Shown: positions 1 through 64,000 of the stretch, in pieces
Numbering within the stretch: position 1 is the stretch's first letter
Layout: the number at the start of each line of letters is the position of its first letter
NCBI GenBank assembly: GCA_947476925.1
Contig: CANJSF010000019.1
Span: 1-64,000 of the forward strand
Length of the DNA: 64,000 bases
Reading direction: 5' to 3'
From: Rhodospirillaceae bacterium
GTDB taxonomy: Bacteria; Pseudomonadota; Alphaproteobacteria; Rhodospirillales; Rhodospirillaceae
Position numbers and translations under genes: made by a program
The notes under the pieces: model-generated
Told to the model about the DNA's origin: nothing
The model's database searches: none
What the model saw: the letters and a program-made list of their open reading frames with translations, nothing else

Positions 1-330
1 TAGTAGTATGCAAGTTGAGGCAGGGCCGTTTCTAGAATCTAAGCTCATATTCTAGATTTGCCTGAAATGATGACGACGCCGTGGCGGCTGGTAGTCCGCG
101 CAAACAGGCCACGTCATAGCGGATAGGCCCAGGCCCGACCGGCAATCGCCCCAGCAACGCCGGACCCAGGTTGTGGGTTTGCTCGCGCCCAGGCGAAAAC
201 GATCAATCGCAAATACTGTGGCACTGGAAATAAGTGCAAGGCCCAGTTTTATCTACGCCGTCAGTTCTATTTATTAAGAACAACTTTTTATTGCGACACG
301 AAAGCGGCAGGACGAGCGCGGAATGTGAGT
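1..330. other. No convincing gene; contains an 8-bp inverted repeat
   Basis: I see no reading frame here with a recognisable protein. The only structure noted is an inverted repeat, TCTAGAAT at 31-38 and ATTCTAGA at 49-56, separated by 10 bases. It could be an operator or chance. The stretch lies downstream of the SDR gene that ends at 331 on the minus strand. Confidence 0.4.
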
Positions 331-1203
331 TCACTCGTAAGGCGCGATTTTCACCGGGTTGGTATGGAAGCGGTCGATAATGCGCCGCTCGAAGCCGTCG
401 GGGTCTTCGCAAATTCGTTGGCGCATGTTCACGGGGCCGGTGGATGGAAAAATCGTGCTGTGGCCCTGCGCAATCGCGTCGAACACTTCATTGGCATGAT
501 CCACGGGTGTTGCCGCCGTCGTGGCACCCACGGGCAGGGCGCGGGTTTGCACACCGCCGGTGAACACGCTGGCAATCAATATGGGCATGCGGTCGGTCTC
601 TGCGCGCAGGCCTGCCGTCATCATCATCTCGGCCGCTTTCGACGTGGAGTAGCTGGTAAACTCAGGCAAACAAAACAGCGCGCCGCCCGATAAAATATTC
701 AGCACCGCGCCCACTTTGCCTGGGCTGCCGTTCTTCAGAATGATGGGAATGAAGAGCCGTGCCAACTCGGCGGGCGACCAGCAGTTGGTATCCATGCTGC
801 GCTTGATGTCGTCGAGATTTGTCGCCGACAGAAACCGCCGCTCGCCGTCTTTGTCGCTGCCGGGGTAAGCGGCATTGTTGATCAGCATCGTCAGGTCTTG
901 CGCTTTTTCAGCCGCGGCACGGCGATGAGCATCGTTGGTGACGTCCAGTTCCAGCGGCACGACACGCTTATCTAACGCCGCAAGTTCAGCCAAATATTTT
1001 GGGTTGCGCGCGGTGGCGTACACGCGCTTAGCGCCGCGCGCCAACAGCACGTCGACAAAGCCGCGGCCAATGCCCCGGTTCGAGCCTGTCACCAATGCCA
1101 CTGCGCCTTTAATGTCGACGCGCTTGGTGGCATCAGCGGCTTGCGCCGTCGCAACAAGCGATGCACTCAGCGCCATGCCTGCCAGCGTTTCGCGCCTGTT
1201 CAT
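331..1203 (-). CDS. SDR-family NAD(P)-dependent oxidoreductase with Tat-like signal peptide
   Basis: A 290-residue classical short-chain dehydrogenase/reductase. The Rossmann nucleotide-binding motif TGSNRGIG lies at residues 39-46, an NNAA motif follows in the middle, and the catalytic Tyr-Lys pair is in YSTSK at 185-189. The N-terminus begins MNRRETLAG and continues as a hydrophobic stretch ending at AQA, which looks like a twin-arginine export signal. Its start codon overlaps the stop of the upstream FAD oxidase (ATGA), so the two are very likely co-translated. Substrate unknown. Export is odd for an SDR, since NAD(P) is cytoplasmic; a Tat route would allow export with cofactor bound. The family assignment is firm; export is inference. 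Confidence 0.88.
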   Translation of the reverse strand: MNRRETLAGMALSASLVATAQAADATKRVDIKGAVALVTGSNRGIGRGFVDVLLARGAKRVYATARNPKYLAELAALDKRVVPLELDVTNDAHRRAAAEKAQDLTMLINNAAYPGSDKDGERRFLSATNLDDIKRSMDTNCWSPAELARLFIPIILKNGSPGKVGAVLNILSGGALFCLPEFTSYSTSKAAEMMMTAGLRAETDRMPILIASVFTGGVQTRALPVGATTAATPVDHANEVFDAIAQGHSTIFPSTGPVNMRQRICEDPDGFERRIIDRFHTNPVKIAPYE

Positions 1204-2699
1204 GACTTTGTCTTTGGTTTGATGTTGGCGTTCAGCCGGAACATGTTGCCGGGGTCGTATTTGGTTTTGACAGCGACAAGCTTTTCTAAATTGCCGCCAA
1301 AATTTCCGCGCACGCGCTTTTCGCCATCATCCATGGCGGAGTTAATGTAAAAGCCGCCGCCGGTGAAGGGGTCGATGTTGTCCCAATACTTGCGGCCCCA
1401 CTGCACATAAGCATCGCTGCCTTCGCGCGTATCGCTGTCGGTGCCCACATCAACGTTGTGCATTGCCGCACGGTGCGGGTAGGCCGTCGCATCGGCACTC
1501 ACGCGATTGACCGCGCCGCCCATCAGCAGGAAGAGCGCGTGAGAATTATTTTGCGGTTGGTCCATAAAATAATCCACGGTCGCGTCAATCAGTTTCGTGC
1601 GCGTTGGTCCTTCGACCGCGCCGAGCATTCCCGACTTCGCGTAATGGAAACGACCATGGCGCCCGCCGACATCAGCAACCTTTTGCAAGGCTGTATAGGC
1701 CATCGACCCGGTGCGTGTGCCTTTCACCGTTCCAAACGTGCCCAGCTTTAGCAACGTCGCATCGGCTTTGTCAGGCGCGCCCATGTAGCTGCCCGAGACA
1801 TTGACGCCCGCTTCGCCCTTGGCATTGCGGCCCAAGCCCACGGTGAGCCACAATTGATCGGGTGCTTCGTTCACGTAGTCGAAATACTTGGCCAACACTT
1901 GTTTGGCTTCGTCTGCGCCGTAGTTAAATGACGTCGTGGTGATCGGAAAATCAAACGGATGCAGTTGGAATTTGAACGAGGTCACAACGCCAAAGTTGCC
2001 GCCACCGCCGCGCACGCCCCAGTACAGGTCCTGGTTCTGGTCTTTGTTGGCGGTGACAAGTTTGCCATCGGCCGTGACAACCTGCACTTCCAACACATTG
2101 TCGACGGCCAAGCCAAATTGGCGCTGCAAGCGGCCCATGCCGCCGCCCAATGTAAGGCCGCCCACGCCGGTGTGCGACACCACGCCGAAGGTGCTGGCTA
2201 AACCAACTGCCTGCGCAGCTGCGTCCACATCACCCAGCAAGCACCCGCCGCCCACGCGCACGGTGCGGCTTTTTGCGTCCACCTCCACCGTGTTCAACCC
2301 GGTGAGGTCAATGACCAAGCCCCGCTCGCACACAGATTGGCCCGAGATGCTGTGCCCGCCGCATTTGACGGCCGTCAGCAGATTGTGATCGCGCGCAAAG
2401 GCGACGGCGGTTTTGACATCGGCCACGCTGGTGCATTTCAAAATCAATGCTGGGCGTCGCTCGAACATGGCATTCCAAATTTTTCGCGCGGCGTCGTAGT
2501 CGGCATCGGCGGGGGTCAGAATGTTGCCCTTAAAACCTTTGCTGAGCGCGCCGATATCGGCGTCGCGGATGGTCGCCTCAGCGCCGTCCAGCGTGACAGC
2601 AGGCAAATCGGCGGCGCGGGCGCGCCCTCCGGCAAACGACACGGTAACGGCTGCGGCGGTTGTGGCCAAAGCCGCGCGGCGGCTGATGAATTGGTGCAT
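1200..2699 (-). CDS. Secreted FAD-binding oxidoreductase (BBE/GOOX-like)
   Basis: A 499-residue flavoprotein of the FAD_binding_4 plus C-terminal berberine-bridge-enzyme (BBE) type. Visible signatures are KCGGHSISG, where the His is the usual covalent FAD attachment residue, then a glycine-rich GVGGLTLGGGMGRL and GVRGGGGNFGVVTSF. The C-terminus has the YINSAMDD and NPGNMF-like pattern of BBE domains (here DPGNMFRLN). The segment before GVGG reads VVSHT and lacks the second Cys used in bicovalent relatives. The N-terminus carries twin arginines (ISRRAALATTAAA), suggesting Tat export. I chose the ATG at 2699 because GGAG sits 6-7 bases upstream; an in-frame GTG lies at 2723. It is the first gene of a two-gene operon with the SDR. 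Likely oxidises a sugar or alcohol, substrate unknown. Confidence 0.88.
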   Translation of the reverse strand: MHQFISRRAALATTAAAVTVSFAGGRARAADLPAVTLDGAEATIRDADIGALSKGFKGNILTPADADYDAARKIWNAMFERRPALILKCTSVADVKTAVAFARDHNLLTAVKCGGHSISGQSVCERGLVIDLTGLNTVEVDAKSRTVRVGGGCLLGDVDAAAQAVGLASTFGVVSHTGVGGLTLGGGMGRLQRQFGLAVDNVLEVQVVTADGKLVTANKDQNQDLYWGVRGGGGNFGVVTSFKFQLHPFDFPITTTSFNYGADEAKQVLAKYFDYVNEAPDQLWLTVGLGRNAKGEAGVNVSGSYMGAPDKADATLLKLGTFGTVKGTRTGSMAYTALQKVADVGGRHGRFHYAKSGMLGAVEGPTRTKLIDATVDYFMDQPQNNSHALFLLMGGAVNRVSADATAYPHRAAMHNVDVGTDSDTREGSDAYVQWGRKYWDNIDPFTGGGFYINSAMDDGEKRVRGNFGGNLEKLVAVKTKYDPGNMFRLNANIKPKTKS

Positions 2700-2783
2700 G
2701 TGAGACTCCGTTGTGAGGTCCACACATTACACATCAGTCCCGCGTTTGACACGAGGGTGCGGGATGCCGTGCTCGGTCGGTGG

Positions 2784-5111
2784 TTACGGCCCCTGTCTGC
2801 GCTTAATGGGCCGTGGCGCAGCGCCGCTTTTCTTGCCGCGCAAGCCATCGGCGAGCGGGCCGGGGGCGGGCATGGTGCGCCGCCCGGCCACGACTTTTTC
2901 CGATGACTTCGCCGCACCCGGCCGCACGCTGCCTTGCGTCTTGGCGTCTTTGGGGAACGATGATTCGACCGACCCGTCGCCGGCGCTTATGCCCGTACTG
3001 TCGCCGCCATATTCCAGTTCCATTTTCTCCAAGCGCTTGATCTCATCGCGCAGCCGTGCGGCGACTTCGAATTCCAAATCACCCGCAGCCGCGTGCATTT
3101 TCTTTTCGAGGTCTACAATGGTGGCTCGCAAGTTGTGGCCCATCATGTGGGCTTCTTCGGCCAGGCCTGTGTCGATGGTGACGTAGTCTTGCTCGTACAC
3201 ACTGCCCATAGCATCGCCAATGCGCGAGCGCACGCTTTCGGGCGTAATGTTGTTGGCGACGTTGAAGGCTTCTTGCTTCGTGCGGCGGCGGCTGGTTTCG
3301 GCCATCGCACTGGTCAGCGATTTTGTCATGTTGTCGGCGTACAAAATCACGCGGCCGTCCAAGTTACGCGCCGCGCGGCCGATGGTTTGCACCAGCGACG
3401 TATGCGAGCGCAAAAATCCCTCCTTGTCGGCGTCCAAAATCGCCACCAGCGAGCATTCCGGAATGTCCAAGCCTTCGCGCAGCAAGTTGATGCCGATCAG
3501 CACATCAAACGCGCCTAGCCGCAGATCACGAATAATCTCGATGCGCTCTAAGGTTTCGATGTCCGAGTGCATATAGCGCACCCGAATGCCGGCTTCGTGC
3601 ATGTACTCGGTCAAATCTTCGGCCATACGTTTGGTCAGCACCGTCACCAGCACGCGCATGCCCTTGGCGGCCACATCTTTGCATTCGGCCAGCAGGTCAT
3701 CCACTTGGCTCGAGGCGGGCCGCACGATGCACACCGGGTCAATCAAACCCGTGGGGCGAATCACTTGCTCCACAAAGGTGCCTTGCACACGCTCCATCTC
3801 CCAAGGGCCGGGCGTGGCCGAGACGAACACCGTGTCAGGCCGCATCGCGTCCCATTCCTCGAACTTCAGCGGCCGATTGTCGATGCACGACGGCAACCGA
3901 AACCCAAACTCCGACAGCGTGTTTTTGCGATTAAAGTCGCCGCGATACATACCGCCAATTTGCGGCACGGCCACATGGCTTTCGTCGACAAACAACAGCG
4001 CATCTTGCGGCAGGTATTCAAACAACGTCGGCGGCGGTTCTCCGGGTTTGCGACCCGTCAGGTAGCGTGAATAATTTTCGATGCTTTTGCAGTGCCCGGT
4101 CACTTCCAGCATTTCCAGGTCAAACATGGTGCGCTGCTCAAGGCGTTGGGCTTCCAGCAATTTGCCTGCCGCGTGGAAGGCCTCCAGTCGTTGTTTCAAT
4201 TCCACCTTAATATGCTGCACCGCTTGCGACAGCGTTTGGCGCGGGGTCACATAGTGGCTGTTGGGGTACACGGTAATCTCGGGCAGGGTCGCGGTTTTCT
4301 CACCCGTCAGCGGGTCAAATTCAGTGATCGCCTCAATGTCATCGCCAAACAATGATATTTTCCACGCGCGGTCTTCGTAGTGCGCCGGGAAAATTTCCAC
4401 GACATCACCGCGCACACGAAACGCGCCGCGCGAAAAATCCATGTCGTTGCGCTTGTATTGTAGCGCCACCAACTGTTTCAGCAACTCCGCGCGCGGCATC
4501 GACATACCGGGCTTCAAGTTGAACGTCATGCGCGAATACGACTCAACCGAGCCCAGGCCGTATATGCAACTGACCGAGGCAACGATAATCACATCGCGGC
4601 GTTCCAAAATCGCGCGCGTGGCCGAGTGGCGCATGCGATCAATTTGCTCGTTAATAGAAGAGTCTTTTTCAATATAGGTGTCGGTGCGCGGCACGTAGGC
4701 TTCGGGCTGGTAGTAGTCGTAGTACGACACGAAGTATTCCACCGCGTTATCTGGAAAAAAGGACTTCATCTCGCCGTACAATTGGGCCGCGAGGGTTTTG
4801 TTAGGCGCCAGCACCAGCGCCGGGCGGTTGGTGCGCGCAATCACTTGCGCCATGGTGAAGGTTTTGCCCGACCCGGTCACGCCCAGCAGCACTTGGTCGT
4901 GCTCTTTCTCATCCAGCGCTTTTAGCAGCGCCGCGATAGCTGCGGGTTGATCGCCCGCCGGCTCGTAATCGCTGACCAGCTTAAACGGCACGCCCGCAAG
5001 GTTGGACGTATCGGGCCGGGTATACAGGGGCAAAACAACGGGGGAGGAGATGCTGGACATGGTCAGGGAAGATAATTCGCCCAAGGGGGTTGCGCCACTA
5101 CCATTGCACAT
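2784..5111 (-). CDS. uvrB: Excinuclease ABC subunit UvrB
   Basis: The DNA-damage recognition helicase of nucleotide excision repair, which takes over DNA from UvrA and recruits UvrC. Walker A GVTGSGKT is at residues 77-84, the beta-hairpin region [15 protein letters not shown] follows, and the DEAD-type motif appears as FVDESHV. The helicase C-terminal motifs ([19 protein letters not shown]) and the UVR domain ([21 protein letters not shown], part) are intact. At 775 residues it is about 100 longer than usual. The extra part is a C-terminal tail rich in Ser, Pro, Gly, Lys and Arg after the UVR domain. An AAGGA element 7 bases upstream supports the start at 5111; a later ATG at 5060 is possible. 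Confidence 0.97.
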
Positions 5112-5232
5112 CCTTTTGTCCTTCTGACAAAAGTGGCAAATTCAACTTTGTGGTATGCATACGTTTCCGGAGACGCCATCCCTAAACCTAGTTTTGCATC
5201 CCACAAAGCACCCACACTGCTTGGGAACAACA

Positions 5233-6012
5233 ATGATCGAGCCACCGCCAACCCTACTTCATAAATTCTACTCTCTTGAGGGGGGGAAATTCGAGCAGAT
5301 CAAGCAACTGCTCAGTAATAACGTAATCTATTTTTCCAAGTGTGATGAATTCAACGATCCTTGGGAATGCAAGCCAAGCTTTCGATATCAAACTAGCCCT
5401 ACAAGTATGGGTGACTATTTTTATCGCCTTATCTCAAGGCTAAAACCTGAAATTCCAGAGGCGAAAAGACGTCAAGACGCCAATGCAATGGGTGAAAACT
5501 GGCTGAATAATCCCGAGCAGCATCTTAGCGACATCAGCATGATTCAAAGCCAGATTCTAGCGAAGTATGGGATCTTTTGTATGTCGGCGTCAAAAACACA
5601 TCCACTCTTGTGGGCTCACTACGCGTCTGGTCATAGAGGATTGTGTCTCACATTTGCTACGGATGCATCGCAAAAAGCGTTTTATTACGCTCAGCGCGTG
5701 ATCTACCAAAAGGATTATCCTGTGGCTGAACTTGATGGCGAAGATTTTCAACAACTCTACAATGCTTCGTTGCTGACCAAGTCAGACGATTGGAGTTATG
5801 AGCAAGAATGGAGGTTGTGTTGGAAGGAACGGTCTGGTTTGCAGTCTTTCCCGCCTGACGCTTTAGTAGCTCTATCATTCGGCGCAATGATAGATTCGAT
5901 TAAACGAGATGAAATTATTAGTTTGGTAAATGCTAGAAGCCATAGGCCCGCTCTTTTTTCCGCAGCAGTAAATTCAAAATCGTACTCTCTCGATTTTACC
6001 ACAATAAGTTAA
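5233..6012 (+). CDS. DUF2971 domain-containing protein
   Basis: A 259-residue protein matching the DUF2971 pattern. It has an N-terminal HKFYSLEG, a SKCDEFNDPWE motif, a central GIFCMSASKTHPLLWAHYA followed by HRGLCLTF, and a late SYEQEWRL. The biochemical role is unknown; members often sit in variable or defence-rich regions. I prefer the ATG at 5233 (MIEPPP) to the longer start at 5155, because the family begins close to the HKFY motif. The gene is visibly A+T-richer than uvrB and the antiporter on either side, and it is transcribed against both, so it is probably acquired. Function not assigned. Confidence 0.8.
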   Translation: MIEPPPTLLHKFYSLEGGKFEQIKQLLSNNVIYFSKCDEFNDPWECKPSFRYQTSPTSMGDYFYRLISRLKPEIPEAKRRQDANAMGENWLNNPEQHLSDISMIQSQILAKYGIFCMSASKTHPLLWAHYASGHRGLCLTFATDASQKAFYYAQRVIYQKDYPVAELDGEDFQQLYNASLLTKSDDWSYEQEWRLCWKERSGLQSFPPDALVALSFGAMIDSIKRDEIISLVNARSHRPALFSAAVNSKSYSLDFTTIS

Positions 6013-6039
6013 GTTATGCTCAATCGCCGATAACTTACC

Positions 6040-7179
6040 CTACGGCACGAACGTCAGGAACATAAACGTCGCAAAAATCACCAAATGGACGAAGCCGAAC
6101 AAGATGTTCGTACGCCCGGTGCCGAACGTCAGCAGGCTCACGCCCAGCACCAAAAACAGCAGCAGCGTGTCTTTCGGGGCGAGCCCCAGCACCAAATCGT
6201 GACCGCGCACGATCGACAATACCGCCACTGCCGGAATGGTTAGCCCAATTGTTGCGAGCGACGAGCCCAGCGCGAGGTTGATGCTTTTTTGCAGCTCATT
6301 GCGCCGCGCCGCCTGCACGGCGGCCACGCCTTCGGGCAGCAAAATCAGCAGTGCGACTATCACACCGACGGCCGCCACCGGCGCATCGAGCGCTGTGGTC
6401 GCGGCTTCAGCCACGGCGGCAAATTTTTTGGCCAGCGCAATCACGCCCGCCAGCGACACCAGCAGCAATACGCCGCTGAATGCCACGCTGGCATTGCTGG
6501 GCCGCGGGTGCGCGTGAGGTGGGGGTGCGGATTTGCGCGCGACACTGATCATAAAATCATCCCGGTGGCGCACGGTCTGAATATACAAAAACACACCATA
6601 CAACGCGGTGGTGACGGCACTGACAAACGCTAATTGTGACGTACTGTACAGCGGGCCGGGCGCGGACTGCGTGGTGTTGGGCAATACCAGCGTCAGCACG
6701 CACATCGACATCAGCACCGCCAAATACGCGGCTGCGCCCGTCACGCGGAAACTTTGCTCGCGGTGATGCCAACCGCCGACAAAAATACACAAGCCCACCA
6801 GCCCGCCGCACACAATCATTACCACGGCAAACACGGTATCGCGTGCAATAGTGGCGCTGCCGCCACCCTCACTCAGCAAAATCGAGGTGATCAACGCCAC
6901 TTCGATCACAGTCACGGCGATGGTCAGTACCAGTGTGCCGTAGGGCTCGCCGGTGCGCCGCGCAATTACCTCGGCGTGATAAACGGCGGCGAACACCGCG
7001 CCTAACAAAATGGGAATCAGCAAGGCCGCAAAAACGAGCCCCGCGCCGGTTGCCACAAACGTGCCGCCCAGCCCCATCACAGTCGCGGCGGCAAAAAAAA
7101 CCAGTGCTAACAGCGGGCACGCCCACGCTGATACAGGCATGGTTGGCGAATTCTGTGCGGGGGTTGGGGCCGTGGTCAC
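6040..7179 (-). CDS. chaA: ChaA-type calcium/cation:proton antiporter
   Basis: An integral membrane protein of the CaCA/CAX superfamily with about ten to eleven hydrophobic segments. Two symmetric acidic signature motifs are visible: GEPYGTLVLTIAVTVIEVAL in the first half, and LLPEGVAAVQAARRNELQKS with NLALGSSLATIGLTIP in the second. These supply the acidic ion-binding residues of the antiporter. It probably exports Ca2+ (or Na+/K+) in exchange for protons at the inner membrane. The start is uncertain: GTG 7179 is used here, with an in-frame GTG at 7245 and ATG at 7140 as alternatives and no clear ribosome site at any of them. It stands alone between convergent and same-strand neighbours. Confidence 0.88.
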   Translation of the reverse strand: MTTAPTPAQNSPTMPVSAWACPLLALVFFAAATVMGLGGTFVATGAGLVFAALLIPILLGAVFAAVYHAEVIARRTGEPYGTLVLTIAVTVIEVALITSILLSEGGGSATIARDTVFAVVMIVCGGLVGLCIFVGGWHHREQSFRVTGAAAYLAVLMSMCVLTLVLPNTTQSAPGPLYSTSQLAFVSAVTTALYGVFLYIQTVRHRDDFMISVARKSAPPPHAHPRPSNASVAFSGVLLLVSLAGVIALAKKFAAVAEAATTALDAPVAAVGVIVALLILLPEGVAAVQAARRNELQKSINLALGSSLATIGLTIPAVAVLSIVRGHDLVLGLAPKDTLLLFLVLGVSLLTFGTGRTNILFGFVHLVIFATFMFLTFVP

Positions 7180-7260
7180 GGGGGAAAGATAGTGGCGTCG
7201 AACCCGTTGCGCTAGGGCCGTCGCCACGAGCCTATCGTGTGCCACAGGTGTCTAAGTCCC

Positions 7261-7295
7261 CCTGGACCCTTGGGTCTTCGCCCGAGGGTGACGCG
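7261..7295. repeat. REP-like intergenic repeat, copy 1
   Basis: A short element with the core CTTGGGTCTTCGCCCGAG followed by GGTGACGCG. The core folds into a 6-bp hairpin (one wobble pair) with a TCTTCG loop. A near-identical copy lies at 16981-17014. Both are intergenic, which fits a dispersed repetitive extragenic palindrome. Confidence 0.6.
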
Positions 7296-7314
7296 CTTAG
7301 TTTGTCTTAACTGA

Positions 7315-7650
7315 TTAGGATTCTAGTGCGAGTTCCGGCGTTGAAGCCGGCAGTGCAAGTTGCTCTGTCGGTGTGCCGCTATTCTCCACACCGTTCTCAT
7401 CGGGTTTGTAGATCGTATATTCCCACACATGCGGCATTTTGAGGCGCGGGGGCTCGTCTCGTTTCAGGCAGTAGCACACCAAATCTTGCACGCCCTCCTC
7501 TGGCCTGATGTGCAATTTCGCGCGAATGGAATCGTGGCCCTCCATTTCTACGTCATAGCCCATATACGCTGCCAAAATGGTGCGGGTCAGGGGCGGGTGC
7601 TTCACGCGCTGCTCCATTTTCTTCAAACGGTTCACTTGCTTTTGGGACAT
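7315..7650 (-). CDS. Hypothetical protein, partner of DUF5681 gene
   Basis: A 111-residue soluble protein that I do not recognise. The N-terminus is basic (KQVNRLKKMEQRVKHPP), followed by an ordered stretch around YMGYDVEMEGHDSIRAKLHI and a hydrophobic VQDLVCYCLKRD. A GGAG lies 8 bases before the ATG. It follows the DUF5681 gene by 14 bases on the same strand, so the two form a small operon. Because DUF5681 proteins are often linked to phage-derived DNA, this may be a remnant or cargo gene of such an element. Confidence 0.65.
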   Translation of the reverse strand: MSQKQVNRLKKMEQRVKHPPLTRTILAAYMGYDVEMEGHDSIRAKLHIRPEEGVQDLVCYCLKRDEPPRLKMPHVWEYTIYKPDENGVENSGTPTEQLALPASTPELALES

Positions 7651-7664
7651 GATGATTCACTCCG

Positions 7665-8177
7665 CTAAATTGCGCGCCGGTCGCGACTGACTTTTTTCTC
7701 AATCAGCGTCAGGCGATCTTCCAACTCGATGGTCTCGAGGCTTTTGCGTTTCACTTCAATGAGGGCCGATACGTTGCGCGCTTGATCCGTGTCGATCTCA
7801 CCACACATTGTCGCATCGACCACTGCCGAGATCGCCGCCGAGACATCCGTCGGGGTGTTGATCGGCGCAAGGTCAAGATTCAGCGGCACCGATTTCCGGC
7901 GCGGGATCAATCGTTCAACGCACAGGCGTAACGCCGTTTTGTCACCGGCCAACGCCAACTCCGTGAGTTTGTTGCTGATGGCCTCGCCCTTGATTTCAAG
8001 CACATGAATCATGTCCAGCGTGGTGCGGTTGCGTGAGCCACGCGGTCGACCAAAAGGGTTGGCGTGGCTTCCAGGCGCAAAACGACCATCGGGCAGGCGT
8101 TCGGGCGTGGAGGCGGGGGTTGCAGTGGGCAACGTTTCAGTGGGCAACGCCAATGCGTCGCCCGTCGTGTCTGACAT
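7665..8177 (-). CDS. DUF5681 domain-containing protein
   Basis: A 170-residue protein with the DUF5681 signature near the N-terminus: DGRFAPGSHANPFGRPRGSRN, shared by many alphaproteobacterial and phage-associated proteins. A helical remainder follows, ending in IELEDRLTLIEKKVSRDRRAI. The biochemical role is unknown. The GRPRGSRN segment is AT-hook-like, so DNA contact is possible (inference). The ATG at 8177 is preferred because GGAG lies 6 bases upstream; a further ATG is at 8189. It is first in a two-gene unit with 7315-7650. Confidence 0.72.
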   Translation of the reverse strand: MSDTTGDALALPTETLPTATPASTPERLPDGRFAPGSHANPFGRPRGSRNRTTLDMIHVLEIKGEAISNKLTELALAGDKTALRLCVERLIPRRKSVPLNLDLAPINTPTDVSAAISAVVDATMCGEIDTDQARNVSALIEVKRKSLETIELEDRLTLIEKKVSRDRRAI

Positions 8178-8206
8178 GACAAGCTCCATGATATAATGTT
8201 GTTTGA

Positions 8207-9661
<1,455 letters not shown>

Positions 9662-9675
9662 GCCCAAAAGAAAAA

Positions 9676-9698
9676 GCCCCGGACCAGAAGTCCGGGGC
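9676..9698 (-). terminator. Rho-independent terminator hairpin between aatA and lysR
   Basis: GCCCCGGAC (9676-9684) pairs perfectly with GTCCGGGGC (9690-9698) over a five-base loop. On the minus strand the hairpin is followed by a T-rich tract (complement of AAAAGAAAAA), so it should terminate the leftward lysR transcript. The plus-strand side lacks a T-run but may still slow aatA readthrough. Confidence 0.75.
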
Positions 9699-9901
9699 AA
9701 AGTTCTACAGGGAAGCTTTAAATTAGAAACTGCACCGCAGGCTTATTACTTGAATCCCAGGGGAGGGGGGGAAGGGAAGCCAGCTGCTGCGGTGCAGCGT
9801 TGGGGTGTGTTTAAGGCCACCAACGCCGCCGCACTATTGAAAATCTGGCAAGTGTGCCATGCAGCAATTGCATATGCCTAACGGCTTCAAATTGCTGGGT
9901 T

Positions 9902-10831
9902 TTAGTCGCTTAAAGCCGCACCTTCCGTACGCGCTTTAGCTATTTCGCGGACCAAGTAGTCGCGAAACGCCGCTACCCGGGCCGAATTGCGAAGCTCTTC
10001 GGGGTAGACGAAATACCCTTCGATTGGCGGGCCATTAACGTCGGGCAGCACGCGCACAATGCGGGCGGTGGGGTCGGCGAAGTACTCCGGCAGCAGGCCA
10101 ATGCCGATGCCGCTTTTGACCGCGCGATAGATGCCGTAGAGGTTGTTGACGCGCAGCACCGCGTTCGATGTCAGGTTGCGGCGCTTCAACTCATCGGTAA
10201 TCCAGTTCACGGAATCATAAGGCAGTACGCCCTCGCCGAAGATGACGACGTCATGCTTTGCCAAGTCTTCGACTGTTTTGGGTGTGCCGCGTTCGGCCAA
10301 GTACTCGGGCGAGGCGAACATCATAACGGCCAAGGTCCCCAGGTGGCGCTGGATTAAGTCGGGTTCTTTGGGTTCGTGAAAGCGAATGGCGATGTCGGCC
10401 TCGCGCATCGCCAGGTCGAGGTCGCGGTCATCGAGCCGAAGCGAGACTTCGATTTTCGGGTACGCGTGGATGAAGTCTTTCAGGCGGCTGGTCAGCCACA
10501 CGGATCCGAAAGCCACGGTCGTGGTCACGCGAAGGCGACCTTGCGGGTTGTCTTTGGTCTCGGTCAGCATGTCTTCGACGCTGTTGAGCTTGGCGAACAC
10601 GTCCTGCACCGTCTTCACCAACAGGTCGCCCTGTTCGGTAAGGATCAGGCCGCGCGCATGGCGATGGAACAAACTCACACCCAATGAGTCTTCCAACGCG
10701 CTGATTTGGCGGCTGACGGCCGACTGGCTGAGGTTGAGCATCTCGGCGGCGTGCGTAAAGCTGCCCGCTTGCGCCACAGCGTGAAACACTCGCAGCTTGT
10801 CCCAGTCGAGTTTGCCGCCCCGCAGTGACAT
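9902..10831 (-). CDS. LysR-family transcriptional regulator
   Basis: A 309-residue LTTR. The winged helix-turn-helix fills residues 8-67, with the hallmark AGSFTHAAEMLNLSQSAVSRQI and LFHRHARGLILTEQG. The LysR substrate-binding domain follows (GRLRVTTTVAFGSVW, READIAIRF). It lies 9 bases after trxB on the same strand and is probably co-transcribed with it; this trxB-lysR pairing recurs in Alphaproteobacteria. The effector and targets cannot be read from the sequence. Confidence 0.93.
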   Translation of the reverse strand: MSLRGGKLDWDKLRVFHAVAQAGSFTHAAEMLNLSQSAVSRQISALEDSLGVSLFHRHARGLILTEQGDLLVKTVQDVFAKLNSVEDMLTETKDNPQGRLRVTTTVAFGSVWLTSRLKDFIHAYPKIEVSLRLDDRDLDLAMREADIAIRFHEPKEPDLIQRHLGTLAVMMFASPEYLAERGTPKTVEDLAKHDVVIFGEGVLPYDSVNWITDELKRRNLTSNAVLRVNNLYGIYRAVKSGIGIGLLPEYFADPTARIVRVLPDVNGPPIEGYFVYPEELRNSARVAAFRDYLVREIAKARTEGAALSD

Positions 10832-10840
10832 CGCTCGCTC

Positions 10841-11788
10841 CTAGTGCGCCACTTGTTCGGCGATGAAACGATCAGCTTCCAACGCCGCCATGCAGCCGGT
10901 TCCCGCCGCAGTTACAGCTTGGCGAAAGACATGATCTTGCACATCACCGGCGGCAAACACGCCTGGGATGTTGGTGCGCGTCGAATCAGGTGCGGTCAGC
11001 AAATAGCCGTTGTCGTCCATATCCAGCAGGCCCTTGAACAACTCGGTGTTAGGCGTGTGGCCAATGGCGACGAACAGACCGTTGATCTTGATGTCTTGCG
11101 TGGCGCCGGTCTTCACATTCTTCAGCCGCACACCCGTGACACCCGGCGGCGTACCGCCGCCCAGCACTTCGTCCACCGCGCTGTCCCACACCACATTGAT
11201 CTTCGGGTTGGCGAACAGGCGCGTCTGGGCAATCTTCTCGGCCTTGAGCGAATCACGCCGATGCACCAGCGTGACTTTGGTCGCATGGTTCGTGAGGTAC
11301 AGCGCTTCTTCAACGGCCGTGTTGCCGCCGCCGATGACGGCGACTTCCTTGCCGCGAAAGAAAAAGCCGTCGCACGTCGCGCAGGCCGACACGCCGGCCC
11401 CTTGATACTTTTTCTCGGACTCCAGCCCCAACCACCGCGCCGACGCGCCAGTGGTGATGATGAGTGTCTCGCCAACGTAGGTGTCGCCGCCGTCGCCCGT
11501 GCACACAAACGGCCGCTTGCTCAGGTCCACTTTCGTAATGGTGTCGCTGACAAACGTGGTGCCCACATGCTCGGCTTGCTTTTGCATCTGCTCCATCAGC
11601 CACGGGCCTTGGATGACGTTGGCAAAGCCCGGGTAGTTCTCGACATCTGTCGTGATGGTCATTTGCCCGCCCGGCTGCATGCCCGAAATCAGAATCGGGT
11701 GCAGGCTGGCGCGCGCTGCATAGATGGCCGCCGTCAGGCCGGCGGGCCCAGAGCCCAGGATCAAAACTTTGGTGCGATGCTCGGTCAT
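10841..11788 (-). CDS. trxB: Thioredoxin-disulfide reductase
   Basis: A 315-residue flavoprotein that reduces oxidised thioredoxin with NADPH in the cytoplasm. The FAD motif GSGPAG is near the N-terminus, the redox-active CATC is within SACATCDGFFF, and the NADPH motif is VIGGGNTAVEEAL. The C-terminal FAD-contacting segment FAAGDVQDHVFRQAVTAAGTG is intact. The ATG at 11788 gives the normal family length; the frame extends to 11863 but the extra residues do not resemble TrxB. It is divergent from the lrp gene across a gap of about 220 bases that must hold both promoters. Confidence 0.96.
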   Translation of the reverse strand: MTEHRTKVLILGSGPAGLTAAIYAARASLHPILISGMQPGGQMTITTDVENYPGFANVIQGPWLMEQMQKQAEHVGTTFVSDTITKVDLSKRPFVCTGDGGDTYVGETLIITTGASARWLGLESEKKYQGAGVSACATCDGFFFRGKEVAVIGGGNTAVEEALYLTNHATKVTLVHRRDSLKAEKIAQTRLFANPKINVVWDSAVDEVLGGGTPPGVTGVRLKNVKTGATQDIKINGLFVAIGHTPNTELFKGLLDMDDNGYLLTAPDSTRTNIPGVFAAGDVQDHVFRQAVTAAGTGCMAALEADRFIAEQVAH

Positions 11789-12006
11789 GACAAAAACAAC
11801 AGGTGGTTGAGTTGGGGAAGGAACATACGGACGCCATGCGCACCGCGCAAGGCAACGAACCAAGGCATTCGCCCACTACACAGCCCTTTGATCTGGCGCT
11901 GAAAGTTACCCACAACCCCAACGAATGATTGTGTTTGTCGTGCGCGGTGGGCTACGGTCGCAATAATATTGCGCAATTTGATTACTTGAAGCGGTTGGGG
12001 ATGTTC

Positions 12007-12510
12007 ATGACAGACAAAGAAGGCGCGCAGCGGGTGCGGCTCGACCGCATCGACCGGCAGATTCTCAGCGATTTGCAGGACGACGGGCGCATGACCAACG
12101 TCGACTTGGCCCAACGCGCGGGCATTTCGGCCCCCCCCTGCCTGCGCCGGGTGCGGGCCTTGGAAGAAGCGGGATACATCAAGGGCTACCACGCTAAACT
12201 TGACCACGCACAGCTGGGCTACACCGTCACCGTCTTCGCCCACGTCGGACTGAACAGCCAAGCCGAGGTTGACCTGGTCGCCTTCGAGTCATTGGTGAAA
12301 GAATGGCCCGAGGTGCGCGAGTGTCACATGCTCGCCGGCGAGACCGACTTTTTGCTGCGCATCGTCGCCAAAGATTGGGACGCCTACCAAAAGTTTGTCA
12401 CCGAGCGCCTCACCGCCGCGCCCAAAGTGTCACACGTGAAATCGGCACTCGCCATCCGCAGCGCAAAATCGCTGCCCGGCGTGCCCATACAGGTTGAGGA
12501 GAAGAAGTAG
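12007..12510 (+). CDS. lrp: Lrp/AsnC-family transcriptional regulator
   Basis: A 167-residue feast/famine regulator. The N-terminal HTH covers LDRIDRQILSDLQDDGRMTNVDLAQRAG with the recognition helix SAPPCLRRVRALEEAGYI. The C-terminal RAM ligand-binding and oligomerisation domain includes VRECHMLAGETDFLLRI. It most likely senses leucine or another amino acid. The ATG at 12007 is preceded by GGGG at suitable spacing; ATG 12001 is also possible. It is divergent from trxB and followed after three bases by an SDR gene, so the two are probably co-transcribed. The trxB/lrp neighbourhood is a recurring alphaproteobacterial arrangement. Confidence 0.92.
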   Translation: MTDKEGAQRVRLDRIDRQILSDLQDDGRMTNVDLAQRAGISAPPCLRRVRALEEAGYIKGYHAKLDHAQLGYTVTVFAHVGLNSQAEVDLVAFESLVKEWPEVRECHMLAGETDFLLRIVAKDWDAYQKFVTERLTAAPKVSHVKSALAIRSAKSLPGVPIQVEEKK

Positions 12511-12513
12511 GTC

Positions 12514-13311
12514 ATGATCCGCGCACTCATTGCCGCAATGTTGCTGATGGCCACAACTGCCCGTGCCGATACAGTGCTCATCACTGGCGCGAGTCAGGGG
12601 CATGGGTTGGCCTTCGCCGAGGATTACGCCGCACGCGGTTGGACGGTGATTGCCACGGCGCGAACGCCCGCAAAGGCGCCCGAACTTCAAGCGCTGGCGA
12701 AAAAATACCCGAAGCTGACCATCGAAGCGTTGGACGTCACCAACTTCAAACAAGTCGACGCGCTAGCGGCCAAATACAAAGGCACGGCTATCGATGTGCT
12801 CAACCTCAATGGCGCCATCAATAGTTTCCGCGTCGGCGTTGAAGCCTTTGGCCCACTGGACCCGGCGCGGCTCAATGAGATTCTCAGCACCAACGTGACG
12901 GCGCAACTGCACATGGCCGAAGCCTTTTTAGAAAGCGTCGGGGCCAGCAAGCAAAAGAAGATCGTAGCCATGAGTGCGGTGGGTGGTTCCATTACCAATG
13001 TCAAAAACCCAACCGCCCCCGCATACAGGGCCAGCAAGGCGGCGTTGAACATGATCATGCGCGCCTATGGCGAGCAGGTGAAAGCGCGTGGCGTGGCGGT
13101 GCTGGTGATCGCGCCAGGCACCGTCGACATCCACGATTACCTGAATGAAAAAGACCCGGCCAAAATCCCCGAGCGCTATAAGCGCAATATGGCGGCGGGT
13201 GGTCTGGCCCCACGCACGGCCATCGGCAACATGATCGATTTGATTGATCAGCTTGGCGTCGCCGACATCGGAAGCTTTCACCAATGGGATGGCAAAATCT
13301 TGCCTTGGTGA
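12514..13311 (+). CDS. SDR-family oxidoreductase with Sec-type signal peptide
   Basis: A 265-residue short-chain dehydrogenase. After a hydrophobic leader (MIRALIAAMLLMATTARA) the Rossmann fold begins at once: DTVLITGASQGHG supplies the glycine-rich cofactor loop. LNLNGAIN stands where NNAG is usual, AMSAVGG provides the Ser, and YRASK the Tyr-Lys pair. The leader has no twin arginine, so if cleaved it would export an apparently NAD(P)-dependent enzyme, which is unusual. Alternatively it is an uncleaved anchor. It follows lrp after three bases. Substrate unknown. Confidence 0.85.
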   Translation: MIRALIAAMLLMATTARADTVLITGASQGHGLAFAEDYAARGWTVIATARTPAKAPELQALAKKYPKLTIEALDVTNFKQVDALAAKYKGTAIDVLNLNGAINSFRVGVEAFGPLDPARLNEILSTNVTAQLHMAEAFLESVGASKQKKIVAMSAVGGSITNVKNPTAPAYRASKAALNMIMRAYGEQVKARGVAVLVIAPGTVDIHDYLNEKDPAKIPERYKRNMAAGGLAPRTAIGNMIDLIDQLGVADIGSFHQWDGKILPW

Positions 13312-13407
13312 GAGCGAACCGAAAGCCAGAAACAGCGCCCCGTTCTGCAACCTTCGTTAATGCCCCCGCGTTGATGTGGAGAAGACATCACGACAGGGGC
13401 CATCAGA

Positions 13408-15537
13408 ATGGAGGCATTCAATACTTTCGCGCGCCATATCCTTCTTGTTGTCACAACATTTTTGGCGCTTTGCGCCACCGCAACAGCCCAGCAGATTACT
13501 GTTTATAGCGCCGGCTCGGTCGCTGTCGGTCAAACCCGCCAACTCACGGCCTACGTGCCGCTCTCGCCCAATACTGTCACCTGGTCAGTCAACGGAATTG
13601 CCGGCGGTGATGCGACGGTAGGCACCATCTCGGGCACAGGCAAGTATAGCGCGCCTAAAACTGTGCCGATGACGCCCACCGTCTCGGTCAAAGCCACGAG
13701 TACGGCTAATGCCGACAAATCCGGTGCAGTGACGCTGACGATTACGCAGCCGCCGGTGCAGTTGTGGAGCATCTCGCCAACATCGGTGCCGCTTGGGCCA
13801 TACACCATTCGAATCAACGGCGCGAACCTAATTGCAAGCTCGGTCGTGTACGCGGGCGATGTTGCGCTCAAGACGACCTACGCATCAGCCACCAGCGTCA
13901 GTGCCACCGGCACGCCTAGCGCTGCGCAAGCCGGTAAGCAAATCGCCATCACCGTGCGCAATCCGGGATTAGGCGGTACCACCAGCAGCGCCGTTCAGCT
14001 TAGTGTGACAACCGAGACCAAACCACCTGAACCAACGCCGACCCCCACACCAACGCCCACACCCACGCCGGTCCCGACATCAAACCCACCCAATCCTGGC
14101 GCCGGTTTGGGCACGGCCAATTTGGCCGCGGGGCGTATGCTGGAGCAAGCCGCCTTCGGCCCGACGCCTGCTGAGTTAGCGCGCGTCAACCAACTGGGCG
14201 TCAATGCCTGGCTGGACGAGCAGTTTGCCATGCCCGAGAGCGCCATCCCCGATCCTGGTGGCATGCAGTCGGGCCAATTACAGCAAGAGTATCTCAGCCG
14301 CTTGTCGACAGCGCCCGATCAGCTACGTCAAAGGGTCGCCAATGCCTTGGGGCAGATCATCGTCATATCGATGAACAAGAACATCTACCCCAACGAGATG
14401 GTGCCGTATCTGCGCATTCTCAGTCGCCACGCGTTCAACAACTACCGCGACTTGCTCGACTCCATCACGACCAGTTCGCAAATGGGCAAGTATCTCGACT
14501 TGGCCAACAGCAACAAGCCAGGTCCGGGGGGCGGCGCCAACGAAAACTATCCGCGCGAACTGATGCAGCTATTCACCATCGGTTTGTCGATGCTCAATGC
14601 CGATGGTACGCCGCAGCTTGATGGCGCCGTTAAGACCATTCCCACCTACGACCAAGCGGCCGTGCAGCAAGTGGCCTTGGCGCTGACGGGCTGGACGTTC
14701 CCGGGCCCCAATAACAATAACTGGGAAAACTTTAGCGGCCCCATGAAACCCGTGGATGCCAACCACGACACGCGCGTGAAGAATTTCCTGGGGTGCACGT
14801 TGCCTGCCGGCCAGAACACCACCCAAGACAAAGACGCAACATTGGATTGCATTTTTAAGCACCCCAACGTTGGGCCCTTTTTAAGTCTGCGCTTGATCCG
14901 CAGTTTGGTGACCAGCAACCCGTCGCCAGCTTACGTGCAACGTGTTGCAACGGTCTTTAACGACAATGGCGCGGGCGTCCGCGGCGACTTGAAAGCCACT
15001 GTGCGCGCCATCTTGACCGATGCCGAAGCCCGCAATGATGCAGCCGCAGTGTCGTCTGGGCGGCTGAAGGACCCCATCTATCATGTGGTGTCATTCGCCC
15101 GCGCGCTGAATGGAAAGATCTCGTTGGCCAATGGATTGCCCTGGCAGTTCAGCCAAATGGCGCAAACGCCGCTCACACCGGCCTCGGTGTTTAGTTTCTA
15201 TTCGCCGCTCTATCGCATTCCGAAGTCGACCCAAGTGGGACCAGAGTTCCAAATTTACACACCGACAGAATCAGTACTGCGCGGCAATCTGTTCTGGCAG
15301 ATGATCTCCAACCCCGGCGGTGACTTTACGCTCGATACCAGCCCGTTCACGGCAGTGGCATCCGACACGGTGAAACTGATCGACGCGGTGGATCAAGCGC
15401 TGTTGTACGGGCGCATGTCTACTCCCATGCGCCAAACGTTGGCCAACATCATCACGGCCCAACCCGACGCCACATCCCGAGTTCAGTTGGCACTGTATCT
15501 GACTGCGCTGTCGGGCCAGTTCGCTGTGCAGCATTAG
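13408..15537 (+). CDS. Exported DUF1800 domain protein with Ig-like N-terminal region
   Basis: A 709-residue secreted protein. A signal peptide ends near TATAQQ. Two beta-rich, Ig/IPT-like regions follow to about residue 200, including SISPTSVPLGPYTIRINGANL. A PT-repeat linker (TPTPTPTPTPTPVPT) then leads to the DUF1800 domain, which starts at AGRMLEQAAFGPTPAELARV and includes NYPRELMQLFTIG and ALALTGWTFPG. DUF1800 function is not established. The partner is the adjacent DUF1501 gene, 16 bases downstream; the two families almost always occur together. Extracellular or cell-surface location is inferred from the signal and linker. Confidence 0.88.
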   Translation: MEAFNTFARHILLVVTTFLALCATATAQQITVYSAGSVAVGQTRQLTAYVPLSPNTVTWSVNGIAGGDATVGTISGTGKYSAPKTVPMTPTVSVKATSTANADKSGAVTLTITQPPVQLWSISPTSVPLGPYTIRINGANLIASSVVYAGDVALKTTYASATSVSATGTPSAAQAGKQIAITVRNPGLGGTTSSAVQLSVTTETKPPEPTPTPTPTPTPTPVPTSNPPNPGAGLGTANLAAGRMLEQAAFGPTPAELARVNQLGVNAWLDEQFAMPESAIPDPGGMQSGQLQQEYLSRLSTAPDQLRQRVANALGQIIVISMNKNIYPNEMVPYLRILSRHAFNNYRDLLDSITTSSQMGKYLDLANSNKPGPGGGANENYPRELMQLFTIGLSMLNADGTPQLDGAVKTIPTYDQAAVQQVALALTGWTFPGPNNNNWENFSGPMKPVDANHDTRVKNFLGCTLPAGQNTTQDKDATLDCIFKHPNVGPFLSLRLIRSLVTSNPSPAYVQRVATVFNDNGAGVRGDLKATVRAILTDAEARNDAAAVSSGRLKDPIYHVVSFARALNGKISLANGLPWQFSQMAQTPLTPASVFSFYSPLYRIPKSTQVGPEFQIYTPTESVLRGNLFWQMISNPGGDFTLDTSPFTAVASDTVKLIDAVDQALLYGRMSTPMRQTLANIITAQPDATSRVQLALYLTALSGQFAVQH

Positions 15538-15553
15538 ACGAGGGGATTCAACA

Positions 15554-16915
15554 ATGACAAATTCAGCCCAGTTTCCCTCACGCCGCGATCTGTTTCGTTT
15601 AAGTGCGGGTAGCGCGGCCGCCGCCGCAATTCATCGCCTGGGCGTCACCAGCGCCTTCGCCCAAAGCGTGCCCGACTACAAAGCGTTGGTGTGTGTGTTT
15701 TTGGCCGGTGGCCACGACGGCCACAATATGATCGTGCCGCAGTCGCAAGTTTCTTACGACGCTTACATGAAAATTCGCAAAGGCTTGGTGCTGCCCGATG
15801 GCAATACCAAATTGCACCAGATCACCACCAAGGGCGGCACGCCTTACGCCTTCAACGACGGCTTGGCTGCGCTCGGCCCCTTGTGGTTGCAAGATAAACT
15901 CGCCGTTGTGGCCAATGTCGGCATGCTGGTGCAACCCACCACACGCGCGCAATATTTGGCAAAGTCTGTGCCGCTGCCGACCAATTTGTTTTCGCACGCC
16001 GACCAGGTCATTCAAATGCAGGCCGGCGACCCCAATGGCTCGGGTGGAACGGGATGGGCGGGCCGCGCGGCTGATGCGCTTCAAGCGATGAACGCGGCTG
16101 CAACATTCCCCGCTGCATTTTCCATGAATGGCGCGGCGCTGTTTTGCACGGGCAAAGTTATTCAGTCGGCCAGTTTGTATCCGGGTTTTGACTTGTCGCT
16201 CAATGGCATGAGCGGCTGGCCCGCCAGCGCGGCAGCAGCCAAAGCGCAGGCCCTGCAAGACATCATCAAACTCGACAGCGGCGTAAGCGTGATTCAAGCG
16301 GCCAACAAAGTGCGTCAAGATGCGTTGGCGCTGAACCAAATGCTGCGCAACGCCGGCAAAACGGCCAGCTTGGTTACCAAATTCCCCGGCACAAACTTGG
16401 GTCAGCAGTTGCAACAGGCGGCCCAAATCATCAGCCTTCGCGCATCAACCGGCATCAGCCGTCAGATTTTCTTCTGCTCACTCGGCGGGTTCGACACGCA
16501 CTCCAACCAAAGCTGGACGTACTGGGATTTGCTCAAGCAAGTGAGCGAGGCGATGTTTGCGTTCTACAGCGCCACGGCGGAAATGGGTGTGGCCGACAAA
16601 GTAACCACCTTCACTGAAAGCGATTTTGGCCGGTCGCTGGAACCGAGCGGCACGGGTAGCGATCATGGATGGGGCAATCACCACCTTGTCATGGGCGGCG
16701 CGGTCAAAGGCGGCGATCTTTACGGTACATTCCCGTTCCCTGCGTTGGGCGGGCCCGATGACAGCGGCAATCGCGGCGTGCTGATTCCCACCACAGCCAT
16801 CGACCAATATGGCGCAACCCTGGCCAAGTGGTTTGGCGTTGACGCTGCCAGCATGAGCAGCGTGTTCCCGCGCATCGGCAACTTCACCACGGCGGATATG
16901 GGGTTCATGGGGTAG
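15554..16915 (+). CDS. Exported DUF1501 domain protein (Tat signal)
   Basis: A 453-residue DUF1501 protein, distantly related to the alkaline phosphatase/sulfatase fold. The N-terminus SRRDLFRLSAGSAAAAAI followed by an AFA cleavage-like site is a Tat signal. Family motifs include VCVFLAGGHDGHNMIVP near the start, FSHADQ, SLGGFDTHSNQ, and TESDFGRSLEPSGTGSDHGW with GNHHLVMGGAVKGG. The His/Asp-rich motifs are those expected to bind metal in this family. GAGGGGATT precedes the ATG. It forms an operon with DUF1800. Substrate unknown. Confidence 0.9.
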   Translation: MTNSAQFPSRRDLFRLSAGSAAAAAIHRLGVTSAFAQSVPDYKALVCVFLAGGHDGHNMIVPQSQVSYDAYMKIRKGLVLPDGNTKLHQITTKGGTPYAFNDGLAALGPLWLQDKLAVVANVGMLVQPTTRAQYLAKSVPLPTNLFSHADQVIQMQAGDPNGSGGTGWAGRAADALQAMNAAATFPAAFSMNGAALFCTGKVIQSASLYPGFDLSLNGMSGWPASAAAAKAQALQDIIKLDSGVSVIQAANKVRQDALALNQMLRNAGKTASLVTKFPGTNLGQQLQQAAQIISLRASTGISRQIFFCSLGGFDTHSNQSWTYWDLLKQVSEAMFAFYSATAEMGVADKVTTFTESDFGRSLEPSGTGSDHGWGNHHLVMGGAVKGGDLYGTFPFPALGGPDDSGNRGVLIPTTAIDQYGATLAKWFGVDAASMSSVFPRIGNFTTADMGFMG

Positions 16916-16980
16916 GGATGTGTCGTTCTCGGGCTAGACACGAGATCACATGCCGGCTGCAACGACCAATGCAAATATTC

Positions 16981-17014
16981 ATGGATGCTTGGGTCTTCGC
17001 CCGAGCATGACGCG
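16981..17014. repeat. REP-like intergenic repeat, copy 2
   Basis: Shares GCTTGGGTCTTCGCCCGAG and the trailing TGACGCG with 7261-7295. It lies between the DUF1501 and greA stop codons, where the hairpin may separate the two convergent transcripts. Confidence 0.6.
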
Positions 17015-17034
17015 TTACGTGTGGGCGGTTGTGG

Positions 17035-17508
17035 CTACTTAAACTTCACCGCCACCACTTCGTACGCTTTGCCGCCGCCGGGTGCGGTGACTTCAGCAGT
17101 GTCGCCGATGGTTTTGCCAATCAGCGCGCGGCCAAAAGGTGATTGCACCGAGATCTTGTGTTTCTTCAAGTCGGCCTCGTAGGGGCCGACCAGTTGATAC
17201 GTGGTTTCTTCATCGGTCTCGATGTCAGCCACCGTGACGGTCGCGCCAAAGCGCACGATCTTGCCCGAGAGCTTGGAGACATCAATGACTTCCGCACGGC
17301 TGATAATATCTTCCAGCTCGAGGATGCGCCCTTCAATGAAGCTCTGCTTTTCGCGCGCCGCGTGGTACTCGGCATTTTCCGATAAGTCGCCGTGCTCGCG
17401 CGCCTCTGCGATCTGCTTAATCACAGCTTGCCGGTCCGTGAACTTGAGCTGACGGAGCTCGTCTTGCAGAGGGGTCAGGCCCTCTTCCGTCATCGGTACT
17501 TTTTCCAT
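17035..17508 (-). CDS. greA: Transcription elongation factor GreA
   Basis: A 157-residue cleavage factor that rescues backtracked RNA polymerase. The N-terminal coiled coil includes LTPLQDELRQLKFTDRQAV and EAREHGDLSENAEYHAAREKQ, with the acidic tip residues in DLSENAEY. The C-terminal FKBP-like domain ends in SPFGRALIGKTIGDTAEV. The ATG at 17508 gives the standard length; the frame extends to 17556 but the extra residues overlap the carB terminator. It lies downstream of carAB on the same strand, separated by a strong hairpin, so it probably also has its own promoter. Confidence 0.95.
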   Translation of the reverse strand: MEKVPMTEEGLTPLQDELRQLKFTDRQAVIKQIAEAREHGDLSENAEYHAAREKQSFIEGRILELEDIISRAEVIDVSKLSGKIVRFGATVTVADIETDEETTYQLVGPYEADLKKHKISVQSPFGRALIGKTIGDTAEVTAPGGGKAYEVVAVKFK

Positions 17509-17535
17509 AACGCCGTTTATGCCTTCGTGCTTTAG

Positions 17536-17574
17536 CAAAAGAAAAGAAAGGCCCACGCCAAAATTGGCGAGGGC
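17536..17574 (-). terminator. Rho-independent terminator after carB
   Basis: On the minus strand GCCCTCGCCAA pairs with TTGGCGTGGGC (one mismatch) and is followed by CTTTCTTTTCTTTTG. This is a good intrinsic terminator about 20 bases after the carB stop and just upstream of greA. Confidence 0.75.
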
Positions 17575-17596
17575 GCGGCCGAATCGTTAATAGGGT

Positions 17597-20500
17597 CTAG
17601 GCGTTAAAATATGACTGGAGCGGGGCAACATCAAGGGCCCCGTCGCGTAAAGCGCCAATCGCCCCTACGGCGGCTGTGGCCGCCGCCATGGTCGTAAAAT
17701 GGCAGATATTCTTGGTTAGGGCCGTCCGGCGGATGTCAAAGCTGTCTTTCTGGGACTGGGCGCCCTCGCTGGTATTAACCACCATTTGCACCTGACCCGA
17801 GATCATGAGGTCGACGCAATGGGGGCGGCCCTCGGCCACTTTGTTCACCACATCGACCGTGATGCCATGCGCTGCCAGGTTCTTTTGCGTGCCGCGCGTG
17901 GCCAGCACCTTGAAGCCCATGGCTTGCAGTTTTTGGGTCAGGTCGACGGCTGCGGCTTTGTCGCGCTCGCGCACCGAAATGAAAGCGGTGCCCTTTTGCG
18001 GCAACACCGTGCCCGCACCCAACTGCGCTTTGGCGAAGGCGCGCGGAAAGTCCACGTCCAGCCCCATCACTTCGCCGGTCGATTTCATTTCCGGGCCCAG
18101 CACAATATCAACGCCTGGGAAGCGGTTGAATGGGAACACGGCCTCTTTGACGGCGACGTGTTTCACCTTGCAAGGTGCCTGTTCGTAGTCGGCGCCGAGC
18201 TTGAAGCTGGCCAACTTTTCCCCGGCCATCACCCGCGCCGCAATTTTGGCGACTTGGACGCCAGTGGCTTTTGCGACAAACGGCACAGTGCGGCTGGCAC
18301 GCGGGTTGACTTCGAGAATGTAAATGTCGCCGTCCTTGATGGCGTATTGCACGTTCATTAAGCCCACGACGTTGAGCTTTTTGGCCATCGCAATCGTCTG
18401 ACGTTTGATGTCGTCGATTAATGCGCGGCTGAGCGAGTAGGGCGGAAGCGAGCACGCTGAGTCGCCCGAGTGCACGCCGGCTTCTTCGATGTGCTCCATG
18501 ATCCCAGCGATATAAACATCGGTGCCGTCGCAAATGGCGTCCACATCCACTTCCGTTGCACCAGCCAGGTAGCTGTCGAGCAGCACCGGGTTGTTGCCTG
18601 TCACCTTGACGGCGTCGCGGAAGAAGTTGGTCAGGCTGCCTTCGTCGTGAACAATCGCCATGGCGCGGCCGCCCAGAACGTACGAGGGGCGGATGACGAC
18701 CGGGTAGCCGATTTTTTTCGCCACCACTTGCGCGTCTTCCAGCGTCATGGCCGTACCGTTGGCCGGTTGGCGCAGCTTCAATTCCATCAGCATCTTTTGG
18801 AAGCGCTCGCGATCTTCGGCCAAGTCGATGGCATCGGGCGAGGTGCCCAAAATCGGGATACCGGCTTGTTCAATCGCATGCGCCAGCTTCAGTGGTGTTT
18901 GCCCGCCCAACTGCACAATTACGCCCAACACTTCGCCATTGCTTTGCTCGGTGCGGATCAGTTCGATCACGTCTTCAGCCGTGAGCGGTTCGAAGTACAA
19001 CCGATCCGACGTGTCGTAGTCGGTCGACACGGTCTCGGGGTTGCAATTCACCATAATCGTTTCAAATTTGGCATCGCGCAGCGAGAAGGCCGCATGGACG
19101 CAGCAGTAATCGAACTCGATACCTTGGCCGATGCGATTGGGCCCGCCGCCCAGAATAATGATTTTCTTTTTGTTCGACGGCTCGGACTCGCACTCAGGCT
19201 GATTGAGGCCATCGCCCTCGTAGCACGAATACATATAAGGCGTGGGTGAGGCGAACTCGCCCGCGCACGTATCGATGCGCTTGTAGACTGGACGAACGCC
19301 CATTTTATGGCGCGCGGCCATAATCTCGGTGTCCTTACCTTTTGTCAGATCTGCCAGGCGTTTGTCCGAGAATCCCAATTTCTTGAGCGCCAGCATGTCT
19401 TGCGCGTTGGTCGGGATGCCCTTGGCACGCACCACTTTTTCAGCGGCGATGATCTTTTCCAATTGGCGCACAAACCACGGGTCGAACTTTGTGATGTTGC
19501 AAATCTCATCAACATTTAGGCCCGCCCGCAACGCTTGGCCGGCAATCACAAAACGGTCCGGGCGGGGCTGTGAGAGCGCCGCGCGCAACACGTCGTGGTC
19601 GGTGGTGGGAATGCCGTTGTCTTCCAACGATATGTCACTCAGGCCCGTGAGGCCGGTTTCCATCGACCGCAGGCCTTTTTGCAAACTTTCGCAAAAGGTG
19701 CGTCCCACGGACATCGCCTCGCCGACCGACTTCATCGACGTGCTGAGTAGCGCCTTTGTCTCGGGGAACTTCTCGAACGTGAAGCGCGGAATCTTAGTCA
19801 CAACGTAGTCGATCGTCGGTTCGAACGACGCGGGCGTGGCTTTGGTAATGTCGTTGGTAATTTCGTCGAGCGTGTAGCCTACGGCCAGCTTGGCCGCGAC
19901 CTTGGCAATCGGAAACCCTGTGGCTTTGGATGCCAGCGCCGAGCTGCGCGACACGCGCGGGTTCATTTCGATAATGGTCATGCGGCCATCGGCGGGGTTG
20001 ATTGCGAACTGCACGTTCGATCCGCCGGTATCCACGCCAATCTCGCGCAGGCACGCAATCGAGGCGTTGCGCATCACTTGATATTCTTTGTCGGTCAGCG
20101 TCAGCGCCGGGGCTACGGTGATCGAATCACCGGTGTGAATGCCCATGGGGTCGACGTTTTCAATACTGCAGATGATGATGCAGTTGTCCTTGCGGTCGCG
20201 GACAACTTCCATCTCGTACTCTTTCCAGCCGAGCACAGATTCTTCCACGAGCACCGATTTCACCGGTGAGGCCGCGAGACCCGAGGCTACGAACGCCTCA
20301 AATTCTTCAGTGTTGTAGGCGATGCCGCCGCCTTCGCCACCCAATGTGAACGAGGGGCGAATGATTGAGGGCAGGCCCACCAGTTTCAGCGCTTCGCGCG
20401 CTTCGTCCAGTGAGTGAACCATCTGGCTGCGCGGGCTTTCCAGGCCAATCTTGGTCATGGCCTCTTTGAACATCTGTCGATCTTCGGCCTTCTCAATCAC

Positions 20501-20863
20501 GTCGCGCTTGGCCGCAATCATTTCCACGCCGAATTTCTTCAACACGCCCATTTCATCCAGCTTCATGGCGGTGTTGAGCGCGGTTTGCCCACCCATGGTG
20601 GGCAACAACGCATCGGGGCGTTCTTTCTCGATGATCTTGGCCACGGTGGCCGGCGTGATGGGTTCGATGTAAGTGGCGTCTGCCAAGCCCGGATCGGTCA
20701 TGATCGTGGCCGGGTTGGAGTTGACCAAAATCACGCGGTAGCCTTCTTGGCGCAGCGTCTTGCAAGCCTGGGCGCCCGAGTAATCAAACTCGCACGCCTG
20801 GCCAATCACAATTGGGCCTGCGCCGATGATCAGAATGCTTTTAATGTCGGTACGTTTGGGCAT
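17597..20863 (-). CDS. carB: Carbamoyl-phosphate synthase large subunit
   Basis: A 1088-residue enzyme that, with CarA, makes carbamoyl phosphate from bicarbonate, ammonia (from glutamine) and two ATP, feeding arginine and pyrimidine synthesis. Both homologous halves are visible: [19 protein letters not shown] opens the first, [19 protein letters not shown] the second. Each half has its ATP-grasp domain ([23 protein letters not shown]). The C-terminal MGS-like allosteric domain ends with [14 protein letters not shown] and TSEGAQS. Length and motifs are normal. It starts 6 bases after carA and ends at an intrinsic terminator. Confidence 0.98.
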
Positions 20864-20869
20864 GGCGCT

Positions 20870-22063
20870 CTACTTCTTTTTCCGCGCGGCCATCGCCGCG
20901 GTGAAGCGCTCGAACAAATAATGACTATCTTGAGGGCCAGGCGAGGCCTCTGGGTGGTACTGCACCGAGAACACCGGCTTGTCGGTACTGCGCATGCCTT
21001 CGACGATGCCGTCGAACAGTGACTTATGCGTTTCCTTGACGTTGGCCGGCAGGCTCGCGCGATCCACAGCAAAGCCATGGTTCTGCGAGGTGATCTCGAC
21101 CTTACCGGTTTCCAAGTCTTGCACCGGCTGGTTGGCACCGCGATGACCCATGGCGAGTTTGTAAGTCTTCGCCCCAAACGCGAGCGAGAGAATCTGGTGG
21201 CCCAGGCAAATACCGAAAATGGGCTTGCCCGTCGCAATCAGCTTTTTGATTTCCGGCACGGCGTAAACGCCCGTGGCGGCCGGGTCGCCAGGACCATTGG
21301 ACAAAAAGATACCGTCGGGGTTGTGGCGCAAAATCTCGTCGGCTGTCGCTGTGGCGGGCACGACCGTGACATTGCAGCCGGTGTCGGCGAGGCAGCGCAA
21401 AATGTTGCGCTTAGCGCCGTAGTCGATAGCAACGACATTGAAATCGGCTTTGCGGCCATCTTTGATCAAATCGCCGAAACCTTTTTCTTTGGTCCAGCGG
21501 GTCTCGGTCCATGAATAAGTCTGGCGGCAGGTCACATCTTTGGCCAAATCCATACCGTTCAGGCCGGGCCAGGCTTTTGCCTCGGCGACGAGTTCGTCGA
21601 TGTTGAACTTACCGGCGGGATCATGCGCGATCACGCCGTTCGGCGCGCCTTTGTCGCGGATCCGCCGTGTCAGGCGACGCGTGTCCAGCCCCGCCAGTCC
21701 AACCAAATTGTATGATTTCAACCACGCATCAAGATGCTGCTTGGATCGGTAATTCGACGGCTCGGTGATGTCGTCGCGGATAATGCAGCCGCGTGCCGCC
21801 GGCGTGGTGCTTTCCAAATCTTGCGGGTTGGCGCCAACGTTGCCGATATGGGGAAAGGTGAAGGTGATGATCTGGCCCGCATACGACAGGTCGGTCAGCA
21901 CTTCCTGGTAACCAGTGATCGAGGTGTTAAAAACCACTTCGCCGACATTTTTGCCGACCGCCCCAATTCCACGCCCCCAAAATATCGATCCATCGTCCAA
22001 TACCAAAACGGCTGTTGCGCCTTGCGGCTGAGCCCGGTCGGATGATGGATGTCCGGCCGCCAT
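20870..22063 (-). CDS. carA: Carbamoyl-phosphate synthase small subunit
   Basis: The 397-residue glutaminase subunit that supplies ammonia to CarB. The N-terminal CPSase small-chain domain contains FNTSITGYQEVLTDLSYAGQ. The class I glutamine amidotransferase domain has the nucleophile motif FGICLGHQILSLAFG and the His-Glu pair in QYHPEASPGP. The ATG at 22063 gives the family length; the frame continues to 22189 but that part does not resemble CarA. Cytoplasmic, first gene of carAB. It is divergent from the GatB/YqeY gene across about 300 bases that should contain both promoters. Confidence 0.96.
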   Translation of the reverse strand: MAAGHPSSDRAQPQGATAVLVLDDGSIFWGRGIGAVGKNVGEVVFNTSITGYQEVLTDLSYAGQIITFTFPHIGNVGANPQDLESTTPAARGCIIRDDITEPSNYRSKQHLDAWLKSYNLVGLAGLDTRRLTRRIRDKGAPNGVIAHDPAGKFNIDELVAEAKAWPGLNGMDLAKDVTCRQTYSWTETRWTKEKGFGDLIKDGRKADFNVVAIDYGAKRNILRCLADTGCNVTVVPATATADEILRHNPDGIFLSNGPGDPAATGVYAVPEIKKLIATGKPIFGICLGHQILSLAFGAKTYKLAMGHRGANQPVQDLETGKVEITSQNHGFAVDRASLPANVKETHKSLFDGIVEGMRSTDKPVFSVQYHPEASPGPQDSHYLFERFTAAMAARKKK

Positions 22064-22360
22064 CAGGGCAGGCCTTTTGTGGTCGAGGATGGCGAGAGGC
22101 TCATGGGCTCGGCTTTCTGTAGGTTCGCATCCGTCTGCACCGACGCTGAAGGTGCGGCGGTTTGTGACGGCGTTGCAGTGTGGAGGCAAGCGCGGTGTTT
22201 AAGGAAAGCGTCTGGGTGAGTCAAGGGACTGCCGCATGTGGATAACTCGGCAAAAACACCAGCATTTCCAGGGCTTCGCGGCTTTTGCCAATACGCCAGC
22301 CTTGGAGTAGGTTACGCGCTTTCCAAAACCACTATGACAAGTCGATGAAAGGCGCGGAGC

Positions 22361-22816
22361 ATGCTGCGAACCACGTTGAACGAGGCCATGAAAGACGCCA
22401 TGCGCGCCAAGGATGCGCCAGTGTTGGGCACCATTCGGCTGATTTTGGCGGCGTTGAAAGACCGCGATATCGCGGCGCGCAGCAAAGGCAATTACGACGG
22501 CATCGCGGAAGACGAAATTTTGCAGATGTTCAACAGCATGATTAAGCAGCGCCGCGAGAGCATTACGTTGTACGAACAAGGCGGGCGCTGCGAGCTGGCA
22601 CAAAAAGAAAAAGAAGAAATTGTCGTTATTGAGCGCTTCATGCCAAAGCAAATGGACGAGGCCGAAGTCGTGGCTGCCGTGAAGACGGCCATTGCCGCCG
22701 CCGACGCCAAGGGCCTGAAAGACATGGGCCGAGTGATGGCGGTGCTGAAAGAAAAGTTCGCGGGCCAAATGGATTTCACAAAAGCCAGCGCCGCTGTGAA
22801 GCAAAGTTTGTCGTAG
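22361..22816 (+). CDS. GatB/YqeY domain-containing protein
   Basis: A 151-residue YqeY-type protein, similar to the tRNA-binding tail of GatB amidotransferase. Signatures are PVLGTIRLILAALKDRDIA, the central QRRESITLYEQGGR, and IERFMPKQMDE. The precise role of free-standing YqeY is not established; a link to tRNA-dependent amidation is usually proposed. CGGAG precedes the ATG by a few bases. It lies upstream of dnaG-rpoD, a common arrangement in Proteobacteria. Confidence 0.93.
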   Translation: MLRTTLNEAMKDAMRAKDAPVLGTIRLILAALKDRDIAARSKGNYDGIAEDEILQMFNSMIKQRRESITLYEQGGRCELAQKEKEEIVVIERFMPKQMDEAEVVAAVKTAIAAADAKGLKDMGRVMAVLKEKFAGQMDFTKASAAVKQSLS

Positions 22817-22824
22817 TTTTTTCC

Positions 22825-22855
22825 TGTCATCGCCCGGCTTGACTGGGCGATCCGG
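22825..22855. repeat. REP-like palindrome after YqeY gene
   Basis: ATCGCCCGGCTTGACTGGGCGAT folds into a hairpin with one G-U pair, flanked by GTC and CC. This resembles the dispersed palindromic elements common in alphaproteobacterial intergenic regions. It directly follows the YqeY stop and may act as a transcript 3' end before dnaG. Confidence 0.6.
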
Positions 22856-22935
22856 GGCCAAAAGCGCAAGGCGGATTGTTAAGACATGGACCACCCGATC
22901 ACGTCGGGAGGCGACGGACATAAAATTTAAACGGC

Positions 22936-24795
22936 ATGAATTTTCCACCCGAATTTCTTGACGAGATCCGCAACCGAATTTCGGTGTCCAATGTCGTGTC
23001 TAAACGGGTGAAACTGATTAAGCGTGGCCGCGAATATGTGGGCTTAAGCCCTTTCAGCAACGAAAAGTCGCCGTCGTTTACCGTCAATGACGACAAGGGT
23101 TTTTATCACTGCTTTTCCACCAACGAGCACGGCGACATCTTTACGTTTTTGATGAAGACGCAAAATTTGTCGTTCCCCGAAGCCGTTGAACGCTTAGCTG
23201 AAGACGCCGGTATGGAAATGCCGCGCAGCGACCCACGCGAAGTCGCCGTCGTCGAGCGTGCCGTCAAATTACGCGAGGCGGTGGAAGCGGGCTGTATGTT
23301 TTTTCAAGCCGCTCTGCAAAAACCCGAAGGCAAACGTGCATTGGACTACCTGCATGGGCGCGGCTTGGGTGATGACATCATCCAGAAATATCGACTGGGC
23401 TTTGCGCCGTCGGGCAACGTGCTGAAAGCCGAATTGAAACGGCGCGGCTTTGCCGAAGATGTGCTGCTGGAAACGCGGCTGATCTCGGAAGGTAAAGAGG
23501 GCCGGGACTCGTTCGACTTCTTCCGTGATCGCGTGATGTTTCCTATCTTGGATTTGCGCGGCAGGCCTGTGGCATTTGGCGGACGCGTGATGGGCGAGGG
23601 CGAGCCCAAGTACCTTAATTCGCCCGAGACGCCGTTATTCCATAAGGGCGGGCTTCTATATGGCTTGTCGTTGGCGCGGCCCGTCATCAACGATAAAAAT
23701 CAGGTGATCGTCTGCGAAGGCTATATGGACGTGATCGCCTTAGCCCAAGCGGGCTTCAACAACGCCGTCGCACCGCTCGGCACGGCGCTGACCGAAACGC
23801 AGCTCGAAATGCTTTGGAAATTGGTGCCCGAACCCATCATGTGCTTTGACGGCGATAAAGCCGGGCAACGTGCTGCCGCGCGCTCGGCAGGGTTAGCACT
23901 GCCCAGGTTGCTTCCGGGCAAATCGCTGCAATTTGCGTTGCTGCCCTCGGGCCAAGATCCAGACGACCTGGTGCGGCGCTCGGGCCCGGATGCCATGATG
24001 CAAATTTTGGGCCAAGCCGTACCATTATCGGAAATTATTTGGCGGCAACTGTTGGCTGATCATCAAACCGATACGCCTGAGCGCCGGGCCGGTTTCGAGC
24101 GGGCGGCCTATGAGCGTATTAATGTCGTGGCCGACCAAACTGTGCGGGACCAATATCGCAATGTGTTCCGCGACAGGCTGCGCGAGATGTTCCAACCTCA
24201 ATTCAAGCCAAACCGGGCTGGAGGGTACCAAGCGGGCCGCAAGCCTGGCTGGTCGCCGGGCCGGGCCGGGGGCTTGGGCGGCCGCAACCCGTTCCGAGAC
24301 CAGGGCCAGGGGGCCATCGGCACTGTCCGGCCCCGGCGGGCGCTTGAAAACGACACCATTCAAGAGCGCATCCTATTGGCCACGCTGATTAACCACCCCA
24401 ATATCCTGGGGCATGTGGAAGATCGCCTTGGGGCCATGAATTTGGCCGATTCCCGCCTTGACTCATTGCGGCAGTCGGCCTTAATGCATCTTGCTCATCA
24501 ACCGGACCTTGATTCTCAAACACTTAAGGCCCATCTAGCTGGCTTAGGGTTCGCCCATGACCTTGAGTCTCTCCTGGGAGAGGACACCTATGTCCATGCC
24601 GCTTTCGCACGTCCGACCGCCGAGCCGGTCAAGGCAACCGAGGGGTGGGACAATACGTTTGGTTGGTATCAGAGGTCTGGCCTCGAAGCTGAACTGAACC
24701 AGTTAAAAGAAAGCTTGGCCATCAACCCGACCGAAGAAATCATCGCGCAGATCAATACGATCGCCGAACAACTGAATCAGCATACGCATGAATAA
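22936..24795 (+). CDS. dnaG: DNA primase DnaG
   Basis: A 619-residue replicative primase that makes RNA primers at the fork and binds DnaB through its C-terminus. The N-terminal CHC2-type domain is recognisable ([37 protein letters not shown]), but only one of the four usual zinc ligands, the Cys in YHCF, is visible. The positions that are normally Cys and His in the first pair read Ser and Ser. The Toprim catalytic core is intact: [13 protein letters not shown] and [11 protein letters not shown]. The C-terminal helicase-interaction domain follows a Gly/Arg-rich linker. It overlaps the rpoD start by 8 bases, giving translational coupling. Confidence 0.95.
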
Positions 24796-27121
24796 AATTA
24801 GCAAGCCTGCCGCCAAATCATCTAGTTCTGCACAGTCTAAGGCTGGCACAGCCAAGGGCGCAAAACCTGCTGCCAAACCTGCAGCCAAAACGGCGAGCTC
24901 TAAAACCGCGTCGAATAAGGCCGCTGCTGCTAAGCCAGCGCCAAAGGCTCCGGTAAGCAAGGCCCCGGCCGCGAAAGTCGCACCAAGTAAACCAGTTGTC
25001 AGCAAAGTTGTGGCGGGTAAGCCCGCCCCCGTTGTGTTGGGCAAAGACGGTAAGCCGATCGAAATTGTTGCGCCCGGCGATAAGCCGTTACTCGATTCAA
25101 CCAATCAAAATATCAAGAAGCTGATTCAGAAAGCCAAAGAACGCGGCTACATCACCTATGATGAACTGAATGCGGCATTACCGCCCGAAGAAATGTCTTC
25201 GGAGCAAATTGAAGACGTGATGTCGATGCTCTCGGAAATGGGCATCAACGTTGTTGAAGCCGAAGAGCAAGAAGAAGCCGAAGCCGGCGAAACCGCCGAA
25301 ACCGAAGAGACAGCAAAACCCGAAGGCTACACCGGCGGCAACATTGACGAAGACGATGTGGGCCGTACCGACGACCCGGTGCGCATGTACCTGCGCGAAA
25401 TGGGCTCGGTGGAATTGCTGTCGCGCGAAGGCGAAATCGCCATTGCAAAACGGATCGAAGCCGGCCGCGACATGATGATCGGCGGCATCTGCGAAAGCCC
25501 CATCACCATTCGCAACTTGCTGCAATGGCACGATGCGCTGCAGAACGGCAAAATGTTGCTGCGCGACATCATCGACCTCGACGCCACCTACGGCGCTGGG
25601 GCCATGAGCAAAGCCTCGGACCAAGAATTAGAAGTCGATGTGGTGTCTGATCCCGTTGACGCCAACGAAGACGACGATCAAGCCAAGAAGAAAAGAAACA
25701 CCAGCTTCCCGCCGCCGCCCGCGGCCCAACCGGCCCCAGTTGCCGCGCCAAGTGTTGCAGCGCCTTCAGCGATTCCCGGCGCTGGACCCGCCATGCCAGG
25801 AGCGCCCGGCGTTCCGGGTGTGCCAGGCCAAACCGACGAAGAAGACGAAGCAGCCGTATCGCTCGCCGCGATGGAAGCTTCCTTGATGCCGCAAGTGTTG
25901 GAGGCCTTGGAAAAGGTTGCCCACACCTACACGCGCATGAAGAAGCAGCAAGACGCGCGCATGGAAGTGCTGCAGAAGGGCGAAGAAGTCGATAAGGCGC
26001 TGGAGCGCCGCTACCAGAAGATCAAACTTGAACTCGTCGAGCTCATGGAAGGTGTGCATTTAAATAATGCGCGCATCGAAGGCTTGGTCGAGAGCATGAA
26101 CGACCTGAACCGCAAGTTGGTTGGCCTTGAAGGCCAAATCTTGCGCATTGCGCTGAAATGCAAGCTTAAGCGCGAAGAGTTCTTGCAGGCTTACTACGGC
26201 AGCGAACTTGACCCCAACTGGTTGAAGAACGTTGCCAAGTTGCCGTCCAAAGGCTGGAAAGATTTCGCTGGGCGGCACGAACAGGCCGTTGAGCAAGTGC
26301 GCGCGCAAATCGGCGCGATTGCAGACGAAGCCAGCGTGCCCATCGGCGATTTCCGTCGCATTGTCAGCACCGTTCAAAAGGGCGAACGCGAAGCTGCTCG
26401 TGCTAAGAAAGAAATGATCGAGGCCAACTTGCGCCTGGTGATTTCCATTGCCAAAAAATACACCAACCGTGGCCTTCAGTTCCTCGATTTGATTCAAGAA
26501 GGTAATATTGGATTGATGAAGGCGGTTGATAAGTTCGAATACCGCCGCGGTTATAAATTCTCGACCTATGCGACATGGTGGATCAGGCAGGCGATTACGC
26601 GCTCGATTGCCGACCAAGCCCGAACCATTCGTATTCCGGTGCACATGATCGAGACCATCAACAAGCTGGTCCGCACGTCGCGCCAAATGCTGCACGAAAT
26701 CGGCCGCGAGCCGACGCCTGAAGAGTTGGCAGAAAAACTGCAAATGCCGCTGGAGAAAGTGCGCAAGGTTCTGAAAATTGCGAAAGAACCGATTTCTTTG
26801 GAAACTCCGATTGGCGACGAAGAAGACAGCCATTTGGGCGACTTCATCGAAGACAAGAACGCTATTCAGCCGGTCGATGCCGCCATTCATGGCAACTTGC
26901 GCGAAACCACAACGCGCGTGTTAGCCAGCCTCACGGCGCGCGAAGAACGCGTGCTGCGCATGCGGTTTGGCATTGGTATGAACACCGACCACACGCTGGA
27001 AGAAGTCGGCCAACAGTTCTCGGTGACGCGCGAACGTATTCGTCAAATCGAGGCGAAGGCCCTTCGCAAGCTGAAACACCCCAGCCGTTCGCGGAAACTA
27101 CGCAGCTTCCTCGACAATTAG
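24788..27121 (+). CDS. rpoD: RNA polymerase primary sigma factor RpoD (sigma-70)
   Basis: A 777-residue housekeeping sigma factor. The first ~105 residues are an Ala/Lys-rich, low-complexity extension. Region 1.1 begins near residue 109 ([20 protein letters not shown]) and region 1.2 carries [21 protein letters not shown]. The non-conserved region holds an unusual Pro-rich stretch ([15 protein letters not shown], then [12 protein letters not shown]). Regions 2-4 are canonical: [19 protein letters not shown] near 547, [13 protein letters not shown] for -10 recognition, and [17 protein letters not shown] near 747 for -35 recognition. It is longer than the usual family member because of the extension and linker. 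The start overlaps dnaG by 8 bases. Confidence 0.97.
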
Positions 27122-27131
27122 TCCGACCTTT

Positions 27132-27155
27132 CCCTCGCCTACTAGCGGGAGAGGG
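27132..27155 (+). terminator. Weak inverted repeat after rpoD
   Basis: CCCTC (27132-27136) can pair with GAGGG (27151-27155), with inner CC/GG contacts, just after the rpoD stop. There is no T-run, so termination is only a possibility; it may be another dispersed palindrome. Confidence 0.3.
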
Positions 27156-27175
27156 CCGGTTGAGGGGTTTGTTTG

Positions 27176-28567
27176 ATGTCCGTCCCAGTGCAACCCAACG
27201 TTATCAATCGCCTTCTTGGCGGGCCGTTGGGTGCATTGATTCTCAAGCCTTGGTATGACCCGGTCGCGCTGCAAGCCATCGTGCAGTTTTACATGCCGGC
27301 TTCGCGTGCCTGGGCAGAGGCGAACGCAGCGGCGGGTGACGTCGACGCCTTTATCAAAGCGGTTGGCAAGCCACGCGTCGCTGGTTTGGGTTTGATTGGC
27401 GTCGTTTCAGAAACAGCACTGCGCCATCATGCGTATTGCGCCGCCGAGACAGCGTGGCAAAGCGCTGCCCTTGGCGGGGCCAAACCTGCTGATTTGGCTT
27501 ATCTGGAAGGTCAGCGCATGGCTGCGGCTGATAAGTGGATGCACGCGCGGCGCTTGTTTCTGGCGCCGCATCTGACCAGCGGTTTCGATCCCGTGAAGTT
27601 TGCGATTCAATCTCGCAGCCAAGTTGATCAGCGCCATGGTGAACGGTTGACTGATCCTGCAAAAATGTTTCCAAGCCCAGACGACACACGCGACATCACA
27701 CAGTCAGCAACGTGCGATGTTCATGGTCGGCGTTTAAGTTGGGCACGGTTTCCAGCGGCGCCCCACAGTGGCGATACGCACGGCTGGGCGCGCATCGAAG
27801 AACCGCGTGACGGCAACGCAAGTGGCGTCGTCATTTTTTGCCACGGTATTTTGATGGAGCGCGAGCATTGGGCAAGCTTGTACGACCAAGCCCAAGTTTT
27901 TCTTGAGCCCGAAGGCGGGGCGCTGGCGGTGATTTCCCCCGAAGGCCCCAGCCACGGTCGGCGAATGCAATCAGGCTTTTATGGCGGCGAGCCAGTGTTG
28001 GCCCATGGGGTCGGCGGCATGGCCGATTACTTCGCCGCACATGTGGTCGAAGTGGGCCGGCTGATCGCCTGGGCGCGACAAAAGTACGGCGTGCCGGTGG
28101 CCGTGGCGGGCGTGAGCTTGGGCGCGTTGACGGCGCAATTGGTGGTGAGTGCTGCCAAACATTGGCCTGCAGACTGCAAGCCCGACGCCGCGCTGTTGCT
28201 CACGACCAACGAGTCTCTCATGGAGGTCACTTACAACGGCGACTTGGCGCGAGCGTTAAACTTGCCGACGGTGCTGGAGACGGCGGGGTGGACGCCCGAA
28301 ATGGTCGAACACTATCGACCGCTCATGGAACCCGGTGCGCCGGCCGTGCCGCCCGAACGTGTTTTTTGTGTGCTGGGCGACACCGACACCGTCACGCCCT
28401 ACGCCGGAGGCCAACGATTGGTGGGTCGCTGGGAGCTTCCTGAAAGCAATGTTTTCACCTGGCATGGTGGGCATTTTGCTGCAGCCTTCTCGGTCTTGCG
28501 CGATCGAACGCCGATTCATAGGTTTAAGGCCGCTTTGGCGGCAACAAAAACGCACGCGAGCATTTGA
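27176..28567 (+). CDS. Alpha/beta hydrolase family protein
   Basis: A 463-residue protein with an alpha/beta hydrolase core in its C-terminal two thirds. VVIFCHGILMEREHW supplies the oxyanion-region HG motif. The nucleophile elbow is AGVSLGALTAQ (GxSxG). VLGDTDTVTPYAGG carries the acidic residue, and WHGGHFAAAF the catalytic His. The N-terminal third is helical with no recognised domain. The ATG at 27176 is used; a TTG lies one codon earlier. GAGGGG upstream may serve as ribosome site. Substrate unknown. It is on the same strand as rpoD but separated by a possible hairpin. Confidence 0.82.
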   Translation: MSVPVQPNVINRLLGGPLGALILKPWYDPVALQAIVQFYMPASRAWAEANAAAGDVDAFIKAVGKPRVAGLGLIGVVSETALRHHAYCAAETAWQSAALGGAKPADLAYLEGQRMAAADKWMHARRLFLAPHLTSGFDPVKFAIQSRSQVDQRHGERLTDPAKMFPSPDDTRDITQSATCDVHGRRLSWARFPAAPHSGDTHGWARIEEPRDGNASGVVIFCHGILMEREHWASLYDQAQVFLEPEGGALAVISPEGPSHGRRMQSGFYGGEPVLAHGVGGMADYFAAHVVEVGRLIAWARQKYGVPVAVAGVSLGALTAQLVVSAAKHWPADCKPDAALLLTTNESLMEVTYNGDLARALNLPTVLETAGWTPEMVEHYRPLMEPGAPAVPPERVFCVLGDTDTVTPYAGGQRLVGRWELPESNVFTWHGGHFAAAFSVLRDRTPIHRFKAALAATKTHASI

Positions 28568-28677
28568 TAATACGGCGCGGGATTGCGTGGAACTGCGCCA
28601 AGATGCGCGACGATTTGTTATGTTCGGTGCTGAGAATAGCTTGGGTTAGCCCTGAGCGAGAATGAGGAGAAAGTCAC

Positions 28678-31600
28678 ATGCGACGAGCAACATTGTTCGC
28701 GGTGGTCAGCAAGTTAACTGTCGCGTCGGTCGTTCTGTGGGCCGCGGGTGCTGTGGCCGGTCCGCAGCGATTGCCTGCCGTTCACCACGAGATATCAGCG
28801 TCGCTCGACCCGGCTGCGCAATTGCTGAAGGTGACTGATCGCCTGAGCATTCCTTCCGCCGCGCTCAACGCGGATGCGACCTTCACCTTAAACGCCGCAC
28901 TTAAGGTACGAAGTTTAACCAAAGGCGTAACCCTGGAAATTGTCAAAGCCAATGCGCCCGGCGAGGACGTGGGCATGGATCGCGAAAGCGAGAATGGCCA
29001 GACCCCAGTGGCGGTAAATGTCTATCGCATCAAAGGTGTCAGTCCGCGGCAGGACGTCAAAATAGGCTTGGCCTACGAAGGGATCATCAACAATCCAATC
29101 ACGGCAGTGGGCGAGGAGTACGCGCGTGGCTTCAGCCAGTCGCCCGGCTTGATCGAGGAGCGCGGCGCGTACCTTGCCGGTTCGTCGGTTTGGATTCCGC
29201 AAATCAAAGACACGCTGGTCACGTATCAGTTGACGGTCGATTTACCCAAAGATTGGAAATCGGTCAGCCAGGGGACGCGCTTGAAAAGCACAGCCGGTGG
29301 ACCAGGGCATCGTGACATGTGGTTGGCCGACACGCCAACGGAAGAAATTTACATCATCGCCGCAAAGTTCACCGAGTATTCCCGAGATGTGGGCCAAGCA
29401 ACAGCCCAAGCGTTCCTGCGCACCCCCGACGATGGATTGGCGGCGCGGTACCTGGATGCGACGGCTGGATACATGGAAATGTACCGCAACATGATTGGGC
29501 CGTATCCGTACTCGAAGTTCGCGCTTGTCGAGAACTTCTGGGAAACCGGCTACGGCATGCCGTCGTTCACGTTGCTCGGCGAGCAGATCATTCGCTTTCC
29601 ATTTATCATCAACACGTCCTATCCGCACGAGCTGTTGCACAACTGGTGGGGCAACGGCGTCTTTGTCGATTTCGACAGCGGCAATTGGTGCGAGGGCTTG
29701 ACCGCCTACCTGGCCGACCATTTGGTTGCCGAGCAGAACGGCCAAGGCAATCTCCATCGCCGCGATATTTTGCTGCGCGTCACCGATTACGTCACCGGCG
29801 AGACCGACTTTCCGCTCCGCAAATTCAAAAGCCGCTACAACCCAGTGACCGAGGCAATAGGTTACGGCAAGACGGCCATGGTCTTCGACATGCTGCGCAC
29901 CCGCGTGGGAGATAAAGTATTCATTCAAAGCCTGCAAAAATTTTACCACGACAATAAATTTCGCAACGCGTCCTTCACCGATATTCGAAACAGCTTTGAA
30001 TCCGTATCCGGCCAGGATTTGAGAGCGTTCTTTGCTCAGTGGGTCGAGGACACCGGCATGCCCGACCTGAAGCTCGGCAATGTCGAGGCTAAGGGGTCGC
30101 GCGTTACGTTGACAGTCGACCAGGTTCAGTCCGGCAAACCCATGGCCCTTGATGTGCCGGTCGTTTTCCATGCGGGCGGTCAGACGATTGTGAAATCCTT
30201 CTCGTTCAATGGGGACGCGGCAAGCGTAACCCAATCATTCGATTTGCCGGCCAAGGTCGAGCGCGTCGACGTCGATCCACAGTTTAATGTCTATCGCCGC
30301 TTGAGCCCGTTTGAAGTGCCAACAAGCTTGTCGAAAGCCTTCGGTGCAGAAAAAGCGCTGATGGTGCTGCCGTCCACCGACGAGGCCGCCCGTTATGCTG
30401 GGCTGGTCAAGTCGTGGAGCAGGTCAGGCGTCGAGGTTGTGCGAGACACTGAAATCGCCGCACTGCCCGCCGACCGCGCGGTGTGGGTTTTGGGGGCGAC
30501 GAACCGACTTGTTTCCGCTGTCAACGCTGCGCTCAAGCCAGAAGGTGCGGTTCTCAATGCGGCGGGAGCGACGGTGGATGGCCATCCCTATGCTGCCGCA
30601 TCGAAAAGCATCGTGGTCACGGCGCGCAATCCCAACACGCCATCTGCAGCCGTTGTCTTTATTTCGGCCACATCCGAGGCGGCGGCGGACGGCTTGGCGC
30701 GTAAGCTACCGCACTATGGCAAATACAGTTGGCTGGTGTTTGGCGGCGATGCGCCCGACAACGAAGCGAAGGGCGAATGGACACCGCGCAATACGCCATT
30801 AGCGCGTGATCTTGTTGCCAACCCCAAACTCGGAACGATGGTGGTGCGTCCTGCGTTGGCCGTGCTGCCATCGCCGATTGATGCAGCGCGTATGAAAGCG
30901 GACGTCGAGTGGCTTGCCGACCCGGCGCGCGAAGGACGCGGCGTTGGCAGCGCCGGCATCGAGGCTTCAGCTGATTACATCGCCCAACGCTTCAAAGACT
31001 TGGGGCTTCAACCTTTGCGAGGGGCCGCTGATTACGTTCAGCGTTTTACCGCACCGAATGGTCCCGGCGGCAAACCTGTTGAGCTTAAAAACATTGTCGG
31101 CGTGATGGCGGGCTCATCTCCCGCCTTTGCAGGTCAGGCCCTTGTTGTCTCGGCCCATTACGACCACTTGGGGCGCGGGTGGCCCGATGTTCGCGCGGGC
31201 GAGGAAGGCAAAATTCACCCCGGTGCCGATGACAACGCATCGGGAGTCGCCGTACTGCTTGAAGTGGCGCGGTTGATGAAAGGTCAGATCCCTGAGCGGT
31301 CAATTGTGTTTGCAGCATTCTCGGGCGAAGAGTCAGGGCTGCAAGGCTCGAAGGCTTACGTGGCGGCGGCGCAAGATGCCGCATTCCCCTTTCCATTGGC
31401 AAAAAATATCGCCGCACTTAACGTCGATACGGTGGGCCGACTTGAGGACGGCAAGGTTCGCATTTTCGGTGCCGAAAGCGCGCGCGAGTGGCCGTTCATT
31501 TTTCAGGGTGCAGCCGCGACAACCGCAGTTCCTATCGAAGTCATCGCCAAAGATATCGGCGCGTCTGATCAAAAATCCTTCGTCGAGGCGGGCGTTCCGG

Positions 31601-32097
31601 GTGTTCAAGTGTTTGCGTCAACGGCAGTCGATTACCATCGTCCGTCCGACACTGCCGATAAGTTGGACGCCAAGGGCATGGTGAAAGTGGTCACCATATT
31701 GAAAGAGGTGGCCGATTACCTCGCCTCCCGGCCCGAGCCGATGCGACTTACTGGCCCCGCAGGCACAGGCCCCACAGGCAATGGCCCAACCGCCGCTGCG
31801 CCCAGCTCACCGTCGCCTGCTGCGGCCGCGCCGCGCCGCGTGGCCACCGGGCTGCTGCCCGACATGGCATATGATGGAAAGGGCGTGCGGGCGTCCGCCA
31901 TAGCCGAGGGGTCCGGTGCCGCGTTGGCAGGCTTGAAAGCGGGCGACGTGGTCATTTCCCTCGCGGGCCAGAAAATCGATGACCTCAAGGCGCTATCTGA
32001 TGCCCTTAAAACGTTGGTTCCGGCACAAGTGATTGAGGTCGTGGTCACCCGCGATGGCAAGCCCCTGACGACCTCAATGAGGCTTGGGGAGCGCTAA
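28678..32097 (+). CDS. Exported M1 aminopeptidase - M28 peptidase - PDZ fusion protein
   Basis: A 1139-residue exported protein with two zinc-peptidase domains. A signal peptide spans about residues 1-28. The M1-like domain has HELLH at 317-321, with the third ligand Glu339 in NWCEGLTAYLADH. The M28 domain near 770-1040 has SAHYDHLG (His827), HPGADDNASG, FSGEESGLQG, LNVDTVGRL and DYHRPSDT, which together supply the two-zinc ligands. A Pro/Ala-rich linker leads to a C-terminal PDZ domain (GLKAGDVVISLAGQKIDDL). GAGGAG precedes the ATG. It probably degrades peptides in the periplasm or outside the cell. The three-part architecture is unusual. Confidence 0.92.
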   Translation: MRRATLFAVVSKLTVASVVLWAAGAVAGPQRLPAVHHEISASLDPAAQLLKVTDRLSIPSAALNADATFTLNAALKVRSLTKGVTLEIVKANAPGEDVGMDRESENGQTPVAVNVYRIKGVSPRQDVKIGLAYEGIINNPITAVGEEYARGFSQSPGLIEERGAYLAGSSVWIPQIKDTLVTYQLTVDLPKDWKSVSQGTRLKSTAGGPGHRDMWLADTPTEEIYIIAAKFTEYSRDVGQATAQAFLRTPDDGLAARYLDATAGYMEMYRNMIGPYPYSKFALVENFWETGYGMPSFTLLGEQIIRFPFIINTSYPHELLHNWWGNGVFVDFDSGNWCEGLTAYLADHLVAEQNGQGNLHRRDILLRVTDYVTGETDFPLRKFKSRYNPVTEAIGYGKTAMVFDMLRTRVGDKVFIQSLQKFYHDNKFRNASFTDIRNSFESVSGQDLRAFFAQWVEDTGMPDLKLGNVEAKGSRVTLTVDQVQSGKPMALDVPVVFHAGGQTIVKSFSFNGDAASVTQSFDLPAKVERVDVDPQFNVYRRLSPFEVPTSLSKAFGAEKALMVLPSTDEAARYAGLVKSWSRSGVEVVRDTEIAALPADRAVWVLGATNRLVSAVNAALKPEGAVLNAAGATVDGHPYAAASKSIVVTARNPNTPSAAVVFISATSEAAADGLARKLPHYGKYSWLVFGGDAPDNEAKGEWTPRNTPLARDLVANPKLGTMVVRPALAVLPSPIDAARMKADVEWLADPAREGRGVGSAGIEASADYIAQRFKDLGLQPLRGAADYVQRFTAPNGPGGKPVELKNIVGVMAGSSPAFAGQALVVSAHYDHLGRGWPDVRAGEEGKIHPGADDNASGVAVLLEVARLMKGQIPERSIVFAAFSGEESGLQGSKAYVAAAQDAAFPFPLAKNIAALNVDTVGRLEDGKVRIFGAESAREWPFIFQGAAATTAVPIEVIAKDIGASDQKSFVEAGVPGVQVFASTAVDYHRPSDTADKLDAKGMVKVVTILKEVADYLASRPEPMRLTGPAGTGPTGNGPTAAAPSSPSPAAAAPRRVATGLLPDMAYDGKGVRASAIAEGSGAALAGLKAGDVVISLAGQKIDDLKALSDALKTLVPAQVIEVVVTRDGKPLTTSMRLGER

Positions 32098-32204
32098 ATT
32101 TAAGGACGCAAAAGAGTGGATTGGGCGGGGACAAAAAGCCAAGCACACACTTGACCAAACCTGCGCGCCGCGTAGGTTGGCGCCGCTTAACCGACGTGGC
32201 CGTG

Positions 32205-32281
32205 GGGCCTGTAGCTCAATTGGTTAGAGCCGACCGCTCATAACGGTCTGGTTGCAGGTTCGAGTCCTGCCGGGCCCACCA
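32205..32281 (+). tRNA. tRNA with CAT anticodon (tRNA-Ile2 favoured over elongator tRNA-Met)
   Basis: A 77-base cloverleaf with encoded CCA. The acceptor strands GGGCCTG (32205-32211) and CGGGCCC (32271-32277) pair with one wobble. The D stem is GCTC/GAGC. The anticodon stem GACCG/CGGTC encloses loop CTCATAA. The T arm is GCAGG-TTCGAGT-CCTGC. CAT reads Met, or Ile when the C is modified to lysidine. The C4-G69 and C5-G68 acceptor pairs are those known to mark tRNA-Ile2 for TilS, so I favour Ile2. Accessory DNA begins immediately downstream, so this is a likely island insertion point. Confidence 0.95.
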
Positions 32282-32591
32282 TGTTTTCAATTACTTAGCG
32301 TAAACATGGCGCTTAGTTTTCAGCCGTAAGTGCACAGTAAGTGCAATGATTGGTAGTCGGCTGCGAATGACGGCGAACATCACACTCGGGTTTGACTGTT
32401 TAAAAATTCTCGTTTTACTTGGAAGAATTGAAACTGATTGAGCCAAGCTTCTCCATGTCGCGGTAGGCAGTAATGGGTACGTAATCTCAGGCAAGCCGGG
32501 GTGTGAAAGACCCGCCCTTGGGCTCTCAGGGCCACTTAGCACGCAGCGTAAATTGATTTGCTGGGCAATAGCTTGATGGGAGGCCAACGAA
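32282..32591. other. Gene-free interval between the tRNA and the first island gene
   Basis: No credible gene. It contains the close direct repeat GTAAGTGCA (twice within about 25 bases, around 32325-32345). If the tRNA is an integration target, one attachment boundary would lie here. No integrase gene is visible on either strand nearby. Confidence 0.4.
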
Positions 32592-33608
32592 ATGACGTTG
32601 AGTTCTGAATCGACTGAAACAACTGAAGTGAAGCTCGCGCAGATTCGGCTGACTACTGAGCAGCACGTTTTGTATAAGTTTCACCGTGTCCGCTTGTATC
32701 AATTACAGCAGCAAAAAGAGATACGCGCTTTCATAGATCGGCACCTGGAAAAAAAGGGCGCCATAAAATTCCTTAAGCTCGCCTACTTCATTGCTGCAGA
32801 CGCATACATGAAACAAATGCGAACAGGAGAATCAATTCCTAGAGACCTTTTAAAGGATATGACTGTCGCGCTGGAGCAGTTGCTGAAGGCTTTGCTCCAT
32901 ATCAAAGACTATGCACCGGTGGTCCGAAATGAACTAAACAAAATGTATATACATTCTTTGCCAACTGCCGCGATCCTTGATGCCAGAGACAAAGTGTGGG
33001 TGAAGATTAATGAAAGACTAGGGAAAAGGTCTGAGGGCTTTTTTATCGACCGGATAGAATCCTTGTACTATGCAACGGGAAACATGTTGCGGCGTATCCC
33101 GACATCAGATTTTTTAAAGCCTTCGATGGTGGTCAAAAAAGGTCCTTCCGGCACCCATTTTCCAGCCATCGACCAAGCCGTTAGCTTGTGGGCTGCATTA
33201 TGGGAAACTGCGCTAGGCAAGAAAGCAACAATTTCAGTCAAGCCTGATTCAAGTGACGAGAGCACCTGCAATGATCCATTTTGGCTGACGGGTGGTGAGT
33301 TTGTTGAATTTGTTCGACTCATGCTCAAACCGTTCCACGAAACCAAGCTGAACAGGCAGACGGGGCGTGCAACCGAAGAAGACAAATGGACTCGTCAGAT
33401 TAAAAATGGGCTGTCATTGCTGAGGGGACAAGTTGAGAAACGAAATGGCGAGAAATATTTAATTTCGTACTTAGGACATTGGACAACGTACGGTTCATTT
33501 TCTCCCACGCTCGAAGAGCCGAGCGGTGCCCAGGAGAACTCGCATGGACCAAAGACAAACGCCACCGACACCACCGACACCACCGACACCACCCACGCCC
33601 GCACCTGA
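32592..33608 (+). CDS. Unrecognised 338-residue protein, first gene after the tRNA
   Basis: I do not recognise a family. The protein is soluble and mostly helical, with a charged N-terminal half (KFHRVRLYQLQQQKEIRAFIDRH, part) and several aromatic-rich segments later. It ends in a low-complexity TDTTDTTDTT tail that comes from a 9-base tandem repeat. The tail overlaps the start of the next gene in another frame by 65 bases. Start ATG 32592 lies just after a GGGAGGCC-type purine stretch. It heads a run of four same-strand genes that look like an operon. No tyrosine-recombinase box I or HxxR could be found, so I do not call it an integrase. Confidence 0.7.
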   Translation: MTLSSESTETTEVKLAQIRLTTEQHVLYKFHRVRLYQLQQQKEIRAFIDRHLEKKGAIKFLKLAYFIAADAYMKQMRTGESIPRDLLKDMTVALEQLLKALLHIKDYAPVVRNELNKMYIHSLPTAAILDARDKVWVKINERLGKRSEGFFIDRIESLYYATGNMLRRIPTSDFLKPSMVVKKGPSGTHFPAIDQAVSLWAALWETALGKKATISVKPDSSDESTCNDPFWLTGGEFVEFVRLMLKPFHETKLNRQTGRATEEDKWTRQIKNGLSLLRGQVEKRNGEKYLISYLGHWTTYGSFSPTLEEPSGAQENSHGPKTNATDTTDTTDTTHART

Positions 33609-33846
33609 GGTCGGTCCGCTGCCGCCATTCTGTGTGGCAGAATTCTGTGAGTTCTACGGTTTAGGGCGAACAAAATTTTACGAAGAGGTTAACGAAGGCC
33701 GATTGCAAGTTCGCAAGATGGGCCGACGCACGGTCATTTTTCGAGAAGCCGCAAATTTATGGGCGGCTCAACTTCCTATAGTAATGTCAAAATCCGCGCA
33801 AAAAGTCCCCGTGCATTCTGTTGTGGGGGCGGGCAGTGAACACTAA
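33544..33846 (+). CDS. Excisionase/MerR-like helix-turn-helix protein
   Basis: A 100-residue protein with a Pro-Thr-rich N-terminus (PPTPPTPPTPPTP) and a compact winged-HTH typical of excisionase-like DNA-binding proteins: FCVAEFCEFYGLGRTKFYEE, then EGRLQVRKMGRRTVIFREA. Such proteins direct recombination or act as small regulators in mobile elements. The ATG at 33544 has AGGAG seven bases upstream; the frame extends to 33526. It overlaps the preceding gene by 65 bases and the next by about 11, so the module is tightly packed. Confidence 0.78.
   Translation: MDQRQTPPTPPTPPTPPTPAPEVGPLPPFCVAEFCEFYGLGRTKFYEEVNEGRLQVRKMGRRTVIFREAANLWAAQLPIVMSKSAQKVPVHSVVGAGSEH
33562..33593 (+). repeat. 9-bp tandem repeat read in two overlapping frames
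   Basis: CCACCGACA occurs three times head to tail (33562-33588) followed by CCACC. In the upstream gene it encodes Thr-Asp-Thr units, in the downstream gene Pro-Pro-Thr units. Both proteins therefore gain low-complexity ends from one repeat. Confidence 0.85.
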
Positions 33847-34327
33847 CTATCGAGATGACGTTGAGCGCGCCCGCGTAAAACTTGAACTGCAGGAAGAGCG
33901 CCTCGCGGCAACACGTAATCGCGCGAGAATCGCCAAGGAATGGGCCTCCGCGTTCGACATCAAAATTGTCAAAAGGCCCTTTGGACAAAGGCACGCGCGC
34001 TACTCGGTGATTAATCGGTGGATCGAATCACCCTTTCCACCGAATACCAACACCGCACTATTCAAGATCGCTGAGCAGATCGCCAACGTTCATCATTCTA
34101 ATGGTGGTTCGCGCCCACCCTACATCGAAGCATACGAGCGGTTTCATTTCGCGCAGAGCCTATTTGAGGGGCGTGGCATTCGAGTGAATCGAAAAATTAC
34201 GCACCGCGCGCAGATGACCGTTTACGAATTAGTCAAACGAGAAATTCGCGATAGTGATGATCTCATCGACAGGAGCATTGCGATGTGGGCCGAGGTAAGT
34301 GTTCCGGCCGCACGGTTATCAAAATGA
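33836..34327 (+). CDS. Unrecognised protein, third gene of tRNA-proximal module
   Basis: A basic protein of about 163 residues without a recognised domain. It opens with a probable coiled-coil/basic helix (YRDDVERARVKLELQEERLA) and has a central YSVINRWIESPFPPN and a C-terminal VYELVKREIRDSDDLIDRS. The GTG at 33836 follows GGGGGCGGG and overlaps the end of the HTH gene. The frame could begin at 33821. Co-directional and overlapping with its neighbours, it is probably part of their operon. Function unknown. Confidence 0.6.
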   Translation: MNTNYRDDVERARVKLELQEERLAATRNRARIAKEWASAFDIKIVKRPFGQRHARYSVINRWIESPFPPNTNTALFKIAEQIANVHHSNGGSRPPYIEAYERFHFAQSLFEGRGIRVNRKITHRAQMTVYELVKREIRDSDDLIDRSIAMWAEVSVPAARLSK

Positions 34328-34486
34328 ATTATCACGACGCCATTCACTCCAACGTAATTCGCGCTGTGAGCCAACTCACGCCGAATTACCGATCTAGCGC
34401 TTGAGCGGTGCATCAATGCGGTGCACACACTTAGAGAAAATATCACTTTGTTTAGATATGCACAAAATCCAAAAAGGGAACAGGAA

Positions 34487-35350
34487 ATGACCGAAAATGT
34501 AAATAGTGCCGAGCTCGTGTCGGAGGCTGTGGGCGATGCTTCGACCCCTAACGATAAGCTAAAAATTGCATTCGATAGGCTCGCACAGTGCGGCGAAGAA
34601 TTTGTGAAGCATGAGGCTACCGCGACGCGCCGAAAGGCCAAAAGCTTTGGGGTGCTCGTACTCATATTTGTAGAATTAAAAGAAGAAGGCCTTCTCGATG
34701 ACGCAATGGCTGACCTCCGGCGAATGATCGGTTCATCGAATGGCGTTGGTTCGCTAGGGCAGCATAAGGGCCAATCATTTTATTTCCTTGCAATGCGTGC
34801 ATACTTCAAAATTCCTGATGCCACCGCGTCGCGCTATGCATCATTAATAAAATGGCTCCAAAAAAATAAAATATCGCCCGAAGATTTCGGTGAAGAAATC
34901 GAACAGCGGGATGGGCTCGAAGAATGTATCAAACAGGCAAAGTCGGCCGAAAAACCTAGCCGCGTGAAGAGCATCTTAGAATTGAGTGATGATGGCGACC
35001 TCATGGATGATCGTCCATGGCTAGGCTCACGTGGTGATGACGATGACCCATCGAGCGATGAGACGCGGGATGATGACAACAGATCAGATGCGACAGAATC
35101 CAGCGATGAGGATTTGTTCCTCAAAGTGTCGCCCAAGGTATCCAAGCCGTTCGAGGCACTCGAGCCCGGACATTACGCCTTTGCCGGTGTGGTGCGAGTG
35201 AATCAGACTAACCGGAAAATTGTTATGATCACTCGCGATCCCGACGCCTGTAATCCAATGATCAAAGCACTAAAGGGTAAGAATCTCGAGCATTGTTATG
35301 GTCTTGATCTTGGCAAATTAGAGGGAAAGAAAATTCGTGTAGGCAAATAA
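34487..35350 (+). CDS. Unrecognised protein with acidic linker, fourth gene of module
   Basis: A 287-residue protein I cannot assign. The N-terminal ~150 residues are helical (FGVLVLIFVELKEEGLLDDAM, part; YASLIKWLQKNKISPEDFGEE). A strongly acidic, Ser/Asp-rich linker (GDDDDPSSDETRDDDNRSD) follows. A short C-terminal beta-rich domain begins GHYAFAGVVRVNQTNRKIVMI. ATG 34487 has AGG immediately upstream. The two-domain layout with an acidic linker suggests a DNA- or protein-binding adaptor, but that is inference only. Confidence 0.7.
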   Translation: MTENVNSAELVSEAVGDASTPNDKLKIAFDRLAQCGEEFVKHEATATRRKAKSFGVLVLIFVELKEEGLLDDAMADLRRMIGSSNGVGSLGQHKGQSFYFLAMRAYFKIPDATASRYASLIKWLQKNKISPEDFGEEIEQRDGLEECIKQAKSAEKPSRVKSILELSDDGDLMDDRPWLGSRGDDDDPSSDETRDDDNRSDATESSDEDLFLKVSPKVSKPFEALEPGHYAFAGVVRVNQTNRKIVMITRDPDACNPMIKALKGKNLEHCYGLDLGKLEGKKIRVGK

Positions 35351-35511
35351 CGCCGAGAAGGTACATTTCGAGGCGGCGTCATGTACGCCACTTACAACTG
35401 AGAGGCTGAGCAGGTGAAACGGAAGCTCACTTCGATAATGCGGCTAACTGTTGGTTCTTGGCCGTCTCATCATTGGTGCTAACTCATAGGTAAAGGGCGG
35501 CCCTGAACATT

Positions 35512-35856
35512 ATGGCTGTGGCGCTCGATGGTGTGTGGTTAGGGTTTTTAGTCGGCGATGCGACGGCGGCTTTAGCGGGTACCATTGGTACTATTTTCGG
35601 TACACTTGAAGCAGCACTGAATTACGTCGGAAAATATGGGTTTGAAGTGCCAATTATTGGCGGAGCAATCGGTACAGTGCCGTTTTGGCTTTCAGCCAAG
35701 CGCGTTTATGGCATCACAATCCAGTATCAATCGAACATCCGGCACAAAAAAGGGGCCATACTATTTGGACCGCATTTAAACCCGAACTACCAAGAAGCTA
35801 TTGCAAATTCTGCTTCCGACTTGGACGTTTGGGAACGTTCTTATCGAGTTCGTTAG
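35512..35856 (+). CDS. Small hypothetical protein, possibly membrane-associated
   Basis: A 114-residue frame with a Gly/Ala-rich hydrophobic N-terminal half (FLVGDATAALAGTIGTIFG, then VPIIGGAIGTVPFWL) that could span a membrane, and a polar C-terminal half. No family recognised and no clear ribosome site. Its end overlaps the DUF4145 gene on the other strand by 59 bases, which lowers confidence. It could be a decayed gene. Confidence 0.35.
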   Translation: MAVALDGVWLGFLVGDATAALAGTIGTIFGTLEAALNYVGKYGFEVPIIGGAIGTVPFWLSAKRVYGITIQYQSNIRHKKGAILFGPHLNPNYQEAIANSASDLDVWERSYRVR

Positions 35857-36490
35857 CGCGATGGTCGTGCAAATAGACTTCCGCAATAAGGCTCTCGGCG
35901 ATATCGAGTACTATATTTATGTCGCTACAGGACGGGTCGTATCCACGATGAATTGCAGCGTCACCAGCGCCTAATATAGAGTCGAGATTCCCGCGCTGGC
36001 GTACAGACACATATCCGGCTTTCTGCAAGGCATCCATATTTGCCTTGAAGCTACCCTGATCTCCCACTTTTTCTATCATCACGCTCTCAATCGCAGCCCT
36101 GATTCCCATCGCTGCAAGCCTATGCATATCGTTTTGAACCGCTATGTAAACCTCACGCATCAGCGCACAGGTAAGGGCAGGCACGGTCACATTCGAGAAT
36201 AACTCAAAAAGTTCATGGTTGACCCACGGTGGTTCACGGCGAGCTATAGCTGGCGGGTAGAATACAGTAGTTGCGGGCGTATCCTCCGACCATTGCTGCG
36301 TGTGCCGCAACTTCACAGTTTCACAGCCGCGACACTTGAGCATTTCATAAACCTCGTGCCAGTGTTCAACGTCTTCCTCTTGGCCTCCATGTTCCTCGTA
36401 TGTGCCTTCTTTCCGCTCAGCAGTAATGACATCATGTTTTGTGGGCTGACCGCACTTGTTGCAGTGGGCCATCGTAATCTCGTGTGACAT
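35798..36490 (-). CDS. DUF4145 domain-containing protein with zinc-ribbon-like N-terminus
   Basis: A 230-residue protein. The N-terminal part has two Cys pairs (CNKCG and CRGC) that look like a zinc ribbon. The C-terminal half matches DUF4145: PALTCALMREVYIAVQ, IRAAIESVMIEK and the GDAAIHRG motif near the end. DUF4145 is common in restriction and other defence proteins, and the same domain opens HsdR in this window. The ATG at 36490 has GGAGG six bases upstream. It is followed, on the opposite side of a bidirectional terminator, by a NucS-like gene. Role probably in defence, by context. Confidence 0.8.
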   Translation of the reverse strand: MSHEITMAHCNKCGQPTKHDVITAERKEGTYEEHGGQEEDVEHWHEVYEMLKCRGCETVKLRHTQQWSEDTPATTVFYPPAIARREPPWVNHELFELFSNVTVPALTCALMREVYIAVQNDMHRLAAMGIRAAIESVMIEKVGDQGSFKANMDALQKAGYVSVRQRGNLDSILGAGDAAIHRGYDPSCSDINIVLDIAESLIAEVYLHDHRANELDKNVPKRPSRKQNLQ

Positions 36491-36603
36491 GGTAGCCTCC
36501 ACCACTGGACCAGAATCACCATTTCCTAGCCTCTGGAGTGGCAATACTAGCTTCTAGACAATTAACAGCAATCTGCTTTGACGAACACTCAGAGGAAAAG
36601 CAA

Positions 36604-36633
36604 AGGGCCACCGTGATTGGCCCTCATTTTTTT
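36604..36633. terminator. Bidirectional terminator hairpin
   Basis: AGGGCCA (36604-36610) pairs with TGGCCCT (36618-36624) and is followed by CATTTTTTT on the plus strand. On the minus strand it is followed by TTTGCTTTTCC, so it can end the leftward NucS-like transcript. Confidence 0.75.
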
Positions 36634-36643
36634 GAGCGCCACG

Positions 36644-37417
36644 TCAGCCGACAGATTTGAGACGAAAATCAATTTCATACTCGACCAATTTGACGCCTAG
36701 CACCATTGACGTTGCTAACTTCAGGTCCTTATCAACTGATCTGGCAACTATGATGCCACGCACATCTTTGCCGTCTGCCAGATTGGCCTTCACCCAGCCC
36801 ATGTATCCCAAAAGCTGGCCGATGGTCCGCTCATGCCCACGGGAGACTTTCAATTCAATAACGACAAAAGTGCCGCCCTTATCCCGAGCAAGTATGTCAA
36901 TACGCCTTCCATCGGCTGGAAACTCCACGCCATCAAAAGCACCGTCCTCATCTTGATATAGGGCTAAACCTGGCTCAAGCTTGCCAAGGTTCCTTGCAAG
37001 ATAATCGCGCAGATCGGTTTCATACGCGAACTGACTCGCCGACTCGGAATCCTCGTCGGCCAGCCGCGATTCTTCATTAGCCTCACCTTTCTCATCAGGT
37101 GAGACGGCATCAACTAGGTCTTTGCCATATTCAGGGGCTGGATCAGTGGCAGGGTCCCACAGTCGATATTGCGCGGGACCCATCTTGAAAAATAAGTCGA
37201 AGTTCTTGCCAGGCTTTATGCCCTTGTGATGTTTGCGATTTGGCGAATTTACCGACATGCCATCGACATGCATCCGTACGGTAGTGTCGCGGATTTTCGG
37301 ATATCGCTGTGCAAACCATTTTACCGCTTCCATTTTGCCAAATACCTGACCAGGCTTAAGGGTCTCGGCTGCAAAGATGTGCATCAGGTCTTTTGTCGGT
37401 TTCTCGTATATGGACAT
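36644..37417 (-). CDS. NucS/PD-(D/E)XK nuclease-like protein
   Basis: A 257-residue protein. The C-terminal half matches the NucS/DUF91-type nuclease fold: LRDYLARNLGKLEPGLALY, then the catalytic pattern GRRIDILARDKGGTFVVIELK (Asp...Glu-x-Lys), and IGQLLGYMGWVKANL. The N-terminal ~110 residues form another helical domain seen with such nucleases (KWFAQRYPKIRDTTVRMHVD), and an acidic linker joins the halves. AAGG precedes the ATG. It is divergent from hsdM and probably acts on DNA as part of the defence block; the exact substrate is not known. Confidence 0.83.
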   Translation of the reverse strand: MSIYEKPTKDLMHIFAAETLKPGQVFGKMEAVKWFAQRYPKIRDTTVRMHVDGMSVNSPNRKHHKGIKPGKNFDLFFKMGPAQYRLWDPATDPAPEYGKDLVDAVSPDEKGEANEESRLADEDSESASQFAYETDLRDYLARNLGKLEPGLALYQDEDGAFDGVEFPADGRRIDILARDKGGTFVVIELKVSRGHERTIGQLLGYMGWVKANLADGKDVRGIIVARSVDKDLKLATSMVLGVKLVEYEIDFRLKSVG

Positions 37418-37616
37418 GTCGGCCTTGAACCTTTGATCAACTCACGCTCTGCTATTTCTAGCCGCATTTCTTCAAATTTAGCGAGTATTTTAGCTTTACG
37501 CTGGCTACTATGTTAACCAGACTTTGTTGGGTGTTGCTTGGCCTAAATATGCCCTCGGCAGGGTAATCGAAGACTTTGGAACCGATTGATAATTTCGGTC
37601 TGATTGGGGTGGCTAA

Positions 37617-39158
37617 GTGTTAACTGGCGAAATTCGCAACCAAGTCGATCAAATCTGGAACGCGTTCTGGTCGGGGGGCGTTTCCAACCCCCTCTCGGTC
37701 ATCGAGCAGATCACATACCTGCTGTTCATCAAGCGCCTGGATGATCTTCACACCCTTGAAGAAAGCAAAGCTGCCAGCTTGGGCAGCCCCATGGAGCGAC
37801 GCATCTTTCCAGAGGGGAAGGATGACCAAGGCCGCCCTTATGCTGACTTGCGCTGGTCTCGCATCAAGAACTTTGAAGCCCGCGAAATGATGGACGTTGT
37901 GGCTGACCGCGTGTTCCCGTTCTTGCGGGAACTTGGCGAGAAGGGCTCCAGCTACGGCCAGCACATGAAAGATGCGCGGCTTGGCTTCAGCAATGCGTCG
38001 TTGCTCGCCAAAACCGTTGATATGATCGACAAAATCCCTATGGATGATCGTGATACCAAGGGCGATCTATACGAATACATGCTGGGCAAGATCGCCAGCG
38101 CCGGGACTAACGGTCAGTTCCGCACTCCGCGCCACATCATTCAGACCATGGTCGAAATGATGCGTCCGACACCCGATGACGTGATTTGTGACCCAGCCGC
38201 CGGCACCTGCGGCTTCTTGGTTGCTGCAGGTGAGTATCTGCGCGAAAACCATCCGAAGCTGTTCCGTGATGAAAAGCTGCGCAAACATTTCCACGGCGGG
38301 ATGTTCCACGGCTTTGACTTCGACCCGACCATGCTGCGTATCGGCAGCATGAACATGACCCTGCACGGGGTTGATAATCCTGACGTGAGTTACCGCGATA
38401 GTCTCGCCCAAGAGCATGACGGTGATGCGGGTCGGTATTCACTGATCCTGGCTAACCCGCCTTTCGCGGGATCGCTGGACTACGAACAGACCGCCAAAGA
38501 CCTTCAGCAAATCGTCAAGACCAAGAAGACCGAACTGCTGTTCTTGGCGCTGTTTTTAAGATTGCTCAAAACTGGCGGGCGCGCAGCGGTCATCGTGCCG
38601 GACGGCGTTCTCTTTGGTTCATCGAAGGCCCACCAGGAACTGCGGAAGCAACTGGTGGAAAACCATAACCTTGAGGGCGTGCTGAAGTTGCCGTCAGGCG
38701 TGTTCCGCCCCTACGCGGGTGTCTCGACCGCTATCCTGCTGTTTACCAAGACTGGCGTCGGGGGCACCGATCATGTCTGGTTTTATGACATGCAGGCCGA
38801 TGGTTACTCATTAGATGATAAGCGCAATGCGCTACTCCCAGACGAGAAACAAGGCGCCAAGCCACAATCAGCATTAACTGCTGATGACCACGCCAAGAAC
38901 AATCTCCCCGACGTTCTGGCCCGTTGGAACAAGCGCGACCAAGAGGAGCGCAAGAACGCTCGCACAGCCCAAAGCTTTTGCGTGCCGAAGGCCGAGATCG
39001 CCGCGACTGGTACCTATGACTTGTCGCTCAATCGCTACAAGGTGGTTGAGCACGAAGAACAAAAGCACGACACCCCTGCCGATATCGTTGCCGAACTGCA
39101 CAAGCTAGAGTCCGAAATCAGCGAAGGCCTAAGCAAGCTAGAGGCGATGCTGAGATGA
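37617..39158 (+). CDS. hsdM: Type I restriction-modification system DNA methyltransferase subunit HsdM
   Basis: A 513-residue N6-adenine methyltransferase that modifies the host recognition site and forms the core of the type I complex. The N-terminal HsdM_N domain (FWSGGVSNPLSVIEQITYLLF, part) precedes the AdoMet motif DPAAGTCGFL near residue 192 and the catalytic NPPF at about 280. The start is GTG 37617 after GGGGTGG. It overlaps hsdS by four bases (ATGA) and heads the hsdMSR operon. Intact by all visible motifs. Confidence 0.96.
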   Translation: MLTGEIRNQVDQIWNAFWSGGVSNPLSVIEQITYLLFIKRLDDLHTLEESKAASLGSPMERRIFPEGKDDQGRPYADLRWSRIKNFEAREMMDVVADRVFPFLRELGEKGSSYGQHMKDARLGFSNASLLAKTVDMIDKIPMDDRDTKGDLYEYMLGKIASAGTNGQFRTPRHIIQTMVEMMRPTPDDVICDPAAGTCGFLVAAGEYLRENHPKLFRDEKLRKHFHGGMFHGFDFDPTMLRIGSMNMTLHGVDNPDVSYRDSLAQEHDGDAGRYSLILANPPFAGSLDYEQTAKDLQQIVKTKKTELLFLALFLRLLKTGGRAAVIVPDGVLFGSSKAHQELRKQLVENHNLEGVLKLPSGVFRPYAGVSTAILLFTKTGVGGTDHVWFYDMQADGYSLDDKRNALLPDEKQGAKPQSALTADDHAKNNLPDVLARWNKRDQEERKNARTAQSFCVPKAEIAATGTYDLSLNRYKVVEHEEQKHDTPADIVAELHKLESEISEGLSKLEAMLR

Positions 39159-40321
39159 GCGCGAAAAGAATTGCGCTGGGTGAACTGATTGTGCCAGCAA
39201 AAGTGCCACGTGCAGGTGACGTTGATTTTCCGATACTCTCAATGACCATGCATGGCGGTCTAGTGGACCAATCCGAGAAATTCAAAAAACGCATAGCAAG
39301 TGCTGATACTTCAAACTACAAAGTTGTAAGCGCTGGGCAATTGGTTATTGGGTTCCCTATTGATGAAGGTGTGCTGTCGTTTCAAAGCCGATATGAAAAG
39401 GCAATTGTGAGCCCGGCCTATGAAGTTTGGGACGTTCGCCCTGAGCACAATACCCATAGGCCATACTTGGAACGCTTTCTTAGAAGCCCCGATTCATTGA
39501 GTTTTTACCGCGGCAAGTTGAAGTCGACCACTGCTCGACGCAGAACTGTACCCCGCGAGACATTCTTGTCGCTCTTGATTCCCCTCCCCCCTCTCCCTGA
39601 ACAGAAGCGCATTGCGGCGATCTTGGATCACGCTGACGAATTGCGCCGCAAGCGCCAACGCGCCATCGACCGCCTCAACCAACTCGGCCAAGCCATCTTC
39701 TATGAGATGTTTGGGGATCCGGCGAGTAATCCAATGGGCTGGCCCATTGGTAAAATTAATGACCTCGCCGCGTCCACCCAATATGGGACAAGCGCAAAAG
39801 CAGGTGCAGAGGGTGCTTATGCAATTCTGCGAATGGGTAACGTAACGACATCTGGCGATATCGATCTAGCAAGTTTGAAATACATCGACTTCAACAGAGA
39901 CGAAGTTGAAAAATATACAGTGTCCGCAGGGGACATCCTTTTCAATCGCACGAATAGCCCCGATCTTGTTGGGAAGACCGCAGTGTATCACGGTGATCGA
40001 CCTTTTGGCTTTGCAGGCTACCTAATTCGCTTAAGAACCAATCATAACGCCGTTCCGGAATACCTTAGTGCGTTTCTCAACAGCCCATTCGGCAAGAAAG
40101 TACTTCGCAATATGTGCAAAGCCATCATCGGGATGGCGAACATAAATGCAAAGGAACTACGCAGTATCGCACTCCCCGTCCCACCTATCGAAAAACAGCG
40201 CGAGTTTCAAAAAAAATTGAGCAGCATCCGCGATGTTTATCCACACCTTAATGCGTCGGGCCGAGGTCTTGATGGACTCTTCTCATCGTTGCAACATCGC
40301 GCCTTTCGAGGAGAACTGTAA
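39155..40321 (+). CDS. hsdS: Type I restriction-modification specificity subunit HsdS
   Basis: A 388-residue specificity subunit with the usual two target-recognition domains. TRD1 covers about residues 1-145. The central conserved helix is LPPLPEQKRIAAILDHADEL with RQRAIDRLNQLGQAIF. TRD2 runs from about 195 to 335. A second conserved region begins LPVPPIEKQREFQKKLSSI. Each TRD reads half of a bipartite DNA site. It overlaps hsdM by four bases and is followed two bases later by hsdR. Confidence 0.95.
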   Translation: MSAKRIALGELIVPAKVPRAGDVDFPILSMTMHGGLVDQSEKFKKRIASADTSNYKVVSAGQLVIGFPIDEGVLSFQSRYEKAIVSPAYEVWDVRPEHNTHRPYLERFLRSPDSLSFYRGKLKSTTARRRTVPRETFLSLLIPLPPLPEQKRIAAILDHADELRRKRQRAIDRLNQLGQAIFYEMFGDPASNPMGWPIGKINDLAASTQYGTSAKAGAEGAYAILRMGNVTTSGDIDLASLKYIDFNRDEVEKYTVSAGDILFNRTNSPDLVGKTAVYHGDRPFGFAGYLIRLRTNHNAVPEYLSAFLNSPFGKKVLRNMCKAIIGMANINAKELRSIALPVPPIEKQREFQKKLSSIRDVYPHLNASGRGLDGLFSSLQHRAFRGEL

Positions 40322-40323
40322 TC

Positions 40324-43300
40324 GTGTCGCAGTTCGCCTTCCTCCAGTCAGAGTTTGGGCAGGTCTTTGATCTGGCACAGAAGGCCGAAACTGCTGCTTT
40401 ATCTGATCCACGCGGTTCCTGCTTCTATGCCAGGCTCGCCCTAGAGAGCGCCGTTAAGTGGATGTATGCCAATGACCGCAGTTTGCGATCACCCTACGAC
40501 ACCACACTATCTGCGCTGATCCACGAAGGCACGTTCCGTACCGTTGCTAGTAGTGCGCTGGTCACCAAAGCCCGCATCATCAAAGACCTGGGCAATACGG
40601 CGGTCCACGAGACCCGTCCAGTCCCGCCACAAAACGCCATTACCTGCGTCCGCGAACTGTTTCATTTCAGTTATTGGCTGGTGCGGACCTACGCACGAGG
40701 CCCAAAACCTGACGCCTCACTGACTTTCAAAACCGATGTCTTGCCACGCGCGGTCCAAGTCGAAGCATCAACTCTCGCCAAACTTCAGTCGCTGGCCAAT
40801 GCCCAAGAGGATGCCACCAATGCATTGGCCGCCGAACAAGCTGCACGATTACGCACCGAGGAACAGCGTGCTGCGCTAGACGATGAGATCAAACGCCTTC
40901 AGGACGAAATTGCGGCCATCAAGCAGACCAACCAGGCGGCCCCGGATGCCCACGACTATAATGAAGCCCAGACCCGCGACGCGTTTATCGACCTGTTGTT
41001 GAGTGAAGTTGGCTGGCCGCTCGATCAGCCCCGTGATCGTGAATACCCCGTCAAAGGGATGCCTAATACAGCGGGTGATGGCTTTGCCGACTATGTGCTG
41101 TGGGGTGATGACGGCAAGCCTTTAGCCGTTATTGAGGCCAAGCGCACGAAACGCGACCCCCGCGTAGGCCAGCAACAAGCAAAACTCTACGCCGACTGCC
41201 TAGAAGCTGAGTTTAGCGTTCGCCCTCTCATTTTCTATACGAATGGCTATGAACACTGGCTGTGGGATGACCAACGCTACCCACCGAGATCAGTTCATGG
41301 CTTCCTCAAAAAGGATGAACTGGCACTGTGGCGGCAGCGCAAAGACGACCGTCGCACACTGTCGGCTACTACCATCGACCCGGATATTGTTGAACGTTAC
41401 TACCAGACCCGCGCCATCAAACGAGTTGGTGAGGCGTTCGAGAAAGACCACCAACGCAAGGCTCTGCTGGTGATGGCGACCGGCTCAGGCAAAACCCGCA
41501 CGGTCATCGCACTCATTGACCAACTAATGCGCGCCAATTGGGTCAAGCGCGTATTGTTTCTGGCCGACCGCGTGGCCTTGGTGAAGCAAGCCCATAACAA
41601 CTTCAAAAAGCACCTGCCCAGCGCCCCAAGCGCCAACCTGATCGAAAAGCACGACCCTAAGAAAAACGACCACAACGGCGCGCGCGTCTGTGTCGCAACC
41701 TACCCGACGATGATGGGCCTGATCGACGAGATGCAAAATGGGCAGCGCCAATATGGCCCAGGACACTTTGACCTGATCGTTATCGACGAAGCCCACCGCT
41801 CAATTTACCGCAAGTACCGGTCCATCTTCGATTACTTTGACAGTCTGCTCGTCGGCCTGACCGCCACCCCGCGCGATGAGATCGACCATGACACATATTC
41901 CCTCTTCGAGCTGGAACGCGGCGTCCCAACGGATGTGTATGACCTGGATAATGCGGTGGCAGATAAGTTTCTTGTGCCGCCAGCACCAATCTCAGTGCCT
42001 CTCAAGTTTCAGCGGCAAGGCATCAGGTACAACGACCTTTCGCCCGAAGATCAAGAAAAGTGGGACCTGCTGGAATGGGAAGACAAACTTCCCAACCGTG
42101 ACATTGACCCCAACGAGGTCAACAAGTGGCTCTTTAATACCGATACCGTCGATAAGGTGCTCGAACACCTGATGACCAATGGCCTTAAGGTTGCGGAGGG
42201 GGATCGACTGGGCAAGACGATTGTCTTTGCCAAGAACCACGACCACGCCATGTTCATTGCACAACGCTTTGACGCCAACTACCCGCATTTGGCCGGGCAG
42301 TTTGCGCGGGTGATCGACTACAGCACCGAATACGCCCAATCCCTGATCGACGATTTCTCCATTACCGACAAAGCCCCACACATCGCAATCTCTGTCGATA
42401 TGCTCGATACTGGCATCGACGTACCCGAAGTCGTCAACTTGGTATTCTTCAAGATCGTGAGGTCCAAGACCAAGTTCTGGCAGATGATTGGGCGCGGCAC
42501 ACGCCTTTGCCCAAATCTGTTTGGTCCAGGTAACCACAAGAACCAGTTTCTGATCTTTGATTTTTGCCAGAACTTTGAGTTCTTTAATCAAAACCCAAAG
42601 TTTGTTGATCCCAAAGCGGCTTTGTCGCTTGGTCAGCGCCTGTTCACGGCTCGCGTCGAACTCGCCGCTCTATTGGGCAACGCACCGGAGACTGGCCCAG
42701 ACGAACACCTGACGGCCCTTGATAAGGATATCCGCAAACGCCTCTTTGATGAGGTGAGTGGCATGAGTCTGGACAACTTCATCGTCCGCGCCAAGCGCAA
42801 GGCGGTCGAGCATTTCCAGAAGCAAGAAGCCTGGTCCTCACTCTCCCCCGATGACCGCGAGACGCTGATTACGCAAGTGGCCGGGCTCCCGTCAGCCTTG
42901 GAAGACAACGATATTGCGGCCAAGCAGTTCGATTTCATCATCTTGAGCGGCCAACTTTCATTGCTCCGCCAAGATACGGCGATCTTACGCTGCCGAGAAA
43001 AAGTTACCGATCTTGCAGGCAAGCTTGAGGCCCTGAGCAATGTTCCTATGGTTGCCGCCGAAATGGCGCTGATCCTTGAAGTTCAAACTGAAGAATATTG
43101 GAAAGACATCGACGCCTGGACACTTGAACAACTGCGCCGACGACTGCGGTCCCTGATTAAGTTGATCGAGGCTGAAGAGCGCAAAATCGTTTACACCGAC
43201 TTTGAAGACGAAATCGGCACGGGCACCACAATCGTTCTCCCCGACATTGGCACCGGTACCGACAAGGAACGTTTTCTCAAAAAGGTTAGGCACTTTCTTG

Positions 43301-43728
43301 AGAAACATGAGAACCACATCACGATCCTCAAACTGCGTCGCAATGAACAACTCACAAAGCAAGACCTAACCGAACTTGAACGCATTATGGCTGAAGAAGC
43401 AGTTGCGACAGACCAAGACCTGGAAGGTGTGCGGTCCGAGGGCGGGCTCGGCCTATTTATCCGTTCGTTGGTGGGACTTGAACGCGATGCAGCAAAGTCC
43501 GTTTTTGCTGACTTCACGGCAAACAAGACCCTTAACAGCAATCAAATCGAGTTCATCAACCTCATTATTGAACACTTGACTGATAAAGGCGCGATGGAAC
43601 CCAGCCGTTTGTATGAAAGCCCATTCACGGATATCGACGATCAAGGAGTCAGCGGCATCTTCACTCAGGCCGACGTACAGCAACTAGTCCAGGTTCTGGC
43701 CGAAGTGAAGCAGCGCGCGGCCGCCTAA
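40324..43728 (+). CDS. hsdR: Type I restriction endonuclease subunit HsdR
   Basis: The 1134-residue motor and nuclease subunit. The first ~130 residues are a DUF4145 domain (CFYARLALESAVKWMY, GNTAVHETRPV). A coiled coil follows, then the PD-(D/E)XK nuclease (ADYVLWGDDGKPLAVIEAKR, Glu-Ala-Lys near 271). The SF2 translocase has Walker A MATGSGKT at about 384, DEAH at 488, and later SVDMLDTGIDVPEV and MIGRGTRLCP. The C-terminal part matches EcoEI-type HsdR proteins. Start GTG 40324, two bases after hsdS. All parts appear intact, so the system should restrict. Confidence 0.95.
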   Translation: MSQFAFLQSEFGQVFDLAQKAETAALSDPRGSCFYARLALESAVKWMYANDRSLRSPYDTTLSALIHEGTFRTVASSALVTKARIIKDLGNTAVHETRPVPPQNAITCVRELFHFSYWLVRTYARGPKPDASLTFKTDVLPRAVQVEASTLAKLQSLANAQEDATNALAAEQAARLRTEEQRAALDDEIKRLQDEIAAIKQTNQAAPDAHDYNEAQTRDAFIDLLLSEVGWPLDQPRDREYPVKGMPNTAGDGFADYVLWGDDGKPLAVIEAKRTKRDPRVGQQQAKLYADCLEAEFSVRPLIFYTNGYEHWLWDDQRYPPRSVHGFLKKDELALWRQRKDDRRTLSATTIDPDIVERYYQTRAIKRVGEAFEKDHQRKALLVMATGSGKTRTVIALIDQLMRANWVKRVLFLADRVALVKQAHNNFKKHLPSAPSANLIEKHDPKKNDHNGARVCVATYPTMMGLIDEMQNGQRQYGPGHFDLIVIDEAHRSIYRKYRSIFDYFDSLLVGLTATPRDEIDHDTYSLFELERGVPTDVYDLDNAVADKFLVPPAPISVPLKFQRQGIRYNDLSPEDQEKWDLLEWEDKLPNRDIDPNEVNKWLFNTDTVDKVLEHLMTNGLKVAEGDRLGKTIVFAKNHDHAMFIAQRFDANYPHLAGQFARVIDYSTEYAQSLIDDFSITDKAPHIAISVDMLDTGIDVPEVVNLVFFKIVRSKTKFWQMIGRGTRLCPNLFGPGNHKNQFLIFDFCQNFEFFNQNPKFVDPKAALSLGQRLFTARVELAALLGNAPETGPDEHLTALDKDIRKRLFDEVSGMSLDNFIVRAKRKAVEHFQKQEAWSSLSPDDRETLITQVAGLPSALEDNDIAAKQFDFIILSGQLSLLRQDTAILRCREKVTDLAGKLEALSNVPMVAAEMALILEVQTEEYWKDIDAWTLEQLRRRLRSLIKLIEAEERKIVYTDFEDEIGTGTTIVLPDIGTGTDKERFLKKVRHFLEKHENHITILKLRRNEQLTKQDLTELERIMAEEAVATDQDLEGVRSEGGLGLFIRSLVGLERDAAKSVFADFTANKTLNSNQIEFINLIIEHLTDKGAMEPSRLYESPFTDIDDQGVSGIFTQADVQQLVQVLAEVKQRAAA

Positions 43729-43946
43729 CAGGGGCTATCGCCGCTTCGCGGGCGCATCTGCCTTGCCAATGCTGCCAACCCCTTTCGCAGCGACTTAGGC
43801 AGCACAATCCCACGCATACCTTGGTTGCGGCCACAGTTCAGGCAGTAATCGCCTGTTGGTGCCCCTGAGTCACCGCCCAGCTTGCAATGCAATATGTCGG
43901 GGCTACTACAACAGGGAATATCTTCATGCGGCGTGATTTGATCCAT
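43725..43946 (-). CDS. Small cysteine-rich hypothetical protein
   Basis: A 73-residue frame with six cysteines, including IPCCSS, LHCKLGG and YCLNCGRN, that could form a zinc-binding knuckle, followed by a basic tail. Its stop overlaps the end of hsdR by four bases, convergently. I see no ribosome site and no known family. It may be real, given the CxxC spacing and the absence of a better frame here. Confidence 0.4.
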   Translation of the reverse strand: MDQITPHEDIPCCSSPDILHCKLGGDSGAPTGDYCLNCGRNQGMRGIVLPKSLRKGLAALARQMRPRSGDSPC

Positions 43947-44033
43947 TTATTATAAACGCCCTCATCTATAGTTGGTTGCCGAGGCAGCCTAAAATCACAG
44001 TCGTCCGGCACCCCTCTGGCAAATGGCAATCAC

Positions 44034-44918
44034 ATGTTTCGCATCCTTTTGTTGATCGCAATTTTGTGCGGGGCCTCCGCACTTCAAGCGAGAGACCTCA
44101 GGATCGCCGCGTGGAACATGGAACACCTCGCTGAACACAACGGCGAAGGCTGTCGGCCTCGGCAGGACCAGGATTACGAGTCAGCCCGCAAATACGTCCG
44201 TCTTCTCGACGCCGACATTATTGCGGTCCAGGAAGTCGCCAGCCCTGGTGCGGTCGCCCGTATATTTGACCCCACCAAATACAACATCGAAGTCGCAACC
44301 CAAGACCTTCGTGCCGGTTACGAGTGCGACCGAAACAACCCAAACTCAGGCAAGTCCACGCCACAACTGACAGGATTCGCCATCCGCAAGGGCATCACAT
44401 ACGAGCGTAACTCTGATTTTGAAGCTTTGGACGTGAGCAAAAACCACAGCCTCAGGACCGGCGTAGACATCACGGTGACGGGACAAAAAATCGTCCGCCT
44501 TCTATCCGTCCATCTCAAAGCCAGTTGCCCGTCTCAACCGCTGACTGGCGACAAGCGGGATTGTCAAACCTTGCTAAAACAGCAGCCAATACTTGAAGAA
44601 CAATGGATGGAGGCGCGTTACCGAGCCGGTGAAGCTTTTATCGTTCTTGGCGACTTCAATCGACATCTTTTAACTAAGGGTGATGAGTTTTGGGCACTGA
44701 CCAACGATGGAGAACCGGCGGGGCTGAAACTCAAATCATTGTCGGCCAGAAAGGAAGCACAATGCACAAAGAAATACCCCAAGCGCATCGACCATATTGT
44801 TGTCGATGATCGGGCAAATGCGATGGTGAAAGCCAACTCTTTTCAGGTACTGACGTTTGCCAACGGCGACGACCCATCAGACCACTGCCCAATCTCGACT
44901 ACGATTAAGTTCTATTAG
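44034..44918 (+). CDS. Exported endonuclease/exonuclease/phosphatase family protein
   Basis: A 294-residue EEP-fold protein with a signal peptide (FRILLLIAILCGASALQA). Catalytic motifs are complete: AAWNMEHL (Asn), IIAVQEVAS (Glu), LLSVHLKAS (His), VLGDFNRHL (Asp, Asn) and DHIVVDDR with SDHCPIS (Asp-His) at the end. It is probably a secreted or periplasmic nuclease or phosphodiesterase. Several Cys pairs outside the active site suggest disulfides, which fits export. It stands alone after the restriction operon. Confidence 0.85.
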   Translation: MFRILLLIAILCGASALQARDLRIAAWNMEHLAEHNGEGCRPRQDQDYESARKYVRLLDADIIAVQEVASPGAVARIFDPTKYNIEVATQDLRAGYECDRNNPNSGKSTPQLTGFAIRKGITYERNSDFEALDVSKNHSLRTGVDITVTGQKIVRLLSVHLKASCPSQPLTGDKRDCQTLLKQQPILEEQWMEARYRAGEAFIVLGDFNRHLLTKGDEFWALTNDGEPAGLKLKSLSARKEAQCTKKYPKRIDHIVVDDRANAMVKANSFQVLTFANGDDPSDHCPISTTIKFY

Positions 44919-45009
44919 GTTGGCCTTCTTGGATACAGTTCGAACTGAGAGATTCAACGACGTTTCCGCGATTCAAACGCCGATGCCGCAAGTAAGGGCC
45001 TAATGTGAA

Positions 45010-45528
45010 TCACTTTGGCTGGCGGCTTCTCGACCAATTTCTACGAGTGTCACGCCGGAAATCGTCCCTTGTTCCGACTGGCTCTTCAAAATAGCGAGTG
45101 GCGGATTTATTCGCATTCCGTATGGCAGCTTGAGCGCGACGCTCTATCTCGGCGAGATTGGGTCCGGTCACGTCTTTTGTCTTGGTTCTCTTTCTGGGAC
45201 GGGGCTTGTTCCTGCTTGAAGCGGACTCTTTGTAAGCCTTCCAATCATCCTGGGTCATCCCTGCAACCAAGACATCTTGCTGCTTCTTTGAAAACTTTGG
45301 AGCGCGTTTCCTCATTGGGCTTAAATCAGGAGACCCTAGACGCCGCCATTTTAAAAATGCCTTTTCATGAGGTGTAACCGGATTGGCTCTACCATCGCAA
45401 ACCGCAACGAAATGAATCTGCAGGGTCGTGCGAGGCTTTTGTTGCCCACTCGCGAGGCGCTGAAGCCCATGTAAATGAGGACCTATTAAAGCTTCCTCTT
45501 CCATAGTAAGTGACTCCGCTTCAGTCAT
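45010..45528 (-). CDS. Protein resembling DUF413/MaoP
   Basis: A 172-residue basic protein. Residues about 20-63 (HLHGLQRLASGQQKP, then HFVAVCDGRANPVTPHEKAF) closely follow the conserved segment of DUF413 proteins such as E. coli MaoP, a factor in chromosome organisation. The rest is rich in Arg and Lys (NKPRPRKRTKTKD) and looks suited to nucleic-acid contact. It overlaps the upstream gene by 8 bases. The DUF413 match is from memory of the motif; the role in this island is unknown. Confidence 0.6.
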   Translation of the reverse strand: MTEAESLTMEEEALIGPHLHGLQRLASGQQKPRTTLQIHFVAVCDGRANPVTPHEKAFLKWRRLGSPDLSPMRKRAPKFSKKQQDVLVAGMTQDDWKAYKESASSRNKPRPRKRTKTKDVTGPNLAEIERRAQAAIRNANKSATRYFEEPVGTRDDFRRDTRRNWSRSRQPK

Positions 45529-45874
45529 CTAGTATTCCGGTTTGGCCAACATAATTGGCATAGGCTTTGGCACAAAATTTCTCGCTGCCAGTCCCGATGA
45601 TACCTTGCTTTTTACATTCTGTCGGCGCTGACCACTCATCCATAACCCAGACATTTGCAACGATACGTCCATCGGCTATAGAACGTTCATTGACCTCAGG
45701 CTGGGGGTAAATGAACGCTGCGATGCAGCTGAATGCAATCTCTTCGGCACGGGCTATGCTGGGCGCTACGATGAAGTAAGTCCCCTCAGAATTTTCGGGA
45801 TAGATGAAGCGCTTCTTCTGTGCGGCAATTTCTGACTCAGATTTAGCTTTGTATCTTACCGGGTAAACGCGCAT
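45521..45874 (-). CDS. Hypothetical protein, operon partner of the MaoP-like gene
   Basis: A 117-residue soluble protein without a recognised family. It has a mixed alpha/beta pattern (YFIVAPSIARAEEIAFSCIA) and a Cys-containing C-terminal part. GGGGG lies several bases before the ATG. Its stop overlaps the next start by 8 bases, so the pair is translationally coupled. Confidence 0.62.
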   Translation of the reverse strand: MRVYPVRYKAKSESEIAAQKKRFIYPENSEGTYFIVAPSIARAEEIAFSCIAAFIYPQPEVNERSIADGRIVANVWVMDEWSAPTECKKQGIIGTGSEKFCAKAYANYVGQTGILDD

Positions 45875-46893
45875 ATCGGCCCCCTGGAAAACTAAACTGA
45901 CCTATAGGTTAGAACATCCAAGATTCGATTGGTCAGCTCTTGATGCAAAGCACATTTTGGTGTGCCAACGCATATGCTAAGGTTTAAGCCATAATCGCTA
46001 CGCACCTCAGATTCGAGCCTTCTTGCTACAGCATGCTTTCCAAACCACGAGCATGATCCTTCGAGCCAACCGCCCCGCATTAGCTGCCCCCGCGCCAGGT
46101 TGCGCCCGCGCCAGCCATCGAATGACACTTGAGAATTGTCGCCGGTTCGGCTGGTTCGGCAAAATTTGGGCTGGGTCGGCTCAGTTTGGCTCGATGGCCC
46201 CAACGGCAAACATCGGCCATCTTTTGGCGGCAATCGGGTCATCTTTGGCCAAAAACGGCCCAAACCGACCCAAACCGCCCCATAAGCCCGGCTAAGCCGC
46301 CCCCAAACCCCAATAGCGCCCTCCTGAGGGGCCAGGGGCCTGTTTTGGCTGCCCAAGTGGCTGGCCAGCCGACTTAACGCCTGTAGCTCAATTTTAGCGG
46401 GTATAATGGGGGCTAAAAGGGGGTGTAGGGGGATAACAATGGCCATTTGGACGGATACGGGGTGATTTTTGGGTTATTTTGGTCATTTTGCCGGTTTTAT
46501 CGGGTTTTCAGCGATTTTGTGGCCTATTGACCCACAACCCAGGATGGTGGTAGTTTTGGGCGGCTGACGCACATCAGCATACGCTCGCCCTCTCTATATA
46601 TGTGCCCAAGCTTTCAAATTGATCGGTCGATTGAACGCCACACTTTGCGGCTGCCAGTTTTTTGCCCGCGCCAACCGCTTCGGTAATTTTCTCCGCACCG
46701 ATCAATTGAGATCAACCGAAGACATTTGATTCTCGAGACCTCACGGCTGCTGCTCCCGCAGACCTGAGACGCTGCCCTCACGCTCGCGCTCCCGACCTCT
46801 TCGCTTCAAACGCAGAAGCGGCGGCTGTCGGCAGATCGCCAAACCCTTTTGACACTCAATCATAAATTTTCAGAAACCGCTGAAGGATGACCC
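45875..46893. other. One-kilobase gene-poor region with G-runs and inverted repeats
   Basis: No frame here reads as a plausible protein. 46140-46280 has a G/T-rich arm and a C/A-rich arm that can partly pair (for example TGGGTCGG at 46172-46179 with CCGACCCA at 46265-46272). 46390-46560 is strikingly G+T-rich, with three GGGGG runs near 46408-46435. 46617-46707 holds an 11-bp inverted repeat. A structured RNA, a transfer or replication origin, or decayed DNA are all possible. Confidence 0.5.
46617..46707. repeat. 11-bp perfect inverted repeat
   Basis: AATTGATCGGT (46617-46627) and ACCGATCAATT (46697-46707) are perfect inverted copies 69 bases apart. A further GATCAA follows directly at about 46711, echoing the GATCA array at 53.2 kb. 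It lies in the gene-poor region upstream of the DUF3768 gene. Confidence 0.7.
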
Positions 46894-47238
46894 ATGCCCG
46901 AAGAACAGACGCAATCACAACTCCACCGCGTTCGCCGTCTCAACGACGAACTGAGGCAGACCCTGACCGGCGGCCAGATCATGCTCACGGCAGGGATCAA
47001 GTCCCTCACTGACGCGGAGCAGACTGCTGTCATGCGCGCCGTGGTCCAGTTTAATGACTTCACGCCAGACAATGACCCCTACGGAGAGCACGACTTCGGC
47101 CTCGTCACGGTCGGTGCAACCAAGGTCATGTGGAAAATCGACTATTACGATCTCAATCTGCAGTACGCCTCGGCGGACCCCAGCGACCCGAAGATCACAA
47201 ACCGGGTTCTCACCGTCATGCTGGCCGAAGAATATTGA
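46894..47238 (+). CDS. DUF3768 domain-containing protein
   Basis: A 114-residue protein matching DUF3768 throughout: RRLNDELRQTLTGGQIMLTAG, part; VVQFNDFTPDNDPYGEHDFG; WKIDYYDLNLQYAS; and RVLTVMLAEEY at the end. The family is frequent on alphaproteobacterial plasmids and islands and has no known function. A purine-rich AAGGATG lies upstream. It is followed two bases later by the PcfJ-like gene, so they form an operon. Confidence 0.9.
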   Translation: MPEEQTQSQLHRVRRLNDELRQTLTGGQIMLTAGIKSLTDAEQTAVMRAVVQFNDFTPDNDPYGEHDFGLVTVGATKVMWKIDYYDLNLQYASADPSDPKITNRVLTVMLAEEY

Positions 47239-47239
47239 G

Positions 47240-48643
47240 ATGGGCAAGTCACGACGTCCGACCGCCAAATCTGAACGCCAACACGCTGATAAAATTCCTG
47301 CACCGAAGCTGAAACTGGATGAGCGGGGGCTTTTAGAGACCTACCCCAATCGGAAGTGGCTTTACGGTCGCTGGGACGTTGGCTTCGGTGCCTGGTGTCA
47401 CGATGGCCATGGTTGGTTTGAGCAGCTGCCCCAGTTTAACCTGTTGGAAGGGGATGGTGATGCCGTCAGCTTCGAGGAAGACATCGAACAGGACTTGATG
47501 GTCTCCGAGGATGATCTGACCTGGGATTGGCTTAGCCTGATGGATGGCGTCGGCTCAGACCTCCGCTCGATGCACCACTGCTGGCAATGGAAACGGTTGC
47601 GTGAGTCCTATCGCAGCAAGACGGTGGTCGATGACTACGTGGCCCTGATCCCGAGGGACCTGCGAAGGGTCGTGGCTACCTTGGGTCCGTTCCAGTGGGT
47701 TGCCCTTGAGGGAGCATGGCATGATGAGAAGTTTGCGGGCTATTTGATTGAAGCCGTTAGCCAGTATGGGCCGCAATACATTCGCCTGTGCTGGTCGCTG
47801 ACGCAGCCCCACGCGCAATCCCAATCGTGGCGACTGCATTTTTGCCGACAACTGGTGACGCGGACGCCGCGTGATGTGTTGTCTTGGATCATCGGCAAGC
47901 CTCTGGCGGTCGGTGCGATAAAGATCATTCAGCGACTTGAGGGCTTGCCACGCCAGCGGCCTGACCTCAGAGCCTTATGCCGCGTGCTGACGGTCCCCTG
48001 GAAGGTGGAGAAACTCAGCAACCTGTCGCGTATCAGCGGCGACTCTGCGGCGAACCTTGATGTGCTGCCGCGGTGGCTCTGGCACCCAAAGATTCTGCGG
48101 CTGCTCAGTGAGGACTGTCCCTTTCTCAAACTGCTGCCTGAGTATCTGAGTGAGGTTGGTGCGAAGGTCAAAAAGCCTGGGCATCAGGCGGGCTTCGCGC
48201 GTTACCTGGAAGCTTCTAAGGATGCCAACACGATGACGGATCGTCTGGTCAGGGAACTCACCGAATTTAGATGGGACTCTGAGAACCAGTACATGACGCC
48301 GCGTAAACGGTTAGCCACACCTTTTCCAGAGCCACCAGCGGCTGGCGATCATTTGTTGTGGCCGCTCTGCAACCTGAAGGCTCTGCGGCGGGAAGGGCGA
48401 GCCATGAAGAACTGTCTGGGTGACTATGCGCTTCGTGTTCAGTCAGGTGAAAACTATGCGTATTCGTGGATCGGCGAAGAGCGCGCTTCGGTCCTGATCG
48501 AACGTGACGGTGAGAGTCCCTGGTTTGTCGCTGACTGTGCGGGGATCGCCAACACAAGCGTGAGCGCGGCAACCAAAGCAAAAGTCACCGCATTGTTGGC
48601 TCAACAACTCGGCGACGCATTCCAAGAATCAGAAGATGATTAG
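47240..48643 (+). CDS. PcfJ-like domain protein
   Basis: A 467-residue protein. The C-terminal region carries a PcfJ-like motif: LKALRREGRAMKNCLGDYAL, then SGENYAYSWIGEERASVLIE and CAGIANTSVS. PcfJ proteins are encoded on conjugative elements, role unclear. The larger N-terminal part is helical with many Trp and Leu residues and no recognised domain. Start ATG 47240, directly after the DUF3768 stop; the frame runs further upstream inside DUF3768, which I treat as chance. Likely a mobile-element accessory protein. Confidence 0.68.
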   Translation: MGKSRRPTAKSERQHADKIPAPKLKLDERGLLETYPNRKWLYGRWDVGFGAWCHDGHGWFEQLPQFNLLEGDGDAVSFEEDIEQDLMVSEDDLTWDWLSLMDGVGSDLRSMHHCWQWKRLRESYRSKTVVDDYVALIPRDLRRVVATLGPFQWVALEGAWHDEKFAGYLIEAVSQYGPQYIRLCWSLTQPHAQSQSWRLHFCRQLVTRTPRDVLSWIIGKPLAVGAIKIIQRLEGLPRQRPDLRALCRVLTVPWKVEKLSNLSRISGDSAANLDVLPRWLWHPKILRLLSEDCPFLKLLPEYLSEVGAKVKKPGHQAGFARYLEASKDANTMTDRLVRELTEFRWDSENQYMTPRKRLATPFPEPPAAGDHLLWPLCNLKALRREGRAMKNCLGDYALRVQSGENYAYSWIGEERASVLIERDGESPWFVADCAGIANTSVSAATKAKVTALLAQQLGDAFQESEDD

Positions 48644-48755
48644 CGGTGGGTGTGTTGCCGTGTGGTCGCGCTGTCGTTGTGCGTCGAAAGATTGGGGTTG
48701 CGCGATCTTAATGAGTTTGGCGAAACCGCGAACTCGGAACGAGTAATTCCGAGTA

Positions 48756-49019
48756 TCAGCCGCCCTTTTTGCGGCCACGCTTCAGAGGCTCTGGCGGCGG
48801 TGAGCCACGCTTGGGGATTCTAAAAAACTCAGTGATGGGTTCCCCAAGTGCTTTCGCAAGTCGATTTAGCACAACCACAGTAGGGTTTTCGATCCCCCGC
48901 TCGATTCGACTGACATGAGCACGATCAATTTCTGCATCAACCGCTAGGGCGTCCTGAGGCAGCTCACGGCTGACCCTCAGACGGCGCAGATTTAAGCCAA
49001 CCAATTCCCGAATATCCAT
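48756..49019 (-). CDS. XRE-family helix-turn-helix regulator
   Basis: An 87-residue Cro/C1-type repressor: GLNLRRLRVSRELPQDALAVD leads into the recognition region IDRAHVSRIERGIENPTVVVL, then LAKALGEPITEFF. A short basic tail (KRGRKKGG) ends the protein. It is divergent from the repeat-containing surface protein with about 80 bases between the starts, so it may control that gene and itself. Could also be the controller of the wider island. Confidence 0.88.
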   Translation of the reverse strand: MDIRELVGLNLRRLRVSRELPQDALAVDAEIDRAHVSRIERGIENPTVVVLNRLAKALGEPITEFFRIPKRGSPPPEPLKRGRKKGG

Positions 49020-49102
49020 ACGGGAACAACATCAAGTTGCGGTCTTTAAAACCACGTCTTATACTCAGATTATAACCATGCTTTGGCATTTGGAGATTGG
49101 CG

Positions 49103-51247
49103 ATGAGCAAATTTAGCTGGCTGCGTGTAATTGCAGATTTCTGCGTTAACGCGCTCCAAAAATGGCCTGGGGAATTTAGAACTCGCGGAAGCCAAGTGTT
49201 TCTTAGTTTGCCTAAGCAGTTTATGGCGATGGCGTTCATAGATTTGCCGATCACGATCAAGACGCCTGTACTTGCGGACGAGGGATTACTGCGCCCTTGG
49301 TCTGCGATTCCCCGCGCGATCTATTTCGTCGCCACTTTGTTCATGCTGACTTTGCCTAACGCCTTAACGGCGCAATCAATGAACTCTGACCAAGCTGGAA
49401 CCACGACCTTCAATTCCTCGTTGGCAAATGAATTCACTCTAACAGCCGGCCTTTTCTCAGGCTTCACAGGCCTCAACGGCACAGGCACAGTGACTTTAAG
49501 TCCTCCAGGACCGACGTACCCTAGTGGCACAGTCGTTACGGTTACAGCTACAGCAGCAAGCAACTCTTTGGTTCCTGGAAGGGGCTCTGCGTTTGTAGGT
49601 TGGGAAGGTGGCCCTCAAGTTGACGGCTTTATCGCCCCTGGGCCGCCCCAAGGCTGCTCAACTTCCGTCACCCCCACCTCCACCGCTTCGTGTCAAGTTA
49701 CTATGACTTCCAACTTGACGGTCACAGCAAAGTTTAAGGCATTGGCTAGCCTGACCACTAGCATCGCAGGAACTGGAACAGGGACGGTAACGAGGACAGT
49801 CCAAGGTGACCGGAGCGCAGCTGGACCTTACGTTACTAACGATTACGTGGGGCTAACAGCAACGGCGTCGCCCGGCTCGGTCTTTGCGGGTTGGTCAGGC
49901 AACCTCAAATGCAGCGGAATAGCAAGTCGCTGTATTGTTGTGTTAGATGATAATTTTGCGGTCGTTGCAAACTTTACTACCGTTCCTTCAGGCCAATACA
50001 CCTTGACCGCTAACTGGACCGGTAACTGGGAGAGCTATACCGCATTCCACAGTTCTGCTACGGTGACTGCGAGTCCAGCCGGGCCGTCGTATGCCCCCGG
50101 TACAGTGGTGACCCTGACAGCGACAGTCAGCGGGCCCAACTCGTCTAACGAGCCCTACTATTCTAAATCTGTCTTTGAAGGCTGGACTGGAGCCTGCAGT
50201 GGCAGGTCAATTAACTGCAAAGTCAGAATGAATTCTAGTCAATCAGTAAATGCCAAATTTGGACTAGTATATGGCGGACTGGCTGGTGGACGGAGGCTAA
50301 GCACCAGCATCGAAGGAACTGGCGACGGTGAGATAACGGCGAGCCCGGCCGGGATGACCGAGCCGCCTAACCCCACATACTTTAACCAGTATAATCCTAA
50401 TACAATCGTGACACTGACAGCGAAGGCCGTGCCAGGTTCTGTCTTTGCGGGCTGGACCGGAGCCTGTAGTGGTACTCGCTCTACCTGTGTTCTCACAATG
50501 AATACAGATCAATCAGCTGCGGCAATATTTAAATCTGCCCCGCTGTTGCGCGTAAGCGCAATTTTCCCGACGTCACAATCGGGTTCGCAATCGTATCTGC
50601 GGTTTTACAACACAAGCACTTCAGCGGGAACCGTGACGGTTTCACTGTCTGATCTTGATACGGGCAAGATAATCGGTCCGTGGATAAGTCCGAATATCCC
50701 CGCCGGGGTTGCCGCGCAATATTTCATCAGCGATATCGAAAGCGGGATCGGGAAGAGCTTCACGAAACCAAATTTATACTCGATCTCAGTTCTGCCAACC
50801 TTCACAGGCTACTTTCAGCATGTCCTCTGGAATCCTGTCAGGGGGACCCTGACAAATCTAAGCACCTGCGACGCTGGGGTAGTTACTGATCCTATCAAGC
50901 TGAACAATGTGCACTCGTCGAAACTTGATAACAGCTATCCAAGTTCGGTCGTGATTAATAATACTGGTACTGATGCCCAGTCTGTAACTCTCAGCATTTT
51001 TGAAGCCAGCACTGGCAACAAGATTGGCAGCTACGTCACCGCGACTATTCCTGATGGCGCGAGCGTCATCTTGCCAATTAAAATAATCGAGACGGGAGCC
51101 GCGATCACTCCGACGCCGACTATGTATCATTACATCATTAAGGCTGAGAGCCCGTTCACCGGATTTCTCCAGCACCTAGTTAACAATACGCAAGCAGATT
51201 TAATCACTGATATGACGACTGTGTGTACTCTGGTGAAGCCCGAATAG
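49103..51247 (+). CDS. Exported protein with four InlB-type B-repeats
   Basis: A 714-residue protein predicted to be exported. Four divergent InlB B-repeat-like units run from about residue 105 to 475. Each has a GTGTVT or ATVTASP opening, a long VTLTATA strand and a closing VFAGWTGACSG...C...NAKF pattern with a Cys pair. The last ~235 residues are beta-rich and unrecognised. The hydrophobic export segment (IYFVATLFMLTLPNALTAQ) starts only near residue 70, leaving a long N-terminal extension. ATG 49103 has GGAG upstream; a later start is possible. Probably an adhesin or surface protein. Confidence 0.82.
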   Translation: MSKFSWLRVIADFCVNALQKWPGEFRTRGSQVFLSLPKQFMAMAFIDLPITIKTPVLADEGLLRPWSAIPRAIYFVATLFMLTLPNALTAQSMNSDQAGTTTFNSSLANEFTLTAGLFSGFTGLNGTGTVTLSPPGPTYPSGTVVTVTATAASNSLVPGRGSAFVGWEGGPQVDGFIAPGPPQGCSTSVTPTSTASCQVTMTSNLTVTAKFKALASLTTSIAGTGTGTVTRTVQGDRSAAGPYVTNDYVGLTATASPGSVFAGWSGNLKCSGIASRCIVVLDDNFAVVANFTTVPSGQYTLTANWTGNWESYTAFHSSATVTASPAGPSYAPGTVVTLTATVSGPNSSNEPYYSKSVFEGWTGACSGRSINCKVRMNSSQSVNAKFGLVYGGLAGGRRLSTSIEGTGDGEITASPAGMTEPPNPTYFNQYNPNTIVTLTAKAVPGSVFAGWTGACSGTRSTCVLTMNTDQSAAAIFKSAPLLRVSAIFPTSQSGSQSYLRFYNTSTSAGTVTVSLSDLDTGKIIGPWISPNIPAGVAAQYFISDIESGIGKSFTKPNLYSISVLPTFTGYFQHVLWNPVRGTLTNLSTCDAGVVTDPIKLNNVHSSKLDNSYPSSVVINNTGTDAQSVTLSIFEASTGNKIGSYVTATIPDGASVILPIKIIETGAAITPTPTMYHYIIKAESPFTGFLQHLVNNTQADLITDMTTVCTLVKPE

Positions 51248-51363
51248 AGGGGGCGTGCTGTCGTTTCGCATCGGCGGGCTTGGTCTGCGTGATTGCCGCG
51301 ACGTTATCAGTTCATCCGCCAAAGGCTGATTGGCCCAAAATGATTACAGCCGCGTGATCGCGC

Positions 51364-51921
51364 TCAGCTCGGGTGGGACATAATCCGCATGAGGGGGTTG
51401 CACAGGGCAAGCCTGAGATAGTCATCGAGCATCGCCGCGACGGTTTCCCGATCAGTGGGTGTCGGGAATAAAATGGCGCACGTCCAATTGTTTCTGCCGC
51501 TGCGGTAAGCCTCGGGGCTCGCGTAACTCGGATAGACTCTCGCGCCCGTCTTCCGAAACATACCGTGTTCGGGGTAATAAACCTCAAGCGGGTTGTCGAA
51601 GACGCACACGATCCGCTCAATCAGGTCGAGTTCGCAATAGCCGCGCTCGACCTGATTGAAGATGTGGCATACGGATTCCATCGCCTGTCGGGGTGGCAGA
51701 AGCGGGTTGAACAGAATGACGGGGCCAACCCCAACTTTTAGCACCGGCTTTGGAGGAATGCTCTTCGGTAGCTTTTGGTCCACGTGAGGCATGAACAGAG
51801 TGCCGGTTACTGGTTGCAAGCCGATGCTTGTTTCCTCTAGGCCATAGACGTTGAAGACAACATCTCCATACCCGTTCGTGGTCGTTGTGCTCGTTGTGCC
51901 GGTTTTGCTTTTGGCGTTCAT
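51364..51921 (-). CDS. Hypothetical protein
   Basis: A 185-residue soluble protein I do not recognise. A Thr-rich N-terminus (TGTTSTTTTNGYGDVVFNVYG) precedes an alpha/beta body with VLKVGVGPVILFNPLLPP, CELDLIERIVCVFDNPLEVYY and a C-terminal helix. AAGGAG lies 6 bases before the ATG, so translation is likely. It is convergent with the InlB-repeat gene. No function assigned. Confidence 0.65.
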   Translation of the reverse strand: MNAKSKTGTTSTTTTNGYGDVVFNVYGLEETSIGLQPVTGTLFMPHVDQKLPKSIPPKPVLKVGVGPVILFNPLLPPRQAMESVCHIFNQVERGYCELDLIERIVCVFDNPLEVYYPEHGMFRKTGARVYPSYASPEAYRSGRNNWTCAILFPTPTDRETVAAMLDDYLRLALCNPLMRIMSHPS

Positions 51922-52275
51922 GGTCGCTCCTTAACTAACTTGATTAGCGGCAATTTGTGCGGGCCGTTTGGGCTGGTCGCTGATCGACAAACGGCACGGC
52001 TGCCACACACAACAAATTAGTATTCGACGACGGCGTTCAATCGTTCTGCGGCAGAGCGTGGGAATGAGCGGCAGCCCATCTGTGGTCCGCTCACAGAGGT
52101 TCTGGTGCTGTCAGCACGTCCGAAGACGCGAGGGCAAAATCCAACCGTGTTGCGATAGGCCGCAGAGCGTCAAACGCGCCTCTTGCGGATTCCGCAGGCG
52201 GTAACGGATGAGTCACTGGATATTGTAAATACTAATTTGAAGCATGACGTGTTCGCTGACTTGCCAGGGAGAAAT
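51922..52275. other. Gene-free interval before the HUH-like gene
   Basis: About 350 bases with no credible gene. Short plus-strand frames here are Arg/Cys-rich and unlike real proteins. It separates the divergent 51364-51921 and 52276-52890 genes and must carry their promoters. I see no repeat. Confidence 0.4.
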
Positions 52276-52890
52276 ATGATGCGCCGAGATCAACAGAAAA
52301 TCCGGGGACCTTTTAATACGACGCACCCGCACCAAGGGAGCAGTAGCCTGTATCTACCCCGACAGGCAGGTGATCCGCCGCGCATCAACACTAAAGCACT
52401 GCAAGAGGCACATCAGCAGTTTATCACAGAATTTGATGAACTGGACTGTTACGCCACCTTCAACTTCAACCGCAAAATGAGTCCATTAGATGCGCGGCAT
52501 AAAATCGGCCAATGGGCGCAAAGGATAGATCACTATTGTCTTGGTCGTGGCTATGCACGCAAACCCGATCAACGCACATTTTTCATGTTATTCCCCGAGC
52601 ACATCTACACCAATTTTCATTATCACGGAGTGGTGCGCCCATGCACCTTTCGGAAGGGGGATAATATTTGCGACTTCTTGCCGCTTGCCAAGGACGTGTG
52701 GCGCAAGGTCGTGCCGAGCGGAACCCTCAATCTTGAGGACGCCCGCGATATGAAACGTGTCGTCAACTACTCGACAAAAAGCATGTGGTCTCCACCGACT
52801 ATGGAGAACATGATCATCTCTACAGAATTTCATTCAAGAAAAGCTAAGGTTGATCTCCGCCCTTCGCCATATCCATGGCACCAGAAGTAG
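52276..52890 (+). CDS. Candidate HUH-type rolling-circle replication/relaxase-like protein
   Basis: A 204-residue protein. Three spaced motifs match the order found in HUH single-strand endonucleases: a first strand motif (DCYATFNFNRKM), a His-hydrophobic-His motif in TNFHYHGVVRP, and a Tyr-x-x-Lys motif in RVVNYSTKSMW, which would hold the nicking tyrosine. The ATG at 52276 follows GGGAGAAAT; the frame extends to 52183 without ATG. It is too small for a conjugative relaxase with helicase. Direct repeats, an iteron-like array and a serine recombinase follow within 1.1 kb, consistent with a replication or mobilisation protein. The assignment is by motif only. Confidence 0.6.
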   Translation: MMRRDQQKIRGPFNTTHPHQGSSSLYLPRQAGDPPRINTKALQEAHQQFITEFDELDCYATFNFNRKMSPLDARHKIGQWAQRIDHYCLGRGYARKPDQRTFFMLFPEHIYTNFHYHGVVRPCTFRKGDNICDFLPLAKDVWRKVVPSGTLNLEDARDMKRVVNYSTKSMWSPPTMENMIISTEFHSRKAKVDLRPSPYPWHQK

Positions 52891-53073
52891 CGCGATGCTG
52901 TGATCCCGAGGCCCCGCAAAAATTAACGTTTAGATTTGTTTGTGCAGATCTGCACAAAATTCGGACTGTGATTTGGCCTTGTGCCCCTCACTGGTTCGGC
53001 AGGCTCTGTAGCAACGCCCAGACCGCCTGAAGGTGCTTCTTTGCACCAAGCAAGAGGGGGAAACCCGTTTTGC

Positions 53074-53128
53074 ATCGGTAAGTCATGTCTAAATGGGTTT
53101 GTATCGGTAAGTCATGTCTAAATGGGTT
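53074..53128 (+). repeat. Perfect 26-bp tandem direct repeat
   Basis: The same 26 bases, beginning ATCGGTAAGTC and ending AAATGGGTT, occur at 53074-53099 and 53103-53128, with a period of 29. The duplication is exact, so it is recent or maintained by function, for example as a recombinase or replication-protein site. Confidence 0.9.
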
Positions 53129-53161
53129 AGTTCAAGGCGCTGCGGCGCAAATTCAATACAA

Positions 53162-53260
53162 GATCAAACAGATCAACGCGATCACACGATCAACCAAATA
53201 AAAGATCAACCAATTAAAAGATCAAAACGATCAAAACGATCAACGCAACAACACGATCAC
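53162..53260 (+). repeat. Phased GATCA(A/C) iteron-like array
   Basis: Nine copies of GATCAA or GATCAC start at 53162, 53171, 53180, 53188, 53204, 53220, 53229, 53239 and 53255. Spacings are 8-10 or exactly 16 bases, so the array is phased. This is typical of protein-binding iterons near a replication origin or operator. Confidence 0.8.
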
Positions 53261-53323
53261 GTCGTCACATGGTCAATTTGACTACCAAGTGAGTCAATGA
53301 CGCTGACTACGCGGCTTTTGAAG

Positions 53324-53346
53324 CCAATGCGTCAAAACCAATGCGT
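53324..53346 (+). repeat. CCAATGCGT direct repeat pair
   Basis: CCAATGCGT at 53324-53332 and 53338-53346, 14 bases apart, followed by an inverted ACGCAT at about 53354. It lies 60-80 bases before the serine recombinase start and could be its operator or recombination half-sites. Confidence 0.6.
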
Positions 53347-53404
53347 GACCACCAACGCATAAGCCAATTCGACAAAAACAAATAACAGATGGGGATATGG
53401 ATAC

Positions 53405-53995
53405 ATGACCAAACGTGTGGCGTTGTATTTGCGTGTCAGCACCAATGACCAGACCACTAAGAATCAACGGCGTGAACTAACGGTGGTGGCAAAGCGACAG
53501 GGGTGGGATGTGGTTCAGGTATTCGTCGATGAGGGGATTTCCGGGGCTAAGGGGCGAACGCAGCGACCTGGCTTGGATGCCATGTTACGGGGCGTGGCGC
53601 GGAAAGACTTTGATCTGGTGGCCGCGTGGTCGGTAGACCGTCTAGGCCGGTCGTTACAGGACCTGGTTTCGTTGTTGGCTGATCTACATTCAAAGAACGT
53701 TGATTTGTATTTGCACCAACAGGGATTGGACACGACCACGCCGTCCGGGAAAGCCATGTTTCAAATGCTTGGTGTGTTCTCAGAATTTGAACGAGCAATC
53801 ATTCGGGAGCGCATCAAATCGGGTTTGGCTAGGGCGCGTGCTGAGGGCAAAGTGTTTGGTCGTCCCCGGGTGTCGGCGACGGTGGAGGCTGCTATACGTG
53901 CGGCGCGGCGGAAGGGGACAGGGATGAGGCGGATTGCCCGCGAGTTGGGCGTTGGGGTATCGACGGTGCAGAGGGTGGTGGGCGCAAACGTTTGA
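53405..53995 (+). CDS. Serine recombinase (resolvase/invertase family)
   Basis: A 196-residue small serine recombinase. The catalytic Ser is in LYLRVSTNDQ near residue 12. Further motifs are VDEGISGAKGRTQRPGLDAML, WSVDRLGRSLQDLV, the dimer helix FSEFERAIIRERIKSGLARA and GRPRVSA. A C-terminal HTH (MRRIARELGVGVSTVQRVV) follows. It cuts and rejoins DNA at short sites through a phosphoserine link. The family resolves cointegrates or inverts segments. The repeats just upstream are candidate sites. Confidence 0.93.
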   Translation: MTKRVALYLRVSTNDQTTKNQRRELTVVAKRQGWDVVQVFVDEGISGAKGRTQRPGLDAMLRGVARKDFDLVAAWSVDRLGRSLQDLVSLLADLHSKNVDLYLHQQGLDTTTPSGKAMFQMLGVFSEFERAIIRERIKSGLARARAEGKVFGRPRVSATVEAAIRAARRKGTGMRRIARELGVGVSTVQRVVGANV

Positions 53996-54350
53996 TGTAG
54001 CCAATATACTATGTGTTTTTATGGGTGCCGCGAAAGCGCAAAAAAAGTACGTATTCAGCCGGTTTCAGCACTGCCAACGGATAAACATCGGGTGCTACTA
54101 ATCAGTTGCTTTCAATACAGTTTAAGTTGGTCACTGGTGTGCTACTCGGCCAGATCGTACGTATATCGTCGGGGCCCTTTGCACGGCTTTGGGAAAGGTT
54201 TCCGCCGTTAATAAGGGCGCGCAGACGGTTCACTCTTAGCTAGAATAGAAGTCCCACCCGATAGCAATGAAACTCTTGAATAGCTTCGTATCAATAGAGT
54301 TTCAAAGCGGCTAATAGTTTGGCTACAGGCAACATACTGATAGAACTCTG
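53996..54350. other. Gene-free interval after the serine recombinase
   Basis: About 355 bases in which I see no gene, repeat or clear hairpin. It separates the putative mobile module from the metal-resistance cluster. Confidence 0.35.
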
Positions 54351-54644
54351 ATGAAAGACCATCTCCTACTCACCGCTTCATACTTTGCAAGCTTTGTGCT
54401 TGGGGCGTGCATCGACATCATTCGTCATTCGATTGACAAAATCATTCCTGCGGCCCAAGCAAACCAGGTAGACGATGCGATTACGCAGCGCATCATAATC
54501 GCAGCACTACTGGTCGTTATAGTTATCGGCGGCGTGTATTGGGGCTCCCTCTGGAGCAGGCGGAAATTCGGTGTCAAGCATCGAACAGGATTACAGACCT
54601 TGTTTTTGCTTACACCAATCGTCGTTTACGTCCTTGAGCATTAG
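54351..54644 (+). CDS. Small hypothetical membrane protein
   Basis: A 97-residue protein with three hydrophobic segments (TASYFASFVLGACIDII; IIIAALLVVIVIGGVYWG; LFLLTPIVVYVL) separated by charged stretches, the last preceded by basic residues. No family recognised and no strong ribosome site. It lies convergent with the CDF transporter gene. Inner-membrane location is inferred. Confidence 0.55.
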   Translation: MKDHLLLTASYFASFVLGACIDIIRHSIDKIIPAAQANQVDDAITQRIIIAALLVVIVIGGVYWGSLWSRRKFGVKHRTGLQTLFLLTPIVVYVLEH

Positions 54645-54674
54645 GGATTGCAAAGCTTTTTGTAACGAACCCAG

Positions 54675-55319
54675 CTACTCATCCGCCTCCGTCCCTGGCT
54701 GTCTCGCTCGGTCAAGCTCCTCTCGCGCCTGACGGATGATCAGTGTCGAAGAATGCAGAAATAGGCCCGCCATGATGGCTGCAACAGCGAGATCTGGCCA
54801 CCGCGACTGAGTTGCACCAACCGCGACTGCCGCGAGTATAATAATGATATTGCCAACGGCGTCATTGCGACTGCATAGCCAAACCGACCTGACGTTTGAG
54901 TCGCCATCCTTGTAACGCCAAAGCGCCATGACGGAAATGACATTGGCTGCCAAAGCCATAAACCCAATCACACCCATAGTAATCTCATTGGGTACGCCGA
55001 GGATGAAAACGCGGTAGGTTGTCATACCAAGAACAATCATGCCTATAACGGCCAAACTGATGCCCTTGAGCATTGCGGCAGTCGCACGTACCCTAAGACT
55101 ATGGCCAATCACGGCAAGCGTCATGCCGTAAGTGAGACTGTCGCTAAGAAAGTCAAGTGCATCGGCCTTTAGAGCCTGGGATGTGGCGTTAAACCCAGCC
55201 CCCATTTCGACAAAGAACATCGTTGCATTGAGGCCAATGACAAAAATTAACGTCCATTTGTAGGCGGTATCTTTACCTTCAAACGTCAGCTGAGAGTCAT
55301 GATCACAGCAACCGTTCAT
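54675..55319 (-). CDS. Short cation diffusion facilitator (CDF)-type metal transporter
   Basis: A 214-residue protein with six hydrophobic segments typical of CDF exporters, but without the usual cytoplasmic C-terminal domain. The TM2 metal-site pattern is Asp-x3-Asp in ADALDFLSDSLTYG. In TM5 the usual His-x3-Asp reads Cys-x3-Asp (WLCSRNDAVGN). The N-terminus MNGCCDHD could bind metal. GGAG lies 8 bases before ATG 55319. It probably exports Zn, Cd or a similar ion to the periplasm, where CzcCBA could take over. It is on the same strand as czcCBA, about 1.2 kb downstream of czcA. Confidence 0.83.
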   Translation of the reverse strand: MNGCCDHDSQLTFEGKDTAYKWTLIFVIGLNATMFFVEMGAGFNATSQALKADALDFLSDSLTYGMTLAVIGHSLRVRATAAMLKGISLAVIGMIVLGMTTYRVFILGVPNEITMGVIGFMALAANVISVMALWRYKDGDSNVRSVWLCSRNDAVGNIIIILAAVAVGATQSRWPDLAVAAIMAGLFLHSSTLIIRQAREELDRARQPGTEADE

Positions 55320-55388
55320 CTGCTTCTCCTGCGTTAGCACGACGACGCTTTCCGTTGTGCAAATCAACAAAGTGAAAAAACATCCAGG

Positions 55389-56033
55389 TTATCGACACGA
55401 TCTGTTTCTAACAAGATTCAACTTCGCCCGCTTTCCCGACGCCCTCACGGGAGCACGCCAACATGGCGGAACGGCATCTTTGATACTGTCGTATACTGAG
55501 GAAAATTGCTGCTGCAACTGTGCAAATTTCGCCCATTCGCCAGACTTACTCGCACTGTCCATTGCCGAGAGGACACCCTGGATTTGGTTGAGTCCGACCA
55601 AAAGTTGCTTACCTTCAACTTCATCCAATTCTTCAGAAAATGGTCTCAAGCCGTCACTCACTTGGCACACACGCTGAAGATGGCTCAGGAGCTGCTTCGC
55701 GTTCTTTGCCTGGATTGCATCTTCAATACTCTCTTTTGAATAACCGAAGGCGATCCAGCCGGATTGAAAATCAGAGTAGGCGATGGGCTTGTTAATTCTC
55801 TCGGCTGCGGGAACATTCGATTGGCAAAAATCGTCAGCCCTCGCATGATTGGTGATTCCAAGCTGGCTCAAGAGAAATATAATGAAATACAATAAGCTTT
55901 GCCCGATGCCTGAACTTGCGGCCGCCTCTCGGCAGTCTATTTGGAATTCATGTTTCATTTGTTTTCCTTGTTGTGAGCAAGAGCGAAAAGTGACTTGCGA
56001 TAATCGTCGTAAAAACTTAGTGGAGGTATTCAT
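55389..56033 (-). CDS. Hypothetical exported protein in the metal cluster
   Basis: A protein of about 214 residues. A hydrophobic segment (SLLYFIIFLLSQLGI) followed by ARADDF looks like a signal peptide. The mature part is helical with a few Cys (DDFCQSN, RVCQVSD, VPPCWR). Two starts have ribosome sites: ATG 56033 (GGAG, spacing 7) and ATG 55958 (AAGGA). The later one would place the signal peptide nearer the N-terminus. Family not recognised. The position between the CDF and PII-like genes suggests a periplasmic metal-related role, by context only. Confidence 0.55.
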   Translation of the reverse strand: MNTSTKFLRRLSQVTFRSCSQQGKQMKHEFQIDCREAAASSGIGQSLLYFIIFLLSQLGITNHARADDFCQSNVPAAERINKPIAYSDFQSGWIAFGYSKESIEDAIQAKNAKQLLSHLQRVCQVSDGLRPFSEELDEVEGKQLLVGLNQIQGVLSAMDSASKSGEWAKFAQLQQQFSSVYDSIKDAVPPCWRAPVRASGKRAKLNLVRNRSCR

Positions 56034-56179
56034 TGCCATTCTCCGTTTACAGACCTTTTATGATCGACAGCACCTGATGTGATGAACTGAATACTGCGTT
56101 GAGCGAGCCGGAGAAACTTAGGGCCTCCCGCGCGTCTGCAAAAAGTCGACTTGATAGTAGTTTTTAGCTAAGCATTGTT

Positions 56180-59670
<3,491 letters not shown>

Positions 59671-59706
59671 TCAGGCAACGATAGATTTTTGGTGAGACAA
59701 ACATGC

Positions 59707-60648
59707 CTAATCCTCATGTTCGGCCTCTCCCTTACCAAGATCGGCTTTGAGAATGAAACTGTTGCTAGTCGCGTAAGCGACTCCAGATACAATTCCTTCG
59801 ACAACCTCGCTAAAGTCGCTGTCTGTGCGTCCGACTTTCAGCGGGCGGGGCTCAAATCCCTCGGCGTTACGGATAAAAACAACGTCTTGTCCATCAAGGT
59901 TCTGGATTGCTTCATTTCTGACCGCAATCGGAACAGGTGTTTCAGACAGGGTTATTTCTGCTGAAACGTAAATACCAGGAGCCCAGCCACGTGCCGCGTT
60001 ATCGAGTAGCACTCGTACCGTTCGAGTCTGACTGGCCATATTTCCCACTGGGGCGACGTAAACGACTTCGCCCTCAGAGATGAGGCCGGCATCGGAACCA
60101 ATGACGCGAGTGCGTTGACCGGGGTGCACTTTAGCGGCATCGCGCGGAAACAATGAGAGTTCAACCCAAACGGTCGATAGATCGGCGACTGTAAATAGAA
60201 TTTTTTCTGCGGTCTGTTCTCCTGGGTTAGCATTGCGCGCAATCACAACGCCACTCGCTGGCGCACTTATCGTATATGTTTGTAAGCTCTCATTACTTTC
60301 GACCGTAGCTAGGGCATCGCCTTGCTTTACGACATCACCGACCCGCTTAGCGACACTGCGAACCGTGCCGGGAAACCGCGCTGCGACTTCGCTCGTGCGT
60401 TCGCCATTGGGTGCAACAACACCATACAGCGCCAGCGTTTCACTAATTGAAACAGGTCCAGTCAATTCAACTTTGATCCCGGCCTTGCTGATCTGATCAT
60501 CTGATAATTTTACGTGCGGCTTTTCAGGCTCATCATGGCCATGTTCAGCTTTTGATGCGGGAACGCTTGCATCGGGTCCGCTGACAAAAAACCAGCCTCC
60601 TAGTCCAAAAACGATGGCGATAACGATTGCTGCGATATACCGGCTCAT
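59707..60648 (-). CDS. czcB: RND efflux periplasmic adaptor CzcB
   Basis: A 313-residue membrane-fusion protein linking CzcA and CzcC. An N-terminal membrane anchor (IAAIVIAIVFGLGGWFFVSG) is followed by a His/Glu-rich segment (KAEHGHDEPEKPH) that may bind metal. The lipoyl/barrel-sandwich halves include VVKQGDALATVESNE and ISAPASGVVIARN. The beta-barrel part is GQRTRVIGSDAGLISEG. AGGGGG lies upstream of the ATG. It starts 11 bases after czcC ends and is in one operon with czcA. Confidence 0.94.
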   Translation of the reverse strand: MSRYIAAIVIAIVFGLGGWFFVSGPDASVPASKAEHGHDEPEKPHVKLSDDQISKAGIKVELTGPVSISETLALYGVVAPNGERTSEVAARFPGTVRSVAKRVGDVVKQGDALATVESNESLQTYTISAPASGVVIARNANPGEQTAEKILFTVADLSTVWVELSLFPRDAAKVHPGQRTRVIGSDAGLISEGEVVYVAPVGNMASQTRTVRVLLDNAARGWAPGIYVSAEITLSETPVPIAVRNEAIQNLDGQDVVFIRNAEGFEPRPLKVGRTDSDFSEVVEGIVSGVAYATSNSFILKADLGKGEAEHED

Positions 60649-60659
60649 ATGAAGTCCCC

Positions 60660-61964
60660 CTATTTCTCTATGCCAGCTGTCGCCGAGCGAGCCGTCAGCC
60701 GTTCTATCTCGATAACCGCGTTGTGATATGCGACTGCCGTATCAATGGCCGAGCGTTGAAGCTCGATTAGTTGCTGTTGAGAGTTGAGCAACTCAAGCAA
60801 CGAGAAGCGGCCCGCATTGAACCCACTTTGGGTGAGTTCGCGGGCGCCTTCGGCAAGCGGCACCGCTTTCTCGCGCAAGACCGCAAGTTCGATACCGCGT
60901 TGCGTCGCTTCCTGGTGAAGCGCATACAGCGTAGCCTTTAATTCGGCCTGCGCGGCCCGCTCACGATATTCGACCTGCTGCAACTTGCTCCGCGCTTCGG
61001 CGGTATAGGGCGCGCTGCGACTGCCCGTACCCAAGGGCATAGAGAACGACAACACAAAAGCGTTGCTGCGGTCAGTTTGCAGGCGGCGCACCCCCGCACC
61101 CACTGTGATATCTGGCGTGGCCTGTGATTCAGTCAGTCGAAGCTTGGCCTCCTCGACGCGGCGTTCAGACGCAAAACGAACCAAGTTTGGATTTTGCTGG
61201 AGCATGGCATCCAGAGTGGTGAGCGGCTCAAGCTGTGGTAACGTAAAAAGCTCGGCCGCAGCTTCCATGGTGCCAACGCTGCTGCCGCCCCACATGGCTG
61301 TCAGACTTTGCCAAACCTGCAACACTCCACTTTCCGCGCGCGACTTTTCAATCTCAGCCCGCGTGAGTGCGATTTCCGCGTTGCGGTCCTCAACAGCTGC
61401 GCCGCGCCCGGTGGATACGCGCTGTCCCACGACCTTGCGGGTATTCGTCGCCAGTTCCATCGACTGCATCGCTAAAGAAACTTCGCGCTGAGCTGCAACG
61501 ACGCGAATAAACCGGCGTGCAACTTCGGCAACGGTATCGAGCTTTTCCGCATCTAATTCCGTGAGCAATAAATCGCGCTCACGCTCGGCAGTACCGATCC
61601 GCTTGCCGCGCTTACCGCCAAGTTCTAGCAGTGTACTAAGTTGCAGCGTGACCTGAGCGTCCTTAAAGGTAGAAAGGCGGTCAGTGCCGAAAATATCCTC
61701 GGTTTCGAGTCCAACCTCGATCGCTGGCCGCAGCGCCGCTTGATCACGCCGCGCATCTGCTGCTGTCAAAGCAAATTTCTGGCCAATCAGCGTTGGATTA
61801 ACTTCCATCACCCGCGCTATCGCGTCTCGTAGCGTCAGCGGCGTACCCTGCGGGACGCGCTGTACTATTTGGCTCGCGGCGCCCTGTGCGATTGCCGCAC
61901 TAGAGACAACGGCCACCGCCACACCCGCCAACAGCAGGGATCGTAAAACCGAATGAATCAACAT
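60660..61964 (-). CDS. czcC: TolC-family outer-membrane efflux protein CzcC
   Basis: A 434-residue outer-membrane channel with a signal peptide (LLLAGVAVAVVSSAAIAQG). The duplicated OEP coiled-coil repeats are visible: TLRDAIARVMEVNPTLIGQ and, in the second half, TQSGFNAGRFSLLELLNSQQQ. It forms the exit duct of the CzcCBA pump. AAGGG lies upstream of the ATG. First gene of czcCBA-PII; a hairpin at 62018-62043 sits in its leader. Confidence 0.94.
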   Translation of the reverse strand: MLIHSVLRSLLLAGVAVAVVSSAAIAQGAASQIVQRVPQGTPLTLRDAIARVMEVNPTLIGQKFALTAADARRDQAALRPAIEVGLETEDIFGTDRLSTFKDAQVTLQLSTLLELGGKRGKRIGTAERERDLLLTELDAEKLDTVAEVARRFIRVVAAQREVSLAMQSMELATNTRKVVGQRVSTGRGAAVEDRNAEIALTRAEIEKSRAESGVLQVWQSLTAMWGGSSVGTMEAAAELFTLPQLEPLTTLDAMLQQNPNLVRFASERRVEEAKLRLTESQATPDITVGAGVRRLQTDRSNAFVLSFSMPLGTGSRSAPYTAEARSKLQQVEYRERAAQAELKATLYALHQEATQRGIELAVLREKAVPLAEGARELTQSGFNAGRFSLLELLNSQQQLIELQRSAIDTAVAYHNAVIEIERLTARSATAGIEK

Positions 61965-62017
61965 AATGAGCCCTTATCGCATGTTATTTTGGCGCGCAAA
62001 TGCAAGCGCTACACAAG

Positions 62018-62043
62018 CCCCTCAGACGATTTCGGCTGAGGGG
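62018..62043. promoter_or_regulatory. 8-bp hairpin in the czcC leader
   Basis: CCCCTCAG (62018-62025) and CTGAGGGG (62036-62043) form a perfect stem with a ten-base loop. It lies between the stop of 62054-62419 and the czcC start. It has no T-run on the minus strand, so it may be a processing or regulatory structure, not a simple terminator. Confidence 0.55.
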
Positions 62044-62053
62044 TGCTCTGCGA

Positions 62054-62419
62054 TTAGGCTCGGGGAGGGTCTATTATGGAGTAGGAGACAGTGAGGCGCG
62101 GTAAATTGTGAGACGCCACACTATGCTGGTATTGACCTTGTGGCTCGAAACTTACGGCCGGTGGAGGAACTGCAAAAGCGACCACACCGCAATGATGACA
62201 AATCGACGGATTCGAGCAAAAGCCATTCCAGCAGCAGCCACTATCGCAATCGTCCCATGCGCGGTCTGGCCGATGAAGGGCATCCGAATTTAATTGTGCA
62301 ACTGATGTCTGTACGTTTTCAAAAAACTGAGCGCGCGAGCACGAAAAAGAATCCGCCCGCGCGCCACTGGCGAGGCCGAGGGCTAAGAATAGCGCAACGA
62401 GGGCGAGAAACAGTCTCAT
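62054..62419 (-). CDS. Exported cysteine-rich protein upstream of czcC
   Basis: A 121-residue protein with a clear signal peptide (MRLFLALVALFLALGLASG, then ARA). The mature part has a dense Cys/His cluster CDSGCCWNGFCSNPSICHHC in its middle, well suited to metal binding or disulfides. The C-terminal third has no Cys. It is on the same strand and directly upstream of czcCBA, so it is likely the first gene of that unit. Function by context: periplasmic metal binding or sensing. No family recognised. Confidence 0.68.
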   Translation of the reverse strand: MRLFLALVALFLALGLASGARADSFSCSRAQFFENVQTSVAQLNSDALHRPDRAWDDCDSGCCWNGFCSNPSICHHCGVVAFAVPPPAVSFEPQGQYQHSVASHNLPRLTVSYSIIDPPRA

Positions 62420-62612
62420 GTAATAAGCATAGGCTGAGAATCAGGAAATGTGCAAGTAGTTGCTTGCAACGACACGTTACGTCTTACGATAGTTTAGCCA
62501 CACGCTGATCCCTTGGCCTGGCAAACGGTATGGCTAAGTTGATTCGTAAATCTTTTCTTGCAATCACCCAGTCGTGATGGCGAACCCAGCACGTTGCGCT
62601 TATATAAGTCAT

Positions 62613-62921
62613 ATGAATTCAACACTTGCAGGACTCGGACGGTTACTTGGACTTGCAGCTATCCTTGGCGGCTTGTTATTGCCTGCTATTGCGACTCCTT
62701 GCGTGGAAGCCAAGGTTGCAGCCGTCTACGCAACTGAGTGTACCTGCTGCGATTCAGCCGCCCCAGCTTGCGCCAAATCCTGTGCGCTTTCGTGTCATCC
62801 GCTCACTTTGACGAGCGATACTGCTGCGCCCAAAGATTTGCGAACTGCATCTCTTTACTCCGTCGCCCCCATAGCCGGTAGCGGCATAAACCTTCGGCCC
62901 GCCACGCCCCCTCCGCGTTGA
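62613..62921 (+). CDS. Exported cysteine-rich hypothetical protein
   Basis: A 102-residue protein with a hydrophobic N-terminal segment (GLGRLLGLAAILGGLLLPAIA) acting as signal or anchor. A short Cys-rich stretch follows (CTCCDSAAPACAKSCALSC). The rest is Ser/Pro-rich. The ATG at 62613 places the hydrophobic segment near the N-terminus; the frame extends to 62574. It lies 49 bases before an even smaller Cys-rich exported peptide. Both diverge from the czc operon, so they may respond to the same metal. Confidence 0.6.
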   Translation: MNSTLAGLGRLLGLAAILGGLLLPAIATPCVEAKVAAVYATECTCCDSAAPACAKSCALSCHPLTLTSDTAAPKDLRTASLYSVAPIAGSGINLRPATPPPR

Positions 62922-62970
62922 CAAGCCCCATTGCAGCTACTCTTTTCAACAACATTCTACGGAGAGCTAC

Positions 62971-63090
62971 ATGAGACAATTTCTGTTCACGACGCTTTTT
63001 GCTGTATTTGCCATCTCTGCGATGGCACATGCATCGCAAGCCTGCTGCAGCAACCTTGCCTGCTGCGATGGCACTGAATGCTGTGAGTAA
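62971..63090 (+). CDS. 39-residue exported peptide with three CC pairs
   Basis: A very short gene: GGAGAGC lies seven bases before the ATG, and the frame encodes a signal peptide (MRQFLFTTLFAVFAISAMA, then HA). An 18-residue mature peptide would follow, SQACCSNLACCDGTECCE, with three Cys-Cys pairs at regular spacing. A 9-bp hairpin follows the stop. The strong ribosome site, signal peptide, terminator and Cys spacing together argue that it is real. It resembles a minimal metallothionein but exported; metal binding is inference. I know no matching family. Confidence 0.72.
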   Translation: MRQFLFTTLFAVFAISAMAHASQACCSNLACCDGTECCE

Positions 63091-63101
63091 CTAAGTCGGG
63101 T

Positions 63102-63125
63102 GCCCGCTTCAGCCATGAGGCGGGC
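63102..63125 (+). terminator. Hairpin after the 39-residue Cys peptide
   Basis: GCCCGCTTC pairs with GAGGCGGGC (one G-U pair) over a six-base loop. It begins 12 bases after the stop codon. The following bases are only moderately T-rich. Confidence 0.6.
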
Positions 63126-63321
63126 GCTTACTTCTGTGAGCACCTTTGTAGTTTAGCGCGATAGGGGAACTGAGAGCCGTCACGCTGTCCAACATTTGTA
63201 GCGTGATCTGAAATGCCAGGCTGATTGGTTTGCGGACGGAGATGCGAGTCTTGGGTTGCAACGCCCGCTGCCGAGTGAACTTTTAGCGGTTCGCCCTAAA
63301 CCTGAAACAATCTAACCCGAA

Positions 63322-63594
63322 ATGAATAAACTGCCGCCCTTTCAGCTTGCCGCTTATCAGCGCGCTGAAATTGAACGCCGAAAATGCCGGGAATGGCTGA
63401 TTCAAATCATGCGGGCGTCACCGATTAAGACCCGCTCGAAAGATGACCTACGCGCTGAAGCTATGCGCGACTTGAGGGTTTCAAAGAGTTCATTCGACAT
63501 GGCGTGGATCATGGCCATTGAGGAAATGGGGTATCGTGATTGGTATGAGCCACTGCGGAAGGGTCGTAAGCCAAACCGGAATAGGCTGAATTAG
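63322..63594 (+). CDS. Hypothetical protein
   Basis: A 90-residue basic, helical protein without a recognised family. It has an amphipathic start (LAAYQRAEIERRKCREWLIQI), a central TRSKDDLRAEAMRDLRVSKSS and a C-terminal basic tail (GRKPNRNRLN). The pattern LRVSKSSFDMAWIMAIEEMG looks like a small HTH-type fold, which is only a guess. It lies 20 bases before the exonuclease gene on the same strand. Confidence 0.6.
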   Translation: MNKLPPFQLAAYQRAEIERRKCREWLIQIMRASPIKTRSKDDLRAEAMRDLRVSKSSFDMAWIMAIEEMGYRDWYEPLRKGRKPNRNRLN

Positions 63595-63613
63595 GTCGGG
63601 CGGGGGAAACCAA

Positions 63614-64000
63614 TTGTTACTTAGAGTCATCGACATTGAAACCACCGGAATGGAACCGCCCGCCGAAATCATCGAGTTGGGTCGGGTGGACGTGGTATCC
63701 GAGGGAGAGGGCTGGCGAATTGATCGGCCCATGGCTCGGCTCTATCGCCCGCTACACGGCATCCCTCCCGAAACGATGGCGGTCCACCACATCACTGAGG
63801 CTGAATTCGACGCGGACACTCCAGTCTGCACGGACGAACGATTGCGGTTGGCGGTATGGGGCGGTGCAAAGCCCGACATATTGGTGGCCCACAATTGTGA
63901 GTTTGAGCGTCAGTTTATTCCAGATACAGCGACCGACGCCTTGCCGTGGATATGCACATTCAAGGTTGCGCTTCACGTCTGGCCTGACGCGCCAAAGCAC
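63614..64000 (+). CDS. DEDDh 3'-5' exonuclease-like protein (cut by window end)
   Basis: The first 129 residues of a DnaQ-like exonuclease. VIDIETTG gives the ExoI Asp-x-Glu, and AHNCEFERQFI gives the ExoII motif with its Asn and Glu. The likely start is TTG 63614 after GGGGGAAACC; no ATG lies near the N-terminus. The reading frame is open to the last base, so the C-terminal ExoIII motif is outside the window. It probably trims DNA or RNA 3' ends. Confidence 0.8.
   Translation, partial: MLLRVIDIETTGMEPPAEIIELGRVDVVSEGEGWRIDRPMARLYRPLHGIPPETMAVHHITEAEFDADTPVCTDERLRLAVWGGAKPDILVAHNCEFERQFIPDTATDALPWICTFKVALHVWPDAPKH

Follow-up and report, generated by a model that had tools for sequence, protein, structure and literature searches.

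Organization of the locus

The window – the whole stretch of DNA analyzed here, 64,000 bp in length and corresponding to positions 1-64000 of the 70,078-bp contig C19 – carries between 52.3 kb and 54.0 kb a gene for a small HUH-endonuclease-like protein, a palindrome, a tandem repeat, an array of GATCA pentamers, and a gene for a small serine recombinase, in that order. The first gene (52276-52890, forward strand) is an open reading frame encoding 204 amino acids, with a ribosome-binding-like site (AGGGAGA). A 12-bp perfect inverted repeat (CAAATTAGTATT and AATACTAATTTG, at 52013-52024 and 52228-52239) occupies an intergenic position, with a divergent gene (51364-51921) on one side and the HUH gene on the other.

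A 20-bp perfect palindrome (TTTGTGCAGATCTGCACAAA, 52939-52958) begins 48 bp past the HUH stop codon. No perfect palindrome in the 70-kb contig is longer, and its stem of 10 with a loop of 0 exceeds all those in 30 random 300-bp pieces, which reached at most 7. The palindrome is not conserved in relatives, and a conserved hairpin beside the HUH gene was rejected as a general feature, as hairpins are present at some loci only and share no common motif. No RNA families were found at the locus. We regard the palindrome as a candidate nick or binding site, or alternatively as a terminator.

The tandem repeat (53069-53128, forward strand) has a 29-bp unit present in two copies (2.1 copies at 96% match), within which a 26-bp string, ATCGGTAAGTCATGTCTAAATGGGTT, is repeated exactly at 53074 and 53103; this is the perfect 26-bp direct repeat recognized in the initial annotation. 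Within the genome it is found only here, and the first 24 bases of ATCGGTAAGTCATGTCTAAATGGGTT have no further genomic occurrence at up to three mismatches. The nine GATCA copies (53162-53259) lie in an intergenic segment that is A+C-rich on the forward strand, and start at positions 53162, 53171, 53180, 53188, 53204, 53220, 53229, 53238, and 53255. The copy number of nine given in the initial annotation thus stands. The successive spacings of 9, 9, 8, 16, 16, 9, 9, and 17 bp (i.e. 8-9 or 16-17 bp) are multiples of about 8-9 bp and do not correspond to helical phasing. The array is not explained by chance: nine copies fall within 98 bp, whereas 5000 first-order Markov simulations of the same 276 bp gave 0.8 on average and never more than 5. 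It is also the densest GATC cluster of the 64 kb.

The second gene (53405-53995, forward strand) encodes a 196-aa serine recombinase of the resolvase/invertase type with a C-terminal helix-turn-helix, and matches PF00239 (E=2e-46) and PHROG 125, DNA invertase (E=2e-57), in agreement with its initial designation as a serine recombinase.

The 204-aa protein is a predicted HUH endonuclease

The 204-aa protein has no match to any Pfam family at E<=1, nor to families in PHROG or NCBIfam. It contains a motif I (FNFN, residues 62-65), a glutamate at E108, H115-Y-H117, and Y165-x-x-K168, the latter two being the HYH and Tyr-x-x-Lys motifs that first drew attention to it. An AlphaFold model computed with six family members as input (core pLDDT about 80-95, overall mean pLDDT 67) has the predicted topology strand, helix, strand, HYH strand, helix, strand, Tyr helix. 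HYH is placed on a strand spanning residues 115-121 and Tyr165 on a helix spanning residues 159-167, so that the model displays the arrangement that defines the HUH superfamily, with HxH on the central strand and Tyr on a later helix.

Comparison of the model with solved structures retrieved mostly the nuclease domains of parvovirus NS1, AAV Rep, and plant-virus Rep proteins, each match being weak and none reaching E<=1e-3. Fold comparison with viral proteins gave 18 matches at E<=1e-3 (best 8e-6), of which the named ones are Rep/ORF2-G2P proteins and a microvirus replication initiator, and wheat dwarf virus Rep was recovered as a weak profile match (E=0.06). Structure prediction, the check called for by the initial annotation, therefore yields an HUH topology with matches dominated by HUH nucleases. 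Because this topology is predicted, the active-site residues are near-invariant among relatives (see below), and the matches are to Rep families, the assignment of the protein as an HUH (Rep-type) endonuclease is well supported by the model and the motifs together.

Members and conservation of the HUH family

The family comprises 28 distinct loci including that of the window, beginning with a first homologue in Azospirillum and followed by genome searches with growing profiles. All of the hosts are Alphaproteobacteria, either by name or by kinship to named ones. The genome under study and most of those of the relatives are drafts, and contig ends hide the context at some loci. Members are single-domain proteins of about 155-260 aa with a mean column identity of about 17%, against which the conservation of the catalytic positions is pronounced: E108, H115, Y165, and K168 are invariant in all 28, and H117 is present in 26, with the second histidine replaced in the other two (HFG in Azospirillum and HFN in another). 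The window protein has a terminal branch of 0.64 in the family tree, relative to a median of 1.41.

PF23343 (REP_ORF2-G2P) matches 11 of the 28 members at E<=0.01 (best 6e-8), but the window protein itself is unmatched and does not qualify for membership. Searches of viral contigs and phage records with the queries used gave no homologue of the HUH family. The family, which resides on alphaproteobacterial mobile DNA elements, is apparently undescribed.

The serine recombinase and its upstream region

The window resolvase has a 77% identical paralogue in the same genome (G000:C24) and many relatives within the order. Its closest relatives (75-77% identical) lack the GATCA array, and the stretches fetched around the two closest showed no HUH gene. 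Many of the relatives have their own dyad res-like site upstream, with a core like TACCGAAAACAGTTGT. The layout upstream of the resolvases at L038, L039, L043, L045, L048, L053, L070, and others consists of a half-site resembling GTTCGGAAAACCCC followed by a dyad resembling TACCGAAAACAGTTGTATTCGGTA, and is located shortly before the resolvase gene. A res site of this family type is missing upstream of the window resolvase, where the best score is 1.9, compared with 15-33 for the family sites and 11.4 at the C24 paralogue.

No array comparable to that of the window is present at the 27 other HUH loci or upstream of any of the 23 resolvase relatives examined. The array was accordingly rejected both as a set of iterons common to HUH loci and as a conserved res site of the resolvase, being missing upstream of the 77% identical paralogue and of 22 other relatives; conservation beside the Rep gene in relatives, which marks an iteron-type origin, is likewise not seen. 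The 29-bp repeat was considered as a divergent res half-site, and neither a position-weight scan nor local alignment with the paralogue was significant. Both the array and the 29-bp repeat appear to be private to this locus, presumably as local additions, and most likely form a putative binding site of either the resolvase or the HUH protein.

Genomic settings of the HUH relatives

A recombinase gene, as called with small home-made profiles, lies within 5 kb of the HUH gene at 23 of the 28 loci, with serine recombinases at 12 and tyrosine recombinases at 14, some loci having both. In nine genomes, seven of ten HUH loci have a recombinase within 5 kb, relative to 0.3 expected (P about 3e-9). 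The link to mobile DNA that was suggested at the outset is therefore borne out, with the family tied to integrative elements, small plasmids, and recombinases. The exact order of HUH gene, repeat, and recombinase is found nowhere else among the loci examined, although the pairing of HUH and serine recombinase genes does recur (12/28 within 5 kb). Recombinase type does not cluster on the HUH tree, indicating that recombinase modules have been exchanged, and the idea that HUH and serine recombinase together form one lineage was rejected on these grounds. The serine recombinases beside the HUH genes at L036, L097, L105, L107, and L108 belong to a different subfamily from that of the window and are no more than about 30% identical to it. 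We infer that the window serine recombinase is probably a separate, exchangeable module acting in dimer resolution or inversion. At 11 of the 28 loci, a DUF6626 gene lies no more than about 1.5 kb from the HUH gene; the stretches examined contain no other copy, and this neighbor is missing at the window locus.

Six other HUH loci sit between repeats of 20-51 bp that delimit elements of 4.1-16 kb. These include a 9.3-kb element at a tRNA-Met (49-bp repeats), and elements of 16 kb (about 47-bp repeats) and 7 kb (51-bp repeats) at tRNA-Phe. The smallest seen, of 4.1 kb, is at a tRNA-Gly (L101:7824-11937; 50-bp repeats) and codes for two tyrosine recombinases and DUF6626. A 4.9-kb element at a tRNA-Gln (L107:1703-6607; 20-bp repeats) has a serine recombinase, and a 10.7-kb element (L025:428-11129) with 48-bp tRNA-like repeats has several tyrosine recombinases and a mercury-resistance-like operon recognized by eye. 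A weaker case is a probable element of about 4.7 kb (L097:1774-6474) with a tRNA-Gln-type 17-bp repeat, a serine and a tyrosine recombinase, and DUF6538; the serine recombinases of L097 and L107 are 60% identical to each other. At L036 the HUH and serine recombinase genes overlap.

Two contigs of a single genome (G112), L027 (6356 bp) and L028 (5087 bp), have 99-bp terminal overlaps, and are thus probable circular plasmids (6.3 and 5.0 kb), on both of which an HUH homologue is accompanied by a serine resolvase and by a theta-type initiator (RepA, RPA E=9e-82, or Rep_3). The presence of a second initiator means that the HUH family need not be the replication initiator there, and because of it mobilization may be the main role of some members.

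The HUH locus lies in a 34.3-kb tRNA-Met island

The HUH locus is contained in a tRNA-targeted island of 34.3 kb (C19 32235-66609) that extends past the window edge. Its integration target is a tRNA-Met gene (CAT anticodon; 32205-32281, forward strand) identified with ARAGORN, the 3' end of which forms an attL-like 47-bp repeat (32235-32281), with an exact second copy at C19:66563-66609. The contig has no longer direct repeat, the att repeats having been detected by exact matching. A tyrosine integrase gene (C19 65142-66368, reverse strand; PF00589 E=1e-31) lies inside the right end of the island, 12 kb from the HUH gene. The boundaries are set by the tRNA-Met 3'-end repeats at both ends together with the integrase gene just inside one of them, the arrangement expected of a tRNA island. 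A 23-bp repeat, CCGTAAGTGCACAGTAAGTGCAA, is present just inside the left end (32324-32346) and again just inside the right end (C19:66402), and the two copies are probable integrase arm sites. The statement in the initial annotation that the island has no other visible integrase is thus a consequence of where the window ends: the tyrosine integrase and a large serine recombinase (C19 66508-68187) are both encoded 1-4 kb beyond its edge. The large serine recombinase reading frame (L021:6509-8188, reverse strand) enters the right att copy, so that tRNA sequence is translated as its C-terminus (WWARQDSNLQP...). Directly adjoining the right end of the island is a second mobile element, which has an AAA_25 ATPase.

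The island cargo includes a type I restriction system, DUF4145, NucS-like genes, DUF3768, and a metal-efflux cluster. Within it, a defence-like cluster (35798-43728) codes for DUF4145, a DUF7669/NucS-C protein, and a complete type I restriction system (HsdM, HsdS, and HsdR). A 716-aa protein with about five InlB B-repeat-like (PF18998) domains is encoded at 49097-51247, adjoined by an HTH regulator.

Discussion

We propose that the 204-aa protein is probably the HUH nickase of an integrase-moved, 34.3-kb tRNA-Met island, and that it starts rolling-circle processing after excision. The tyrosine integrase would excise the island as a circle from the tRNA-Met 3' end, and the HUH protein – with a metal held by Glu108, His115, and His117 – would then nick one strand of the circle via Tyr165. 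The nick could prime rolling-circle processing, in the form of circle replication, of a relaxase role in helper-driven mobilization, or of both.

The initial annotation favored a self-contained replication or mobilization module at 52.3-54.0 kb; in such a unit the HUH protein would replicate it from the iteron array, and the serine recombinase would carry out its integration or resolution. Compact pairs of HUH and serine recombinase genes are indeed known in relatives, at L036, L107 (4.9 kb), and the probable element L097 (4.7 kb), and on the circular contigs. However, the 1.7 kb is not flanked by repeats, an integrase and att repeats belong to the island as a whole, the nearest resolvase relatives lack the array and showed no HUH gene in the stretches fetched, and the serine recombinases adjacent to HUH genes at L036, L097, L105, L107, and L108 are of that other subfamily, with recombinase type unclustered on the HUH tree. 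This interpretation is largely refuted, and we consider it very improbable. Still less credible is a self-moving single-strand transposase in the style of IS200/605, IS91, or Helitrons; the predicted HUH fold with a single Tyr would fit such an enzyme, but the elements end in direct repeats derived from tRNA genes, as is typical of integrases, there is neither a conserved hairpin nor a helicase domain, and the Pfam and fold matches favor Rep proteins.

A closer rival holds that the protein is mainly a relaxase, nicking an oriT from which a helper conjugative element mobilizes the island, with no role in replication of the island itself. The two circular contigs that pair an HUH gene with a theta-type initiator (RPA or Rep_3) lend weight to this, as do streptococcal integrative and mobilizable elements (IMEs) that combine tyrosine integrases with rolling-circle-derived relaxases (PMC5357655, PMC5704250), but neither a nick site nor an oriT was found, the scanned island proteins include no coupling protein or relaxosome (accessory Mob) component, and the weak Pfam relatives are replication proteins only; we regard it as possible, if somewhat unlikely. 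That the gene survives from an older element, decaying or repurposed and now functionless, would fit with its 12-kb separation from the integrase, with the missing DUF6626 neighbor, and with the absence of the family's res-like site upstream of the resolvase. It is an improbable explanation for an intact reading frame with a ribosome-binding-like site, every catalytic residue, and a terminal branch less than half the median length.

More broadly, and tentatively, the HUH family could mark a so far undescribed class of small alphaproteobacterial plasmids and tRNA-targeting integrative elements, with a core consisting of an HUH nickase (often with DUF6626) and any recombinase, whether tyrosine, small serine, or large serine. 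The 4.1-kb element would be the smallest form and the window island a 34-kb cargo-laden version, with the HUH protein acting as joint initiator and relaxase. Detection of mobile DNA relies on relaxases and replication initiators as markers, and Pfam misses the window protein and most of its relatives. DUF6626, a frequent HUH neighbor, is a domain of no known function, and no papers naming PF23343, DUF6626, DUF6641, or DUF6538 were found in the open-access library searched. Should these elements use the HUH protein as their nickase, it would provide a handle on many inert-looking small alphaproteobacterial islands (e.g. those with metal resistance or restriction systems), and would give context to DUF6626 and DUF6641.

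Among known systems, the nuclease domains of parvovirus/AAV and CRESS Rep proteins share with the window protein the predicted topology, the Tyr/Lys helix, and the E-x6-HxH spacing, which is that of AAV Rep; the window protein differs in lacking a helicase domain, and identity is about 10%. The REP_ORF2-G2P proteins (PF23343), Reps of small ssDNA phages, have in common with it the HUH fold, HxH, and YxxK, whereas the window family is found in integrative elements and plasmids, as single-domain proteins of about 155-260 aa. The window recombinase resembles the small serine resolvases and invertases of PF00239 in its 196-aa length and C-terminal helix-turn-helix, and departs from its relatives in having no dyad res-like site upstream.

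The combination of an integrase with a rolling-circle-type nickase is an already known plan, and the HUH family described here is different from the published ones. Streptococcal IMEs are compact elements with tyrosine integrases and relaxases derived from rolling-circle initiators, and related ICEs use a single protein for both replication and transfer (PMC5357655, PMC5704250). The likeness lies in a compact, site-specific element with an integrase and a Rep-like HUH protein (PMC5357655). The window family differs in being alphaproteobacterial and targeted to tRNA genes, in having another HUH family with no TcpA seen, in its swapping of tyrosine and serine recombinases, and in its DUF6626 and DUF6641 neighbors.
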